Positions 1 through 64,000 of a stretch of DNA of 64,000 nt are shown piece after piece (within the stretch, counting starts at the first letter, position 1; each line of letters opens with the position of its first letter). The notes under the pieces are model-generated. The model was not told the origin of the DNA. It saw nothing but the letters and a program-made list of their open reading frames with translations, and did no database searches. The position numbers were made by a program, and so were the translations under genes. The stretch is from Anaeromyxobacter soli. Lineage in GTDB: Bacteria; Myxococcota; Myxococcia; Myxococcales; Anaeromyxobacteraceae. Where the stretch lies: assembly GCF_022808855.1 (NCBI RefSeq), contig NZ_JAKZLF010000010.1, positions 62,001 to 126,000 on the forward strand, given 5' to 3'.

Positions 1-2937
1 GCGGACGCCGAGCCCGGCGAGTTCCCGGAGGGCGCCGCCGAGACGCCCGCGGGGTTCTCCCGGCGCGGCTTCCTCCAGATCCTCGGCGCCTCCGCGGCGT
101 TCGCCGGCCTCGCCTGCAAGCCGCCGCGCGAGAAGCTCGTGCCCTACGTGCGCAAGCCGGAGGCGGTGACGCCGAGCGTCCCCGTGGGCTACGCGACGGC
201 GCGGAGCGACGAGGGCTACGCCGTCGGGCTCGTCGTGCAGGCGTTCGAGGGCCGGCCGGTCAAGGTCGAGGGGAACCGCCTGCACCCGGCGAGCCTCGGC
301 GGCACCGACGCAATCACCCAGGCGATGGTGCTCGACCTCTACGATCCGGCGCGCCTCGCGGGGTTCACGCGCGGCGGCCGCGCGCTCGCGTGGTCGGCGG
401 TCCTCCAGGAGATCGCGGCGCTCGCCCGCGAGCACGACAAGGACGGCGGTGCGCGGCTGCGCTTCCTCGTCGCCCCGACGAGCTCGCCGACCGTCGCCGA
501 CCTGCGCCGCCGGCTCCTCGAGCGCTTCCCGAAGGCGCGCTTCGACACGTGGGCGCCGGCGGGCGGGGACGCGGCGCAGCGCGCCGGCGCCGCCATCGCG
601 CTCGGCCGCCCGCTCGACGCCACCTTCGAGGTCGCGAAGGCGGACGTGATCCTGTCGCTCGACTCCGACTTCCTCGCCACCGAGGGCGAGCACCTGCGCA
701 GCGCGCGCGAGTTCGCCTCGCGCCGCGAGGGCGAGCGCATGAACCGGCTCTACGTGGCCGAGCCGCGCTTCTCGGTGACGGGGGGCATGGCCGACCACCG
801 GTTCCGCATGCGCGGCGCCGAGGTCGCGGCGTTCGCGCGGGCGGTCGCCGCGGAGCTCGCCCAGGCGGGCGTGGCGGGACTCGCGCCGCTCGGCGCGCGC
901 GCCGAGGGCGAGCATGCCCGGGCCGCCAGGGCCGTCGCGAAGGATCTCGCCGGCGCCCGCGGGCGCTCGCTCATCGTCGCGGGTGCGCGGCAGCCGCCGG
1001 CGGTCCACGCGCTCGCCGCCGCGATGAACGAGGCGCTCGGGAACGTCGGGCCCGTCGTGCGCTGGCGCGCGCCCGTGCTGGTCGATCCCCAGGCCGGCCC
1101 GGATGCGCTCCGCGCGCTCGCCGCCGAGGTGCAGGCCGGCAAGGTCGACACGCTCGTCGTGACCGCCTGGAACCCGCTCCACACCGCGCCCGCCGACCTC
1201 GAGCTGCGCAAGGTGTTCGGCAAGGTGAAGAACTCGATGGTCCTCGCGCTCCGCGACGACGAGACGGTGCGGGCGGCGAGCTGGCGGCTCGCGGCGAGCC
1301 ACCCGCTCGAGTCCTGGGGCGATCTCCGCTCGCGGGACGGCACCGTCACGGTCGTGCAGCCGCTCATCTCGCCGCTCCACGAGAGCACGACCGAGGTGGA
1401 CCTCTTCGCCGCGTTCCTCGGCGAGGGCGAGCGCGGCGCCTGGCGCCTCGTGCGCGACGGCTGGCGCAGCCGCTCCGGGGCGCCGCCGGCCCCGCTGCCG
1501 CTCTCCGGCCCCGCCGCCGCCTCGAACCCGGCCGACACCAACCGGCCCCGCCCGCCGGATCCCTTCGACAGGACCTGGGACGAGTGGCTCGCGGCCGGCC
1601 TCCTCACGGAGAGCGCCGGCCGCCCGGAGGACGCGAAGGTCGACCCCGCCCGCGTCGCGGACGCGCTCGGGAAGCTCCCCGCCCCCGCGGGCGGCATCGA
1701 GCTCGGCTTCGCGCCCGACTACAAGGTCTGGGACGGCCGCTTCCTCGAGAACGCCTGGCTGCAGGAGCTGCCGGATCCCATCACCAAGCTCACCTGGGAG
1801 AACGCCGCCCACCTCTCGCCCGCGACCGCCAGGCGGCTCGGGCTCGAGTCGGGCGAGCTCGTCGAGCTCGCCCGCGGCGGCCGCGCGGTGGTCGCGCCGG
1901 TGCTCGTCGTCCCCGGCCACGCCGACGACGCGGTCACGGTCGCGCTCGGCTACGGCCAGCGGGTCGCCGGGGCGGTCGGCCAGGGCGCGGGCTTCGACGC
2001 CTACGCGCTCCGCACGAGCGACGCCCCCTGGTACGCCGGCGGCGCCACGCTGAAGAAGACCGGCAAGACGACCGAGCTCGCCATCACGCAGGGTCACTTC
2101 TCGATGGAGGGCCGCGCCATCGCGCTCGCGCTCGATCACGAGGAGCTCCCCCGCGCGAAGGCCGAGCTCGACGAGCACCGCGGCGAGGCGCCGACCATCC
2201 TCCAGCCGGTCGACTACTCGGAGAAGGACTACCGCTGGGGGATGGCGATCGACCTGTCGAAGTGCATCGGCTGCTCGGCGTGCACGGCGGCGTGCCAGGC
2301 CGAGAACAACATCCCGGTGGTCGGCAAGGAGCAGGTGCTCCGCAGCCGCGAGATGCACTGGATCCGGGTCGATCGCTACTTCGAGGGGCCGGCGGAGGAT
2401 CCACAGTCGGTCACGCAGCCGCTCGCGTGCGTGCACTGCGAGATGGCGCCCTGCGAGTACGTCTGCCCCGTGAACGCCACCGTCCACTCGGACGAGGGCC
2501 TGAACGAGATGGTCTACAACCGCTGCGTCGGCACGCGGTACTGCTCGAACAACTGTCCGTACAAGGTGCGCCGCTTCAACTTCCTCGACTACCACGGGGA
2601 CATGGCGCCGACGCTCCAGATGCTGATGAACCCGGACGTCACCGTGCGGGCCCGCGGCGTCATGGAGAAGTGCACCTACTGCACCCAGCGCATCCAGCGG
2701 GCGCGCATCGACGCGCGCGTGGGCGGGCGGAAGATCGGGCCGGACGAGGTCGTGCCGGCCTGCGCCCAGGCCTGCCCCTCGGAGGCGATCGTGTTCGGCA
2801 ACCTCAACGACGCGCGCTCGCGCGTGTCGCGCAAGCACGCCGACGCGCGCCGGTACGACCTGCTCCACGAGCTGGGCACCCGGCCGCGCACCGCCTACCT
2901 CGTCAAGCTCCGCAACCCCAACCCCGAGCTCGCATGA
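1..2937 (+). CDS. actB: Alternative complex III subunit ActB (5' partial)
   Basis: Large peripheral subunit of the quinol:cytochrome c oxidoreductase ACIII. The reading frame is open from base 1, so the start lies upstream. Near the visible N-terminus is a Tat-type motif [12 protein letters not shown] (about bases 58-93) followed by a lipobox-like LAC, which fits export. The first ~700 residues form a molybdopterin-oxidoreductase-like domain. Family knowledge says ActB lacks the cofactor, and no CxxCxxxC cluster motif is seen in this part. The C-terminal ferredoxin-like part has four cysteine groups ([37 protein letters not shown] and CTYC...CAQACP), expected to hold iron-sulfur clusters. The stop overlaps the actC start (ATGA). 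Confidence 0.95.
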
Positions 2938-4346
2938 GCACCGCCGAGAAGACGATCCAAGACGCCCACGCGCTCGAGGGCGCGCCGGTCCTCGTGGGCC
3001 GCCCGGACGATCGGGCGTTGACCGAGAGCCTCCTCTCCCCCGTCCTCGGCCCGACGCGCAAGGGCTGGCTGCTGCTCCTCTTCGCGCTCCTCGGCGGGGT
3101 CGGGTTCTGGACCCTGTCGCTCGTCACGACCCTGTTCGTGGGCATCGGCGCCTGGGGCAACAACATCCCCGTCGCCTGGGCGTTCGACATCACGAACTTC
3201 GTCTGGTGGATCGGCATCGGCCACGCCGGCACGCTCATCAGCGCGATCCTCCTCCTGTTCCAGCAGAAGTGGCGCACCTCCATCAACCGCTTCGCGGAGG
3301 CGATGACGCTCTTCGCGGTGGCGATGGCGGGCGTCTACCCGGTCATCCACCTCGGGCGGCCGTGGCTCTTCTGGTGGCTCATCCCGTACCCGTCCACGAA
3401 CCTGATCTGGCCGAACTTCAAGAGCGCGCTGCCCTGGGACGTGTTCGCGATCTCGACCTACGCGACGGTCTCGTTCCTCTTCTGGTACCTCGGCCTCATC
3501 CCCGATCTCGCGACCCTGCGCGACGCCGCGAAGACCCGCGGGCGCCGCATCGTCTACGGGATCATGAGCTTCGGCTGGCGCGGCTCGGCGCGCCACTGGC
3601 GGCACTACCGCATCGGCTACCTGCTCCTCGCCGGGCTCTCCACGCCGCTCGTCGTCTCCGTCCACACCATCGTGTCCTTCGACTTCGCCATCTCGCAGCT
3701 GCCGGGCTGGCACACCACCATCTTCCCGCCCTACTTCGTGGCCGGCGCCATCTTCAGCGGCTTCGCGATGGTGCTGACGCTCATGATCCCGGCGCGGCGG
3801 CTGCTCGGGTACCAGCACGTCGTCACCGAGCGTCACCTCGACAACATGGCGAAGGTGATCCTCGCGACCGGCCTCATGGTGTTCTACGGCTACATGATGG
3901 AGTGGTTCATGGCCTGGTACTCGGGCAGCGCGTCCGAGGCCTTCGCCTTCCTGAACCGGTTCCAGGGGCCGTACAGGGGCATCTTCATCGCGCAGATGTT
4001 CTGCAACGTGGTCGCCCCGCAGATCCTCTGGTTCCCGTCGATGCGGCGGAACGAGTACGTGCTCTTCCTCGTCGCCATCCTCGTCAACGTCGGCATGTGG
4101 GCGGAGCGGTTCGTCATCATCGCCGTGTCGCTCCACCGCGACTTCATCCCCTCGTCGTGGGGCATGTATTACCCGACCTGGGTGGACTGGGGCCTCTTCC
4201 TCGGCTCCATCTGCATGTTCGGCGTGCTGTTCCTGCTGTTCCTCCGGTTCCTGCCCGCCATCCCGCTCTTCGAGGTGAAGGAGCTCCGCCGCGAGCTCGA
4301 GCACTACGGCGACAACGCCCACCCCGGCTCGGAGGAGGAAGGATGA
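2934..4346 (+). CDS. actC: ACIII integral membrane subunit ActC (NrfD-like)
   Basis: A 470-residue polytopic membrane protein of the NrfD/PsrC family, the quinol-oxidising membrane subunit of ACIII. A soluble N-terminus of ~45 residues precedes a run of hydrophobic segments, about ten helices by eye. Conserved-looking elements include [15 protein letters not shown] and [12 protein letters not shown], typical of the quinol-site helices. The start is the ATG whose ATGA overlaps the actB stop, giving a product that begins [10 protein letters not shown]. The same frame stays open far upstream, but that part reads as a shadow of actB. It lies between actB and actD, the order of canonical act operons. 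Confidence 0.95.
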
Positions 4347-4870
4347 AGGCCTACGTCCTCGGTGAGTTCGAGCGCGAGCAGCCGCTCTACGACGCCGCCC
4401 GCGCGCTCCGCGCCCACGGGCACGAGAGCCTCGACATCCACTCTCCGTACCCGCTCCACGAGGCGGATCACGCCCTCGGCCTGAAGCGCTCCACCGTGCC
4501 GATCGTCGCCCTCGTGGGCGGCCTCGCCGGCGCCATCACGGGCTACCTGCTGCAGTGGTACACGGTCGGTCACGACTGGCCGCTCAACGTGGGCAACCGC
4601 CCGCCGCACAGCGCGCCCGCGTTCATCCCGGTCACCTTCGAGCTCGGCGTCCTCTTCGCCTCCCTCGCCATCTTCGTCGGGCTCCTCGCCGGCTACTTCG
4701 GCTTCCCGCGCACGCACCACCCGGTGTTCGAGGTGGAGGCGTTCCGCTCCGCGTCCATCGACGGCCTGTGGCTCTCGGCGGAGGTGGAGGGGAAGGACGC
4801 CGAGCCCGTCGCGCAGGAGCTGCGCCGGTTCGGCGCGCGCAACGTGTCGATCGTGCCGGAGGCGAAGTGA
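4343..4870 (+). CDS. actD: ACIII subunit ActD (DUF3341 membrane protein)
   Basis: A 175-residue protein starting [10 protein letters not shown] and matching the ActD/DUF3341 pattern: a soluble N-terminal ferredoxin-like fold, two central hydrophobic helices (near residues 50-75 and 95-120), and a soluble C-terminus ending in a short alpha/beta stretch. ActD is an ACIII subunit of uncertain chemistry that packs against ActC/ActF. GGAGGAGGAAGG directly precedes the ATG, and its ATGA overlaps the actC stop, so translation is probably coupled. Confidence 0.92.
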
Positions 4871-4871
4871 G

Positions 4872-5444
4872 ATGAAGACCGCGCGCCTCGCCGCCCCCCT
4901 GCTCCTCCTGCTCGCCGCCTGCCCGCGGCTCGATCCGATGTGGGATCAGCCCAAGGTGAAGGCCTACAAGGCGAGCAAGTACTACCCGGACGGCCTCGCC
5001 ATGCGCACCCCGCCGCCCGGCACCGTGCCGCACCGGGCGCCGATCGAGCCCGCCGTCGCGACCGGCCGGGGCCCCGACGGCCGGCCGCTCGCGGTGTCGC
5101 CCGTCGCGGCCACGGCCGAGCAGCTCGCGCGCGGCCGGGCCCGGTTCGACGTGATCTGCGCGACCTGCCACGGCGTGCTCGGCGACGGCGAGAGTCAGGT
5201 CGCGCTCAACATGTCGCTCAGGAAGCCGCCCTCGCTGCACCAGTTCCGCGACCTCGCGGACGGCTACATCTACCAGGTCATCTCGGAGGGGTTCGGCCTC
5301 ATGCCCTCGTACGCCGCGGAGCTCTCGGTGCAGGACCGGTGGGCGGTCGTCGCCTACGTGCGCGCCCTCCAGCTCTCCCAGCACGCCGCCATGGAGCAGG
5401 TCCCGCCGGAGGCGCGCGAGCGCCTCGAGAAGGAGGGGCGATGA
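4872..5444 (+). CDS. actE: ACIII mono-haem cytochrome c subunit ActE (lipoprotein)
   Basis: A 190-residue lipoprotein cytochrome c. The signal peptide ends in the lipobox LLAAC (Cys near residue 16), anchoring it on the outer face of the inner membrane. A single haem-c motif CATCH lies near residues 97-101, with a probable distal Met in FGLMPSYA. It would accept electrons from ActB iron-sulfur clusters and pass them to the cytochrome c domain of CoxB. It starts 1 base after the actD stop, and its own stop overlaps actF. Confidence 0.93.
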   Translation: MKTARLAAPLLLLLAACPRLDPMWDQPKVKAYKASKYYPDGLAMRTPPPGTVPHRAPIEPAVATGRGPDGRPLAVSPVAATAEQLARGRARFDVICATCHGVLGDGESQVALNMSLRKPPSLHQFRDLADGYIYQVISEGFGLMPSYAAELSVQDRWAVVAYVRALQLSQHAAMEQVPPEARERLEKEGR

Positions 5445-6625
5445 CGCTCACCCCGTACCAGGGCGGCCGGCGCCTCATGGCCCCAGCCCTCGTCGCCGCC
5501 GTCGCGGGCCTGGCGCTCACCGCGGTGGGCGGCCTCGTGGACCCGCGCCGCGCGCTCTTCGCGTACCTCGTCGCGTTCGTCTACTGGCTCGGCATCGCGC
5601 TCGGCGCGCTCATCCTGCTCGGCGCGTTCCACGCGTCGAACGCGCGCTGGCCGGTGGTGCTGCGGCGCTTCGTCGAGACCGTGCCCGCCGCGCTGCCCCT
5701 CTTCGCCGTGCTGTTCGTCCCCATCGCGCTCGGGATGAAGCACCTCTTCGTGTGGATGGCGCCGCCGGAGACGCTGGCGCCGGAGATGGCGCACGCCGTC
5801 CACCACAAGCTCCCCTACCTGAACGCGGGCTTCTTCCTCGGGCGCGCCGCCGTCTACTTCGTGTTCTGGATCGTCGTCGCGCACCTGCTGCGGAGCTGGT
5901 CGATCCGCCAGGACAGCGCCGGGGGCGCGACGCTCACGCGGTGGCAGCGCCGCCTCGGCGCGGGCTCGCTCCCGTTCCTCGCGCTGACGCTCACCTTCGC
6001 GTCGTTCGACTGGATGATGTCGCTCGACCCGCGCTTCTTCTCGACGATCTTCGGCGTGTACTGGTTCGCCGGCAGCTTCATGGCGGCCTTCGCGGTCACG
6101 ATCATCGCCGCCACGCTCTCGCGGCCCGATCCGACCGCGTTCGGGCACCACATGAGCCTCGAGCACTTCCACTCGCTCGGGAAGTTCCTGCTCGCCTTCA
6201 CCGCCTTCTGGGCCTACGTGGCCTTCTCCCAGTTCATGCTCATCTGGATCGCGAACGTCCCGGAGGAGGTGCCCTGGTACATCCTCCGGATCGACGGCGG
6301 GTGGAAGTGGGTGGGGATCTTCCTCGCGCTGTTCCACTTCGTCGTCCCGTTCTTCCTGCTCCTCTCGCGCGACCTGAAGCGGACCCCCCGGGCGCTCTCG
6401 CTCGTGGCGGGCTGGCTGCTCCTCGTGCACTGGGTCGACCTCTACTGGCTCGTCATGCCGCACCTCGACCCCGCCGGCCCGCGGCCGTCGCTCTGGGACC
6501 TCGCGGCGTTCGTGGGGGTCGGCGGCGCGGCGGTCGCGTTCACGCTCTTCCGCCTGCGCGGCGCCTCCCCGGTGCCGGTGCGCGACCCCTACCTCGAGGA
6601 CTCGCTGAGGTACCTGCCGCAATGA
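5441..6625 (+). CDS. actF: ACIII second NrfD-like membrane subunit ActF
   Basis: A 394-residue polytopic membrane protein, the second quinone-type membrane subunit of ACIII. It has roughly ten hydrophobic stretches separated by short loops. Signature-like pieces include AYLVAFVYWLGIALGALILL near the N-terminus, ASFDWMMSLDPRFFSTIFG and LLVHWVDLYWLVMPH, all characteristic of ActF. The start ATG overlaps the actE stop (ATGA) with AGGAGGGG just upstream. Gene order act(B)CDEF then SCO-cox supports an ACIII-caa3 supercomplex operon. Confidence 0.94.
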   Translation: MTLTPYQGGRRLMAPALVAAVAGLALTAVGGLVDPRRALFAYLVAFVYWLGIALGALILLGAFHASNARWPVVLRRFVETVPAALPLFAVLFVPIALGMKHLFVWMAPPETLAPEMAHAVHHKLPYLNAGFFLGRAAVYFVFWIVVAHLLRSWSIRQDSAGGATLTRWQRRLGAGSLPFLALTLTFASFDWMMSLDPRFFSTIFGVYWFAGSFMAAFAVTIIAATLSRPDPTAFGHHMSLEHFHSLGKFLLAFTAFWAYVAFSQFMLIWIANVPEEVPWYILRIDGGWKWVGIFLALFHFVVPFFLLLSRDLKRTPRALSLVAGWLLLVHWVDLYWLVMPHLDPAGPRPSLWDLAAFVGVGGAAVAFTLFRLRGASPVPVRDPYLEDSLRYLPQ

Positions 6626-7065
6626 ACGATCCGCACATCGATCCCACGCACGCCCACGCGCACGAGGGCGGTCACGGCCACGGGGTCCGGTCGGAGGAGG
6701 ACCGGATCTCGAGCGGCAAGGTGGTCGCGGTCGGCGTCGGCGCGCTCGTCGTCTTCTTCTTCGCCTCGCTCGCGGCGGTGAGCTACCTGCGCCTGCGCCA
6801 GAGCGAGCAGCCGCCCCCCACGATCCCCGCCGAGCTCGGCCAGTCGAAGATCGGGATGGTCGAGCAGCAGATCTTCGACGTCGCGGTGCGCGGCACGCGC
6901 GATCGGGCCCGGCGGCTCGAGAAGCTCGGGTCGTACGGCTGGGTCGACCGCGACGGCGGCGTGGTGCACATCCCCATCGACCGCGCGATGGACCTCGTCG
7001 CGAAGGGCGTCCGGCCCGCGCAGGCGCCGAAGGGCGAGGCGCCGCCGCCGGGAGGGCAGCCATGA
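6622..7065 (+). CDS. Small single-span membrane protein of the act-cox operon
   Basis: A 147-residue protein with a His-rich N-terminus (alternating His/Ala/Gly in residues 9-22), one transmembrane helix (about residues 33-53) and a soluble periplasmic-side tail. The position between actF and the SCO gene and the ATGA overlaps on both ends tie it to ACIII/caa3 expression. It may be an accessory subunit or assembly factor. The His-rich N-terminus could bind copper or another metal, but that is inference. I do not recognise a named family. Confidence 0.85.
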   Translation: MNDPHIDPTHAHAHEGGHGHGVRSEEDRISSGKVVAVGVGALVVFFFASLAAVSYLRLRQSEQPPPTIPAELGQSKIGMVEQQIFDVAVRGTRDRARRLEKLGSYGWVDRDGGVVHIPIDRAMDLVAKGVRPAQAPKGEAPPPGGQP

Positions 7066-7925
7066 TCCGGCGCACCGCCCGGCTCGCCGCGCTCGCCGCG
7101 CTGGCCACGCTCGCCTCGAGGCCGAGCCCCGCCGCGGCGCAGTTCTGGAATCGCCCGGACCCGAAGGGTCCGCCGACCGACCAGCCCCCCGCGATCCTGG
7201 AGGAGGTCGGCGTCGACGAGCGGCTCGGGAACCGCGTGCCGCTCGACCTCGAGCTCACCGACGGGAACGGCCGCCCCTTCCGGCTCGGCGACGCGTTCCG
7301 TGGCCACCGCCCCGTGGTGCTCACGCTCGTCTACTACGACTGCCCCATGCTCTGCGGGCTCATCCTCTCCGGGATGGCCAAGACCATGCGCGAGAACGGG
7401 CTCGTGCTCGGCAAGGACTACGAGGCGGTGACGGTGTCGTTCGACCCGAAGGAGAAGCCGGCGCAGGCGGCGGAGCGGCGCCGCGGCTACCTCCAGTCCC
7501 TGGGGCGCGCGGAGTCCGAGCCGGTGTGGCCCTTCCTCGTCGGCACCGAGGCCGCCTCCCGCCAGCTCGCCGAGGCGGTGGGCTTCCGCTACAAGTACGA
7601 CCCGCAGACGAAGGAGTGGGCGCACATCGCCGCGGTCTTCGTGCTCGGGCCGGACGGCACCGTCTCGCGCTACCTGTACGGCATCGAGTATCCGGCGAAG
7701 GACTTCCGGCTCGCCGTCGTGGAGGCGGCGGACGGGAAGGTCGGCACCAGCTTCGACAAGTTCCTCCTCACCTGTTACCGCTACGACCCCGCGTCGCGGA
7801 AGTACGAGCCGTACGCGTGGGGCTTCGTGCGCGCGGGGGGCCTCGCGGTGCTCCTCGCGCTGTCGGGCCTCATCGGCGGCCTCGTCTGGCGCGAGCGCCG
7901 GGGCAAGGCGAGGCGCACGGCATGA
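7062..7925 (+). CDS. SCO1/SenC-family copper chaperone
   Basis: A 287-residue thioredoxin-fold protein that delivers copper to the CuA site of CoxB. An N-terminal signal peptide is followed by the SCO core with the copper-binding CPMLC (Cys94, Cys98) and the conserved His at about 188 (WAHIAAVFVL). A C-terminal hydrophobic helix (about residues 258-276) and a basic tail give a second anchor, an arrangement seen in SCO proteins of caa3 operons. It overlaps both neighbours by four bases (ATGA) and directly precedes coxB, its presumed client. Confidence 0.93.
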   Translation: MIRRTARLAALAALATLASRPSPAAAQFWNRPDPKGPPTDQPPAILEEVGVDERLGNRVPLDLELTDGNGRPFRLGDAFRGHRPVVLTLVYYDCPMLCGLILSGMAKTMRENGLVLGKDYEAVTVSFDPKEKPAQAAERRRGYLQSLGRAESEPVWPFLVGTEAASRQLAEAVGFRYKYDPQTKEWAHIAAVFVLGPDGTVSRYLYGIEYPAKDFRLAVVEAADGKVGTSFDKFLLTCYRYDPASRKYEPYAWGFVRAGGLAVLLALSGLIGGLVWRERRGKARRTA

Positions 7926-8951
7926 ACGAGCTCCTCCGCAGGATGCTGTTCCTCCCCGAGCAGGCGTCGGACTACGCGCGCCAGGTCGACGGGCTCCACT
8001 ACTTCATCATCATCACCACGATGATCGCCGCCGCGGGCGTGTTCGCGACCGCGATCTTCTTCTTCGTCCGGTACCGCCGCCGCGCGGACACCGATCTCAC
8101 CCCGCACGTCGCCCCGCGCACGATCCACGAGGTCGTCTTCGTGGGCCTGCCGCTCGGTCTGTTCCTCGTGTGGTTCGCGATCGGCTTCCCGCAGTACGCG
8201 AAGCTGTCGCTCCCGCCCAAGGACGCGATGGACGTCTACGTCCAGGGCAAGAAGTGGATGTGGAAGTTCGCCTATCCGGGCGGGCCGAACGCGATCGACA
8301 CGCTGCGCGTCCCGGTGGGGCGCCCGGTGCGGCTCCTCATCACCTCGCGTGACGTGATCCACTCGTTCTACGTCCCCGCGCTGCGGGTGAAGATGGACGC
8401 GCTCCCGGGCCGCTACACGCAGTCGTGGTTCAAGGCGGAGAAGCCCGGGCGCTACGAGATCTTCTGCGCCGAGTACTGCGGCCTGGGCCACTCCGCCATG
8501 CTCGGCGAGCTCGTCGTCATGCCGCAGGAGGAGTTCGACACCTGGATCGCGGAGCAGCGCCGGGGGGCGAACGCCGTCGCCCAGGACGCGGGGCCGTCGG
8601 GGGAGCGGGCGCTGCCCGCCGCCAACGTCGCCGAGGAGGGGCGCCGGATCGCCTCGGAGCAGGGGTGCATGAAGTGCCACAGCGTGGACGGCACGCGGCA
8701 CATCGGCCCGACCTGGGTGGACCTCTACCTCCGCCAGGAGAAGCTCAAGGACGGCAAGAGCGTCGTCGCGGACGAGGGCTACCTCACGAAATCGATGATG
8801 GACCCCGCGGCGGACATCGTCGCCGGCTACCAGAACGTGATGCCCACCTACCAGGGCAAGCTCTCTCCGCCCGAGGTCGCGGCGGTCGTCGAGTACATCA
8901 AGACCCTCAAGACGCAGGCGGTCCGCTCCGGTCCGTCGGAAGGCCCGGTCT

Positions 8952-8977
<26 letters not shown>
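7922..8977 (+). CDS. coxB: Cytochrome c oxidase subunit II with fused cytochrome c (caa3)
   Basis: A 351-residue CoxB with two transmembrane helices (about 27-49 and 70-90), a cupredoxin CuA domain and a C-terminal cytochrome c domain. The CuA ligands are visible: His147, then Cys182, Cys186, His190 and Met193 in CAEYCGLGHSAM. The haem motif CMKCH spans 249-253, with a probable Met ligand in NVMPTYQG. The fused cytochrome makes this a caa3-type oxidase able to take electrons directly from ACIII. No signal peptide or lipobox is seen. The last 26 bases overlap the coxA start. Confidence 0.96.
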
Positions 8978-10608
<1,631 letters not shown>

Positions 10609-10619
<11 letters not shown>

Positions 10620-11244
10620 CACGACCTACCTCGCGCACCACTTCGAGAGCCTCGAGAAGCAGACCTACGCCGCGCGGCTCGGCATGTGGCTGTTCCTCGC
10701 CACGGAGGTGCTGCTGTTCACGGCCCTGTTCGCCGGGTACGGGGTGTACCGGTACCTGTACCCGGAGGCCTTCCGCGAGGCGAGCCGCGGCCTCGAGACC
10801 TGGATCGGCTTCGTGAACACGCTCGTGCTCGTCACGAGCTCGTTCACCGTCGCGATGGGGCTCGAGCGGGCGACGCGCGGCGACGGGCGAGGCACGCGCC
10901 TCCTGTTCGGCCTCTCGATCCTGCTCGCGCTCGCGTTCCTCGGCCTCAAGGCGGTCGAGTACACGCACCACTTCCACGCCGGCGAGCTGCCGGGACGCTA
11001 CTACGCGAGCGACGCGGTGCAGGGGCCGGGCGGCCCGATCTTCTTCGCGCTCTACTTCCTCATCACCGGGCTGCACGCGATCCACGTCGTGATCGGCATG
11101 ACCGTGCTCGCGGTGATCGGCTGGCGGGCCGGCCGGGGCGCCTACGCCGCCGAGTACCACGTGCCCGTGGAGCTCGGGGCGCTGTACTGGCACCTCGTCG
11201 ACCTCATCTGGATCTTCGTCTTCCCGCTCATCTACCTCGTCTAG
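10609..11244 (+). CDS. coxC: Cytochrome c oxidase subunit III
   Basis: A 211-residue membrane protein of the CoxC family, with about five transmembrane helices as usual for short caa3 subunit III proteins. Typical pieces are GMWLFLATEVLLFTALFAGY near the start, GLHAIHVVIGM, and a final ELGALYWHLVDLIWIFVFPL helix. It stabilises subunit I and proton uptake. The start is an ATG overlapping the coxA 3' end by 11 bases. Confidence 0.96.
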
Positions 11245-11253
11245 GAGCCGCTC

Positions 11254-11652
11254 ATGGCCGCCCACGGCAACGCCTCGACCGTCGAGCACCACGGCGCCCC
11301 GCACCACTCGCACGTGAGCCGGTACGTGGCGGTGTGGATCGTGCTCCTCGTCCTCACCGTCTCCACCTGGGCCCTCGCCAAGGTGCACCTGCCCGGCCCG
11401 CTCCACGTCCTCGTCGCCCTCGCCATCGCGATCGCGAAGGGGGCGCTCGTGGCGCTGTTCTTCATGCACCTGTACGACCAGCAGGGCGCGAACCGGCTCG
11501 TGTTCGTCACCTCGCTCGTGTTCGTGGCCCTCCTCGTGGGGCTCACGCTCAGCGACTACGCGACGCGCTACCCGCTCTCGAAGCCGCCCGGCAGCGAGGG
11601 CGCCCTGCCCGCGCCCGACTACGCCCCGCCGCCGACCTCGCGGACGCATTGA
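11254..11652 (+). CDS. coxD: Cytochrome c oxidase subunit IV (small membrane subunit)
   Basis: A 132-residue protein with three hydrophobic helices, the last gene of the act-cox operon. The sequence around HVSRYVAVWIVLLVLTVSTW and FFMHLYDQQ matches the prokaryotic cytochrome c oxidase subunit IV family. The N-terminus has several His residues. Nine bases separate it from coxC. A convergent gene begins 39 bases downstream, so the operon probably ends here, although I see no convincing terminator hairpin in the gap. Confidence 0.9.
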   Translation: MAAHGNASTVEHHGAPHHSHVSRYVAVWIVLLVLTVSTWALAKVHLPGPLHVLVALAIAIAKGALVALFFMHLYDQQGANRLVFVTSLVFVALLVGLTLSDYATRYPLSKPPGSEGALPAPDYAPPPTSRTH

Positions 11653-11691
11653 TCTCCGACCAGGGGGCTGTCACGAAGGGTGAATCACGGG

Positions 11692-12222
11692 TCAGGTCCC
11701 GGCCGCGGCCAGGACCCGCTCGTACACCTCGCGGTCGGCCGCGGAGAAGCAGCAGAACACCACCCGCTCCGGCAGCGGCGCGGCGAGCGCGGCCACGACC
11801 TCCGCCACCGCGATCCGCGTGGCGCGCTCGAGCGGGAAGCCGTACGCGCCGGTGGAGATGGCCGGGAACGCGATCGAGCGCACCCCGTGCTCGGCCGCGA
11901 GCCGCATCGACTCGCGGTAGCACCGGGCGAGGAGCGCGTCCTCGCCCGCGCCGCCGCCCGTCCACACCGGCCCGACCGCGTGGATGACGTGGCGCGCCCG
12001 AAGTCGGTGGCCGCCGGTGAGCTTCGCCTCGCCGGTGCGCGCGCCGCCGAGCGCGCGGCACTCCTCGAGGAGGCCGGGGCCCGCCGCCCGGTGGATCGCG
12101 CCGTCCACGCCGCCGCCGCCGAGGAGCGACGCGTTGGCCGCGTTCACGATCGCGTCCACCGCGAGCTGCGTGATGTCGCCTTGCACCACCGTGATCCGCC
12201 CGCTCGCCCAGGTCCGGTCCAT
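11692..12222 (-). CDS. Macro-domain ADP-ribose hydrolase (YmdB-like)
   Basis: A 176-residue single macro domain, predicted to hydrolyse O-acetyl-ADP-ribose or remove ADP-ribose from proteins. Motifs in order are [20 protein letters not shown], then [17 protein letters not shown] (ligand-binding Gly loop), then AVGPVW, and ISTGAYGFP (phosphate loop). I start at the ATG at 12222 because the fold begins right after it, and the upstream open frame is low-complexity Arg/Pro. It converges with coxD and is divergent from the regulator at 12487. Confidence 0.92.
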
Positions 12223-12486
12223 CGGTGCTTCGTAGCGGATGCCGGACGCGGAGGCAGGTGACCTCCCGGGCCCGGGTGATCCCCCGCCCGGCGTGCGCCG
12301 CGGCGCGGCGCCCGAGCGGGCGGATCCGAGGGGCGACGCCGAGTGGATTCGTGAGCGGTGGCGCGAGGTTGAAGACGGGCGAGCCCTCGCGCGGCGCCGG
12401 GAGCGCGCCCCGCGTCCCCGCAATTCCTGCACGAAAAAACCCGCAAAACCCGGGTACGGAGCTTGCTACGGCGTTCGACCGGTTTC

Positions 12487-13863
12487 ATGCCTCGCGATCG
12501 CATTCTCGTCATCGACGCCAACCCGCTCGAGGGGGCGTCGCTCCGTGCCGCCCTGTTCGAGCGCGGGTTCGACGCCGTCGAGGCGTCGACCGCGGAGGGC
12601 GCGCTTGCGCTCGTCCCCACCTTCGGTCCGGGTGCGGTCCTGACCGACGCGACGCTGCCCGGCTGCGACGGCGCCGCGATGGTCGGCCGCCTGCGCGCCT
12701 CCCGCTCGGACGCGTCGGTCGTCGTCTCCACGCCGCTCGACCGGCTCGACGCCGCGGTCGCGGCGATGCGCGCCGGCGCCGACAGCTACCTCGTCCGACC
12801 GCTCGATCCGACGCAGACGGTGATCGTGATCGAGAAGGCGCTCGAGCGGCGGCGCCTGCGCCGGGACCGCGCGGCGCTCCGCGAGCGCGCCCGTGCGCGC
12901 GCCTCGATCGTCGGCTCCGCCCCCGAGCTGACCGCGCTCGTCGAGGTGCTCCGCCGCGTCGCGCCGACCAAGGCCGCCGTCCTCGTGCAGGGCGAGGTGG
13001 GCTCGGGGAAGGCGCAGGTCGCGCAGGCGCTCCACGAGTGGTCTCCGCGCCGCGAGCGGCCGTTCGTGCGCGTCAACTGCGCGGCGCGCTCCGAGGCGCT
13101 GCTCGAGGCGGACCTGTTCGGCCACGAGGCCGGCGCGTTCGGCGACGCCGACGAGCGGCGCCCCGGCCGGCTCGAGGACGCCGACGGCGGGACCCTCTAC
13201 CTCGATGAGGTCGGCCGGCTCCCCGCCGCGCTCCAGGTGAAGCTCCTGCGCGTGCTCCAGCAGGGCGAGCTCGAGCGCGTCGGCGGGCGCACGACGATCC
13301 ACGTGGACGTCCGGCTCGTCGCCGGGACGCAGCACGACCTCGCGGAGGAGATCCGGGCGGGCAGCTTCCGCGACGACCTCTACTACCGGCTGAACGTCGT
13401 GTCCCTGGCGCTGCCGCCGCTCCGCGCGCGCAAGAGCGACATCCCCGCGCTCGTGCAGCACTTCCTCGAGACCTCCTCCTTCGCGGCGGGCAGGCGGATC
13501 ACCGGGCTGACGCCCGGCGCGCTGTCCGCGCTCTTCGGCTACGACTGGCCGGGCAACGTGCGCGAGCTCGCCTCGGTGGTGGAGCGCGCGCTCTCGCGGA
13601 CGCAGGGCACGGAGATCGCCGCCGAGGACCTCTCCCCGGTGCTCCAGGGGGGCCGCGTCGACGAGGCCGGCGCCATCGCGCTCATCCCCGGCGCGTCGCT
13701 GTTCGAGATCGAGCGGGAGGCGATCCTCCGCACGCTCGAGCAGGTGGGCGGCTCCACCGCGCGCGCGGCGGAGATCCTCGGCGTCTCGATCCGCAAGATC
13801 CAGTACCGGCTGAAGGAGTACCGGTCGGGCCGCGTGCCGCACGACCTCGCGCTCGGCAGCTGA
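12487..13863 (+). CDS. NtrC-family response regulator with degenerate signature residues
   Basis: A 458-residue protein with a receiver domain (1-120), an AAA+ domain (about 140-375) and a Fis-type helix-turn-helix (about 415-445). The receiver keeps Asp10, phosphoacceptor Asp54 and Ser81/Thr82. The second acidic residue is missing (IDAN), and the conserved Lys is Arg104 (YLVRPLD). In the AAA+ domain, Walker A is GEVGSGKAQ and Walker B GGTLYLDEV. The sigma-54 contact loop GAFTGA reads GAFGDA (216-221), so sigma-54 activation is doubtful. A TTG at 12463 is an alternative start. No cognate kinase is adjacent. Confidence 0.9.
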   Translation: MPRDRILVIDANPLEGASLRAALFERGFDAVEASTAEGALALVPTFGPGAVLTDATLPGCDGAAMVGRLRASRSDASVVVSTPLDRLDAAVAAMRAGADSYLVRPLDPTQTVIVIEKALERRRLRRDRAALRERARARASIVGSAPELTALVEVLRRVAPTKAAVLVQGEVGSGKAQVAQALHEWSPRRERPFVRVNCAARSEALLEADLFGHEAGAFGDADERRPGRLEDADGGTLYLDEVGRLPAALQVKLLRVLQQGELERVGGRTTIHVDVRLVAGTQHDLAEEIRAGSFRDDLYYRLNVVSLALPPLRARKSDIPALVQHFLETSSFAAGRRITGLTPGALSALFGYDWPGNVRELASVVERALSRTQGTEIAAEDLSPVLQGGRVDEAGAIALIPGASLFEIEREAILRTLEQVGGSTARAAEILGVSIRKIQYRLKEYRSGRVPHDLALGS

Positions 13864-13976
13864 CCGCCGCTCCGCGCCACCCCGCCCCTGCGGCCGAACG
13901 GAGGAGCGCTCTCCTGAGCGACCTCGTCGCGCCCGGACGAGTCGCCCTCCCCGAAGCCCGGGCCCTACCTTAGGGA

Positions 13977-14636
13977 ATGGCTTCCGACCGGATCGAATTT
14001 GGCAGCGTCCTCGAGAGCAAGGGCTCCAAGGGCAAGCTCTGGCTCTTCATCATCCCCGTGATCGTCGGCGTCTTCGCGCTCGCGGGGTACGGCATCATGC
14101 AGGTCTCGAAGGCGGGCTCGGTGGAGCGCGAGGCGAAGGCGGCGCAGCAGGAGGTCGCCGAGCTCCACAAGACCGTCGAGCAGCGGGACAAGCTCCTCAC
14201 CGACGCGCGCGCCGAGGAGGGCCTCCAGCGCTCCGCGGGCGCCGCGGCGGCGCTCTTCTACGGCGTGAACCCGAAGGCGCAGGAGAGCGGGATCGCCTTC
14301 GCCCACCCGTCCGAGAAGGCGGTGCGCGTGTACTTCTACGGCCTCGCGGCGCCGCCCGAGGGCCAGGAGTACGTGGTCGCCGCGCGCACGAAGGGCGGCC
14401 AGACGAAGGCGCTCGGCTCCGTGCTCCCGGGCAACGACGGGACGGGCTTCCTCCTCGCCAAGGACGTCCCCGAGGGGACGTCCACCGTCGAGCTGCTCCT
14501 TCGCCCGCGCGATCAGGAGAACCTCGACGGCGCCGAGCCTCGCGTCGCAGCGCGCTACCCGGCGAACGGCGAGCGCGGCATCCTCGCGGAGGCGCCGCCC
14601 GCGCAGGCGCGCCGGGGCCGCGGGCCCCGCGGGTAG
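13977..14636 (+). CDS. Membrane-anchored protein with anti-sigma-like C-terminal domain
   Basis: A 219-residue protein. One transmembrane helix (about 22-42) follows a short N-terminus, then a coiled-coil-like segment (about 48-80) and a globular domain whose layout (VYFYGLAAPPEGQEYVV ... LGSVLPGNDGTGFLLA) resembles the extracytoplasmic domain of RskA-type anti-sigma factors. No N-terminal zinc-finger/ASD is present, so it is not a classical anti-sigma factor. AGGGA abuts the ATG and TACCTT sits ~7 bases further up, so a nearly leaderless transcript is possible. No sigma gene is adjacent. Confidence 0.75.
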   Translation: MASDRIEFGSVLESKGSKGKLWLFIIPVIVGVFALAGYGIMQVSKAGSVEREAKAAQQEVAELHKTVEQRDKLLTDARAEEGLQRSAGAAAALFYGVNPKAQESGIAFAHPSEKAVRVYFYGLAAPPEGQEYVVAARTKGGQTKALGSVLPGNDGTGFLLAKDVPEGTSTVELLLRPRDQENLDGAEPRVAARYPANGERGILAEAPPAQARRGRGPRG

Positions 14637-15073
14637 TCTGCCGGAAGACTCGCGGCTTCACCGGAGCGGCGTAGGGCGGACGGGCGGGCGGCAGCGCGCG
14701 GCGCTGCCCGGCGGCCGGGCAGGCTCGCCCCTGGCAGCGGGCCCGGGCCCGATGATCGAGCAGGCGCGACGGGGGTGCCCAGTCGACGGGCAGCCCCGTC
14801 GCCTGTCTGCACGTCGAACGAGCAGCAGCGCGCCCGGATCTCGGGCAGTGCGCCGATCGGGGCGGGCCGGTATTGACTGAGACGCTTCCCCTTGGCGACA
14901 CTCGATTTTCTTGCTCGTGCAGCGTGCCGTAGCCGCACGGCTCGCCGGTCGCTCCCCGCGCCCCGAGTGGAGCGGAGGCGGCGCACGGTGTGCATCGCGA
15001 TCCGGAGATCCGATCGAGCGGAGGCGCCGCGGTTGCCGCGGCGTGAAGGCGTTTCGCAAAGGGTGAAGTGAGA
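14637..15073 (+). other. 437-bp intergenic leader upstream of gltB
   Basis: I see no credible coding region here. Frames on both strands are interrupted or compositionally unlike the neighbours. The first ~110 bases are GC-extreme and rich in inverted repeats. A somewhat less GC-rich stretch lies at about 14870-14925 (tattgactgagacgcttccc and nearby), the most likely place for the gltB promoter. That would leave a 5' UTR of ~150 bases with a stable hairpin at 15025-15043. I recognise no known riboswitch. Confidence 0.5.
15025..15043 (+). promoter_or_regulatory. Perfect hairpin in the gltB leader
   Basis: CGCCGCGG-TTG-CCGCGGCG gives an 8-bp perfect stem with a 3-nt loop, ending ~30 bases before the gltB start. 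It could modulate translation or attenuate transcription. There is no U tract, so it is not a standard terminator. Confidence 0.4.
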
Positions 15074-19684
<4,611 letters not shown>

Positions 19685-19695
19685 GGAAGACAGCG

Positions 19696-21180
19696 ATGGG
19701 AAAGCCGACTGGATTCATGGAGTACCCGCGGGAGCCGAAGCACGAGCGGCCGCCGCGCGAGCGGATCGGGGACTGGAGCGAGGCGCACCCGCCGTACGCG
19801 GAGGAGACCCTCCGGCAACAGGGCGCGCGCTGCATGGACTGCGGGATCCCCTTCTGCCACACCGGCACGCTCATCGCCGGGATGGCGGCCGGGTGCCCGG
19901 TGAACAACCTCATCCCGGAGTGGAACGACCTCGTCTACCGCGGGCAGTGGCAGGAGGCTTACATCCGGCTCGCCAAGACGAACAACTTCCCCGAGTTCAC
20001 CGGGCGCGTCTGCCCGGCGCCCTGCGAGGGGAGCTGCACGCTCGGCATCAACGAGCCGCCCGTCACGATCAAGCTCATCGAGCACGAGATCGTCGAGCGC
20101 GCCTTCGCCGAGGGCTGGGTGAAGCCGCAGCCGCCGGCCGCGCGCACCGGGAAGCGCGTCGCCGTCATCGGCTCCGGCCCGGCGGGCCTCGCGGCCGCCC
20201 AGCAGCTCAACAAGGCGGGGCACACCGTCACGGTGTTCGAGCGCGCCGACCGCGCCGGCGGGCTCCTCATGTACGGCATCCCGAACATGAAGCTCGACAA
20301 GGCGGTGGTGGAGCGGCGGGTGCAGCTCATCGCGGACGAGGGCGTCCGCTTCGTCACCGAGACCGAGATCGGCAAGCACATCCCCGCGCAGCGGCTCCTC
20401 AAGGACTTCGACGCGGTGGTCCTCGCGGGCGGCGCGACGCAGGCGCGCGATCTCCCGGTCGAGGGGCGGAACCTCGAGGGCATCCACCTCGCGATGGAGT
20501 TCCTCCACGCCAACACGAAGTCGCTGCTCGACTCGCGCCACGCGGACGGGCGGTTCATCTCGGCGAAGGGCCGGGACGTCGTCGTCATCGGCGGCGGCGA
20601 CACCGGCACGGACTGCGTCGGCACGTCGATCCGCCACGGGGCGCGGAGCGTCGTGCAGCTCGAGATCCTCCCGCAGCCCCCGCTCGAGCGCGCGGCCGAC
20701 AACCCGTGGCCGCAGTGGCCCAAGGTCCTCAAGCTCGACTACGGCCAGGAGGAGGCGAAGGAGCTCTGGGGTGCCGACCCGCGCCGCTTCCAGGCGCTGA
20801 CGAAGCGCTTCGTCGGCGACGCGCAGGGCAGGGTGAAGGAGCTGCACGTCGTGGACGTCGAGTGGACGAAGGGACCGGACGGCCGGTTCGGCCCTCGGGA
20901 GGTCGCCGGCTCGGAGCGCGTCGTCCCGGCCGACCTCGTGCTCCTCGCCCTCGGGTTCGTGGGGCCGGAGAAGCCCATGCTGCAGCAGCTGGGCGTGAAG
21001 CTCGACGACCGCGGCAACGTCTGGACGGACGAGAGCAAGATGACGAGCGTCCCCGGCGTGTTCGCGGCGGGCGACATGTCGCGCGGCCAGTCGCTCGTGG
21101 TCTGGGCGATCCGCGAGGGGCGGGAGGCGGCGCAGGGCGTCGACCGCTACCTGTCGTACGGGGAGACGGTGCTTCCGTAG
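19696..21180 (+). CDS. gltD: Glutamate synthase (NADPH) small subunit
   Basis: A 494-residue GOGAT beta subunit that feeds NADPH electrons to GltB through FAD and two 4Fe-4S clusters. The N-terminal cluster cysteines are CMDCGIPFC, then GCPVNN and CPAPCEGSC. The FAD Rossmann motif is [10 protein letters not shown] and the NADPH motif GGGDTGTDC, and the C-terminal FAD site ends in [20 protein letters not shown]. The length is normal for the family. It is an operon partner of gltB. Confidence 0.97.
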
Positions 21181-21755
21181 CCGTCGCGGCGCGCGTTCGC
21201 CGGGCGCGGCCGTGGCCCGACGACGCGCGGCTCGCTCGCGCGCGCAGTGAGGGCGCGCCCACGCGCCGCCGCGGCGCGGCGGCGACCGCGTGCGCCGCTC
21301 CTCCGCGGTGAGGGAGGCTTCGAGCTTCTGCTCGAGCTCGGGCCGTCCCGCGGGGATCGTACGGCGTTCACCGTAAGATGAACTCGGCGCGAGCCGGTCA
21401 TCCGAGCCGAGCGGCTCCCGCGCCGAGGTCCCGCGCGCTGCCACGCCGAGCTCGCAGTGCCGCGGGCGCACGCGACGCGCTCGGCCGCAGGGCCGCGGCG
21501 TCGACGCGGCTCGAGCGCCGGGCGTGCCTGCCCCGTCGAAGGCACACGTCTCAGATTCCACGATGCGGGCCGACCCATCAGAAATGGGCGAACGCACGCC
21601 GAGACTCCTTCTCAATGCGTGCGCCTCGACGCACAGTCTCATCGACCACCAGCTATTGCCAATCGCCATTCCTGCGCCGCGCGCGTCGGAGCGACCCCGC
21701 GCCGGCAACGCAGGAAGGTTCGCGCGCGACGTTTCAGCGCGCGGGAGGAGGTCGT
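21181..21755 (+). other. 575-bp gap without a recognisable gene
   Basis: Open frames exist on both strands but are Arg/Ala/Pro-rich shadows without family features. From about 21540 to 21680 the DNA is visibly less GC-rich than its surroundings, which may mark the promoter and leader of the secreted-protein gene at 21756 or a remnant of foreign DNA. No terminator with a U tract is visible after gltD. No tRNA fold was found by eye. Confidence 0.45.
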
Positions 21756-22181
21756 ATGCGCGTGAAGGGAATGGTCGGGCAGTGGCTCGGGTTTGCGGTC
21801 GTCGCGCTGGCTGTCCTCGGGCCAGGGATCGCCCGGGCCGGGAGCCCGCACTTCGTGAGCGTGACCGTCGAGCGAGACGGGGACACGCTGATCGCAGACG
21901 GGAAAGAGGCCGGTCTCGGGAGCGAGACCCAGGTTCACATCGTGCTGAGCGCCGATGCCGCGTGCATCAATCCTGGCGATCACCACCCCAAGGCGGACAA
22001 CAAGGAAGCCTTCTCGGCGGAGGGCGACTTCCCGGTCCAGAACGGGAAGGCGGTCTTCTTCCTCGAGCTCACCCCCACGTTCCAGCCGGACTGCTCGCCT
22101 CCGATGTCGGTGGTGTTCACCAACGTCAAGGTGTGCGACGAGGAGCACAACGTCTGCACGAGGTTCTCCGGCACGTACTAG
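21756..22181 (+). CDS. Small secreted protein with four cysteines
   Basis: A 141-residue protein with a Sec signal peptide (residues 1 to about 30, cleavage near ARAGS). The mature part of ~110 residues has four cysteines (ACIN, DCSP, and VCDEEHNVC), likely forming two disulfides in the periplasm or medium. The ACINPG...NK segment is loosely reminiscent of small secreted proteins of actinobacteria with a C-x-N-x-G-G pattern, but this is a weak resemblance. GGGAGGAG precedes the ATG at good spacing. Monocistronic by context; function unknown. Confidence 0.82.
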   Translation: MRVKGMVGQWLGFAVVALAVLGPGIARAGSPHFVSVTVERDGDTLIADGKEAGLGSETQVHIVLSADAACINPGDHHPKADNKEAFSAEGDFPVQNGKAVFFLELTPTFQPDCSPPMSVVFTNVKVCDEEHNVCTRFSGTY

Positions 22182-22208
22182 CGGCGCGTGGGAATGCCTG
22201 GGGGCCGC

Positions 22209-22229
22209 GCCGCCCGTCGGGCGGGCGGC
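22209..22229. terminator. GC-rich hairpin between convergent genes
   Basis: GCCGCCCG-TCGGG-CGGGCGGC is an 8-bp perfect stem with a 5-nt loop. It sits between the convergent ends of the secreted-protein gene (22181) and the EamA gene (22277). No U tract; position suggests a bidirectional terminator. Confidence 0.5.
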
Positions 22230-22276
22230 CTCTGGCGGGCGCCCTGCCCCTGGCTGGAGGGTTCATGGAGGCTGCG

Positions 22277-23155
22277 CTAGCGGCGACGCCGCGGCACGAG
22301 GGTGAGCGCGATCCCGGCCAGGATCGCGGCCGCGGAGAGGACGAGCCGCGGCGTGAGGCGCTCGCCGAGCAGCGCCACGCCGCCCACCGCCGCGAGCACC
22401 GGCACGCCGAGCTGGAGGGCGGCCGCACGCGTCGCGCCGAGCGCCGGCACGACCGCGTACCAGAGCGTGTAGCCGCCGCCGGACGCGAGCGCGCCGGAGG
22501 CGACGGCGAGCGCCGCGCCGGCCGCCGTGAGCCGCGAGCCCCACGCCCCGAGGGCCGCCGCCGCGAGCGGCAGCGCGAGCGCCGCCGCCCGGGCGAAGTT
22601 GTCGGCCGTCGTGGCGAGCGGATCGCGGGCCGATCGGCCGCGCAGGCTGTAGACGCCCCACGCCGCGCCCGCGACGATCATCAGGGCCGCGCCCGCCGTC
22701 TCGACGCCGTGCGCGCCCGGTCGCGTCAGCGCGGCGAGCCCGCCGAGCGCGATCGTCACCCCCGCCCACTGCCGCGGCGCGGGGCGAGCTCCCTGGGCGA
22801 CGGCGAGGCCGATCATCGTCACCTGCACGGCCGCGAACAGGAGCAGCGCCCCCGCGCCGGTCGGGAGGCGGACGTACGCGAACGAGAACGGCGCCGCGTA
22901 GACGACCAGGATGGCGGCCGAGGCCCAGCTTCCGCTGCCCCGCCGCCCGCCACGCGCCGCGGCGAGGGCGACGAGGAAGGCCGCGCCGGAGACGATCCGG
23001 AGGCCCGTGAAGCTCGCCGGGTCCGCGAGCGACCCCCGCAGCGCCGCGCGGGCGAGGAGCGAGTTCGCAGCGAAGCAGCCCAGCGCGGCCGCGGTGAGCA
23101 GGGCGACCGCGGCAGGCGGCGGTCGAGCCGCGCCAGGCGCGGCGGGCGCCCTCAT
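22277..23155 (-). CDS. EamA/DMT-family membrane transporter
   Basis: A 292-residue integral membrane protein with about ten hydrophobic helices in two homologous halves, the drug/metabolite transporter (EamA) architecture. Recognisable pieces are SLLARAALRG near the start, an amphipathic GLRIVSGAAFLVAL, and the C-terminal LGVPVLAAVGGVALLGERLT typical of the second EamA repeat. It probably exports a small metabolite; the substrate cannot be predicted. I start at ATG 23155, where the first helix begins soon after; the upstream frame is unstructured Arg/Pro sequence. Confidence 0.88.
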   Translation of the reverse strand: MRAPAAPGAARPPPAAVALLTAAALGCFAANSLLARAALRGSLADPASFTGLRIVSGAAFLVALAAARGGRRGSGSWASAAILVVYAAPFSFAYVRLPTGAGALLLFAAVQVTMIGLAVAQGARPAPRQWAGVTIALGGLAALTRPGAHGVETAGAALMIVAGAAWGVYSLRGRSARDPLATTADNFARAAALALPLAAAALGAWGSRLTAAGAALAVASGALASGGGYTLWYAVVPALGATRAAALQLGVPVLAAVGGVALLGERLTPRLVLSAAAILAGIALTLVPRRRR

Positions 23156-23336
23156 GCGGGCCCGATCGGCCGGATCGCTGGGTTCCTGCAACTCTGGCCT
23201 CCAGGAAGAGGGACGGCCGGGCGACCATAACGCGCCGCCCGGACGCGCGCGTGCGCCGCTGCGTTCGCCTCCGCCCCGGAAGCGGCGCCCGCCGGGCGTG
23301 CGCGCGGCGCGCCGTTCCGCTACGTCACTGTTCTCC

Positions 23337-24503
23337 ATGCGTGCGCGAGTCGCCCTCGTGGTCGTCGCGGTCCTCGCCTCCGTCGCGTGCGTCTCCTCGC
23401 GTGAGGACAGGGTCGAGCGGCGCGCGGTGAAGGTGCTCCCGGCGGCCGCGCCGCTCGAGCCCCCGGCGATCCGCATCCTCTTCTTCGGGGACTTCGGGGC
23501 GGTCACCCCCCAGCAGGGCGCCGTCGCGCGCGCGATGCTGGCGGAGAACGCCGCCGCTCCGTTCGACCTCGCGATCCACGTCGGCGACAACCTCTACGCC
23601 TGCGGCCCCGACCCGCGCGTCCGCAACGCCGCGAGCTGCGCCTTCGAGGCGGACGGGAACACGGTGCGCCCCGGGCAGGACATCGGCGCGGACGGGCGCT
23701 TCGCGCGGTCGTTCGAGCGCCGCCTCGAGGGGCTCTCGCGCGGCGGCGAGCCCGTCCCGGTGTACCTCGCGATCGGGAACCACGACGTGAGGGTGGACGG
23801 GCCGTGCCGCCGCGAGCTCCGCGGGCCGCCCGCCACCGAGCAGCGCGTGAAGGCGTGCCTCGAGGTGCAGCACCAGGGTCCGCACTGGAGGATGCCCGGG
23901 AGGCACTACGTCGTCGAGCGCGGGCCGGCGCGGCTCATCGTGATCGACACGCTGCTCCTCGCGGGCGACTACGGCGGGTTCCGGTGGGAGGACGAGCTCG
24001 ACTTCGTCCGCCGCGCGTCCGCGGGCTGCGGAGGCGAGCGTCACTGCTTCGTGGTGGGGCACTACTACGCCGACGTCGCGGGCGACCCGCGGAACCGCGC
24101 CGCCATGGTCCGCCAGCCGGAGTATGTGCGCAGGGTGCGGCAGCTCGAGGACGCGATGGGGGACCGCATCTCGGGGTGGCTCGCCGGTCACGCCCACGAC
24201 CTGCAGCACCTCCGCACGGCGCGCGGTCACGACGAGTTCATCGCCGCCTCGACCTCCTCGACGCACCCCAAGCCGTTCGCCGGGCCCTTCGCGGGCGGCC
24301 GGTCGCTGTACTGGTCGCAGCGGTGGGGCTTCGGGGTGCTCGAGGTGAACGCCGCCGGCTGGGAGATGAGGCTCGTCGGGCGGGATCGCCGGAGCCTCTA
24401 CTGCTGCCGGGCCGTCGGCCGCGGGCATTGCGAGCCGTACGCCTGCAACCCGGTCACGGCGACCCCCGGCCCCGTGCGAGCCCGCCGCGCTCCTCGGGCG
24501 TGA
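23337..24503 (+). CDS. Lipoprotein calcineurin-like metallophosphoesterase
   Basis: A 388-residue exported phosphoesterase. The signal peptide ends in the lipobox ASVAC (Cys18). Metal-binding motifs of the calcineurin/purple-acid-phosphatase fold appear in order: GDFG (Asp52), HVGDN (Asp84), GNHD, then VGHYY and AGHAHD. A C-terminal Cys-containing tail follows (YCCRAVGRGHCEPYAC), probably disulfide-bonded. It would hydrolyse phosphomonoesters or diesters at the cell envelope; substrate unknown. Start ATG 23337 gives the signal peptide. Confidence 0.88.
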   Translation: MRARVALVVVAVLASVACVSSREDRVERRAVKVLPAAAPLEPPAIRILFFGDFGAVTPQQGAVARAMLAENAAAPFDLAIHVGDNLYACGPDPRVRNAASCAFEADGNTVRPGQDIGADGRFARSFERRLEGLSRGGEPVPVYLAIGNHDVRVDGPCRRELRGPPATEQRVKACLEVQHQGPHWRMPGRHYVVERGPARLIVIDTLLLAGDYGGFRWEDELDFVRRASAGCGGERHCFVVGHYYADVAGDPRNRAAMVRQPEYVRRVRQLEDAMGDRISGWLAGHAHDLQHLRTARGHDEFIAASTSSTHPKPFAGPFAGGRSLYWSQRWGFGVLEVNAAGWEMRLVGRDRRSLYCCRAVGRGHCEPYACNPVTATPGPVRARRAPRA

Positions 24504-24527
24504 GCTCGCCAACGGAGGAGCGAGCTC
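24502..24527. terminator. Hairpin between convergent phosphoesterase and DUF748 genes
   Basis: GAGCTCGC and GCGAGCTC form an 8-bp perfect stem around a 10-nt loop, starting within the stop codon of the phosphoesterase gene. It lies between two convergent genes and lacks a U tract. Confidence 0.45.
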
Positions 24528-24554
24528 CCGGGCGGCGCCGCGGGGCGGCGTCCC

Positions 24555-27419
24555 TCACCTCACGGTGAAGTACACGCGCGCGCCCTTCTCCTTCTCCGCG
24601 CGCTCTCCGCCCTGCGTCAGGAAGAGGCGGCCCTGGTCGATCCCGGCCGCGAGCAGCGCCTCCCGCGCGCGCTGCGCCCGCTCCGCCGAGAGCGAGCGGT
24701 ACGCCTCGGCCGGCACCTCGACCGCGGCGGCGAGGCGCTCCTCCATCTCCTGCGGCGAGGGCGGCGCGGCCGCAGCCTCGCCGGACTTCCGCGGCGCGGC
24801 GGGGAAGGCGGCGTCGTACGCGGCGCGCACCAGCCGGGCCCGCTCCTCGGGCGAGAGCGTCACCTCGTCCGCGGACGGCGGAGGCGGCCGCATGGACGCA
24901 GCCTTCGCGCGCCGGAGCGACCGCTCCAGGGCGGCGCGCCGCAGCGCGGGGCCGTCCTGGTCGGGATCGGCGGAGCCCTCCAGCTCGAGCCCGAGGGCCG
25001 GCCGCTGCGCGAGCGACCTCGCGAGGAGCCCGAACCGCTCCTGGGCGCTCGGCAAGGCCTCGGCGGCGCCGGGGGCGAACTCCACCAGCGAGAGGTCCGC
25101 GTGATCGCCTCCGGCGAGGGCGGCGAGCGCGCTGAAGGGCGAGGTCGCGACCTTCACGAGCACGTTCAGGACCGTCCGCCAGATCACCTTGCCGAGGTGG
25201 AAGTTCGGGTCGTCGAGGTTCCCCTCGATCGGGACGTCGAGGAGGATGACCCCGTCGCGATCCTGGAGGAGCGCGAGCGCGAGCCGCACCGGGATCTTCG
25301 TCGCGTCGGGGCTGTTCGTGGGGTCGCCGAGCGTGAACTGGTTCACCCTGACGACGTTCGTGGAGGCGAGGTTCCGGTTCTCGATCTTGTAGCGGAGGTC
25401 GAGGTCGAGCTTGCCCTTCTGGATGCCGTAGCCGAGGAACTTGCCCGAGTAGGTCGCGAAGGGCGACAGGTCCACGCCTTGCGAGGCGACGACGAGCTCG
25501 GTGAACGCCTCCTTCTGCAGCGGGTTGAGCGTGCCCGAGATGCGCACGGGGGACGCGCCCTCCACCTGCAGCTTCACGTCCACGGTGGACCGCACCCGCG
25601 GATCCGAGGAGAGCTTCGCCACCGCCGCGTCGGCGCCGGTGACGTTCACGATCGCGGGCGGGCTCACGGAGCGATCGACGAAGGCGGCGCGCCCGCGCAC
25701 CACCTGGACCGCTCCGATCGCCGTCCGCCACTCCGGGCCGGGCGGGGGAGGCGGCTTCCCCGGCGCGGGCGCTGGCGCCGCGCGGAGGGCGCGCGCGAAG
25801 CTCGTCGCGCCGTCCTCCCAGACGTACGCCTTCACCCGCGGCTCCACGAGGCGGACGAGCCGCACGGAGGCGCGCGGCGGCGTGGACGCGGCGTCGATCC
25901 CGGTGACCTCGAGGGATCGCCAGCGCAGGAGGTCCTCGTTGCCCCTCTCGGCCACCGCGAGCCCGTCGAGCCGGACGTCGCCGGCGAAGGTCCAGCGCGG
26001 CGCCTTCCCGGACGCGTCGAAGTCCACGGTCGCCCGGGCGCCGGCGCGCCCGCCGGTGAGCCGCGCAGTGACGTCGGGCTCGAGGTAGGGCTGGAGCGGC
26101 ACGAGGTCGAGCTCGGCCGCGTCCACCTCGAGCTTCCCCTTGCTCCCGAACGGCTGGACCGGCCCCTTCACGGCGAGCCGGCCGCGCCCGTTCCAGACGA
26201 GCGACAGCGAGACGGGCCAGGTCGCGTCCGCTTCGGGCCGGAGCCGCTCGATCCGGAGCGCCACGTCGGTGAGGGGCAGGGCGACCGGCCGCGACGGGGT
26301 GCGGTCCTGGAGGTCCAGGGCGAGCCCGGAGACCGCCAGCGCGCCGATCGACCACTTCCACGGGGACGGCGGAGACGGGGGCGGGGCCATCCGCGAGAGC
26401 TCCAGGCTCCCGTCGGCCTCGCGCAGCACGCGCACCTTGCCGCCGCGGAGCGAGACCTCGTCGATCTTCGCTCGCTGTGCCAGCGCGTCCACCTCGATCC
26501 CGGACACCTCGATGCGCGACAGCTTCACGGCAGGTTCGGCCACCCCGCGCGGCCCCATGGCGAGCCGGTCCACCGTCAGCTTGCCGCCGGCGAGCGCGAG
26601 GACGCGCCGGGCGGTGCCCCACTCGAGCTCGTAGCGCGTCTCGAAGGCGAGGCGCCCGTCGTGCAGATCCGCCGGGAGCTCGTCCTGGATGTACGGCGCG
26701 TACTTGGGGAGGTGGATCCCCTCGAACGCCAGCGTCCCCGCCGAACGAAGCGGCTCCGTCCGCACCGTGCCCGTCCAGCTGAACGTCTCGCCGGACTCCG
26801 TCGTGCCGGTGAAGGCGTAGGGGCTGTCTCCCCCGCCCCGCGTCCGGAACGAGTCGAGCCGGATCGTGACGGGGCCGAGGATGGTGTCGAACGCGGGGCT
26901 GCGGGTCGCGTCGCGGAACACCACGCGCGCCTCCTCCACCGCGAGCCGGCCGATGGAGACGCGAGGTCCACCCCCGGACTTCGCGGGCGCGGCGGGTGCC
27001 GCCGGCGGGGCCTCCGGCTCGAGCAGGTCCTGGAACGTCAGCGCACCCTTGCGATCGAGGCCGACGTTCAGGGACGGCTTCACGAGGCGGATCTCCGCGA
27101 GGCCCACCTCACCGAGCACGAGCCGCTGCGGCGCGAGCCGCACGTAGAGCGACTCCCAGCCGGCGAACGGCGTTCCGTCCGGATGCGCGACCGCGAGCCC
27201 CTCGATCGTGATCGAGAGGGCGAGCGGGTTCACGCCCACCTTCGCGACGGTGACCTGGCGGTGCAGCGCGGCCGAGCCCTCCTTCACGAGGACGCGCCGG
27301 AGGAGGGCGGGTGCGGCGAGAAAGCCGAGGGCGGTGTAGGCGACGAAGATCGCGGCGACGACGACGGCGGCTCGGAGGAGCCGCCGCCGCCGGGCGGGGG
27401 TGGGAGAAGGGGCTACCAT
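24555..27419 (-). CDS. DUF748/AsmA-like envelope protein
   Basis: A 954-residue protein with one N-terminal transmembrane helix (about 14-36) and a long beta-rich periplasmic region. The DUF748 hallmark is clear in the C-terminal third: RLALALLQDRDGVILLDVPI, then GNLDDPNFHLGKVIWR, then a conserved hydrophobic ATSPFSALAALAGG. A charged helical tail follows (ERFGLLARSLAQRP and on), OmpA-like in feel. Relatives are AsmA/TamB-like proteins linked to lipid transport and outer-membrane homeostasis. I choose ATG 27419; an in-frame ATG 36 bases upstream is possible. Confidence 0.88.
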   Translation of the reverse strand: MVAPSPTPARRRRLLRAAVVVAAIFVAYTALGFLAAPALLRRVLVKEGSAALHRQVTVAKVGVNPLALSITIEGLAVAHPDGTPFAGWESLYVRLAPQRLVLGEVGLAEIRLVKPSLNVGLDRKGALTFQDLLEPEAPPAAPAAPAKSGGGPRVSIGRLAVEEARVVFRDATRSPAFDTILGPVTIRLDSFRTRGGGDSPYAFTGTTESGETFSWTGTVRTEPLRSAGTLAFEGIHLPKYAPYIQDELPADLHDGRLAFETRYELEWGTARRVLALAGGKLTVDRLAMGPRGVAEPAVKLSRIEVSGIEVDALAQRAKIDEVSLRGGKVRVLREADGSLELSRMAPPPSPPSPWKWSIGALAVSGLALDLQDRTPSRPVALPLTDVALRIERLRPEADATWPVSLSLVWNGRGRLAVKGPVQPFGSKGKLEVDAAELDLVPLQPYLEPDVTARLTGGRAGARATVDFDASGKAPRWTFAGDVRLDGLAVAERGNEDLLRWRSLEVTGIDAASTPPRASVRLVRLVEPRVKAYVWEDGATSFARALRAAPAPAPGKPPPPPGPEWRTAIGAVQVVRGRAAFVDRSVSPPAIVNVTGADAAVAKLSSDPRVRSTVDVKLQVEGASPVRISGTLNPLQKEAFTELVVASQGVDLSPFATYSGKFLGYGIQKGKLDLDLRYKIENRNLASTNVVRVNQFTLGDPTNSPDATKIPVRLALALLQDRDGVILLDVPIEGNLDDPNFHLGKVIWRTVLNVLVKVATSPFSALAALAGGDHADLSLVEFAPGAAEALPSAQERFGLLARSLAQRPALGLELEGSADPDQDGPALRRAALERSLRRAKAASMRPPPPSADEVTLSPEERARLVRAAYDAAFPAAPRKSGEAAAAPPSPQEMEERLAAAVEVPAEAYRSLSAERAQRAREALLAAGIDQGRLFLTQGGERAEKEKGARVYFTVR

Positions 27420-27503
27420 GGCGCCTTTTAACCATCGGAGGCCCGCGACGCGCAATGGCCCCGCTCGGCGCGGCGCGGCCGAGCCGCGGCGATCCGGCGC
27501 GCC

Positions 27504-28850
27504 TCACAGCGATCGCAGGAACTGCACGAGGTCGGCGCGCTCGTCGGGCGTGAGCTCGAGGCCGAGCGTGTCCGCGTAGTGCGCCACGACCGACTCGAGC
27601 GTCGGGAACCGGCCGTCGTGGTAGTAGCCGCCCTTGGCGCGGGTGAAGAGGCCGGCGAGAGGCGTCGTGCGGTAGAAGCGCTGCTCCGGCGAGCGGCTCG
27701 CCTGGAAGTCGTCGATCCCGAGCTCCGCCGCGGTGTGCATCGCGAAGCCGGGCTCGGTGTAGAGCGGCGGGACGTGGCAGGTGGCGCACTTCCCCTTGCC
27801 CTCGAAGACCGCCTTCCCCCGCGCGGCGGCGTCGGCGTCGAACGAGCCCTCCGGCGGCTTCGGGGCCGGGATCGCGAGCTGGTAGAAGTGCAGCGCCGCG
27901 AGCCTCGGCGTGATGCGGTCGTCCGTCGAGCGCACGTCCGCGAAGCCCGCCTTCGCGGCGATCGGGAAGCGCGTCGCGTCGGCGAGGCGCGGGTCGAAGA
28001 ACATGCCCTTGCCGTGCATCTGCGTGTTCGCGACGAACGCGTTCCAGTACGTCACCGAGCCGAAGCCCGTGTACGTGTGCAGGTTCACCCCGGCGAGCCC
28101 GAACGCGGCGGGCAGGAGCGTCGCGCCGGTCTTGCCGTCCGGGCGGAACGCCTTGCCGTCGAGGGCGAGCTCCGCGTCGTAGCGGCCCGGCCCCCAGCTC
28201 CGCAGCACCGTGCGGACCGTGTCCTCGTCCGTCCCGAGGAGCGCCGCGAACGGCGCCAGCGTGGGCGCGCTCGCGACGATCGCGCCCACGTCGAGGTCGC
28301 GGTTGGGCCAGCCGTCGAGCCGCCGGCCGATGCCCGTCGCGAAGGAGTCGTCGACGGTCGAGTGGCACAGCGCGCAGGTGATCCCCACCGAGCGGAGCGT
28401 GCCCGCGTCGTCGAACTGGCCCTTCACGCCGAGGACCGCGTCCGCGCGGAGCAGCGCCACGGTCACGGCGGGATCGTCGAGGTTCACCTCGCCCCTGCGC
28501 ACGGCCTCCGCCGTCGCCGGCGGCACGGCGCCGGCGTCCACCTTGAGCCCGAGCGAGAGCGCTGCGCGCGGGGAGAGGCCCGGCCCCACGCCCCCGTTCG
28601 CCTGCCCCGCGATGGCCTCGTGCAGCCGGAGCTGCCCACCCCAGAAGTCCTCGTCGCCGAACGTCTCGTCGCGGAAGACGCGCCGGCCCTCGTCGAGCAG
28701 CCGGTCGGCGTGATCGAGGATCGGGTCCTCCGCCGCGGGGCGCGCGGGGTGATGGCTGCTGCGGGCGGGCTGCGGTCCGGCTGCCTTCGGGAAGGAGAGG
28801 TACAGGGCGAGGGCTGCGAGCGGGACGGCTGCGGCGAGGGCACGTCTCAT
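27504..28850 (-). CDS. Di-haem cytochrome c peroxidase-family protein
   Basis: A 448-residue exported protein with an N-terminal hydrophobic signal or anchor (about 5-20) and two haem-c motifs, CALCH (159-163) and CATCH (355-359). This is the layout of the bacterial CcpA/MauG family. A possible axial-ligand segment is NTQMHGKGM, and the C-terminal part keeps AKGGYYHDGRFPTLESVV, common to MauG/CCP-like proteins. Role: peroxide reduction or post-translational oxidation in the periplasm. GGAGGAGAG precedes the start. The gene is longer upstream of haem 1 than classical CcpA. Confidence 0.88.
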   Translation of the reverse strand: MRRALAAAVPLAALALYLSFPKAAGPQPARSSHHPARPAAEDPILDHADRLLDEGRRVFRDETFGDEDFWGGQLRLHEAIAGQANGGVGPGLSPRAALSLGLKVDAGAVPPATAEAVRRGEVNLDDPAVTVALLRADAVLGVKGQFDDAGTLRSVGITCALCHSTVDDSFATGIGRRLDGWPNRDLDVGAIVASAPTLAPFAALLGTDEDTVRTVLRSWGPGRYDAELALDGKAFRPDGKTGATLLPAAFGLAGVNLHTYTGFGSVTYWNAFVANTQMHGKGMFFDPRLADATRFPIAAKAGFADVRSTDDRITPRLAALHFYQLAIPAPKPPEGSFDADAAARGKAVFEGKGKCATCHVPPLYTEPGFAMHTAAELGIDDFQASRSPEQRFYRTTPLAGLFTRAKGGYYHDGRFPTLESVVAHYADTLGLELTPDERADLVQFLRSL

Positions 28851-28872
28851 GGATCTCTCCTCCAGGCGCGGC

Positions 28873-29847
28873 TCAGCGCCCAAAGCCGCCCGAGCCGCGG
28901 GGCGCGGCAGCGGGTGGCAGTCGAGGGATTGGATGCGGGGGGCGGAAGGAGGTTTCAGCGGACGGGATCGTCGCGGTCGGGGTCGCGGTCGTCGAGGGTC
29001 GGGTCTCGAGCGTGCCCCCAAAAACGCGGCGGGGGCCGCGCCCCAAAGGCGGGGCCCCCCCCGGCGGCCCCCCCCCCGCGCAGCGCGGCGGCGGGGGGAC
29101 GCCCTGCTGCGAGCTGCCCTGCTGTCCGCCCGCGCCTCCCTGCACCTCGATCCGGAGCGCCTGCGGCGCGCCGCCCTGCTCGGTGAACGCGGCCCGGACC
29201 TGCGTCCCTTCCTTCAGGTCGCTCACGGTGCGCTGCTGGCCGTCGATGAGGACCGGTGTATCCGGGCCGACGCGGAGCTTGATGTCCGGCTCGGCGCCGC
29301 CCTGGCGCACGACGACCTCCTGCGCGCTCGCGCTCACGACGGTGCCGCTCGCGGTGCGCTCGGCGGCCGCCCCGCCCGCGGGGCTCGCCGGCGGAGGCTG
29401 CGGCTGGGCTCCGGTGGGCTGCTGGGCCGACTGCTGCGCGCGCTCCTGCTCGCTCTTCGCGAGCTGCTCGTGCTCCTGCGCCGCCTGCTGCTGGGCGTTC
29501 GCGGTCGCCTGCGCGGCCTGCTGGTTCGACTGCCGGGCCTGCTGCTGCGCGCCCTGCGCCGCACCGAGCTCCTTCTGCTCCTTCGCCCGCGCCTTCTGGA
29601 GCTCCTGCTCCTTCTCGCGCACGTCCTTCTGCGCGTCGGCCACCTGCTTCTGCGCGTCGGCCGCCTTCTTCTGCGTCTTTGCGGACGACTCGGTCGCCTT
29701 CTCGGCCTGCTCCTGCGAGGCGACCGCGCCGCCGGTGTCTCCGCGGCTGCTCGCCTTCCTCTGGTCGTCGCCCCGCTGGCAAGCCGCGGCGAGCAGGGCC
29801 GCCGCGCCAGCCGCGACATACGCACTTCGAGTCCAAGAAGATGCCAT
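28873..29847 (-). CDS. Coiled-coil lipoprotein, C-terminus uncertain
   Basis: A 324-residue reading frame. The lipobox LLAAAC lies near residue 23, followed by a long Gln/Ala/Lys-rich helix (about 40-135, heptad-like, probable coiled coil), a Pro/Gly linker, and a small beta domain (about 165-235: TASGTVVSASAQEVVV ... QVRAAFTEQGG) resembling an OB-like or DUF5666-type domain. After about residue 250 the frame runs into a homopolymer-rich palindromic segment (29020-29102) and becomes Pro/Gly/Arg-rich. The natural protein may end earlier, or there may be a frameshift. RBS GGAGGGAG precedes the ATG. Confidence 0.7.
   Translation of the reverse strand: MASSWTRSAYVAAGAAALLAAACQRGDDQRKASSRGDTGGAVASQEQAEKATESSAKTQKKAADAQKQVADAQKDVREKEQELQKARAKEQKELGAAQGAQQQARQSNQQAAQATANAQQQAAQEHEQLAKSEQERAQQSAQQPTGAQPQPPPASPAGGAAAERTASGTVVSASAQEVVVRQGGAEPDIKLRVGPDTPVLIDGQQRTVSDLKEGTQVRAAFTEQGGAPQALRIEVQGGAGGQQGSSQQGVPPPPRCAGGGPPGGAPPLGRGPRRVFGGTLETRPSTTATPTATIPSAETSFRPPHPIPRLPPAAAPRGSGGFGR
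28975..29000 (-). repeat. GACCCCGACCGCGAC simple repeat
   Basis: Read on the minus strand, this stretch contains the hexamer-like repeat gaccgcgaccccgaccgcga. The same unit occurs at 47455-47490 and, decayed, at 44530-44552, so it is a dispersed low-complexity repeat in this window. Confidence 0.5.
29020..29102. repeat. Homopolymer-rich palindromic segment
   Basis: Runs of C and G (including a stretch of ten C) form nested palindromes, for example CCCCGCGCAGCGCGGCGG. The segment looks like a small intergenic palindromic element that has entered the 3' end of the lipoprotein frame. Its composition makes it prone to sequencing indels. Confidence 0.5.
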
Positions 29848-30002
29848 TCGTCTCCCTCCGTCGCGTAAAGGTGGTGACCGCGACGGTGCCGTGCGAGCCG
29901 GGCCGGACGGCGGGGGCAGCGGGCGGGCGGCGCCCGCCAGGTCGAGGCTCCTCCTCCCCCCGCGCCGGGGGCAGCGGCGGTCGAGCGAGGCGCGAGCGGC
30001 GC

Positions 30003-31343
30003 TCAGGCGTGGACGCGCCGGTTCGGGAACAGGTGCGCCCAGCGGCCCGCGCCCTCGCGCTCCGCGCCGGGGCGCCGGGTCACGATGGGCAGGATCGCCG
30101 CGACGAGCAGCACCACCGCGATGACGGGCAGCGCGCCGGAGAACGATCCGGTCGCGTCCTTCACGAGCGCGACGAAGATCGGGCCGACGACGCCCCCGAC
30201 GCCCCACGCCAGCAGGATCCACCCGTAGTTCACGCCCATGTACTTCGTGCCGAAGTAGTCGGCCGTGAACGACGGCATCGTCCCGAACCCGCCGCCGTAG
30301 TCGAGCAGCACCACCGCGAACAGGATCGCCACCACCGGCAGGGCGTGGATGCCGCCCACCACGAAGAAGATGACGACCTGCGACCCGTAGATGAGGAGGT
30401 AGGCGGCGTTCCGCCCGATGCGGTCGGAGACGGCGCCCCAGAAGAACCGGCCGAGCCCGTTGAAGAGCGCGATGAAGCCGTAGATCGCGAGCGCCGTCTC
30501 GGGCGAGGTCCCCGTGAGCTCGCGCATGATCGGCACCGCGTTCGAGATGAAGAGGATGCCGGCGGTGACGTTCAGGAAGAGCATCATCCAGAGCGCCCAG
30601 AACTGCGGGGTCCGGAGCGCCTCCGAGGGCGGGTAGTCGCGCGTGGCGCGGGAGGCCACGGCGGGCGAGGCCGCGGCCGCGGCCACCGCGGCGGGCGGCG
30701 GGTTCCGGATCACGAGCGCGCAGAGCCCGCCGAGGATCGCGAAGACGACGCCCGACACGATGAACGTCCGCATGAGCGTGCCGGTCGCCCCGGCGGAGAG
30801 CACCGCGTCGCTCGCCCCTGCGGCCCGCGCGGCGAGCACGCGCCCCGCCTCGCGCGACGCGCCGGCGAACGCCGGGATCGCCTTGAGGACGTTGTTGTAG
30901 AAGAACGCGCCCAGGCCGAAGCCCATCACCACCATGCCGCTGCCGAGCCCGCGGCGGTCCGGGAACCACTTCGTCACCGCGGCGACCGGCGTCACGTAGC
31001 CGAGGCCGAGGCCGAGCCCGCCGATGACGCCGTAGGTGAAGTAGATCCACGGCGCGCCGAGCGCGGTCGTGCCGAGCCCGGCGAGCACGTTGCCGAGCCC
31101 CCACAGGACGAGGCCGGTCACCGCCACCGGGCGTGGTCCCTTCGCGTCCTGCCAGCGCCCGCCGATCACCGCCCCGATCCCGAGGAACAGGATGGCGAGC
31201 GCGAACGTCCAGGTGGTGGTCGTGTTGGACCAGCGGAAGGCCGCGATGAGCGGCTGGGTGAACAGGCTCCAGGAGTACACCGTGCCGAGGCACGCCATCG
31301 CGACCGTGCCCGCTGCGGCGATGAGCCACCGATTCGACGTCAT
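30003..31343 (-). CDS. OFA-family MFS transporter, probable formate/oxalate-type carrier
   Basis: A 446-residue MFS protein with twelve predicted helices. The N-terminal helix GTVYSWSLFTQPL, the loop GGRWQDAKGPRPV (motif A position) and LGLGLGYVTPVAAVTKWFPD are typical of the oxalate:formate antiporter (OFA) group. It begins 23 bases after moaA, downstream of fdhA-fdhB-fdhC. Carriage of formate or another small carboxylate into or out of the cell is therefore a strong contextual inference. GGAGGGAG lies ~5 bases before the ATG. Confidence 0.9.
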   Translation of the reverse strand: MTSNRWLIAAAGTVAMACLGTVYSWSLFTQPLIAAFRWSNTTTTWTFALAILFLGIGAVIGGRWQDAKGPRPVAVTGLVLWGLGNVLAGLGTTALGAPWIYFTYGVIGGLGLGLGYVTPVAAVTKWFPDRRGLGSGMVVMGFGLGAFFYNNVLKAIPAFAGASREAGRVLAARAAGASDAVLSAGATGTLMRTFIVSGVVFAILGGLCALVIRNPPPAAVAAAAASPAVASRATRDYPPSEALRTPQFWALWMMLFLNVTAGILFISNAVPIMRELTGTSPETALAIYGFIALFNGLGRFFWGAVSDRIGRNAAYLLIYGSQVVIFFVVGGIHALPVVAILFAVVLLDYGGGFGTMPSFTADYFGTKYMGVNYGWILLAWGVGGVVGPIFVALVKDATGSFSGALPVIAVVLLVAAILPIVTRRPGAEREGAGRWAHLFPNRRVHA

Positions 31344-31366
31344 GACGTCTCCCTCCGGCGGAGCGC

Positions 31367-32408
<1,042 letters not shown>

Positions 32409-32425
<17 letters not shown>

Positions 32426-33575
32426 GTTCCACCGATTCCTCACCCGTCGCGTCGATCCCGCTCGGTGCGGGCATCCGTCCGGGCGCCTCCCCCTTCCTAG
32501 TCAGCTCCGCGGCGCCGCGCCCGGCGCGCTGCAGCTCGAACGTCGCGTGGGGATCCCGGGCGGAGGCACGTCCCGCGGCCAGCACCCCGAAGCGGAGCGC
32601 GAGCGTCCCCAGCGTGCCGAGGGCGCCCGAGGCGATCCGCAGCGCGGGCGAGCGGCGGCGCACGAGGTCCACGACCGCCGAGGCGCCGAGCAGGATGCGC
32701 GCGCCGCGAAGGAGGGCGCCTGCCGCGCCGCGCCGGAGCGGCCGCTCCACCCGCTCGAAGCCGGCCTCCCGGTGCAGCGCCCGCGAGAGCGCGATCTCGG
32801 CGCCCTTCGCGACGAGCCCGAACCGCTGCGCCATCTCCGCCCCCGGCCCCGCGGGCGGCCAGAGGTCCAGCGCCGCGCCGGCGCTCACCGCGCCGGAGAA
32901 GGCGAACAGCATCGGCAGCGTGTTGCGCGTCTCCTGCCACACCGGCACCGCGGTGTTCGCGAGCAGGACGCCGGTGTAGCCGACGAGCGGGAGGCCCAGC
33001 GCCCCGGCCGCGAGCCCCGCGGCGTCGCCGGCGCGCCGGAGCGCGCGGGACGACGGGAGGAGCGCCGGCAGCGCCGCCGCGCCGCTGAGCGCGCCGAACG
33101 AGGCGAGCACCCAGGTGCCCATGTTCATCGGCGAGGTCGGACGGAACACGCGCATCATGGCGATGAACCGCGCCGGCCGGCCCAGGTCGGCGATGAGCAG
33201 CCCCGCGCTCGCGACCGCCCCGCCCACCGCGAGCGTCCGGCAGCGCCGCACGAGGGGAAAGGTGCCGCGCCCGCCGGCGAGCTGCGCCGCCGCGCCGAGC
33301 ACCCCGCACGCCCCCGCGAGGCCGCCCGTGTAGAAGTACGCGGGGATCATCCACCTCCACACCGGCTCCTTCAGCACGGGCAGCCCGTGGTAGCTCGGCC
33401 CCTCCACCTCCTCCTCCGGGAGGGAGGCGGTCCGCTCCGCCGCGCGGTCCGCGCGCGCGAGCGCGGCCGCCGCGCGCTGCCCGGAGGCCTCGCCGGTGAG
33501 GCGCCCCACCTGCGGATCCACGTTGCGTCCGTCTCGGAGCGTCGAAGCCCGTCTCAGCGGATCCATCGCGTCCAT
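32409..33575 (-). CDS. NrfD/PsrC-like membrane subunit of formate dehydrogenase
   Basis: A 388-residue membrane protein. A soluble N-terminus of ~65 residues (ending GPSYHGLPVLKEPVWRWMIP) is followed by about eight or nine hydrophobic helices. YFYTGGLAGACGVLG, LIADLGRPARFIAMMRVFRP and TSPMNMGTWVL are classical NrfD motifs. It would take electrons from FdhB and reduce quinone in the membrane, in place of a cytochrome b FdhC. ATG and the fdhB stop overlap as TGATG. Confidence 0.93.
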
Positions 33576-34507
33576 CACGCCCTCCGCGCCGAGAACACCG
33601 CGCCCATGGCGAGCGCCGCGAGCGAGAGCACGCCCGCGGCCATCGACCGCCACGACCGCACCACCTTCGCGGTGGGCACCACCGGGTCGGGCGGCAGGTT
33701 GTAGACCTCGGGGCGATCGCACAGCAGGAAGAACGCGTGCAGCCCCTCGGTCCCGGGCTGGCTCGCGGCGTCCTCGCCGTAGAGGTGGGCCTCGGCCACG
33801 CCGCGCGCGTGCAGTTGCTCCACGCACCGGCGGGCCCGCGCGCGCAGGTCCTCGAGCTCGCCGAACTGGATGGAGGCGGTCGGGCAGGCCTTCGCGCACG
33901 CCGGGACCATCCCGCCCTTCAGCCGGTCGTAGCAGAGCGTGCACTTCCACGCGCGACCGTCCTCCTCGCGCCGGTCGACGACGCCGAACGGGCAGGCGGA
34001 GACGCAGTACCCGCACCCGTTGCAGACGTCCGGCTGGACGTAGACCGAGCCGAACTCGGTGCGCACGATCGCGCCGGTGGGGCAGGCCTCGAGGCAGCCG
34101 GCGCGCTCGCAGTGCTTGCAGACGTCGGAGAGCATCAGCCAGGAGAACTTCCCGAGCGCGCGCTCGGTGGGCCCGAGCGCGACCGGCGTCTCGAGGTGCG
34201 TCGGCTGGATGTCGTGCCCGAGCAGGCTCGTCGGCCCCGGCTGGCCCGCGGGGAACAGCTCACCGAACGCGCGCGCGCCGCCCTCGACGCCGTCGCGCGG
34301 GCTCCCCTGGCCCGGCAGCTCCGCCGCGCGCTCCACGAACGCGACGTGGCGCCAGGTGGAGGCGCCGAGCATGCCGGTGTTGTCGTAGCTCATGCCGGTG
34401 AAGTGGAAGCCATCGTCGGGGAGCTGGTTCCACTGCTTGCACGCGACCTCGCAGGCCTTGCACCCGATGCAGAGCGTGGTGTCGGTGAAGAAGCCCATCC
34501 GCTGCAT
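33575..34507 (-). CDS. fdhB: Formate dehydrogenase iron-sulfur (beta) subunit
   Basis: A 310-residue ferredoxin-type subunit with four 4Fe-4S cysteine sets: CIGCKACEVAC, CKHCERAGCLEACP, CNGCGYCVSACP and CTLC...CAKACP. This is the FdnH/FdoH pattern. Near the C-terminus is one hydrophobic helix (about 283-305) that could anchor it, as in FdnH. It passes electrons from FdhA to the NrfD subunit. GAGGAAG is placed ~6 bases before ATG 34507; 2 bases separate it from fdhA. Confidence 0.95.
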   Translation of the reverse strand: MQRMGFFTDTTLCIGCKACEVACKQWNQLPDDGFHFTGMSYDNTGMLGASTWRHVAFVERAAELPGQGSPRDGVEGGARAFGELFPAGQPGPTSLLGHDIQPTHLETPVALGPTERALGKFSWLMLSDVCKHCERAGCLEACPTGAIVRTEFGSVYVQPDVCNGCGYCVSACPFGVVDRREEDGRAWKCTLCYDRLKGGMVPACAKACPTASIQFGELEDLRARARRCVEQLHARGVAEAHLYGEDAASQPGTEGLHAFFLLCDRPEVYNLPPDPVVPTAKVVRSWRSMAAGVLSLAALAMGAVFSARRA

Positions 34508-34509
34508 GG

Positions 34510-37500
34510 CTACTTCCTCGGCTCGGTCGGAGGGTGGCGGTGCGCGGTCCGGATCCCCGGCAGATCGCGGGGCGGCGGGGCGCGCGGGGGCTCCGGTTGC
34601 CGGAGCTCGAGCCCGTCAGTTGCGGAGCGGCGCCCGAGGGAGTGGCGGCCCGCGCGGATGTTCGCGGTGAGCGCCTTGGACTCCTGGATGGAGACGTTCG
34701 GGTCGGCCACGAACGGGATGAGCTCGTTCGCCGGGTCGCCGCGCACGCGCCCGACGTAGCTCCAGTGGTAGGGGAGGCCGATCGTGTGGAGCGTCCGCCC
34801 CTTCACCCGGAGCGGCTTCATGCGCTCCGTCACGAGCACGCGGCACTCGATCTCCCCCCGCGCCGTCGTGATCGTGGCCCAGCGCCCGTTCGCGAGCCCC
34901 TTCTCCGCCGCGAGCTCCCGCGAGATCTCGCAGAACATCTCGGGCTGCAGCTCGGAGAGCCACGAGAGCCAGCGGCTCATCCCGCCGGCGGTGTGGTGCT
35001 CGGTGAGGCGGTAGGTCGTGACGACGTACGGGAAGCGCGGGTCGCCGAACGCGCGGTGGTAGGGGTTGTCGGCCCGGTGCCACTCCATCCGCGCCGGGTT
35101 GCACTGCTGCGGGTAGAGCGGGTTCTCGAGGACCGACTCCTCCGGCTCGTAGTGGGTCGGGAGCGGGCCGTCGAGCAGGCCGGAGGGCGCGAAGAGCCAG
35201 CCCTTGCCGTCGGCCTGCATGATGAAGGGATCGTCGCCCGAGAGCGTGGCGAGCCCCTCGGCCCCCGGCGGCGGCCGGTACGAGGGCGGCCGGTCGGGGA
35301 TGAAGTCCGGGACGTCGTAGCCGGACCACGCGCCCTTCTCGGCGTCCCACCAGACGTAGCGCTTCCGCTCGGACCAGGGGCGCCCCTCGGGATCGGCCGA
35401 GGCGCGGTTGTAGAGGATGCGGCGGTTCGCGGGCCAGGACCAGCCCCACTCCGGCGCGACCCAGTGCTGCTCGGACTGGGGCCGCCGCCGGGCGGGCTGG
35501 TTCACGCCGTCCTTGTAGCACCCGGAGTAGATCCAGCAGCCGCACGCGGTCGCGCCGTCGTCGGTGAGCTCCTTGAAGCCCGCCACCGGCCTCCCGTCCC
35601 TGATCGTGAAGCCGTTCACCTCGCGCAGGACGGCCTCGGCGTCGGGATCCTCGTCCTTCCCCTTCGTCGGGTAGTCCCAGGTGAGCGCCCGGATGGCCTC
35701 GGCGTTCGGCCCCGGCGCGTCCGCGTAGAGGCGCTTAAGGCGCTTGCCGAGGTGGTACACGAACCAGAGATCGCTGCGGCAATCGCCGGGCGGCTCGATG
35801 GCCCGGTGGTGCCACTGCAGGCAGCGCTGCGTGTTGGTGAACGAGCCGTCCTTCTCGGTGTGCGCGGCGGCGGGGAAGAAGAACACCTCCGTCTGGATGT
35901 CCTCGGTCCGGACCTCCCCGCGCGCGATCTCCGGCGCCGTCCGCCAGAACTCGGCGGTCTCGGTGAGGGCGAAGTCGCGCACGACGAGCCAGTCGAGCTT
36001 GCGCAGGCCCTTGCGGTGCAGGCTCCCATGCATGGAGCCGACCGTCGGGTTCTCGCCCACGACGAGGTACCCCTTCACCTTGCCGTCCGCCATCTCGGAG
36101 ACGGTCGTCATGTGCGAGTGGTTGCCGGAGAGGCGGGGCAGGAGATCGAACCCCCAGTCGTTCTCCCGCGTGGCCGCGTCGCCGAACCACGCCTTGAGGA
36201 GCGAGACGACGTACTTCGGCATCTCGCTCCACCAGCCCGAGGGCGAGCGGTTGTTCTTCACGTACTGCTCGAGCCCGCGGTCGGGCAGGAGCGAGTGGGG
36301 CATCGGCAGGTAGCCGGGGAGCAGGTCGAACAGCGTCGGGATGTCGGTCGATCCCTGGATGGAGGCGTGCCCGCGGAGCGCCATGATGCCGCCGCCGGGG
36401 CGCCCGATGTTGCCGAGGAGGAGCTGGAGGATCGACGCGGTGCGGATGTACTGGACGCCCACGGAGTGCTGCGTCCAGCCGACCGCGTAGCAGAACGCGC
36501 CGGTGCGCTCGCGCCCCGAGTTCCGGCACAGCGTCTCCGCCACCTCGAGGAAGAGCGGCTCGGGGATGCCGCACGTCTCGGCGACGACCTCGGGCGTGTA
36601 GCGGGAGAAGTGACGCTTCAGGATCTGGAACACGCAGCGCGGGTCCTGCAGCGTCGGGTCGGTCTTCCGCTCGAGGATGTTCGCGCCGTGCAGCGACTCC
36701 TTCCCCGCGCCCTTCTCGGCGTAGACCTCCTTGTGGCCGGCGGCGGGCACCACCCCGTCGACGCCGTCGTACGACCAGGTCTCCGGGTCGTACGAGTTCG
36801 ACTTCGAGTCGAACCCGCTGAAGAGCCCCTCCAGGTCCTCGGTGTCCCGGAAGCGCTCGCCGACGAGCGTCGAGGCGTTCGTGTAGTGGAGGACGTACTC
36901 CTTGAACCAGCGCTCGTTCTCGATGACGTGGCGCACCAGGCCCCCGAGGAAGGCGATGTCGGAGCCCGGGCGGATGGGGACGTGCAGGTCGGCGACCGCG
37001 CTCGTGCGCGTGAAGCGCGGGTCCACGTGGATGATCGTCGCGCCGCGGTTCTTCGCCTCCATCACCCAGCGGAAGGCGACCGGGTGACACTCCGCCATGT
37101 TCGAGCCCTGCACGACCACCCAGTCGGCGTTCTGCAGGTCGCCGGGGAAGGTCGTCGCGCCGCCGCGTCCGAAGGAGATCCCCAGACCGGGGACCGTGGA
37201 GCTGTGTCAGATCCGGGCCTGGTTCTCCACCTGCACGACGCCGAGCGCGGTGTAGAGCTTCTTGAGGAGGTAGTTCTCCTCGTTGTCGAGGGTCGCGCCG
37301 CCGAGGTGCGCGACGCCCAGCGTGCGCCGCACCCGCGCGCCGTGGTGCTTCGCACCGGGATCCTCGATGCGCTCCTCGAACGTCTCGTCGCGCGAGCGCT
37401 TCACGCGCTCGGCCACCATGTCCATCGCCCGCGCGAGCGGGATGCGCTCCCACTCCCTGCCGCCGGGGCGGCGGTACAGGACGTGCTGCTCGCGGTGCGA

Positions 37501-37794
37501 GCCGGTGACGAGCTGGAAGGTCGCGGCGCCCTTGGGGCACAGGCAGCCCTGGGACATGGGCGAGTCGGGATCGCCCTCGATGTCGACGATCCGCTCGTCC
37601 TTCACGTAGACGAGCTGGCCGCAGCCGACCGCGCAGTAAGGGCAGATGGAGCGGACCACGCGATCCGCCGAGGCGGTGCGAGGCACGAGCTCGCGCGTCC
37701 GCTCGCTCATGGCGCTCGCGCCGAGGCCAGAGGTGTCCCCGGAGACGAGCTGGCGAGCGACGGGCCACTCGGAGAGCACGGGTAGCTTGGGCAT
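34510..37794 (-). CDS. fdhA: Selenocysteine formate dehydrogenase alpha subunit (UGA readthrough)
   Basis: A 1094-residue molybdopterin formate dehydrogenase, read through an in-frame TGA at 37207-37209 (codon 196) as selenocysteine. The N-terminal 4Fe-4S cysteines are 51, 54, 58 and 86 (CPYCAVGC ... CPKG). The active site reads QARI-U-HSSTVPGLG followed by FGRGGATT, matching FdnG-type enzymes (QAR-V-U-H). A SECIS-like hairpin starts 11 nt downstream. The central and C-terminal Moco-binding domains are complete. No twin-arginine signal is seen in the first 50 residues, suggesting a cytoplasmic-facing enzyme. It heads the operon fdhA-fdhB-nrfD-moaA-MFS. Gene callers unaware of Sec would split it into 34510-37119 and 37207-37794. 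Confidence 0.95.
37177..37195 (-). promoter_or_regulatory. SECIS-like stem-loop for selenocysteine insertion
   Basis: On the minus strand, GGTCCCC-GGTCT-GGGGATC forms a 7-bp stem (one G-U pair) with loop GGUCU, beginning 11 nt after the UGA. The GGUCU loop and the 11-nt spacing match the Escherichia coli fdhF SECIS recognised by SelB. It lies within coding sequence, as expected for bacterial SECIS. Confidence 0.9.
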
Positions 37795-37966
37795 CGGGTA
37801 TTCCCCCGAGTGGAGACGGTGGACACGCTCGGGGCGCGACGCCAGCGCGCGCCCGCGACCTCGTCGCACCGCGCCTTGCGCGCGCCGGCGTCAGGGTCGA
37901 GGGTAGGATGCGCCGCCGCCGAACCAGCGTGCGATCGCCCTGGCGCCGCGTTAGAAGGACCGCCCC

Positions 37967-40078
37967 TTGCCGATCCGGACTCCACAGGCGATCCCCCCGG
38001 CGTCCGACGCCCTCGACGCCCGCGCACAGGACATCGTGGCGGAGGAGGAATCCCTCCTCGCGGCGGTGCACGGGGCGCTCGGCGCGCGCGCGTCCGTACG
38101 GGCGGAGAGCGACCTCGCCGGACGCCTCCGGGAGCTCCGCGACGAGGCGCTCGAGTCCACCTCCAAGGACCTGCCGACCGTGTTCCAGGAGATGGGACTC
38201 GTTCGCGCCGTGCTCGAGCGCCAGCGGCCGGACGGGTTCCCAGATCCGAGCGCGCCGTACTTCGCGCACCTGCGGGTGCGCGAGGGGGGCGAGGTCCGGG
38301 ACTACTGCCTCGGCCGGCACACGTTCGTGGATCGCGGGGCGGGGGTGCGCGTGGTGGACTGGCGCTACGCGCCGGTCGCCGCGATCTTCTACCGCTACCG
38401 CGAAGGCGAGGAGTTCGAGGAGGCGTTCCCCGGCCGCGTCGCGGCGGGGGTGGTGGAGGCGCGCCGCGTGGTGGTGGTGGAGCGCGGCGTGCTCACCCGC
38501 GTCTCCGCGGGAGAGCTGACCGTCGCGCGCGGCGCCGACGGCGTGTGGCGGCGGCTCGCCGTGCAGGGCGCCGCGCTCGGGGGCGGCGCGGGCAAGGCGG
38601 CGCGCGCCGGAGCCCTCGGGACCGGCGCGGGCGCGCGCGGGAGGGTCTCCGCCCCGGACATCACCGCCCTGCTCGACCCCGATCAGTTCGAGGCGGTCTC
38701 CGCGCCCCCGGACCGGCCGCTGCTCGTCATCGGCAGCGCCGGGAGCGGCAAGACCACCGTCGCCCTGCACCGGCTCGCGCGCATCGCCTTCGAGGACCCG
38801 CGGCGCTTCCCGCCCTCGCGGATGCAGGTGGTGGTGCCGGAGCTCGGCCTCGCGCAGCTCGCGGCGCGGCTCCTCGAGCCGCTCGGCCTCGATCGGGCGG
38901 CGGTCCGGACGCTGGACTCCTGGTCGCGCGGCGCGTTCCAGAGCGTCTTCCGCGCCCCGCCGCCGCGCCTGTGCGCCGACACGCCGTCGCTCGTCTCGCG
39001 GCTCAAGCGCCACCCCGCGCTGTACGAGACGCTCCGCCGCCGCCCGCGGCTCGCCGGCGCGCGGCCCTCGCTCGCGAAGCTGCGCCAGGAGCTCGGCGAT
39101 CTGTGCGTGGACCCGGCGTTCCTCGCCGGCGTAATCCGGGCGGCGCAGGGGGATCTCCCCACCACGGCCATCGAGGAGACGGTCCGGCACACGCGGCTGC
39201 AGCTCGCGCCGCCGACCGACGAGCTCGTCGCGGGCGTCGATCCCGACCGGCGCGAGACGCTCGACGGCCTGGGCCTCTCCGAGGACACGCCCGAGGCGAT
39301 CGCCGGGACGCTCGACCCGGAGGATCTCCCCATCCTCCTGTTCCTCGCCACCCTCGCCGGCGCTGGAGGCGGCAGGTCGCTCGCGCACCTCGTGGTGGAC
39401 GAGGCGGAGGACGTCTCGCTGTTCGAGCTCTCCGTGCTCGGCCGCCACCTCGACGGCCGCAGCGTGACCCTCGCCGGCGACGACGCGCAGCAGACGTTCT
39501 CCTCCTACGCCGGCTGGCCGCAGGCGCTCGCGGCGATCGGCGCGGAGCGCGCCGCGACGGTCAAGCTCGAGACCACCTACCGCTGCCCGCGCCCCATCGC
39601 GGAGGCCGCCCACGCCATCCTCGGCCCGCTCGCGCCGCCCTCTCCGCCGCGCGCGGGCCGCGACGGCGCGCCCGTGTCGCGGTTCGACTTCCCGACGGAG
39701 GCCCACGCGCAGCTGTTCCTGGTGGGGGCGATCCGTGATCTCGTCGAGCGCGAGCCGGACGCGTCCGTGGCGGTCGTCGCACACTCGGCCGAGGTCGCGC
39801 GCGCGTTCCACCGCCTCCTCTCCGACATGCCCGAGGCCCGCCTGGCGATCGACGGCCGGTTCTCGTTCCGGCCGGGCGTGGACGTCACCGACGTGGCGAG
39901 CGTGAAGGGGCTCGAGTTCGACTACGTGGTCGTGCCCGACGCCTCGGTCCGCGCCTACCCCGACGCGGACGAGGCGCGCCGCCGGCTGCACGTCGCCGTC
40001 ACGCGCGCGGCGCACCAGCTCTGGATCGCCGCGCCGGGCACGCCGTCGCCGCTCCTGCGCGCCCTCCCACCGGCCTGA
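37967..40078 (+). CDS. HelD-like UvrD-family ATPase
   Basis: A 703-residue superfamily 1 motor. The long N-terminal helical region (about 15-90) and the conserved YCLGRHTFVDRG...VVDWRYAPVAAIFY block (about 113-143) are HelD traits, where these parts enter the RNA polymerase secondary channel. Helicase motifs: Walker A GSAGSGKTT (256-264), VVDEAEDVS (motif II), TTYRCPRPI, KGLEFDYVVVPDA and LHVAVTRAAHQLWI. The likely role is removing stalled RNA polymerase from DNA. The start is TTG with AAGGAC upstream. It is divergent from fdhA with ~170 bases between. Confidence 0.88.
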   Translation: MPIRTPQAIPPASDALDARAQDIVAEEESLLAAVHGALGARASVRAESDLAGRLRELRDEALESTSKDLPTVFQEMGLVRAVLERQRPDGFPDPSAPYFAHLRVREGGEVRDYCLGRHTFVDRGAGVRVVDWRYAPVAAIFYRYREGEEFEEAFPGRVAAGVVEARRVVVVERGVLTRVSAGELTVARGADGVWRRLAVQGAALGGGAGKAARAGALGTGAGARGRVSAPDITALLDPDQFEAVSAPPDRPLLVIGSAGSGKTTVALHRLARIAFEDPRRFPPSRMQVVVPELGLAQLAARLLEPLGLDRAAVRTLDSWSRGAFQSVFRAPPPRLCADTPSLVSRLKRHPALYETLRRRPRLAGARPSLAKLRQELGDLCVDPAFLAGVIRAAQGDLPTTAIEETVRHTRLQLAPPTDELVAGVDPDRRETLDGLGLSEDTPEAIAGTLDPEDLPILLFLATLAGAGGGRSLAHLVVDEAEDVSLFELSVLGRHLDGRSVTLAGDDAQQTFSSYAGWPQALAAIGAERAATVKLETTYRCPRPIAEAAHAILGPLAPPSPPRAGRDGAPVSRFDFPTEAHAQLFLVGAIRDLVEREPDASVAVVAHSAEVARAFHRLLSDMPEARLAIDGRFSFRPGVDVTDVASVKGLEFDYVVVPDASVRAYPDADEARRRLHVAVTRAAHQLWIAAPGTPSPLLRALPPA

Positions 40079-40098
40079 AGCGCCTGCGCGGCCCGGCC

Positions 40099-43000
40099 TC
40101 ACCGGCACGCGAGGAACCGCACCGCCGCGCGCGAGGCGGCGAGCGTCTCGGCGATCCGCGCCAGCGCCTCGTCAACGTCCGCCTCGGTCTGCCCCGCCCC
40201 GAGCGAGAAGCGCACCGAGCAGTGCGCCTCCTCGGGCGTGAGGCCCATGGCGAGGAGGGTGCGCGACGGCTCTGGATCGCCGGAGTGGCAGGCCGAGCCG
40301 GAGGAGAGGTGCACGGCGCGGCGGCCCAGCGCGAGCACGAGCGACTCGCCCCGGATCCCGGGCAGCGTGACGTCGAGGGTGGTCGCGATGCGCGCCCCGT
40401 CCCCGTTCCGCCGCGCCTCCGGCAGGAGCCTCAGGAGGCCCGGCTCGAGGCGCTCGCGGAGCGCCGCGAGCCGGTCCATCTCGCCGCCGCCGAGTCGCTG
40501 CATCGCGAGCTCGCAGGCGCGCCCGAACCCGACGACGCCCGCGACGTTCTCGGTGCCCGCCCGCAGCCCGTGCTCCTGCCCGCCGCCGTGCACGAGCGGC
40601 TCGAGCGAGACGCCGGCGCGGACGTAGAGCGCGCCCACGCCCTTCGGGCCGTGGATCTTGTGCGCCGAGACCGTGAGGAGGTCCACCCCGAGCGCCTCCA
40701 CGTCGAGGGCGACCTTGCCGAGCGCCTGGACCGCGTCCGCGTGGAGGAGCGCGCCGCGTGCCCGCACCGCCGGCGCGAGCGCCGCGACCGGCTGGATCGT
40801 GCCCACCTCGTTGTTCACGAGCATGAGCGAGACGAGCACGGTGTCGTCGCGGAGGGCGCCGAGGACCCGCTCCGGCGAGACGTGCCCGTCGCGCTCGACC
40901 GGCACCACGGTGAGCTCGAACCCGTGAGGCACGAGGGCGCGGCAGGCCTCCAGCACGGCGGGGTGCTCGATGGCGGAGGTGACGACGTGGCGGCCGCGCG
41001 CGCGGCACGCCCACGCGGCGCCCTTCACCGCGAGGTTGTCCGACTCGGAGCCCGATCCCGTGAACACCACGCGCCGCGCCGTGCACTCGAGCGCGCGGGC
41101 CACCTTGCGGCGCGCGTCCTCGACGGCGGCGCGCGCCTCGGCGCCGCGGGGGTGGACGCTCGAGGGGTTCCCGAACGCGCCCGCGAGGAACGGCGCCATC
41201 GCCTCGGCGACCGCCGGCGCGACGGGGGTGGTCGCCGCATGGTCGAGGTAGATGGGGCGGAGCGGGGCCGCCTCGATCCGCGGTCCCCTCGGCGCGTCGC
41301 GCTCGGGCGCGCCCTCCGCCGGCTCCGCGGCCGCCGCCCCGTCGGCGCGGCGCACCTCGCAGAGGAGCGCCTTGTAGACGGGGAAGCCCGAGATCGGATC
41401 GCACTGGGCGAGGTCCGTGAGGGCGTTCACGTTGCAGGCGCGCCAGGACTCGCTCCCCAGCGGCCCGCCGCCTCCCATGCTCGCGTCGATGGCGCCCGGG
41501 ACGAGGTCCGTGGTCACGTGCGCGCGGAAGGGGGCGCGCCCGCGCGGCGTCTCGACCCAGACCGGATCCCCGCTCGCGATCCCGCGCGCGGCGGCGTCCT
41601 CCGCGCTGAGCGTCGCGAGCGGCTCGGGCGCGCGCGCCGCGAGGCCGGGCACGCCGTGGTGCTGGCTGCGGAAGTCGTGGAAACCGCGCGCGCCTGAGTT
41701 GAAGACGAGCGGGTGGCTGCCCGCGAGATCGGGCCGGCTCGCCGGGCTCTCCGGCGGCTCGACGTAGACCGGCAGGGGCTCGTAGCCGTGCTCGGCCAGG
41801 ATCGACGAGGCGATCTCGAACTTGCCGGAGGGCGTGTCGAACCCGGGCTCGCCGTCGGGCCGGAGGAGGCCCTTCTCCCACTTGCGATACTGGAGGAACG
41901 GGGCGGGCACCCGCGCCTCTCCCCCCGCGGCCCGCACCGCCTCGAGCGTGAAGCCCGTCCCCTCGAGCGCGTGGCGCAGGAGCGCCTCCTCCGTCTGCGG
42001 GTAGAGGTGCCCGTAGCCGAGCCGGTCGGCGAGCCCGGCCATGATGAGGAAGTCGTTGCGCGCCTCGCCGACGGGCGGCACGAGCGGCTCGCGGATCTTG
42101 AAGAGCGGGCCGTACCGCATGTACGAGGTGATCTCGTACCCCGTCGCCGCCGGCAGGACGAGGTCCGCGAACGCCGCGTCCGCGGTGAGGAAGCGATCGA
42201 CGCAGACGAGGAAGTCGAGGCCGGCGAGGGTCCGGCGCCACAGGTCCGGGTCCGGCCACGCGGTGAGGATCGACGCACCGTGCACGACGAGCGCCCGGAT
42301 CCGGTAGGGATCGCCCTCGAGCACCGAGCGGGGCAGGGCGATCGCGTGGGACTCGCCGCGGTAGCGCGTGTAGAGGGGGAAGCGCTCGCGCCCGAGCGCC
42401 TTCCCCACGGCGGGGTTCGGCTGGAGGTGGCGGCGGTTCTGCGGGAACGCGCCGTCCCGCATGCGGAAGACGAGGCCGCCCGGGACGTCGAGCTGTCCCG
42501 CGAGGCCCCACAGCGTGAGGAGCGCGCGGATCGCCTGCACGCCGTTCCCGGAGTACTCGAGGCCGGTGTAGGTGACGGGGCACGCGCCGCGGGCGGCCGC
42601 GATGCGGCGCGCGAGGCTGCGGATGGTGGCGGCGGGCACACCGGTGATCCCCTCGACGCGCTCGGGCCGGTAGTGCTGGGCGAGCCGCGCGAGGTCCTCG
42701 AACCCCACGGTCCAGTCGCGCGCGAACTCCTCGTCGTGGAGCTCCTCCTCGAGGAGCACCTCGATGAGGGCGAGCGCGAGCGCGCCGTCGGTGCCGGGGC
42801 GGATCGGGATCCACTCCGCGTCGACGGCCCGCGCGGTGTCGTTCCGGCGCGGGTCGATGGCGATGACCTGGGCGCCGCGCTGGCGGGCGCGCACGACCTG
42901 GTGGTGCGCCGTCGGCGGCGAGTCGGTGGCCGGGTTCGCTCCCCACAGCACGACGAGCTCGGCCTGGTCGAGGTCGGCGTCGAGCCCGAGCAGCATCGCG

Positions 43001-43530
43001 CCCATGGTGACGTGCGGCGCGATCATCGCGAACGCGACGTAGCAGAGCGCCCCCACCCCGAGCGCGTTGGGCGAGCCGAACGGGAAGAGGACGCTCGAGG
43101 CGGACGAGACGGCCACGCCGGCCGGCTGGAACACGTCGCAGAGCGAGAGCTCGAACGCGCCCCGGCCGGTGTAGACCGCGGTCGCCTCGGCGCCGTGCTC
43201 CCGCTTGATGCTGGCGAGCCGGCCTGCCAGGAGCGCGTACGCGGCGTCCCAGGAGATGGGCTCGAAGTCGTACCTGCCCTTGGGGCCAGTGCGGCGGAGG
43301 GGGCGGTTCACCCGGTCGGGCGAGTGGACGATCTCGGGCGAGTGGCGCCCGATCGTGCAGAGCATGCCGAGCGGGTGATCCGGGAGCGGCTCCACCCCGA
43401 CGAGCCGGTCCCCCTCCACGTGGGCGCGCACCCAGCAGCCCGCGGGGCAGATGCCGCACAGCCCGTCGCGGACCCGGACGCCGCCGCGCGCCCCGCGCGT
43501 GCTGGCCTCCCGTGCCTCGGGTGCTCCCAT
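40099..43530 (-). CDS. Fusion: molybdopterin oxidoreductase + cysteine desulfurase
   Basis: A 1143-residue two-enzyme fusion without internal stop. Residues 1 to about 735 are a complete molybdopterin oxidoreductase: 4Fe-4S cysteines 25, 28, 32 and 58 (CGICPAGC ... C), the motif FGSPNALGVGALC with Cys163 at the Mo-ligand position as in PsrA/PhsA/ArrA, and a C-terminal dinucleotide-binding domain ending near PISGFPVYKALLCEV. After an Ala/Glu/Pro-rich linker, residues 760-1143 are a full IscS/NifS-type desulfurase with PLP Lys958 (SAHKIHGPKG) and catalytic Cys1081 (SSGSACHSG). GGAGGCGGAG precedes ATG 43530. The oxidoreductase substrate is unknown. No Tat signal is seen. No partner ferredoxin gene is adjacent. 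Confidence 0.93.
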   Translation of the reverse strand: MGAPEAREASTRGARGGVRVRDGLCGICPAGCWVRAHVEGDRLVGVEPLPDHPLGMLCTIGRHSPEIVHSPDRVNRPLRRTGPKGRYDFEPISWDAAYALLAGRLASIKREHGAEATAVYTGRGAFELSLCDVFQPAGVAVSSASSVLFPFGSPNALGVGALCYVAFAMIAPHVTMGAMLLGLDADLDQAELVVLWGANPATDSPPTAHHQVVRARQRGAQVIAIDPRRNDTARAVDAEWIPIRPGTDGALALALIEVLLEEELHDEEFARDWTVGFEDLARLAQHYRPERVEGITGVPAATIRSLARRIAAARGACPVTYTGLEYSGNGVQAIRALLTLWGLAGQLDVPGGLVFRMRDGAFPQNRRHLQPNPAVGKALGRERFPLYTRYRGESHAIALPRSVLEGDPYRIRALVVHGASILTAWPDPDLWRRTLAGLDFLVCVDRFLTADAAFADLVLPAATGYEITSYMRYGPLFKIREPLVPPVGEARNDFLIMAGLADRLGYGHLYPQTEEALLRHALEGTGFTLEAVRAAGGEARVPAPFLQYRKWEKGLLRPDGEPGFDTPSGKFEIASSILAEHGYEPLPVYVEPPESPASRPDLAGSHPLVFNSGARGFHDFRSQHHGVPGLAARAPEPLATLSAEDAAARGIASGDPVWVETPRGRAPFRAHVTTDLVPGAIDASMGGGGPLGSESWRACNVNALTDLAQCDPISGFPVYKALLCEVRRADGAAAAEPAEGAPERDAPRGPRIEAAPLRPIYLDHAATTPVAPAVAEAMAPFLAGAFGNPSSVHPRGAEARAAVEDARRKVARALECTARRVVFTGSGSESDNLAVKGAAWACRARGRHVVTSAIEHPAVLEACRALVPHGFELTVVPVERDGHVSPERVLGALRDDTVLVSLMLVNNEVGTIQPVAALAPAVRARGALLHADAVQALGKVALDVEALGVDLLTVSAHKIHGPKGVGALYVRAGVSLEPLVHGGGQEHGLRAGTENVAGVVGFGRACELAMQRLGGGEMDRLAALRERLEPGLLRLLPEARRNGDGARIATTLDVTLPGIRGESLVLALGRRAVHLSSGSACHSGDPEPSRTLLAMGLTPEEAHCSVRFSLGAGQTEADVDEALARIAETLAASRAAVRFLACR

Positions 43531-43621
43531 CTCCGCCTCCGGTCCGGAGATGGATGCGGCCTGAGTCGGGTAGCGGCCAGCCGCCTCGCCGGGTGCGGCC
43601 GGGTGGCGCGACGGTGAGTGT

Positions 43622-43636
43622 GTCCCCGCTGGGGAC
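43622..43636. promoter_or_regulatory. Short inverted repeat between divergent genes
   Basis: GTCCCC-GCT-GGGGAC, a 6-bp perfect inverted repeat, lies in the ~175-bp region between the divergent fusion gene (start 43530) and tpx (start 43705). It may be an operator, although its short length allows chance. TTAAAA at 43674-43679 is a possible -10 element for tpx. Confidence 0.3.
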
Positions 43637-43704
43637 GAGCGGCCACAATCCCGGCGCTCCGGGTGGGCGTGGGTTAAAACCGCGCGAACTCGAACGGAGG
43701 ATTC

Positions 43705-44208
43705 ATGGCCCAGGTGACGCTCAAGGGGAACCCGATCCACACCAGCGGCGAGCTGCCGGCCGTCGGCGCCAAGGCGCCCGACTTCAAGCTCACGGGGGGC
43801 GATCTGAAGGACGTCTCGCTCGCCGACTTCAAGGGCAAGCGCAAGATCCTGAACATCGTCCCGAGCCTCGACACGGCCGTCTGCGCCACCTCGACCCGCA
43901 AGTTCAACGAGAAGGCGGGTCAGCTCCCGAACACGGTGGTGCTCGTCGTCTCCGCGGACCTTCCGTTCGCGGCGAAGCGGTTCTGCACGACCGAGGGGCT
44001 GCAGAACGTCGTCACGCTCTCGCTCATGCGTGACAAGAAGTTCGGACAGGACTACGGCATCCTCCTCACGGACGGCCCGCTCGCGGGCCTCTGCGGCCGC
44101 GCGGTCGTGGTGCTCGACGCGGACGACAAGGTGATCTACCGCCAGCTCGTGCCGGAGATCGGGCAGGAGCCCGACTACGACCCGGCCCTGAAGGCCGCGC
44201 AGGGCTAG
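43705..44208 (+). CDS. tpx: Thiol peroxidase (Tpx)
   Basis: A 167-residue peroxiredoxin of the Tpx subfamily that reduces alkyl hydroperoxides and H2O2 with thioredoxin. The peroxidatic Cys is in [16 protein letters not shown] (about residue 60) and the resolving Cys in AKRFCTTEG (about 94), the typical Tpx spacing. The N-terminal [12 protein letters not shown] is also family-typical. GGAGG precedes the ATG. Monocistronic, with a strong terminator 25 bases downstream. Confidence 0.96.
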
Positions 44209-44233
44209 ACGGCGTCGTCGTCGAGGCAGCGGG

Positions 44234-44267
44234 CACGAGGCCAGCGGGGCGACCCGCTGGCCTCGTG
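44234..44267 (+). terminator. Strong hairpin after tpx
   Basis: A perfect 15-bp stem (CACGAGGCCAGCGGG with its complement) is closed by a GCGA tetraloop of the GNRA type. It begins 25 bases after the tpx stop. There is no U tract, but it is the most stable simple hairpin I found in the window. Confidence 0.75.
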
Positions 44268-44330
44268 GCGTCTCAGCCGAGGCCCTGCGGCGCGCCGTAG
44301 GCGCTCGCCTCGGTGTGCGACTTCATGATG

Positions 44331-44560
44331 GCCCGCAGCCGAGCCGCCACGTGAGCCGGTCGGGCGCCGCGCCGTGGATCTCGACGAACCCACCGTGCAC
44401 GCCCCGCAGGTGGTGGGCGGCGCGGCTCCGCCTCGATCTCCGGCGCAGCGCGATGCAGGTCCTGCCCTCCGCCCGGCGGCTCCAGTCCTCGGCGGTGATG
44501 GAGCGACTGGCGGTGAATACCGGAGGTGACTTCCCGACCCCGACCCGACCCCCGCCTTGT
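44331..44560 (-). pseudogene. Decayed remnant of the HNH-endonuclease gene
   Basis: Three blocks match the intact HNH gene at 45710-47401 and its upstream DNA, in the same order and orientation. About 44331-44425 matches 45732-45827 (C-terminal coding end), 44425-44500 matches 46153-46228 (internal coding part), and 44503-44555 matches 47431-47485 (upstream DNA with the GACCCCGACC repeat). Large internal parts (~325 and ~1200 bases) are deleted. Shared runs include gagccgccacgtgagccggt. It fills most of the gap between the tpx terminator and the cupin gene. No functional ORF remains. Confidence 0.8.
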
Positions 44561-44575
44561 CCGCCGTGGCCCGTC

Positions 44576-45577
44576 CTAAGTGCCCTTGCTCTCGACCGCC
44601 GCGTCCAGCGGGAAGGTCAGGGAGCTGCGCGTCCCCACGAACGTCTTCCGCAAGCCGAGCTCCGGGAAGTCGACGATCTCGATCGTGCTCCGCGACCAGG
44701 CGTCTCCGCCGAGCAGGTAGACGAGCTCGCCCTCCGGCGAGGCGCGAACGTTGTGTGCCGGGTCGCCGGCGGGGAAGCCGAGGAAGTCGCCGGGGCCGAT
44801 GGGCTCCTCGCGGTCGCCGATCACCGCGACGCCGCTCCCGGAGAGGACGTACATCCACTCCTCGTCGTGCCGGTGCACGTGCTTCACGAAGGACTCCCTG
44901 CCGGCGGGCACCGCGGCGACGCCTGCCGAGATGCGCTTCAGCGCGGGGCGGGAGAGCCAGGTGAGCCCGACCTCCGAGCGCGGGTTCTGCGGGTGGTGGT
45001 AGACGCGCGCCTCGCCGCGCTCGCCGGCGCGGACGAGCAGGCGCGGCCGCTCTCCCGGCGGCGGGAGGCCGACCAGCTCGCGCGGCAGCTCCTTCACTCC
45101 CGGGAAGAACTCGATCTCCGCGTCCATGGGGTAGACCGCGAAACGATTGCCGAGGCGGACCATCCGGCGTCGCAGGCGCGGGAAGTCCGCCACCTCGACG
45201 TCCGGGATGATCTCCCCGCCCTCGAGCAGGAGGAGCCGCTCATCGGCGGAGGCGTTGCGGACGTGGTGCGCCACGCCCGGCGGGAGGGCCACGAAGTCGC
45301 CCGGGCCGACCTCGTGCTCGGCGTCGTCGAGCTCGATCACGCCCCGCCCCTCGAGGACGAAGACCCATTCCTCCTCGCGGTGGTGGACGTGGAAGATGGC
45401 GGACTCCTTGCCGGGAGGGAGCCACGCGAGGTTCACCGCGATCCGGCCGAGGCCGGCGGCGCGGGAGATCATCCAGCCGTGGATCTCCGAGCGCGGGTTG
45501 TACGGGTGGCCGCTCGACTCGGCCTGTCCGCGCTCGCTGGCGCGGACGAGAGTGCGGGGAAGGGATGCATCGGACAT
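44576..45577 (-). CDS. Two-domain cupin protein
   Basis: A 333-residue protein with two cupin barrels. Domain 1 contains HVHHREEEWVFVLEGRG and GPGDFVALPPGVAHHV; domain 2 contains HVHRHDEEWMYVLSGSG and GPGDFLGFPAGDPAHNV. Both keep the metal-ligand set H-x-H...E...H, so each may bind a metal. Between them is a segment PRLRRRMVRLGNRFAVYPMD. Family members include uncharacterised sugar- or dioxygenase-like proteins; the substrate is not predictable. I start at ATG 45577. It lies between the HNH relic and the intact HNH gene. Confidence 0.85.
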   Translation of the reverse strand: MSDASLPRTLVRASERGQAESSGHPYNPRSEIHGWMISRAAGLGRIAVNLAWLPPGKESAIFHVHHREEEWVFVLEGRGVIELDDAEHEVGPGDFVALPPGVAHHVRNASADERLLLLEGGEIIPDVEVADFPRLRRRMVRLGNRFAVYPMDAEIEFFPGVKELPRELVGLPPPGERPRLLVRAGERGEARVYHHPQNPRSEVGLTWLSRPALKRISAGVAAVPAGRESFVKHVHRHDEEWMYVLSGSGVAVIGDREEPIGPGDFLGFPAGDPAHNVRASPEGELVYLLGGDAWSRSTIEIVDFPELGLRKTFVGTRSSLTFPLDAAVESKGT

Positions 45578-45638
45578 GACCGCAGCGTAGCGCGGCACGG
45601 CTGCGACGCCAGGGGACGAAGCGGGTGCACGGCGGCAT

Positions 45639-45682
45639 GGCGGTGGGTCCCGACATCGAGCTGCTCCGACCCACCCACCGCC
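45639..45682 (-). terminator. Hairpin between the HNH and cupin genes
   Basis: GGCGGTGGGT and ACCCACCGCC form a 10-bp perfect stem with a 24-nt loop, just downstream of the HNH stop (45710, minus strand) and upstream of the cupin gene. A plausible terminator for the HNH transcript. Confidence 0.45.
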
Positions 45683-45709
45683 GCTCGATGGACGCTCACT
45701 CGACGGAGC

Positions 45710-47401
45710 TCAGTCCAGGGACCGCGTCGGATCCCGCGCGCCGAGCCGCCACGTGAGCCGGTCCGGCGCTACGCCGCGAACCTCGACGAGCCCACCGTGT
45801 ACTCCCCGCAGGTGGTGGGCGGCGCAGAGCGATGCGAGGTTCGCCGGGTCGTCACCGCCGCCGCGCGAGCGATAGACGACGTGGTGCGCGTGCACGGCCG
45901 CCCGGCTGCAACCCGGCACCTGGCAGAGTCCGCCGTCGCGCGCGAGGGCCCGCCGCTGCGGCGTGCTCCGCTCCGCGAGCGCGGGTTTCCAGGTCGAGAT
46001 GAAGTGCTCCGCCATCCGCTCGAGGCACTCCGCGGGCGTGAGCCAGCGGTCGGCCGCTGCGCGGGCCGCCCGGAACGCTTCGTCGAGGAGGCGCCCGACC
46101 CGCCGAGGCACGCGCAGGTCGAGCTCGGCCCGCGCGCACATCTGCGCCTCCTGCTCCGCCTCGATCTCCCGGCGCAGCGCGATGCAGGTCGTACCCTCCG
46201 CCCGGCGGATCCAGTCCTCGGTGGTGAGATCGTCCGCGACCTCCGCCACGAGCCGCGCCTGCTCGTAGGACACGCGCCCGTCGCGCATCGCCTGCTCGAG
46301 CGCGGGGAGCGCGTAGAGCCTACGCTCCAGCTGGACCCGCTGCTGCACCGTGCGCGTAGCCATTCCGAGCCGCTCCTCGCAGTAGTGGCCGAACGAGGCG
46401 AAACCCATGTCGCGCCACAGTCGCAGCGTCCGGAGCAGCAGGCCGAGGTGCCCGACGAGCGCGTCCCAGCGATCGCGCATCGCCGCGAGCCGCCTCAGCT
46501 CCTCGTCGACGCGCACGTCCGCGCCGCCGTCGAGCTCGGCGCTCACCTCCGCCTCGACCGGAGCGACCGCTCCGAGGAACGCCCAGCGGCCATACTCCTC
46601 CTCGAGCCCCGCCCTCGCCGCCTCGAACCATTCTGCGGCCGGCCCGCGCAGGACGCCTTCGTCCGTGACCTCGTCCCCGCCGTCCGAGAGCGCTTCCACG
46701 GGATGGGCGCCGAGGAACTCCTCGCAGATCGCCTCGAGCCGCTGCCACCTCGGCGCGGTCGCTCCGAGAACCTTGCCCGCGAGCGCCATCGCCTCGTCGA
46801 GCTTCGCGCGACCCGCGGGCGTGAGCTGGAGGGACACGCGCTCCCGCGGCTCCTCGTCCGCCTTCGCCTCGGCGGCTGCTTCGGCCCGCACCGCCGCCGC
46901 GAGCGCGCGCACCGTCTCGGTGCGGGCGATCGAGACCCAGCGCGCCTCCGCCTCACCGCGGGCAACGGGGAGGACCGTCTCGGCCTTGCGCGCGCTCACC
47001 TCGCCGCGCCGGACCGCGTCGGCGAGGAGCGGGCGGTCGCGGAGCGCCCGCGCGAGCCTCACGAGCTTCTGCGCCGTGCTGGCCGCGATGCCCAGCCGCT
47101 CGCGCGCGTAGTCACCGACGCTCGCGTACCCGAACCGCATCGCACCGTCCCGGTCGGCGAGCGCCGCGAGCCCGCGGCCGATGGCGATCTCGAGCGCGCC
47201 GTGCCCACGCGCGACGCGGCTGAGGAGCCGGTCGATGAGGAGCGCCGCCTCGTCCCGCAGGATGCCCTTCCGCTCGTGCGGCGGCGGCGGCTCGAGCAGC
47301 CACGCCTCCGCCGCGAGCGCGTCCAGCGCGGCCGCCGAGGCGATCGCGAGAGGAGCGGGAGGGCTCAGGGGCACGACGTCCATCGAGTGAACCCATACCA
47401 T
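45710..47401 (-). CDS. HNH endonuclease-domain protein (DUF222-like N-terminus)
   Basis: A 563-residue protein. A long helical N-terminal region with two similar blocks (GYASVGDYARERLGIAAST and GFASFGHYCEERLGMATRT) suggests an internal duplication. The C-terminal HNH nuclease motif is RDGGLCQVPGC ... AHHVVYRSRGGGDDPANLAS ... AAHH. Such proteins resemble the multi-copy DUF222/13E12 HNH families, thought to be selfish or mobile-element linked. The start is uncertain (ATG 47401 or 47383; no good RBS). A decayed copy lies ~1.2 kb away at 44331-44560. Confidence 0.85.
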   Translation of the reverse strand: MVWVHSMDVVPLSPPAPLAIASAAALDALAAEAWLLEPPPPHERKGILRDEAALLIDRLLSRVARGHGALEIAIGRGLAALADRDGAMRFGYASVGDYARERLGIAASTAQKLVRLARALRDRPLLADAVRRGEVSARKAETVLPVARGEAEARWVSIARTETVRALAAAVRAEAAAEAKADEEPRERVSLQLTPAGRAKLDEAMALAGKVLGATAPRWQRLEAICEEFLGAHPVEALSDGGDEVTDEGVLRGPAAEWFEAARAGLEEEYGRWAFLGAVAPVEAEVSAELDGGADVRVDEELRRLAAMRDRWDALVGHLGLLLRTLRLWRDMGFASFGHYCEERLGMATRTVQQRVQLERRLYALPALEQAMRDGRVSYEQARLVAEVADDLTTEDWIRRAEGTTCIALRREIEAEQEAQMCARAELDLRVPRRVGRLLDEAFRAARAAADRWLTPAECLERMAEHFISTWKPALAERSTPQRRALARDGGLCQVPGCSRAAVHAHHVVYRSRGGGDDPANLASLCAAHHLRGVHGGLVEVRGVAPDRLTWRLGARDPTRSLD

Positions 47402-47454
47402 CTGTGTCTGACGGTCGGGCGGACTCCAGCGCGACGGTGGGTGAATATCAGACG

Positions 47455-47490
47455 TGACCGCGACCCCGACCGCGACCCCGACCACGACGA
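47455..47490 (+). repeat. GACCGCGACCCC tandem repeat upstream of the HNH gene
   Basis: About three copies of a 12-base unit (gaccgcgacccc) in tandem, 5' of the HNH start. A matching run lies at 28975-29000, and a shortened version at the HNH relic (44530-44552). Confidence 0.6.
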
Positions 47491-47641
47491 CCGACGCCGA
47501 GCCTTCCACCCACCCCGGCTCCAGCGCGCCGCCCCCACGTGGCGGGACCTCGCGCCCGGAGGCGGGCCACTGGACGCGGGAGGCACCTCCCCGACCCACG
47601 GACCGCAGGTAACGCGGATTTGAACCCGCTTCCGGGCCGAC

Positions 47642-48028
47642 CTACTTCTGGCTGGCGATCTGGATGAGGTTCCCGCAGGTGTCGTCGAGCACCGCGATCG
47701 TCACCGGGCCCATCTCGGTGGGCGGCTGGACGAAACGAACGCCTGCCGAGCGGAGCCGCTCGTACTCGGCACGCACGTCCTCTACGGCGAACGAGGTGAA
47801 CGGGATGCCGTCCTCCACCAGGGCCCGCTTGAACGGGCGCGCCGCGGGGTGCCCGTCCGGCTCCAGCACGAGCTCGGGGCCATCCGGGGCTTCGGGCGAC
47901 ACGACGGTGAGCCAGCGCACCTCGCCCAGCGGGATCTCGGTCTTCTTCACGAACCCGAGGACCTCCGTGTAGAACCTCAGGGCCTTCTCCTGGTCATCGA
48001 CCAGGACGCTCGTCAGGTTGATTTTCAT
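47642..48028 (-). CDS. VOC/glyoxalase-family protein
   Basis: A 128-residue single VOC domain (starting MKINLTSVLVDDQEKALRFY), with a paired beta-alpha-beta layout. Candidate metal or substrate residues are in VLGFVKKTEI, LVLEPDG and the final DDTCGNLIQIAS. Relatives include bleomycin-resistance-like and glyoxalase-like proteins; no substrate can be assigned. The start overlaps the ArsR stop (ATGA), so the two genes form one operon and the regulator probably controls it. Confidence 0.88.
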   Translation of the reverse strand: MKINLTSVLVDDQEKALRFYTEVLGFVKKTEIPLGEVRWLTVVSPEAPDGPELVLEPDGHPAARPFKRALVEDGIPFTSFAVEDVRAEYERLRSAGVRFVQPPTEMGPVTIAVLDDTCGNLIQIASQK

Positions 48029-48327
48029 CGCCGGGTCCCTTTCAGCCCCTCGACCGGCCACCGCTCGAAGATACTCCGCAGCGGTGCGGTGTCGAGGTGA
48101 TGGAGCTTGCACCTGCCTTCACGCCGCGTGGTCACGAGGCCGGCCGCCTCGAGCACCTCGAGGTGCTGCGAGATCGCCTGCCTCGACATCGCGAGCCCGT
48201 GCTTCATCGTCAGCCGCGTGCACAGCTCGAACAGCGACTGACCGTCCCGATCGGTGAGCTCGTCGAGGATCGCCCGCCTCGTCGGGGCGGCGAGCGCTTC
48301 GAACACGTCGGCCACCCGGCGGAACAT
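48025..48327 (-). CDS. ArsR-family winged-helix repressor
   Basis: A 100-residue ArsR/SmtB-type regulator. It has the ALAAPTRRAILDELTDRDGQS helix, the DNA-reading helix MSRQAISQHLEVLEAAGLV, and a wing TTRREGRCKLHHLD. No CxC metal site is visible, so it is of the non-metal subgroup often paired with VOC or SRPBCC genes. ATG 48327 directly follows a perfect palindrome (48328-48347) likely to be its own operator. Confidence 0.92.
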   Translation of the reverse strand: MFRRVADVFEALAAPTRRAILDELTDRDGQSLFELCTRLTMKHGLAMSRQAISQHLEVLEAAGLVTTRREGRCKLHHLDTAPLRSIFERWPVEGLKGTRR

Positions 48328-48347
48328 AGGCAAGCTACGACTTGCCT
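48328..48347. promoter_or_regulatory. Operator-like palindrome of the ArsR-VOC operon
   Basis: AGGCAAG-ctacga-CTTGCCT is a perfect 7-bp inverted repeat with a 6-bp spacer, directly abutting the ArsR start codon. This is the expected size and position for an autoregulatory ArsR operator. Confidence 0.7.
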
Positions 48348-48380
48348 GTCAACCTCGAGACGCCCGGCGGGCCGACCCCC

Positions 48381-49493
48381 TCACGGCGTCACGGCGAGCG
48401 AGCCCGCGCGCCACGTCACGCCACCGACGAGATCGCGCGCGACCACCCACACCGTGGGAGCCCCGGCTGCCGGCGTGGTGAGCTCCGCCGCCTCGTCGGG
48501 GTGGTTCGTGTGCAGCTTCTCGAGCTCGCCCGCGCTCGTGAACCAGGAGAAGGTCCAGTCCTCCTTCCGCGTCGCGATGGGCTGGCCCGCCGCGTCGCTC
48601 TCGACGTAGGTCTCGCGCAGCTCCTCGAAGCCCGCCGGCAGGAGCGGCAGGAGCGGCACCTTCGCGCTCGGCGGCACGGCCGCGGGCGTCTCACCGGGCG
48701 CCGGGAGCGCCGCGCCCTCGAGCGCCACGCCTGACAGGACGGGGTTGTGGTTGGGCGCGGAGGGCGCCGCCGGACCGCGGACCCGGATCCGCTTCAGCGC
48801 CGCGACGTGGGGGCGGCGCGACCACTCCGCCTCGAAGCGGGCGGCGACGGCGCCGAGGAGCTCGCAGTCGCTCCCCACCGCGCTCGCAGGCGCGAGCTCG
48901 TCCGGCGTCGCGTCGAGCGCGAGGGCGAGGTCGGTGACCTCCAGGCCGAGGACGCGCTCGGGAGACGACGCGGGCAGCGCCGACAGCGTGTAGTCCGCGG
49001 GGAGCTCGTAGGCAGCCCCGGGCAGCGCCACCGCGGAGCCCGGGTCGGCGGGATCCCGCCTCACCGCCAGCGGGCCGCAGCCGTCGCGTCCGCACGCCTC
49101 GAGGCCGGCGAAGGAGATCCCTCCCGCGACGCCGACGCCCGGGGCGGCGCAGGCCGCCGCGAGATCGGCGCCCGCGAGCAGCGTCGAGGGATCCGCCAGC
49201 TCGGAGAACAGGGTGCAGGGGGAGGGGCCCGGGTCTCCCGGCGCCGGGGTGCAGGCGACGTGGAGCACCACCGCGCGCCGGGCCTGGTCCGCGACGAGGG
49301 CCGGATCCACGACGAGCGTCCCGAAGTCCGCGCGGGCGGGGGCCGAGCCGTCGGAGGGCGGGGCGATCTCGGGCGGCTCGGCGCGGACCGCGAGCACGCG
49401 GAACCCCTGCACCTCGGAGGCGGGATCGAAGTCCGGCCCGCAGGCGGCCGTGAGCGCGAGGACGGGGACGAGGGCGGCGAGCGTGCGGTTCAT
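48381..49493 (-). CDS. Lipoprotein of the TonB-receptor operon
   Basis: A 370-residue lipoprotein (lipobox LTAAC, Cys near 18) with a mostly beta-rich, Pro/Ala-rich body and six further cysteines in its first half and one near the middle (for example EACGRDGCGP). An Ig-like or fibronectin-like fold is possible. It follows the TonB-dependent receptor by 8 bases on the same strand, so it may be a surface or periplasmic partner of that receptor. No family recognised. Confidence 0.85.
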   Translation of the reverse strand: MNRTLAALVPVLALTAACGPDFDPASEVQGFRVLAVRAEPPEIAPPSDGSAPARADFGTLVVDPALVADQARRAVVLHVACTPAPGDPGPSPCTLFSELADPSTLLAGADLAAACAAPGVGVAGGISFAGLEACGRDGCGPLAVRRDPADPGSAVALPGAAYELPADYTLSALPASSPERVLGLEVTDLALALDATPDELAPASAVGSDCELLGAVAARFEAEWSRRPHVAALKRIRVRGPAAPSAPNHNPVLSGVALEGAALPAPGETPAAVPPSAKVPLLPLLPAGFEELRETYVESDAAGQPIATRKEDWTFSWFTSAGELEKLHTNHPDEAAELTTPAAGAPTVWVVARDLVGGVTWRAGSLAVTP

Positions 49494-49501
49494 GGGCGGT
49501 C

Positions 49502-52090
49502 CTAGTACTCGGCGCGCAGGCCGAAGGAGGGGAAGAGCGGGAGGCCGGAGTACCAGCCGCGCCGCGAGTAGTCGAAGCTGTACGCGGCGGCCTCGGGGTT
49601 CTCACGGTTGGTGACGTTCTGGACCTCCAGGTAGGCCGCGAACGTCCAGGTGCGGGCCGTCCACTTCTTGTCGACGCGGAGGTCGAGCTGGAAGAACGGG
49701 GGCATGCGCCCGGTGAGCGCGCCGGTCTGGATCGGCTGGTAGCGGTCGGCGTCGGCGTCGTACACGGCGGCGCGGACCGGCTCGTAGGGGTTTCCGCTCG
49801 TGTAGCGGGCGCGGAACCCGGCGGAGAGGCCCCGCCAGACCTCGGGCAGCTCGACGGTGCCCACCGCGACCACGTTGTGCGGCTGGTCGTAGGCGTCTCC
49901 CTCGCTGTCGAGCCGGCCGCCCGCGACGGACTCGCCCCGCTCCGCGCGCGAGAGCGAGTAGGAGATCCAGCCGAAGAACCGGCCGTCGGGATCCCAGCGC
50001 AGGAGCAGCTCCGCGCCGTAGGACCGCCCCGTCCCCGCGCTCCGGTAGCGCTCGGAGACGAGCTGGCCATCCCGGGTGATCACGGCGTCGGAGGGGAGGG
50101 CGAGGTCGAACAGGCGCTTGTAGTAGAGCTGCGCGTCGAGGAGCAGCCGCGGCAGGAGCCGCTGCTCCGCGCCGAGCGAGTACTGCCAGGCGCCCTCCTC
50201 GCGGAGGTCGGGGTTGCCGAACTCCTCCGTGACGTACGGGAACGGCGGCGCCTGGTGATAGAGGCCGACCGCGCCCTTGAGCGCGGTCCCGGGCCTGAGC
50301 TGCCAGCGGACCGCGAGGCGCGGGTCCACCCAGGAGAGGTTCGCGAGCGCGCGGTGCACGTCCGCGCGCACGCCCGGGACGACGAAGAGCCCGTCGACCG
50401 GCTCGAGGGTCGCCTCGACGAACGCGCCCGCCTCGAGCCCGTCGATGGTGGCGGCGTAGCGGCGGGTCTCGGCGTTCGGGTTCGGGACCTGACCGGGCGG
50501 GAGGATCGGCGGCGCGTCCACCTCGATCCTGACCCGCGGATACCACTGCCCGTCCACGCCCGTGACGAGCTTCACCCGCGGCGTGAGCTCGTGGTTCACC
50601 TCGGCGCGAAAGTGCGTGCTCCAGAGCTCCTGGCGCATCCGGAACAGCTCGTCGGCGTCGATGTCCATGTCCTGCCAGCCACCGCCGAGCGCGAGCCTGA
50701 GCCGGGTCGCCTCGCTCGCGCGGTGATCCCAGCGGAGCCCGGCCCGGTAGAAGCGGGTGCCGTACTCGAGGAAGTCGAGGTCCTCGAGCGACTGATCGTC
50801 CTCGACGCCCGTGAGGACCATCCGGTCGTCCGAGCCGAACACGTCGAGACGGACGGTGTCGTCGGCGGTCGCCTTCCACGCGGCCTTCGCCTGCAGGTCG
50901 TAGTAGCGGGGCGCGGTGCTCACGCCCGGCGCGTCGTCCATCGACTCGAGCGCGCGGGTCACCACCGCGTCCGCGTAGGAGCGCCGGGCCGCGATGGCGA
51001 TCCCGAGATCCTCGCGCGGCCGGCCCTCGTAGAGCGCGGTCGCGTGGTACAGGTTCACGTCCGCGAGCGTGTGGGTCCGCTCGCCGGGATCGCGCGTGAC
51101 GAGGTTCACGCGGCCGCCGATCGCCCGCCCCGAGCGGACGCCGAAGTTGCCCGCCTCGAACTCCACGTCCTTCAGGAGCTCGGACGAGTAGACGCTGGTG
51201 AGCCCGCCGAAGTGGAACACCGCGGGCACCTCCTCGCCGTCCACGTACACGCGGGTGTCGCGGGCGTTGCCGCCGCGGACGATCATCTCGCCGCTCAGGA
51301 AGGTGCGGGCCATGCCGGGGAGGTTCTGGATGACCTTCACCGCGTCGCCGGAGGCGCCCGCGACGCGCCGGATCTCCCCGGCCGCGATGGCGACGTGCGA
51401 GACCTCCTTCTCCTCCCGCTCGCCCACCACGACCGCCTCGTACTCGCCCTCCGCGGCGGTCCGCTGGAGCCAGTAGGTCACCTGGGTCGCCTTGCCGGGC
51501 TCGACGGTCTCCTCCGACTCGAGGCGGGCGTGGTCGACGTCCGTCACGACCACCTGCACCGCCCCGTCCGCCACCCCGGCGAGCGCGAACCGGCCCTCGC
51601 CGTCGGTGTGGGTGAGCTGGCCGCCCGCCTCCACCATCGCGCCCGCGACGGGCAGCCGGGTGCCGCGCTCGAGCACCCGGCCGAGGAGGTTCAGCGGCGG
51701 CGGCGCGGGGGCCGCGGGCGGCGCGGCCAGCGCGAAGGTGAAGCGATACTCGATCCGCACCGGCGCGGGCGCCCCGTCGATCTCCGCGGGGGAGAAGCGG
51801 AGCTTCCGCGCGGCGGCGACCGCGGCCTCGTCGAACCCCTGCCCGGCGGGGCCGGTCACCACCGCGTCGGTGACCTCGCCGGTCTCCGAGATCTCGAGCT
51901 CGAGGGTCACGACGCCGGTCAGCCCCGCCGCGCGGGCGGCCTCCGGGTACTCGGGCTCGGCGGGCTCGACCACCGCCGGAGCGCGCGTGAGGACGCCGGT
52001 CTCCGCCGGTGGCGTCTCGGCGCGAGCGGGGCGGGCGCTCCCGAGGAGGAGGCCGAGCAGGGCGAGCGCGGTGGCGAGCGAGCGGCGCAT
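49502..52090 (-). CDS. TonB-dependent receptor with N-terminal TonB-C-like domain
   Basis: An 862-residue outer-membrane receptor. A signal peptide (1 to about 24) is followed by a TonB C-terminal-type domain (about 38-122: EYPEAARAAGLTGVVTLELE ... GFDEAAVAAARKLRFSPAE), then a carboxypeptidase-regulatory-like beta domain (about 134-210), a plug (EAVVVGER ... DAVKVIQNLPGM ... VRGGNARDTRVYVDG) and a ~22-strand barrel ending FGLRAEY with a terminal aromatic residue. ATG 52090 is preceded by GGAG at good spacing; GTG 52099 overlaps the tonB stop. The substrate is unknown. Confidence 0.93.
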   Translation of the reverse strand: MRRSLATALALLGLLLGSARPARAETPPAETGVLTRAPAVVEPAEPEYPEAARAAGLTGVVTLELEISETGEVTDAVVTGPAGQGFDEAAVAAARKLRFSPAEIDGAPAPVRIEYRFTFALAAPPAAPAPPPLNLLGRVLERGTRLPVAGAMVEAGGQLTHTDGEGRFALAGVADGAVQVVVTDVDHARLESEETVEPGKATQVTYWLQRTAAEGEYEAVVVGEREEKEVSHVAIAAGEIRRVAGASGDAVKVIQNLPGMARTFLSGEMIVRGGNARDTRVYVDGEEVPAVFHFGGLTSVYSSELLKDVEFEAGNFGVRSGRAIGGRVNLVTRDPGERTHTLADVNLYHATALYEGRPREDLGIAIAARRSYADAVVTRALESMDDAPGVSTAPRYYDLQAKAAWKATADDTVRLDVFGSDDRMVLTGVEDDQSLEDLDFLEYGTRFYRAGLRWDHRASEATRLRLALGGGWQDMDIDADELFRMRQELWSTHFRAEVNHELTPRVKLVTGVDGQWYPRVRIEVDAPPILPPGQVPNPNAETRRYAATIDGLEAGAFVEATLEPVDGLFVVPGVRADVHRALANLSWVDPRLAVRWQLRPGTALKGAVGLYHQAPPFPYVTEEFGNPDLREEGAWQYSLGAEQRLLPRLLLDAQLYYKRLFDLALPSDAVITRDGQLVSERYRSAGTGRSYGAELLLRWDPDGRFFGWISYSLSRAERGESVAGGRLDSEGDAYDQPHNVVAVGTVELPEVWRGLSAGFRARYTSGNPYEPVRAAVYDADADRYQPIQTGALTGRMPPFFQLDLRVDKKWTARTWTFAAYLEVQNVTNRENPEAAAYSFDYSRRGWYSGLPLFPSFGLRAEY

Positions 52091-52095
52091 GAGGT

Positions 52096-52836
52096 TCACT
52101 CCAGGACGAAGGTGTAGGTGAAGCGGATCTCGGTCTCGACGGCCTCGCCCTCGAGCAGGGGAGGCGTGAAGCGGAAGCGGAGCGCGGCGGCCCGGGCGGC
52201 CTCGCCGAGGGCGGCGCCCGGCGCGGAGAGGAGGCGCGCCGCCGCGACCCGGCCCTCGGCGTCGATCCGCAGGAGCAGCACGACCTGCCCCTCGAGCCCC
52301 TCCCGCCGGGCCTCCGGGGGATACGGGATCTCCGGCCGCTCGAGGAGGCGGGGCTGCGCGGAGAGCCGGGCGGGCGCGGAGCGCGGGGCGGCGTACGGCT
52401 TCACCGAGGCGGGATCGGCGGCGGTCTCCGAGGCCCTGCCGTGGAGCGTGTTCCCGACGCCCACCGCGAAGCCGCCGCCGGTCGCGGTCGAGGAGAGCGA
52501 CACTCCGACGCGGGGGACCGCGCGCGCCGGCGCGGCGGGCGGCGGCGCTTCGTTCGGGGGCGGCGGTGGAGGCGGCTCGGCCGGAGGTGGCGGCAGCCTC
52601 GCGATCGCGACCCGGCGCGGCGCAGGCCGCTCCGACGGTGGAGGAGGCGTCGGGGCGGGGGCGGGCGGCGGAGGGGCGGCCTCGAACTCGACCACCACGG
52701 GCGCGGCCCTTGCGGCCTGACGCGGCTCGAGGCGACCGGCCCAGGCGAACCCGCCGGCGTGGAGCGCCAGCGAGGCCAGCGCCATCGCGGCGAGCGTGCG
52801 GCCCCGCGGCGGACCGTCGGAAGGCGCCGGGGTCAC
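52096..52836 (-). CDS. tonB: Energy transducer TonB
   Basis: A 246-residue TonB: one N-terminal helix (about 14-34), a Pro-rich periplasmic spacer (about 50-105), and a C-terminal TonB domain with PEIPYPPEARREGLEGQVVL and RFRFTPPLLEGEAVETEIRF. It couples ExbBD proton flow to the receptor encoded next. The start is a GTG whose GTGA overlaps the exbD stop. Confidence 0.93.
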   Translation of the reverse strand: MTPAPSDGPPRGRTLAAMALASLALHAGGFAWAGRLEPRQAARAAPVVVEFEAAPPPPAPAPTPPPPSERPAPRRVAIARLPPPPAEPPPPPPPNEAPPPAAPARAVPRVGVSLSSTATGGGFAVGVGNTLHGRASETAADPASVKPYAAPRSAPARLSAQPRLLERPEIPYPPEARREGLEGQVVLLLRIDAEGRVAAARLLSAPGAALGEAARAAALRFRFTPPLLEGEAVETEIRFTYTFVLE

Positions 52837-53258
52837 GGCGCGCCTTCCCCCGACGCGTCGTGCTCGATCTGGATCGCGAAGCGGGTGAGCCCCTCGCTCT
52901 TCACGAGATCGATCACGGACACCACCTCGCCGTGAGGCACGGCCCGGTCCGCGCCGATGAGCGCCCGCGCGTCGGCGCTCCGCGCGAGCGCCGCGCGCAC
53001 GGCGGCGCGGGCCTCGGCGCGGCCGACGGGCCTTCCGTCGAGGAAGAGCTTCCCGTCCCGATCGAGCGTGAACGCGAGGGTCGGGCCGACGGTCTCGCCG
53101 CCGCTGGCGGCGCGGGGCAGGTCGACCTCGATGCTCTCCTTCACGATGTAGGAGGCGGTGACCATGAAGATGATGAGGAGGACGAGGGTGATGTCGACGA
53201 GGGGCGTCACGTTGATGCCGGTGATCGCCTCGTCGCTGCCGTTCGAGTGGGCGGCCAT
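52833..53258 (-). CDS. exbD: ExbD/TolR biopolymer transporter
   Basis: A 141-residue protein with a single N-terminal helix containing the proton-carrying Asp in NVTPLVDITLVLLIIFMV, the ExbD/TolR hallmark, followed by a periplasmic domain with GRPVGRAEARAAVRAA and IGADRAVPHGEVVSVID. ATG 53258 gives a normal-length protein; GGAG lies 8 bases upstream. It forms the motor with ExbB. Confidence 0.94.
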   Translation of the reverse strand: MAAHSNGSDEAITGINVTPLVDITLVLLIIFMVTASYIVKESIEVDLPRAASGGETVGPTLAFTLDRDGKLFLDGRPVGRAEARAAVRAALARSADARALIGADRAVPHGEVVSVIDLVKSEGLTRFAIQIEHDASGEGAP

Positions 53259-53287
53259 GGTGGGCTCCGGTGCGCTCGCGGCCGCCG

Positions 53288-53986
53288 CTAGGCGGCGCCC
53301 TTCGACTCGTGGGGCTCGGGGCGCCGCGCGGACCTTCCGTGGTCGAGCCGGGCTCGGGCCGCGGCGCGGACGTCGTCGTGCTCGAGGTGCGACGCGAGGG
53401 CGTGGCCGATCGCCTCGGCGCGCGTGATGAGCGTGCGCAGCCAGCGCTGGAAGCCGTTGAACGCGACGACCGCCGGGATGGCCACGAAGATGCCGACCGC
53501 GGTCGCGACGAGCGCCTCCGAGATGCCGGACATCACCGCCGCCGCGCCGGCGCCCTTCGGGCCGCCGACGGCGAGGTCGGAGAAGGCCCGGATGATCCCG
53601 ACCACCGTGCCGAAGAGGCCGAGGAAGGGGGCGTTGTTGCCGAGCGTGCCGAGAAAGGAGAGCCCCCGCTCGTAGCCGAGGCGGCGGTCCGCGATGGTGC
53701 AGGCCACCGCCTCCTGCACCGCGGCGGGGCCGCCGCCGGCGGCGTCGAGCGCCGCCCGCGCCACCTCCGCCTCGAGGCCGCGGCGGCCCTCGATGCGGGC
53801 CCGCGCCTCCTCGAGCCGCCCGTTCATGAGGAGGGTGAGGAGGTCCGGAGAGGTGCGGCGGCGGAGGGCGAAGTACAGGGCCCGCTCGAGGATGACCGTG
53901 ACCGAGGCGGCGGAGAGGGCGACGAGGAGCAGCATCACCCACTCGGCGCCGGCGCGCGTGAAGAGCTCGAAGAGGGACTTCGTCAT
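53288..53986 (-). CDS. exbB: ExbB/TolQ/MotA proton channel
   Basis: A 232-residue protein with three hydrophobic helices (about 15-35, 120-145 and 160-182). The conserved core GLSFLGTLGNNAPFLGLFGT followed by VVGIIRAFSDL and the IPAVVAFN segment identify ExbB/TolQ. It is the first gene of the exbB-exbD-tonB-receptor-lipoprotein operon. ~250 bases separate it from the divergent repeat-protein gene. Confidence 0.94.
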   Translation of the reverse strand: MTKSLFELFTRAGAEWVMLLLVALSAASVTVILERALYFALRRRTSPDLLTLLMNGRLEEARARIEGRRGLEAEVARAALDAAGGGPAAVQEAVACTIADRRLGYERGLSFLGTLGNNAPFLGLFGTVVGIIRAFSDLAVGGPKGAGAAAVMSGISEALVATAVGIFVAIPAVVAFNGFQRWLRTLITRAEAIGHALASHLEHDDVRAAARARLDHGRSARRPEPHESKGAA

Positions 53987-54234
53987 GGGTGACGCTCCGT
54001 TGACCGCGAGAGTGCGGCGCTCGTGTTGTGCGAGGGAACACCGCGGCGCGGAGATCGCGCTACCGCCCCCTCGCCGAGGCGGCGCGGAGCATGGCGGCGG
54101 CAGGTTGCCCCGATCTGGTCGGAGCGTGAAGAAATGTGAATCGTCCGCGCCGCGGTAGCGCGCGCGGCAGGCAGCGGTGTTCCTCCTTCCGACCCCGCCG
54201 ACCGCCCCTCGGCCACGGAAGAAGGACGACGCCC

Positions 54235-55317
54235 ATGCGGAACCCGCTTCGCACCACCCTCGCCGCGCTCGCGGCGGCCGTGCCCGCCCTGGCGCTCGCC
54301 GGCGCGGCGGTCCCGGAGCCCCCCGCGGCCGCCCCGACCGCGCTCCGCGTGGTCCCCGTGGACCTGTCTCTCGTCCCGCCGCTCAGCCTGAACGGTGAGG
54401 GGCGGGTGGAGAACCACCTCTCGATCGGCGTGGTGGCCCGCTCCACCGTCCTGCGCGGCCTGGCGCTCGCGCCGGTGCACCTCGCCGACGAGGACGTCTC
54501 GGGCGCGCAGGTGACCTGGGCCGCGGCCAGCGCGGGCGGGGTCGTGCGCGGCGTGCAGCTCGCGACCGTCACCACGGTGGCGCGAGATCTCCGCGGCCTC
54601 CAGGCGTCGCAGATCGTGAACGTGGTCCGCGGCGGCGGGGAGGGCGTCCAGCTCGGCGGCGCGGCCAACGTCGCGCGACGCCTCGACGGCCTCCAGGCGG
54701 CGGCGGTCAACGTCGCCGGCGGGGTGCGCGGGGTGCAGCTCGCCGTGGTGAACGTGGGCGGCGAGGTGAGCGGGACGCAGCTCGGGCTCGTGAACGTGGC
54801 CCGCCGCGTGCGCGGCGCGCAGGTCGGGCTCGTGAACCTCGCCGAGGAGGCGGAGGGCTCGGTGGGCGTCCTCGCGCTCGTGCGGAACGGCCGCCACGAG
54901 GTGGAGCTCTACGCGACCGAGCTCACGCCGCTCGCCGCTGGCGTGCGGCTCGGCGGGCGGCGCGCCTACGGCGTCCTCGGGGCGGGCGTCCAGCCCGACC
55001 CGCAGGAGCGCTCGGGCAAGACGCTCTCCGCCCTGGGCGGCGGCGCCGGCGTCGGGTTCGAGCCGGCGCAGCGCCTCGCGCTCGACCTGGATCTCGTCGC
55101 GCAGGCGGTCTCGCTCGACGGCACCCCCGAGGCGGTGCTCGGGGTCCTCCGCGCGGTGGCAGCCTACCGGCTCACCGAGTGGATGGGGGTCCTCGCCGGC
55201 CCGACGGCGAACGTGCTCGTCTCGGACGAGGACCAGCCCGACCTGCACCTCGGCTGGAAGCTCGGCGGCCGCCACGCGCGCGTGTGGGTGGGCTTCGTCG
55301 CGGGAGTGCGGATCTGA
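54235..55317 (+). CDS. Surface-repeat protein (LA_2272-like repeats)
   Basis: A 360-residue exported protein. After the signal peptide (1 to about 24), a VPVDLSLVPPLSLNGEG block leads to repeats of about 16-18 residues of the form V-x-G-x-Q-x-G-x-V-N-V (about 85-205), reminiscent of the LA_2272 surface-repeat family. A C-terminal beta-rich domain follows (about 215-360). It is a clear paralogue of the C-terminal half of the caspase-like protein at 56689. ATG 54235 is chosen for its signal peptide. Function unknown. Confidence 0.85.
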   Translation: MRNPLRTTLAALAAAVPALALAGAAVPEPPAAAPTALRVVPVDLSLVPPLSLNGEGRVENHLSIGVVARSTVLRGLALAPVHLADEDVSGAQVTWAAASAGGVVRGVQLATVTTVARDLRGLQASQIVNVVRGGGEGVQLGGAANVARRLDGLQAAAVNVAGGVRGVQLAVVNVGGEVSGTQLGLVNVARRVRGAQVGLVNLAEEAEGSVGVLALVRNGRHEVELYATELTPLAAGVRLGGRRAYGVLGAGVQPDPQERSGKTLSALGGGAGVGFEPAQRLALDLDLVAQAVSLDGTPEAVLGVLRAVAAYRLTEWMGVLAGPTANVLVSDEDQPDLHLGWKLGGRHARVWVGFVAGVRI

Positions 55318-55340
55318 CGGCGGTTTCCGGCGCTGCTCAC

Positions 55341-55377
55341 GGCCGGACCGGGGTTCGAGGTAGAAGCTCGTCCGGCC
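55341..55377. promoter_or_regulatory. Inverted repeat upstream of the ECF sigma gene
   Basis: GGCCGGAC at 55341-55348 and GTCCGGCC at 55370-55377 form an 8-bp perfect inverted repeat with a 21-base spacer, between the repeat-protein stop (55317) and the sigma-factor start (55402). Could be an operator or a weak terminator. Confidence 0.4.
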
Positions 55378-55401
55378 CAGGGGCCGGAGAGAGGGGAGCG
55401 G

Positions 55402-55905
55402 GTGGCGGTCGACGTCGACGCGTACTACCGGGACCTCGCGCCGATGGTCCTGCGCCGCTGCCGCCGCCTCCTCCGTGACGAGGAGAGGGCCGTGGACGCC
55501 ATGCACGACACGTTCGTGAACCTGCTCCGGGCGGAGGAGCGGCTCCGCGACGAGGCCCCCGCGTCGCTCCTCCTCCGCATCGCCACCCGCGTCTGCCTGA
55601 ACCTGCTCCGCACGGAGCGGCGCCGGCCGGAGGACCGGGACGAGGCCGCGCTCCTCGCCATCGCGGCGGCGGACGAGCCCGAGGCGCGCTCGCTGTCGCG
55701 CCTCGTCGTCGGACGGCTGCTCGGGCGCGAGCAGGAGTCCACCCGGGTGATGGCGGTGCTCCACTACGTGGACGGCCTGACGCTCGAGGAGGTCGGTCGC
55801 GAGGTGGGGCTCACGGCCGCCGCGGTCCGCAAGCGGCTCGGCGGGCTCCGGCGGCGCGCCGTGGAGCAGGCCGCCGAGGCGCCCACCCAGGAGGTGCAGC
55901 GATGA
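55402..55905 (+). CDS. ECF-type RNA polymerase sigma factor
   Basis: A 167-residue sigma-70 family ECF protein. Region 2 runs from VDAYYRDLAPMVLRRCRRLL through DAMHDTFVNLLR with ASLLLRIATRVCLNLLR, and region 4 contains LHYVDGLTLEEVGREVGLTAAAVRKRL, a helix-turn-helix. The start is GTG with GAGAGGGGAG upstream. The next gene overlaps by four bases (ATGA) and is an anti-sigma-like membrane protein, followed by the caspase-like protease. Confidence 0.92.
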   Translation: MAVDVDAYYRDLAPMVLRRCRRLLRDEERAVDAMHDTFVNLLRAEERLRDEAPASLLLRIATRVCLNLLRTERRRPEDRDEAALLAIAAADEPEARSLSRLVVGRLLGREQESTRVMAVLHYVDGLTLEEVGREVGLTAAAVRKRLGGLRRRAVEQAAEAPTQEVQR

Positions 55906-56678
55906 GCCCGGATCGCGTTCCCGACTACCTGGTCGAGCGGCTCCACGCCGGCGACCTCCCGCCCGACGAGGCCGCCCGCGTACGGGGCCGCCTCGAGGCG
56001 GAGAAGGGCGTGCGCCGGCTCGAGGCGCTCGCGCGCGACGCCGCGGCGTTCCGCGAGGCTCACCCGCCTGGCCCCGCGCTCGGGGAGATCCGCCGCCGCG
56101 CGGCGCTCGCCGCGAGCGCGCCGCGGCCCTCCCGGCGGCGGCCGCTGCTGCTCGTCCCCATCGCGGCAGCGGTGGCGGTGGCGTCAGCGCTCGTGCTGCA
56201 CGTCATCCCGTCCGGCCTTCTCACGCCGCGCTCCGCCATCGAGGACACCCGCCTCAAGGGCCTCGCGCCGCGCCTCGAGGTGCACCGCAGCCGGCCGGAC
56301 GCCGGGCCCGAGGAGCTCCGCGACGGCGCGGCGGCGCGGGCGGGAGACCTCCTGCAGCTCTCGTACGTGGCGGCGGGCAGGCCGTTCGGGGCGGTGGTCT
56401 CGGTGGACGGCCGCGGGATCGTGACGCTCCACTGGCCCGAGGAGGGCGGCCCCGCCGCCCCGCTCGCGGGGACGGGCGCGGTGCCGCTCCCCCACGCCTA
56501 CCTCCTCGACGACGCGCCCGGGTTCGAGCGGTTCTTCCTCGTGACGGGCGCCGCCGCCTTCGACTCCGCGACGGCGGTGGAGGCCGCGCGACGGCTGGCC
56601 GCCTCCGGCCGCGCCCGCGAGGATCCCCTCGTCCTCCCCGCGGGCCTCGAGCAGCACGCCCTCCTCCTCGTGAAGTGA
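55902..56678 (+). CDS. Probable membrane anti-sigma factor
   Basis: A 258-residue protein with a helical cytoplasmic N-terminus (VERLHAGDLPPDEAARVRGR, typical of anti-sigma domains but without the HxxxCxxC zinc site), one transmembrane helix (about 80-102) and a periplasmic domain of ~150 residues (AGDLLQLSYVAAGRPFGAVV ... RFFLVTGAAAF). The latter part resembles DUF4384-like ligand domains. Position after and overlapping an ECF sigma gene makes the anti-sigma role a strong inference. Confidence 0.8.
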   Translation: MSPDRVPDYLVERLHAGDLPPDEAARVRGRLEAEKGVRRLEALARDAAAFREAHPPGPALGEIRRRAALAASAPRPSRRRPLLLVPIAAAVAVASALVLHVIPSGLLTPRSAIEDTRLKGLAPRLEVHRSRPDAGPEELRDGAAARAGDLLQLSYVAAGRPFGAVVSVDGRGIVTLHWPEEGGPAAPLAGTGAVPLPHAYLLDDAPGFERFFLVTGAAAFDSATAVEAARRLAASGRAREDPLVLPAGLEQHALLLVK

Positions 56679-56688
56679 GAGCCCCGAC

Positions 56689-58794
56689 ATGATTCGACCC
56701 GTCCTCGCGCTCGCCGCCGTCCTCCTCGCCGGCGCCGCCGCCGCACAGGGGCCGTCCCGCGCCGAGCCGCCCGGCGCGGTGCGCCGGCTCGCCCTCGTGG
56801 CGGGCGCCAACGACGGCGGCCCCGCGCGCCCGCGGCTCCGCTACGCGATCTCCGACGCGGAGCGGGTCGCGCGGGTGCTGCAGCAGATGGGCGGCGTCGC
56901 CGGCGAGGACACGATCGTGCTCCTCGACCCGGGCGAGGCCAGCCTGCGCGCGGCCCTCGAGGAGCTCCGCTCGCGCGTGAGGCGCGCGCGCGCCGGCGGG
57001 CGCACGGAGGTGCTCTTCTACTACTCCGGCCACTCCGACGAGGAGGGGCTGCTCCTGCGCGGCGCGCGCGTCCCGTATGGAGAGCTCAGGCGGTGGCTCA
57101 CGGAGCTCGGCGCCGACATCCGCATCGCGATCCTCGACTCGTGCTCGTCGGGCTCCTTCACCCGCGGGAAGGGAGGCGCCCGCGCCGCGCCGTTCCTGGT
57201 GGACGCCTCGTCGCGGGTGAGCGGTCAGGTGATCCTGACGTCCAGCTCGGCCGACGAGGCCTCCCAGGAGTCGGACCGGGTCGGCGCGTCGTTCTTCACC
57301 CACGCCCTCGTCACCGGCCTGCGCGGCGCGGCCGACGCGAGCCAGGACGGCAAGGTCACGCTCTCGGAGGTCTACCAGTTCGCGTTCGACGAGACGCTCG
57401 CGCGGACGGAGCGGACCCGCGGCGGCCCGCAGCACGCGGTCTGGGACATCCAGCTCGTCGGCGCGGGCGAGGTGGTGCTCACGGATCTGCGCGGCTCGGG
57501 CGCGACGCTCGTCCTGCCGGCCGCGGCGGCGGGCCGGTTCTTCGTGCGCGACTCCGGCGAGCGGCTCGTCGCGGAGCTGCGCAAGCACCCCGGCCGCCCG
57601 CTGGAGCTGGCCCTCGACCCGGGCGGTTACCGCGTCTCCCGCGAGGAGGACGGGCGCCTCGTGGAGGCGCGCGTCGCGCTCACCCAGGGCGGCCGGACCG
57701 AGCTCGCCGGCGCGGGCTTCGCCGCGGTGCCGCGGGAGCTGACGGCGCTCCGCGGCGACGGGGTGGAGGAGCTCGCGCGCGTGCCGGTGGACCTCTCGAT
57801 CTTCCCGCCCGTGTCGTTCAACGGCGATCGCTACGTCGTGAACCGCCTCCAGCTCGGCCTCATCGCCTCGCGCACGACCCGGCTGCGCGGGATCGGGCTC
57901 GCGCCGGTGCTCTGGGCGGACGAGGACGTGGTGGGCGGCTTCTTCTCGTACATCGGGAGCTCCGCGCGCGGCCGCGTCACCGGCGTGCAGGTGGGGATGG
58001 TCGCGAACGTGGCCGGCTCGCTCCGGGGCGTGCAGCTCACCCAGGGCCTGAACCTGGTGCGGGGCGACGTCGTCGGCTGGCAGCACTCCAGCGTGAGCTG
58101 GGCGGCGGGAGCGGTGACCGGGCTCCAGTCCGCGCTCGTGGGCTACGCCGGGTCCGTCTCGGGGGCGCAGCTCGCGCTCGCCTCGGTGTCGGGCGAGGTG
58201 CACGGCGCGCAGATCGGGCTCGTGAACGTGGGGAGCGGCGTGCGCGGCGTGCAGGTCGGGCTCGTGAACGTGGGCGGCCACGTCCGCGGGGCGCAGCTCG
58301 GGCTCGTGAACGTCGCCGACGGCCTGGACGGCGTGTCGCTCCGGCTCCTCCCCATCGTCCGCGGCGGCGAGCACAAGCTCCTCGTCCTGGGCGACGAGAA
58401 CGGGATCCTCTCCGCCGGGCTCCTGCTCGGGAGCCGCGCGTTCCACACGATCCTCTCCGCCGGCGCGCAGCGCGCCGACAGCGGCGGGCGTCTCTGGTCC
58501 GGCTTCGGGCTCGGCGCGCACCAGGCCCGCGGCCGGTTCCTGCTGGACGTGGATCTCCTGAGCCAGCAGGCGGTGGACGCGGGCGCGAACGTGCTCGCCA
58601 CGGCGCGGGTGCTCGCCGGGTGGCAGGTCACGCGGAGCGTGGCGGTGGTGGCGGGGCCGAGCGCGAGCCTGTTCTGGGCGGAGGAGGGCTTCCGCCCGGG
58701 CCTGGGCGGCCTGCTCGAGCACGACCTCGGCGCGGACGGCGGCCGGCGGGCCTGGCTGGGCTTCGCGGCGGGGCTGCGGCTCGGGCCGCCGTGA
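56689..58794 (+). CDS. Secreted caspase-like protease with surface-repeat C-terminus
   Basis: A 701-residue exported protein. Signal peptide (1 to about 19). A caspase/metacaspase-type C14 domain (about 30-255) has its dyad visible: His115 in YYSGHSDEEG and Cys152 in ILDSCSSGSF. A PEGA-like beta domain follows (about 262-345). A repeat region (about 428-548) has ~16-residue units such as RGVQVGLVNVGG and HGAQIGLVNV, then a beta-rich C-terminal domain. Residues 365-700 are paralogous to the protein at 54235. It begins 10 bases after the anti-sigma gene. Surface or periplasmic proteolysis under ECF control is inferred; the substrate is unknown. Confidence 0.9.
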   Translation: MIRPVLALAAVLLAGAAAAQGPSRAEPPGAVRRLALVAGANDGGPARPRLRYAISDAERVARVLQQMGGVAGEDTIVLLDPGEASLRAALEELRSRVRRARAGGRTEVLFYYSGHSDEEGLLLRGARVPYGELRRWLTELGADIRIAILDSCSSGSFTRGKGGARAAPFLVDASSRVSGQVILTSSSADEASQESDRVGASFFTHALVTGLRGAADASQDGKVTLSEVYQFAFDETLARTERTRGGPQHAVWDIQLVGAGEVVLTDLRGSGATLVLPAAAAGRFFVRDSGERLVAELRKHPGRPLELALDPGGYRVSREEDGRLVEARVALTQGGRTELAGAGFAAVPRELTALRGDGVEELARVPVDLSIFPPVSFNGDRYVVNRLQLGLIASRTTRLRGIGLAPVLWADEDVVGGFFSYIGSSARGRVTGVQVGMVANVAGSLRGVQLTQGLNLVRGDVVGWQHSSVSWAAGAVTGLQSALVGYAGSVSGAQLALASVSGEVHGAQIGLVNVGSGVRGVQVGLVNVGGHVRGAQLGLVNVADGLDGVSLRLLPIVRGGEHKLLVLGDENGILSAGLLLGSRAFHTILSAGAQRADSGGRLWSGFGLGAHQARGRFLLDVDLLSQQAVDAGANVLATARVLAGWQVTRSVAVVAGPSASLFWAEEGFRPGLGGLLEHDLGADGGRRAWLGFAAGLRLGPP

Positions 58795-58804
58795 GCGGCG
58801 CGCG

Positions 58805-60823
58805 TCAGCCGCCGGGCTGGAGCGCGGCGAGCTCCTCCTGCGCCGCCTCCCACTCTCCGTAAAGCCTCGCGAGCTCCTCCTTCGCCGCGTGCTGCCGCTC
58901 GATGAGCGGCTTCGCGCGCGCGAAGTCCTGGTACAGCGCCGGGTCGGCGAGCGCCTCGGTCGCCTCGCGCTCCTCCTGCTCCAGCCCCTCGATGCGGGCC
59001 TCCAGCGCGGCGATGCGATCGCGGAGCGGCTTCTCCAGCCGGTAGCGGGCGTTGCGCGCCTCGGCCTCGAGCCGGCGGCGCTCCCTGTCGCTCGCGGGCG
59101 CCGCCGCCGCCCCGGGACCCGTCCGAGCGGGGTCGCCGCTCGCGCCCGCGGCCGCCGCGGCGGCCTCGAGCTCCTTCTGGTGGTAGAGCCAGTCGTCGAG
59201 GTTCCCGGGGAACGGCAGGATCCCGCCGTCCTTCACCTCCCAGATCACCGTCGCGAGCTGGTTCAGGAAGCTCCGGTTGTGCGAGACGAAGAGGAGCGTC
59301 CCGCCGTAGCCCTTCAGCGCCTGGATGAGCGCCTCCGACGAGTCGAGGTCGAGGTGGTTCGTCGGCTCGTCGAGCACGAGCAGGTTCGCCGGCACGAGCA
59401 GGAGCTTCGCGAGCGCGACGCGCGCCCGCTCGCCGCCGGACAGCACGCCGAGCTTCTTCTCGACGTCGTCGCCGGAGAAGAGGAACGAGCCGGCGACGCC
59501 GCGCACGTACGCCTCGCCCTGTTCCGGGACGAGATCCCAGAGCGTGTCGAGGACGGTGCGCTCGGGATCGAGCGCGCCGAAGGTGCGCATCGCGCCCTCG
59601 GCGTCGCCGTCGTGCTCCGCGCGCTCGAAATGATGCTGGGCGAAGTAGCCGGCGAGGACGCCGTGGCCGAGCTTCACCTCGCCCGCGTCGGAGGCGAGCT
59701 CGCCCGCCACGAGCTTGAGGAGCGTGGACTTGCCCGCGCCGTTCGCGCCGATGACGCCGACGCGCTCGCCGCGCTGGATGGCGGCGTCGAGCGAGCGGTA
59801 GACGACGCGCGGCCCGAACGCCTTCCGGACGCCCTCGAGCCTGAGCACCTCCCGGCCGGAGCGCGGCGCCTCGGCGAAGCGGAAGCGGACCGTGGCGCGG
59901 TGCTCGAGCACCTGCACCTCGTCCATCTTCTCGAGCAGCTTCTCCTTCGACTTCGCCTGGCGCGCCTTGGTCGCCTTGGCGCCGAACCGCTCGATGAACT
60001 CCTCGAGCTGCGCGCGCTTCGCGCCCTGCCGCTTGGCCTCCGCGAGGAGCCGCTCCTCCTCCTGCGCGCGCTGGCGCTTGTAGTCCTCGTAGTCGCCGGT
60101 GTACGCGCGCAGCCCCTCCGGCTCGAGCGCGAGCACGCGGTCGATCTGCCGGTTCAGGAACTCGCGGTCGTGCGACACGAGCAGGAGCGCCCGCCGCGAG
60201 CCGCGCAGGAACGCGTCGAACCACTCGAGGGTGGGGACGTCGAGGTGGTTCGTGGGCTCGTCGAGGAGCAGCAGGTCGGGATCCTGGAGCAGCAGCCCGG
60301 CGAGGGCGGCGCGCATCTTCCAGCCGCCCGAGAACGTCCGGGCGGGCCGCCCGAGATCGTCCGCCGTGAACGCGAGCCCGCCGAGGATGCGCTCGGCGCG
60401 GTGCCGCCCGAAGCGCTCCTCGAAGTGATCGAGCGCCTGGTGCAGCTCGGCGAGCGCGGCGGAGAGCTCGAGCTGCTCCTCCGGCGTGCCCGCCGCGGCG
60501 AGCGCGTCCTCCGCGGCGCGGAGCCGGCGCTCGAGGTCGGCGCGGCCGGGGACGGTGGCGAGGACGGCGTCGACGAGCGGCAGGTCGGGGAGCGCCGCGA
60601 CGTCCTGCGGGAGGTAGCCCACGCGGGCGCCGCGGCGAAGGACGAGGTCGCCCGAGTCCGGGGAGAGCTGCCCGGCGAGGATGCGCATGAGCGACGACTT
60701 GCCGGTGCCGTTCGCGCCGACGAGGCCGATCCGGTCCTGCGGGCCGATGGCGAAGCTCTCCTCGTCGAGGAGGACCTTCGGCCCGTAGGCGAGGGAGAGC
60801 GCGTTTCCGGCGACGAGGCTCAT
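58805..60823 (-). CDS. ABC-F family ATPase
   Basis: A 672-residue soluble twin-ATPase. NBD1 has Walker A GANGTGKSS, signature FSGGWKMR and Walker B LLLLDEPTNHLD. NBD2 has Walker A GANGAGKST, signature LSGGERAR and LLVLDEPTNHLD. The linker of charged helices (about 240-310) and a C-terminal coiled coil (about 585-668) are typical of Uup/YheS-type ABC-F proteins that act on the ribosome rather than in transport. ATG 60823; convergent with the caspase gene with a 10-base gap. Confidence 0.94.
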   Translation of the reverse strand: MSLVAGNALSLAYGPKVLLDEESFAIGPQDRIGLVGANGTGKSSLMRILAGQLSPDSGDLVLRRGARVGYLPQDVAALPDLPLVDAVLATVPGRADLERRLRAAEDALAAAGTPEEQLELSAALAELHQALDHFEERFGRHRAERILGGLAFTADDLGRPARTFSGGWKMRAALAGLLLQDPDLLLLDEPTNHLDVPTLEWFDAFLRGSRRALLLVSHDREFLNRQIDRVLALEPEGLRAYTGDYEDYKRQRAQEEERLLAEAKRQGAKRAQLEEFIERFGAKATKARQAKSKEKLLEKMDEVQVLEHRATVRFRFAEAPRSGREVLRLEGVRKAFGPRVVYRSLDAAIQRGERVGVIGANGAGKSTLLKLVAGELASDAGEVKLGHGVLAGYFAQHHFERAEHDGDAEGAMRTFGALDPERTVLDTLWDLVPEQGEAYVRGVAGSFLFSGDDVEKKLGVLSGGERARVALAKLLLVPANLLVLDEPTNHLDLDSSEALIQALKGYGGTLLFVSHNRSFLNQLATVIWEVKDGGILPFPGNLDDWLYHQKELEAAAAAAGASGDPARTGPGAAAAPASDRERRRLEAEARNARYRLEKPLRDRIAALEARIEGLEQEEREATEALADPALYQDFARAKPLIERQHAAKEELARLYGEWEAAQEELAALQPGG

Positions 60824-60834
60824 GAGGCGCGAGG

Positions 60835-60862
60835 AGTTAACGTTTCTTCAAGCCGCGAACAA
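60835..60862 (-). promoter_or_regulatory. Candidate promoter for the ABC-F gene
   Basis: Minus-strand TTGTTC (60862-60857) and TTAACT (60840-60835) are separated by 16 bases in an AT-richer patch directly upstream of the ABC-F start. They resemble -35 and -10 elements; the transcript would have a very short leader. Confidence 0.35.
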
Positions 60863-60963
60863 GCCCGCTCAACGCGGGGCGCCCATCCTCCGTACCGTCG
60901 GCACGCCTCTCAGGGCGGCCGCGACCGGCGCTCTAGCCGCGCCGGACGAGAGGAGAACAGCAC

Positions 60964-61401
60964 ATGCGCAAGACCATCTTCCTCGGCCTCGTCCTCGCCG
61001 CGGGCGTCGTCGCCCTCGCGGGGTTCGCCCGGGGCTGGCACCACCGGCACGACCCCGCCCGGATGGCCGAGTTCGTGACCGCCCGCGTCGACGAGGCGCT
61101 CGACGAGGTGAACGCGACGCCGGAGCAGCGGGACCGGATCCACGCGGTGAAGGACCGGATCCTCGCCCGCGCACAGGAGCTGCACGGGACGCGCGGCGAG
61201 GACCGCGCCGCCTTCCTCGCGGCGTGGAAGGCCGACGCGCCCGACGCGGCGGCGCTCCACGCCCTCGTCGACCAGCGCGCGGACGCGATGCGCGCCCTCG
61301 CGCACGAGGCGGTGGACGCGGGGCTCGAGGTGCACGGGATCCTGACGCCCGACCAGCGCGCGAAGCTCGCGGAGAAGCTCGAGCGGCGGATGCACCGGTA
61401 G
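60964..61401 (+). CDS. Spy/CpxP-like periplasmic protein
   Basis: A 145-residue exported all-helical protein: hydrophobic N-terminal segment (about 4-22), then charged helices with two LTxxQ-like motifs (NATPEQRDRIH and ILTPDQRAKL), characteristic of Spy/CpxP/ZraP proteins that sense envelope stress or metals and act as chaperones. His-rich sites (GWHHRHD) may bind metal. The OmpR-type regulator and kinase that follow (61456 and 62166) fit a CpxP-CpxR-CpxA-like module. Confidence 0.88.
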   Translation: MRKTIFLGLVLAAGVVALAGFARGWHHRHDPARMAEFVTARVDEALDEVNATPEQRDRIHAVKDRILARAQELHGTRGEDRAAFLAAWKADAPDAAALHALVDQRADAMRALAHEAVDAGLEVHGILTPDQRAKLAEKLERRMHR

Positions 61402-61412
61402 CCGACCGCGGC

Positions 61413-61440
61413 GCGGCCGGGGAGGAGCCGCCCCGGCCGC
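61413..61440 (+). terminator. Hairpin after the Spy-like gene
   Basis: GCGGCCGGGG and CCCCGGCCGC form a 10-bp perfect stem with an 8-nt loop, between the Spy-like gene and the response regulator. It may limit readthrough so the two units differ in expression. Confidence 0.55.
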
Positions 61441-61455
61441 AGCCGCACGGTTAAG

Positions 61456-62169
61456 ATGCCCATCGTGACCGCCACCACTCCCGATCTCGTCCTCCTCGTC
61501 GAGGACGACCGCCGCCTCGCCGCGCTGACCCGCGAGTACCTCGAGGGCCACGGCCTCGCGGTGGTGCACGTCGCCGACGGGAAGCGCGGCCTCGAGGAGG
61601 CGCTGTCGGGCCGGTACGAGGCGGTGCTGCTCGATCTCATGCTGCCCGGCAAGGACGGCCTCGAGGTCTGCCGCGAGCTGCGCGCCCGCTCCGACGTGCC
61701 GGTCATCGTCCTCACCGCGCGCGGCGAGGAGGCGGACCGCGTCATGGGGCTCGAGCTCGGCGCGGACGACTACCTCTCGAAGCCCTTCTCCCCGCGCGAG
61801 CTGCTCGCGCGCATCCGCGCGGTCCTGCGCCGCGCCCGGGGACGCGCCGGCCCGGCGGCCTCGACCGTCCGCGTGGGGGCCCTCGTCGTCGATCCGGGCG
61901 CGCGGCGGGTGACGCTCGAGGGACGCGAGATCGCGCTCACCGGCTACGAGTTCGCGCTGCTCGACGCGCTCGCACGGCGGGCGGGGCGGATCCTCTCGCG
62001 GGAGCAGCTCATGGAGCTCGCGGGCGGCAGCGCCGAGGAGGCGTTCGACCGCTCCATCGACGTCCACGTCTCGCGGCTGCGGCAGAAGCTCGGCGACGAT
62101 CCCAAGCGCCCCCGGCTCATCAAGACGGTGCGCGGCGCCGGCTACCTGCTCGCGGCGGAGGGCGAGTGA
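61456..62169 (+). CDS. OmpR/PhoB-type response regulator (CpxR-like)
   Basis: A 237-residue regulator: receiver with acidic pocket VEDD (16-18), phosphoacceptor Asp60, Thr87 and Lys109 intact, then a winged-helix DNA-binding domain (about 135-235; ALTGYEFALLDALARRAGRI ... SRLRQKLG). ATG 61456 lies inside a TTAAGAT sequence that resembles a -10 element, so translation may start at GTG 61465 in a leaderless mRNA. Its stop overlaps the kinase start (GTGA). Confidence 0.93.
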   Translation: MPIVTATTPDLVLLVEDDRRLAALTREYLEGHGLAVVHVADGKRGLEEALSGRYEAVLLDLMLPGKDGLEVCRELRARSDVPVIVLTARGEEADRVMGLELGADDYLSKPFSPRELLARIRAVLRRARGRAGPAASTVRVGALVVDPGARRVTLEGREIALTGYEFALLDALARRAGRILSREQLMELAGGSAEEAFDRSIDVHVSRLRQKLGDDPKRPRLIKTVRGAGYLLAAEGE

Positions 62170-63524
62170 CCCCCGCGCGGCCGCGCCGCCACGGGCGCCT
62201 CTTCTGGCGGATCTACCTGCACGGGCTGCTCCTGCTCTTCCTCGTCGCGCTCGCCACCGCCGCGGTCGGCTGGGCGCTGCGCCACTCGGACGTCTCGGAG
62301 CGTGGCCGCGGCGCGACGGCCTACGCGGCGTCCCGGGTGGCCGAGCTCTCGGCGGATCCGGCCCGGCTCCGCGACGAGCTCGCGCGCTGGCGCGAGGCGT
62401 TCGGGCTCGACGCGTCCGTGTACGGGCCGGACGGCGCCCTGCGCGCCACGAGCGTCGAGCCGCCGCTCGACCCCGCCCTCGCGGGCCTCCCGCCGCCGCG
62501 CGATCACCCCGTCCGGCTCCACCGGCACGGGTTCGGCCGGGCGGTGCCGCTCGCGGACGGCGGCCTGCTCCTCGTCTCCGGGGGCCCGCCCAGCCCCGAT
62601 CCGCTGCGCGGCCTCGCCTTCATCGGCGCCGTCCTCGCCGCGCTCGCGCTCGGCTCGTTCCCGCTCGCCCGCTCGATCGCCGCGCCCATCGAGCGGCTCA
62701 CGCTGGCCGCCCGCGCGCTCGGCTCGGGCGATCTCTCGGCGCGCGCCCGGGTGAAGGGCCGCGCCGAGGTGGGCGAGCTGGGGCGTGCGTTCGACGAGAT
62801 GGCGGAGCGGCTCGAGCGGCTCGTGCGCGGCGAGCAGGAGCTGCTCGCGAACGTGTCGCACGAGCTCCGCACGCCGCTCGCGCGCATCCGTGTCGCGCTC
62901 GAGCTCGCGGCCGAGGGGGACGTCGAGCGGGCGCGGCGCTTCCTCCGCGAGATCGGGACGGATCTCGACGAGCTCGACCGGCTGGTGGAGGACGTCCTCG
63001 CCGCGGCGCGACTCGATCTCGCCGCCGGCGGCGGCCCGGCCTGGCCGCTCACCCGGGCGCGCGTGGAGCTCGACGGGGTCCTCGCCGAGGCCGCCGCGCG
63101 CTTCCGCGAGGCGAACCCCGACCGGACGCTCGAGCTCGTCCTGCCCGAGTCGCTCCCGGAGGTGGACGGCGACGCCGCGCTGCTGCGCAGGCTCGTGGCG
63201 AACCTGCTCGACAACGCCGCCAAGTACTCGGAGCCGCCGGCGCCCGTCACCCTCGCCGCCGCCGCCCTCGGCGGCGGGGTCGAGATCGAGGTCCGCGACC
63301 GCGGCATCGGCATCGACGCCGAGGACCTCCCGCGGGTGTTCACCCCGTTCTTCCGCACCGACCGGAGCCGCGCCCGCGGCACCGGCGGCGTCGGGATGGG
63401 GCTGGCGCTCGCGCGGCGCATCGCCGAGGCCCACGGGGGGACGATCGTCCCCGAGAGCTCGCCGGGCGTGGGCACGACGATGCGGGTGCGGCTCCCGGCG
63501 GCGCCCGACGCGGCCGCCGCCTGA
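62166..63524 (+). CDS. Sensor histidine kinase (CpxA-like)
   Basis: A 452-residue kinase: TM1 (about 18-36), a ~110-residue periplasmic sensor region, TM2 (about 147-168), HAMP (about 170-222), HisKA with His232 (ANVSHELRTPLARIR) and HATPase with N-box Asn350 (NLLDNAAKYS), G1 DRGIGID and G2 GTGGVGMGLALA. The start is GTG, overlapping the regulator stop. The adjacent Spy/CpxP-like gene suggests envelope-stress or metal sensing. Confidence 0.93.
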   Translation: MTPARPRRHGRLFWRIYLHGLLLLFLVALATAAVGWALRHSDVSERGRGATAYAASRVAELSADPARLRDELARWREAFGLDASVYGPDGALRATSVEPPLDPALAGLPPPRDHPVRLHRHGFGRAVPLADGGLLLVSGGPPSPDPLRGLAFIGAVLAALALGSFPLARSIAAPIERLTLAARALGSGDLSARARVKGRAEVGELGRAFDEMAERLERLVRGEQELLANVSHELRTPLARIRVALELAAEGDVERARRFLREIGTDLDELDRLVEDVLAAARLDLAAGGGPAWPLTRARVELDGVLAEAAARFREANPDRTLELVLPESLPEVDGDAALLRRLVANLLDNAAKYSEPPAPVTLAAAALGGGVEIEVRDRGIGIDAEDLPRVFTPFFRTDRSRARGTGGVGMGLALARRIAEAHGGTIVPESSPGVGTTMRVRLPAAPDAAAA

Positions 63525-63531
63525 CCGGGCG

Positions 63532-63747
63532 TCACAGCACCTCGGCCGCGCGGTCGCGCTCGAGCGCGGTGTTGGCTCGCGAGAGCGGGCCCACCACGCC
63601 CACCGCCACCCAGCTCCAGAGCGACAGCCAGACCGCGAGCACCAGCGCGCCGCCGAGCAGGTCGCGCACGAGGCGCCAGCGGTCGCGCCAGGTGTCCCGC
63701 GGGGTCGCGGGCGGGGAGAGGAACAGCTTCATCGAGCGAGCAGCCAT
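63532..63747 (-). CDS. Small single-span membrane protein
   Basis: A 71-residue protein with one central transmembrane helix (about 29-54, GGALVLAVWLSLWSWVAVGV) and charged ends. GGAGGA precedes ATG 63747 at good spacing, which supports a real gene; an internal ATG at 63732 is an alternative. It converges with the kinase gene and is divergent from the CGNR-type gene. No family recognised. Confidence 0.6.
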   Translation of the reverse strand: MAARSMKLFLSPPATPRDTWRDRWRLVRDLLGGALVLAVWLSLWSWVAVGVVGPLSRANTALERDRAAEVL

Positions 63748-63758
63748 GACGTCCTCCG

Positions 63759-63790
63759 TCTAACCGGCATGATGCGGTGTGCAGGTTAGA
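63759..63790. promoter_or_regulatory. Operator-like inverted repeat 1
   Basis: TCTAACC and GGTTAGA form a perfect 7-bp inverted repeat with an 18-base spacer, between the divergent small membrane protein and CGNR-type genes. Shares the TAACC/GGTTA core with the repeat at 63805-63837. Confidence 0.45.
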
Positions 63791-63804
63791 TCTGCCGCCG
63801 CCCG

Positions 63805-63837
63805 CATAACCTGTCAAGTGCCGTTATGATGGTTATG
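63805..63837. promoter_or_regulatory. Operator-like inverted repeat 2
   Basis: CATAACC and GGTTATG form a perfect 7-bp inverted repeat with a 19-base spacer, ending at the start codon of the CGNR-type gene. A minus-strand TTGACA (63817-63812) lies inside and could be the -35 element of the divergent small gene. Confidence 0.45.
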
Positions 63838-64000
63838 TGGCGACCCTGGAAACGACCCCCTCGCGGGTATTCGACCTCTCGGGCGGCCGGCTGTGCCTCG
63901 ACTTCACGAACACCGTGAGCTCGCGCGACGTGAAGCCCCGGGAGCGGCTCGCGAGCTACGCTGACCTCCTCGCGTTCGCGCGCGCGACGTCGGCGGTGGA
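63837..64000 (+). CDS. CGNR zinc-finger/ABATE-domain regulator (3' partial)
   Basis: The first 54 codons of a gene that runs off the window. From GTG 63837 the product includes FDLSGGRLCLDFTNTVSSR followed by PRERLASYADLLAFAR. This is the N-terminal ABATE (stress-induced regulator-type) signature found in CGNR zinc-finger proteins; the CGNR finger itself would lie outside the window. GTG is chosen because the ATG just upstream is in another frame, and no SD is evident, suggesting a leaderless start. Paired inverted repeats upstream may be its own operators. Confidence 0.8.
   Translation, partial: MATLETTPSRVFDLSGGRLCLDFTNTVSSRDVKPRERLASYADLLAFARATSAV

Follow-up and report, generated by a model that had tools for sequence, protein, structure and literature searches.

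A locus of Anaeromyxobacter soli, located in a window of 64,000 nucleotides (the whole stretch of DNA that was analyzed), is predicted to encode a positive-feedback circuit in which an exported caspase would free itself from its tether and cut a membrane anti-sigma factor, and the sigma factor would then drive its own operon together with a set of Ton genes. Judged from the sequence, we give this reading a probability of about 55%. The protease is a bacterial relative of the caspases of animal cell death, and the function of exported bacterial caspases is, to our knowledge, largely obscure. The wider proposal is put forward more tentatively, at slightly less than even odds: the caspase would serve as dedicated site-1 protease in a sigma pathway spanning several phyla, in which self-release from an outer-membrane barrel and shedding of the anti-sigma ectodomain, both at the same [R/K]-G motif, would turn on its own operon and TonB-dependent uptake in positive feedback.

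The core of the locus comprises three genes at 55402-58794, encoding an ECF sigma factor, an anti-sigma factor lacking the zinc site, and the exported caspase. They are tightly packed, as the sequence-only reading had stated: the start of the anti-sigma gene overlaps the sigma stop codon by 4 bp (ATGA), and the caspase start lies 10 bp past the anti-sigma stop. The trio is real, but the unit is larger than was first recognized: the predicted operon also takes in a stand-alone LA_2272 gene upstream, and its promoter motif is shared by a divergent operon for ExbB, ExbD, TonB, and the receptor (49502-53986). The genes are as follows.

49502..52099, minus strand: TonB-dependent receptor-like protein, last gene of the divergent operon (Pfam: N-terminal TonB_C, CarboxypepD_reg, plug, and beta-barrel)
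52096..52836, minus strand: TonB (TonB_C, Pfam E 9e-16)
52833..53246, minus strand: ExbD, start codon approximate (Pfam E 2e-26)
53288..53986, minus strand: ExbB/TolQ-type proton channel, first gene of the divergent operon (Pfam E 4e-30)
54235..55317, plus strand: exported LA_2272-repeat protein (NCBIfam)
55402..55905, plus strand: ECF sigma factor (Pfam Sigma70_r2 E 2e-11; NCBIfam sigma70-ECF 6e-14, above cut-off)
55902..56678, plus strand: membrane anti-sigma factor with helical N-terminus, transmembrane helix, linker, and DUF4384-like ectodomain
56689..58794, plus strand: exported caspase-fold protease with an LA_2272/beta-barrel tail (Peptidase_C14 E 8e-12; LA_2272 repeat above the NCBIfam cut-off)

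This arrangement is conserved far beyond chance. A sigma gene adjoins 65 of 80 related caspases, which come from Myxococcota, Spirochaetota, Fibrobacterota, and other records, and in 9 of the 15 relatives without a neighboring sigma match the locus runs off the end of the contig. Sigma and anti-sigma genes together adjoin the caspase in most of the 80 loci examined.

The individual assignments of the sequence-only reading were largely confirmed. The sigma protein consists of regions 2 and 4 only and exceeds the TIGR02937 cut-off, as expected of an ECF sigma factor; its GTG start codon is backed by orthologue identity from residue 1. The anti-sigma protein has one membrane helix (residues 85 to 101 in the AlphaFold2 model, with a hydropathy peak from residue 81), preceded by four predicted helices that align with zf-HC2 paralogues and followed by a disordered linker (residues 103 to 118) and a DUF4384-like beta ectodomain (residues 124 to 257). 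The zinc ligands HxxxCxxC are missing throughout the cross-phylum lineage to which this protein belongs (79 of 91 sequences), and each of the family's 12 paralogous trios has them; a zinc-binding (ZAS/zf-HC2) class I anti-sigma factor was thus rejected for the window protein, whereas the paralogues retain the motif. DUF4384 (PF14326) was matched by 8 of 17 anti-sigma homologues, with a best E-value of 5e-8; the window protein scores short of E 0.1, yet its alignment spans the whole domain. A fold search with the ectodomain returned nothing at E 0.001, and consequently no sensor function is inferred from its fold.

The caspase begins with a hydrophobic signal sequence and combines a caspase fold with a His/Cys dyad, which places it in Peptidase C14; it matches Peptidase_C14 and not CHAT, and the top match in the fold search was the metacaspase 7qp1 of Candida glabrata. 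The LA_2272-like repeats proposed for its C-terminal part were likewise recovered, and the stand-alone LA_2272 protein is a paralogue of this tail (approximately 40 to 44% identity). The PEGA-like repeats had to be given up: Pfam finds no PEGA domain in any of 16 relatives, and what remains is a beta-rich segment at residues 263 to 338.

57031..57033, plus strand: codon of catalytic His115, invariant in 98/98 relatives
57142..57144, plus strand: codon of catalytic Cys152 (within D150-S-C152), invariant in 98/98 relatives
57835..58791, plus strand: caspase tail, with LA_2272 repeats followed by long beta strands resembling outer-membrane barrels (NCBIfam; AlphaFold2, low confidence; Foldseek)

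Residues D56 and D150 are invariant in the same 98 relatives. By our own residue matching, they fit the acidic S1 pocket of TbMCA2, formed by Asp95 and Asp211 (PMC4357240), and prokaryotic caspase-fold relatives cleave after basic residues (PMC6426788).

Operons of the zinc-less type share an ECF-type promoter at their head, GT[GA]ACA[CG]-N15-GTGTT, which the zinc-type paralogous trios lack. Exactly two copies occur in the window, arranged divergently, where 0.03 are expected.

54035..54063, minus strand: predicted ECF promoter GTAGCGC-N15-GTGTTCC for ExbB-ExbD-TonB-receptor, approximately 48 bp before the exbB ATG
54155..54183, plus strand: predicted ECF promoter GTAGCGC-N15-GTGTTCC for LA_2272-sigma-anti-sigma-caspase, located 51 bp upstream of the ATG of LA_2272

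No copy stands directly upstream of the sigma gene in the window, the nearest being that upstream of the LA_2272 gene; the copy before exbB is conserved in G005 and G008, both of them further genomes of the genus. Of 63 upstream regions, 55 scored above the 99% shuffle level for the motif, and the spacing was 15 in 55 of 59; in a second set, 44 of 47 zinc-less operons had the motif, compared with 0 of 38 loci that were zinc-type or caspase-less. It is retained in all 12 anti-sigma-caspase operons devoid of a sigma gene, and at one locus with permuted gene order (L147) it stands in front of the caspase. Counted across genome G000 alone, the pattern is no commoner than its control (4 versus 6), and position and conservation carry the case for the promoter. 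The promoter appears to be specific to this sigma lineage, which we infer to recognize it.

The same association with Ton genes recurs elsewhere. In Treponema ruminis, three of four sites precede the sigma gene, a receptor, and ExbB-ExbD-ExbD-TonB; the promoter lies upstream of the regulon receptors of Treponema and Corallococcus, before ExbB-ExbD-TonB in Hyalangium, and before LA_2272 genes in Corallococcus and Archangium. Ton genes occur within a few kilobases of 18 of 80 caspase loci, compared with 0 of 12 paralogous trios. Further genome-wide pattern matches in Corallococcus, Hyalangium, and Archangium (desaturase, esterase, S41 peptidase, beta-lactamase-like) are not claimed as regulon members, as they come from single genomes and a reversed-pattern control also yields some matches. 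An outer-membrane uptake system seems to be under the control of the circuit, and the envelope-stress circuit first suggested is too narrow a description; the predicted regulon, a TonB/ExbBD/TonB-receptor/LA_2272 set, is closer to cell-surface signaling.

Of the two roles initially offered for the protease, that of a sigma output is well supported by these predictions, because the promoter heads the operon in several phyla and T. ruminis has the same regulon; the promoter also stays with the caspase where the sigma gene is missing. The caspase might be an output and nothing else, that is, a sigma-controlled envelope or surface protease with other substrates, while a DegS- or Prc-type protease cuts the anti-sigma factor and the motifs described below are structural or a coincidence of two tethers. 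Its place in the predicted regulon agrees with this explanation, as does the processing of FecR-type anti-sigma factors by Prc and RseP (PMC9249621); moreover, the orphan receptor-caspase loci of Myxococcus, near which no promoter motif was found, suggest that the caspase is useful apart from an adjacent sigma gene. We nevertheless consider it unlikely, since it explains neither why [K/R]G occurs at the edge of the anti-sigma linker and again in the caspase tethers of several subfamilies, nor why the motif is lost in caspase-less relatives. Least probable of the explanations weighed is a shut-off device, in which the sigma-induced caspase would cut the receptor or other regulon products and close the response; one type of promoter is indeed predicted to induce the caspase, the receptor, and the Ton genes alike, but the anti-sigma motif would be left without a role.

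The input role, putative cleavage of the anti-sigma factor, has circumstantial support from these paired motifs and from their loss at caspase-less loci.

56256..56261, plus strand: codons of K119-G120, candidate cleavage site (R117-x-K119-G120) at the ectodomain edge of the anti-sigma linker; [K/R]G in 152/152
57751..57756, plus strand: codons of R355-G356, candidate site of self-cleavage, located in the disordered tether that precedes the caspase barrel; [R/K]G in 78/78

The anti-sigma linker, otherwise variable, ends in [K/R]-G in every complete caspase-adjacent case, and [R/K]-G is present in all LA-type caspases with the column filled; most zinc-type members have K-G in the caspase tether, and the stand-alone LA_2272 protein lacks the linker motif. 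Nine DUF4384 proteins have lost [K/R]-G, all of them without a neighboring caspase; genomes that keep the motif with no caspase beside it encode a caspase at another locus. Other caspases are also encoded in some genomes whose proteins lack KG (G001, G005, and G016). The link of motif loss to caspase absence comes down to approximately four losses on the tree (two of them forced) and is not significant after phylogenetic correction; with so few independent events, the correlation is taken as suggestive only. The comparable tether positions of the two motifs would also suit a third, unrelated protease that recognizes [K/R]G in both proteins and releases them, making the caspase a co-substrate and not the trigger. 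This is improbable, given that caspase-fold relatives are themselves basic-P1 enzymes, that the putative S1-pocket aspartates are invariant, and that a caspase is encoded wherever KG persists at a distance.

In the feedback circuit, the anti-sigma factor would hold the sigma factor at the inner membrane at rest, with the exported caspase tethered, probably to the outer membrane, via its LA_2272/beta-barrel tail. An envelope signal, perhaps sensed by the DUF4384 ectodomain, the barrel, or the TonB receptor, would activate the caspase, which would cleave at R355-G356 within its own tether and, a short way outside the inner membrane, at K119-G120 of the anti-sigma factor. The remaining stub could be removed by an intramembrane protease of the M50 type, and the freed sigma factor would read GT[GA]ACA-N15-GTGTT promoters, giving more LA_2272 protein, sigma factor, anti-sigma factor, and caspase as well as the ExbB-ExbD-TonB-receptor set. 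As the genome encodes M50 (RseP-family) proteases, the step taken over by the caspase would be that of DegS or Prc and not that of RseP, and the RseP half of the original idea of a caspase instead of a DegS/RseP route is not supported. Against feedback, the anti-sigma site lies 18 residues outside the inner membrane, where a protease anchored in the outer membrane may be unable to act before it is released, and the [K/R]G motif may have a structural role or be recognized by a different protease. The circuit would give an exported caspase a concrete, testable job, with one candidate cut site in its neighbor and one in itself, under a defined promoter and regulon common to myxobacteria and treponemes; the operon itself also occurs in fibrobacters. 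If true, proteolysis of anti-sigma factors in the cell envelope would gain a caspase-type trigger, alongside the cytoplasmic example of Csx29-Csx30, with a link to energized outer-membrane uptake.

Sigma-metacaspase operons were noted in 2012 in Myxococcus xanthus, Anaeromyxobacter, Haliangium, Sorangium, Ralstonia, and Fibrobacter (Asplund-Samuelsson et al., PMC3501461). They share the sigma-caspase pairing found here and very likely include relatives of this operon; that article reports the co-occurrence, and the section consulted has none of the anti-sigma factor, DUF4384, promoter, Ton regulon, or cleavage motif noted here. What is new is the shared promoter, the Ton regulon, and the paired [K/R]-G putative cut sites; we found no description of the circuit, its promoter, its Ton regulon, or the cut-site pairing in the open-access literature. 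FecI-FecR-FecA (PMC9249621) likewise combines an ECF sigma factor, a membrane sigma regulator, and a TonB receptor, with periplasmic and then intramembrane proteolysis by Prc and RseP, a two-step scheme similar to the one proposed here. Pfam finds no FecR domain on the anti-sigma factor, which has a DUF4384-type ectodomain in its place, and no signaling domain on the receptor, which, unlike FecA, carries N-terminal TonB_C and CarboxypepD_reg; the locus was hence not assigned to FecI/FecR cell-surface signaling, and its operon includes a caspase. Regulated proteolysis of a membrane anti-sigma factor, as in E. coli sigmaE-RseA-DegS-RseP, is proposed here with a cysteine caspase from the sigma factor's own operon as the site-1 protease instead of a PDZ serine protease. 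In the type III-E CRISPR system Csx29/Csx30/CASP-sigma (PMC10028731), a caspase-related protease cuts an ECF sigma inhibitor and thereby controls transcription, a cut that is only proposed here; Csx29 is RNA-activated and of TPR-CHAT architecture with Cas7-11, whereas the present caspase is exported, barrel-tailed, and paired with a membrane anti-sigma factor. Proteolytic control by a caspase-related protease has also been proposed for ECF54, with its CHAT, subtilase, or carboxypeptidase neighbors (reviewed in PMC8999054); ECF54 is described as lacking an anti-sigma factor, whereas here one is present and conserved.

The three genes that the sequence-only reading had placed in tight succession were found at those positions in the 5.3-Mb, high-GC genome that contains the window (G000); the first encodes a clear ECF sigma factor, as claimed, and the caspase gene starts 10 bp past the anti-sigma stop codon. 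Among the loci fetched, the closest named relative is Anaeromyxobacter terrae (89% across the caspase). The window also encodes a DUF222 plus HNH endonuclease protein (45710-47599).

Features of the locus (window coordinates)
54035-54063, divergent: predicted promoter heading ExbB-ExbD-TonB-receptor
54155-54183: predicted promoter heading LA_2272-sigma-anti-sigma-caspase
55402-55905: ECF sigma factor
55902-56678: anti-sigma factor, overlapping the sigma gene by 4 bp

In a set of 37 sequences preceding sigma operons in low-GC genomes, one dyad stood out: GTAAC-N18-TGTT and its shifted forms occurred in 14 of them, versus at most 5 in shuffles. The weight matrix has the consensus GT[GA]ACA[CG]-N15-GTGTT, with a spacing of 15 in 55/59 cases, and 55 of 63 upstream sequences scored above the 99% shuffle level. 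Those sequences had also served to train the matrix, which makes this fraction partly circular; a second set was therefore scored. By table counts, the promoter lay at most 200 bp upstream in 44/47 zinc-less operons and in 0/38 zinc-type or caspase-less loci. It also precedes all 12 anti-sigma plus caspase operons without a sigma gene and, at a locus with caspase-first gene order (L147), the caspase. The promoter is thus a marker of this sigma factor's lineage; that the sigma factor itself recognises it we infer. A second trio of G000, located beyond the window (L002, G000:C13:8882-12427) and comprising sigma factor, zinc-type anti-sigma factor and caspase, has no GT[GA]ACA promoter.

The window contains two divergent copies of the pattern, where 0.03 would be expected, and both sites are kept in two more genomes of the genus. 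The Treponema ruminis genome has four sites, of which one lies ahead of sigma-anti-sigma-caspase, one ahead of a TonB receptor and one ahead of ExbB-ExbD-ExbD-TonB. The pattern also lies ahead of ExbB-ExbD-TonB in Hyalangium; Corallococcus has it before a receptor and before an LA_2272 gene, and Archangium before an LA_2272 gene. Since the genome-wide count in G000 is not higher than that of a reversed-pattern control, the regulon argument rests on position and conservation; we assign autoregulation together with a Ton regulon a probability of about 0.85. The T. ruminis TonB cluster is immediately followed by a MATE-type exporter gene (L382:2344-3738).

The window anti-sigma factor taken alone had no Pfam match, and its nature follows from 17 aligned paralogues, of which eight matched DUF4384 and eight zf-HC2. 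Twelve paralogous trios carry the HxxxCxxC zinc ligands, which are missing from the window lineage, in agreement with the original reading. The predicted model (mean pLDDT 86) features four N-terminal helices, one membrane helix (85-101), a disordered linker (103-118) and a well-predicted beta ectodomain, for which Foldseek gave no confident match. The caspase has the claimed signal-like N-terminus, Peptidase_C14 domain and LA_2272 tail, but no PEGA domain was detected where PEGA-like repeats had been proposed; H115 and C152, along with D150 and D56, are invariant in 98/98 relatives. In its model (mean pLDDT 66), the protease part matches a yeast metacaspase and caspase-7, and the final 140 residues resemble OmpA, NspA, OprF and designed transmembrane barrels, with low-confidence LA_2272 repeats in between. 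Tethering of the caspase to the outer membrane is thus inferred.

Despite its variable length and sequence, the anti-sigma linker ends in [K/R]G. Of 180 DUF4384 proteins surveyed, 153 have an adjacent caspase, and 152 of these carry the motif, the exception being a row truncated by a contig end. Of the 27 without one, 18 carry it, and the genomes of these 18 (G015 among them) encode caspases elsewhere. The other nine, none with an adjacent caspase, have lost it, although a test of this loss on the phylogeny was underpowered; three of them (L200-L202) also lack a nearby sigma gene, and G002, G006 and G020, which encode KG-less proteins, gave no caspase match at E 1e-30. In the caspase tether, the R355 position is basic and the G356 position Gly in 78/79 LA-type caspases (the remaining one is a gap). 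Zinc-type caspases have K-G in the same tether (K in 26/29, G in 29/29); on inspection, the window's stand-alone LA_2272 paralogue of the caspase tail has no [R/K]G ahead of its repeats. A preference for basic residues at P1 has been reported both in eukaryotic metacaspases and in prokaryotic orthocaspases (PMC9622860; PMC6426788). It is slightly more likely than not that the caspase cuts its own tether, and the chance that it would cut the anti-sigma factor is about even; a DegS- or Prc-type protease may perform the cleavage instead. Csx29-Csx30, in which a caspase-related protease acts on a sigma inhibitor, is a cytoplasmic precedent (PMC10028731). For a TonB-linked sigma factor, the closest parallel is FecIR signalling (PMC9249621), but its defining domains are missing here. 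Sigma-metacaspase operons were already reported in 2012 from M. xanthus, Anaeromyxobacter and others (PMC3501461); no description of the promoter, Ton regulon or paired motifs was found in the open-access literature.

The gene order, proposed earlier as a search target, recurs elsewhere. When one genome per species was scanned with the caspase alignment, a sigma match adjoined the caspase in 65 of the best 80 loci, and 9 of the remaining 15 reach a contig end. Their record titles name Myxococcota, Spirochaetota (many of them Treponema), Fibrobacter, and one MAG each of Acidobacteria and Gammaproteobacteria; MAG names may be wrong. One relative's anti-sigma gene contains an assembly gap (L036:8100-9000) and was left out of counts. 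L196-L199 share a conserved sigma/DUF4384 anti-sigma pair that is of the zinc type and has neither a caspase nor the [K/R]G motif; in L197, a c-type-cytochrome-like gene comes next. In Myxococcus (L230, L236 and similar loci), a stand-alone LA_2272-type gene replaces the caspase after the sigma-anti-sigma pair, and barrel-tailed caspases lie elsewhere, with a TonB receptor or a second, sigma-less anti-sigma gene.
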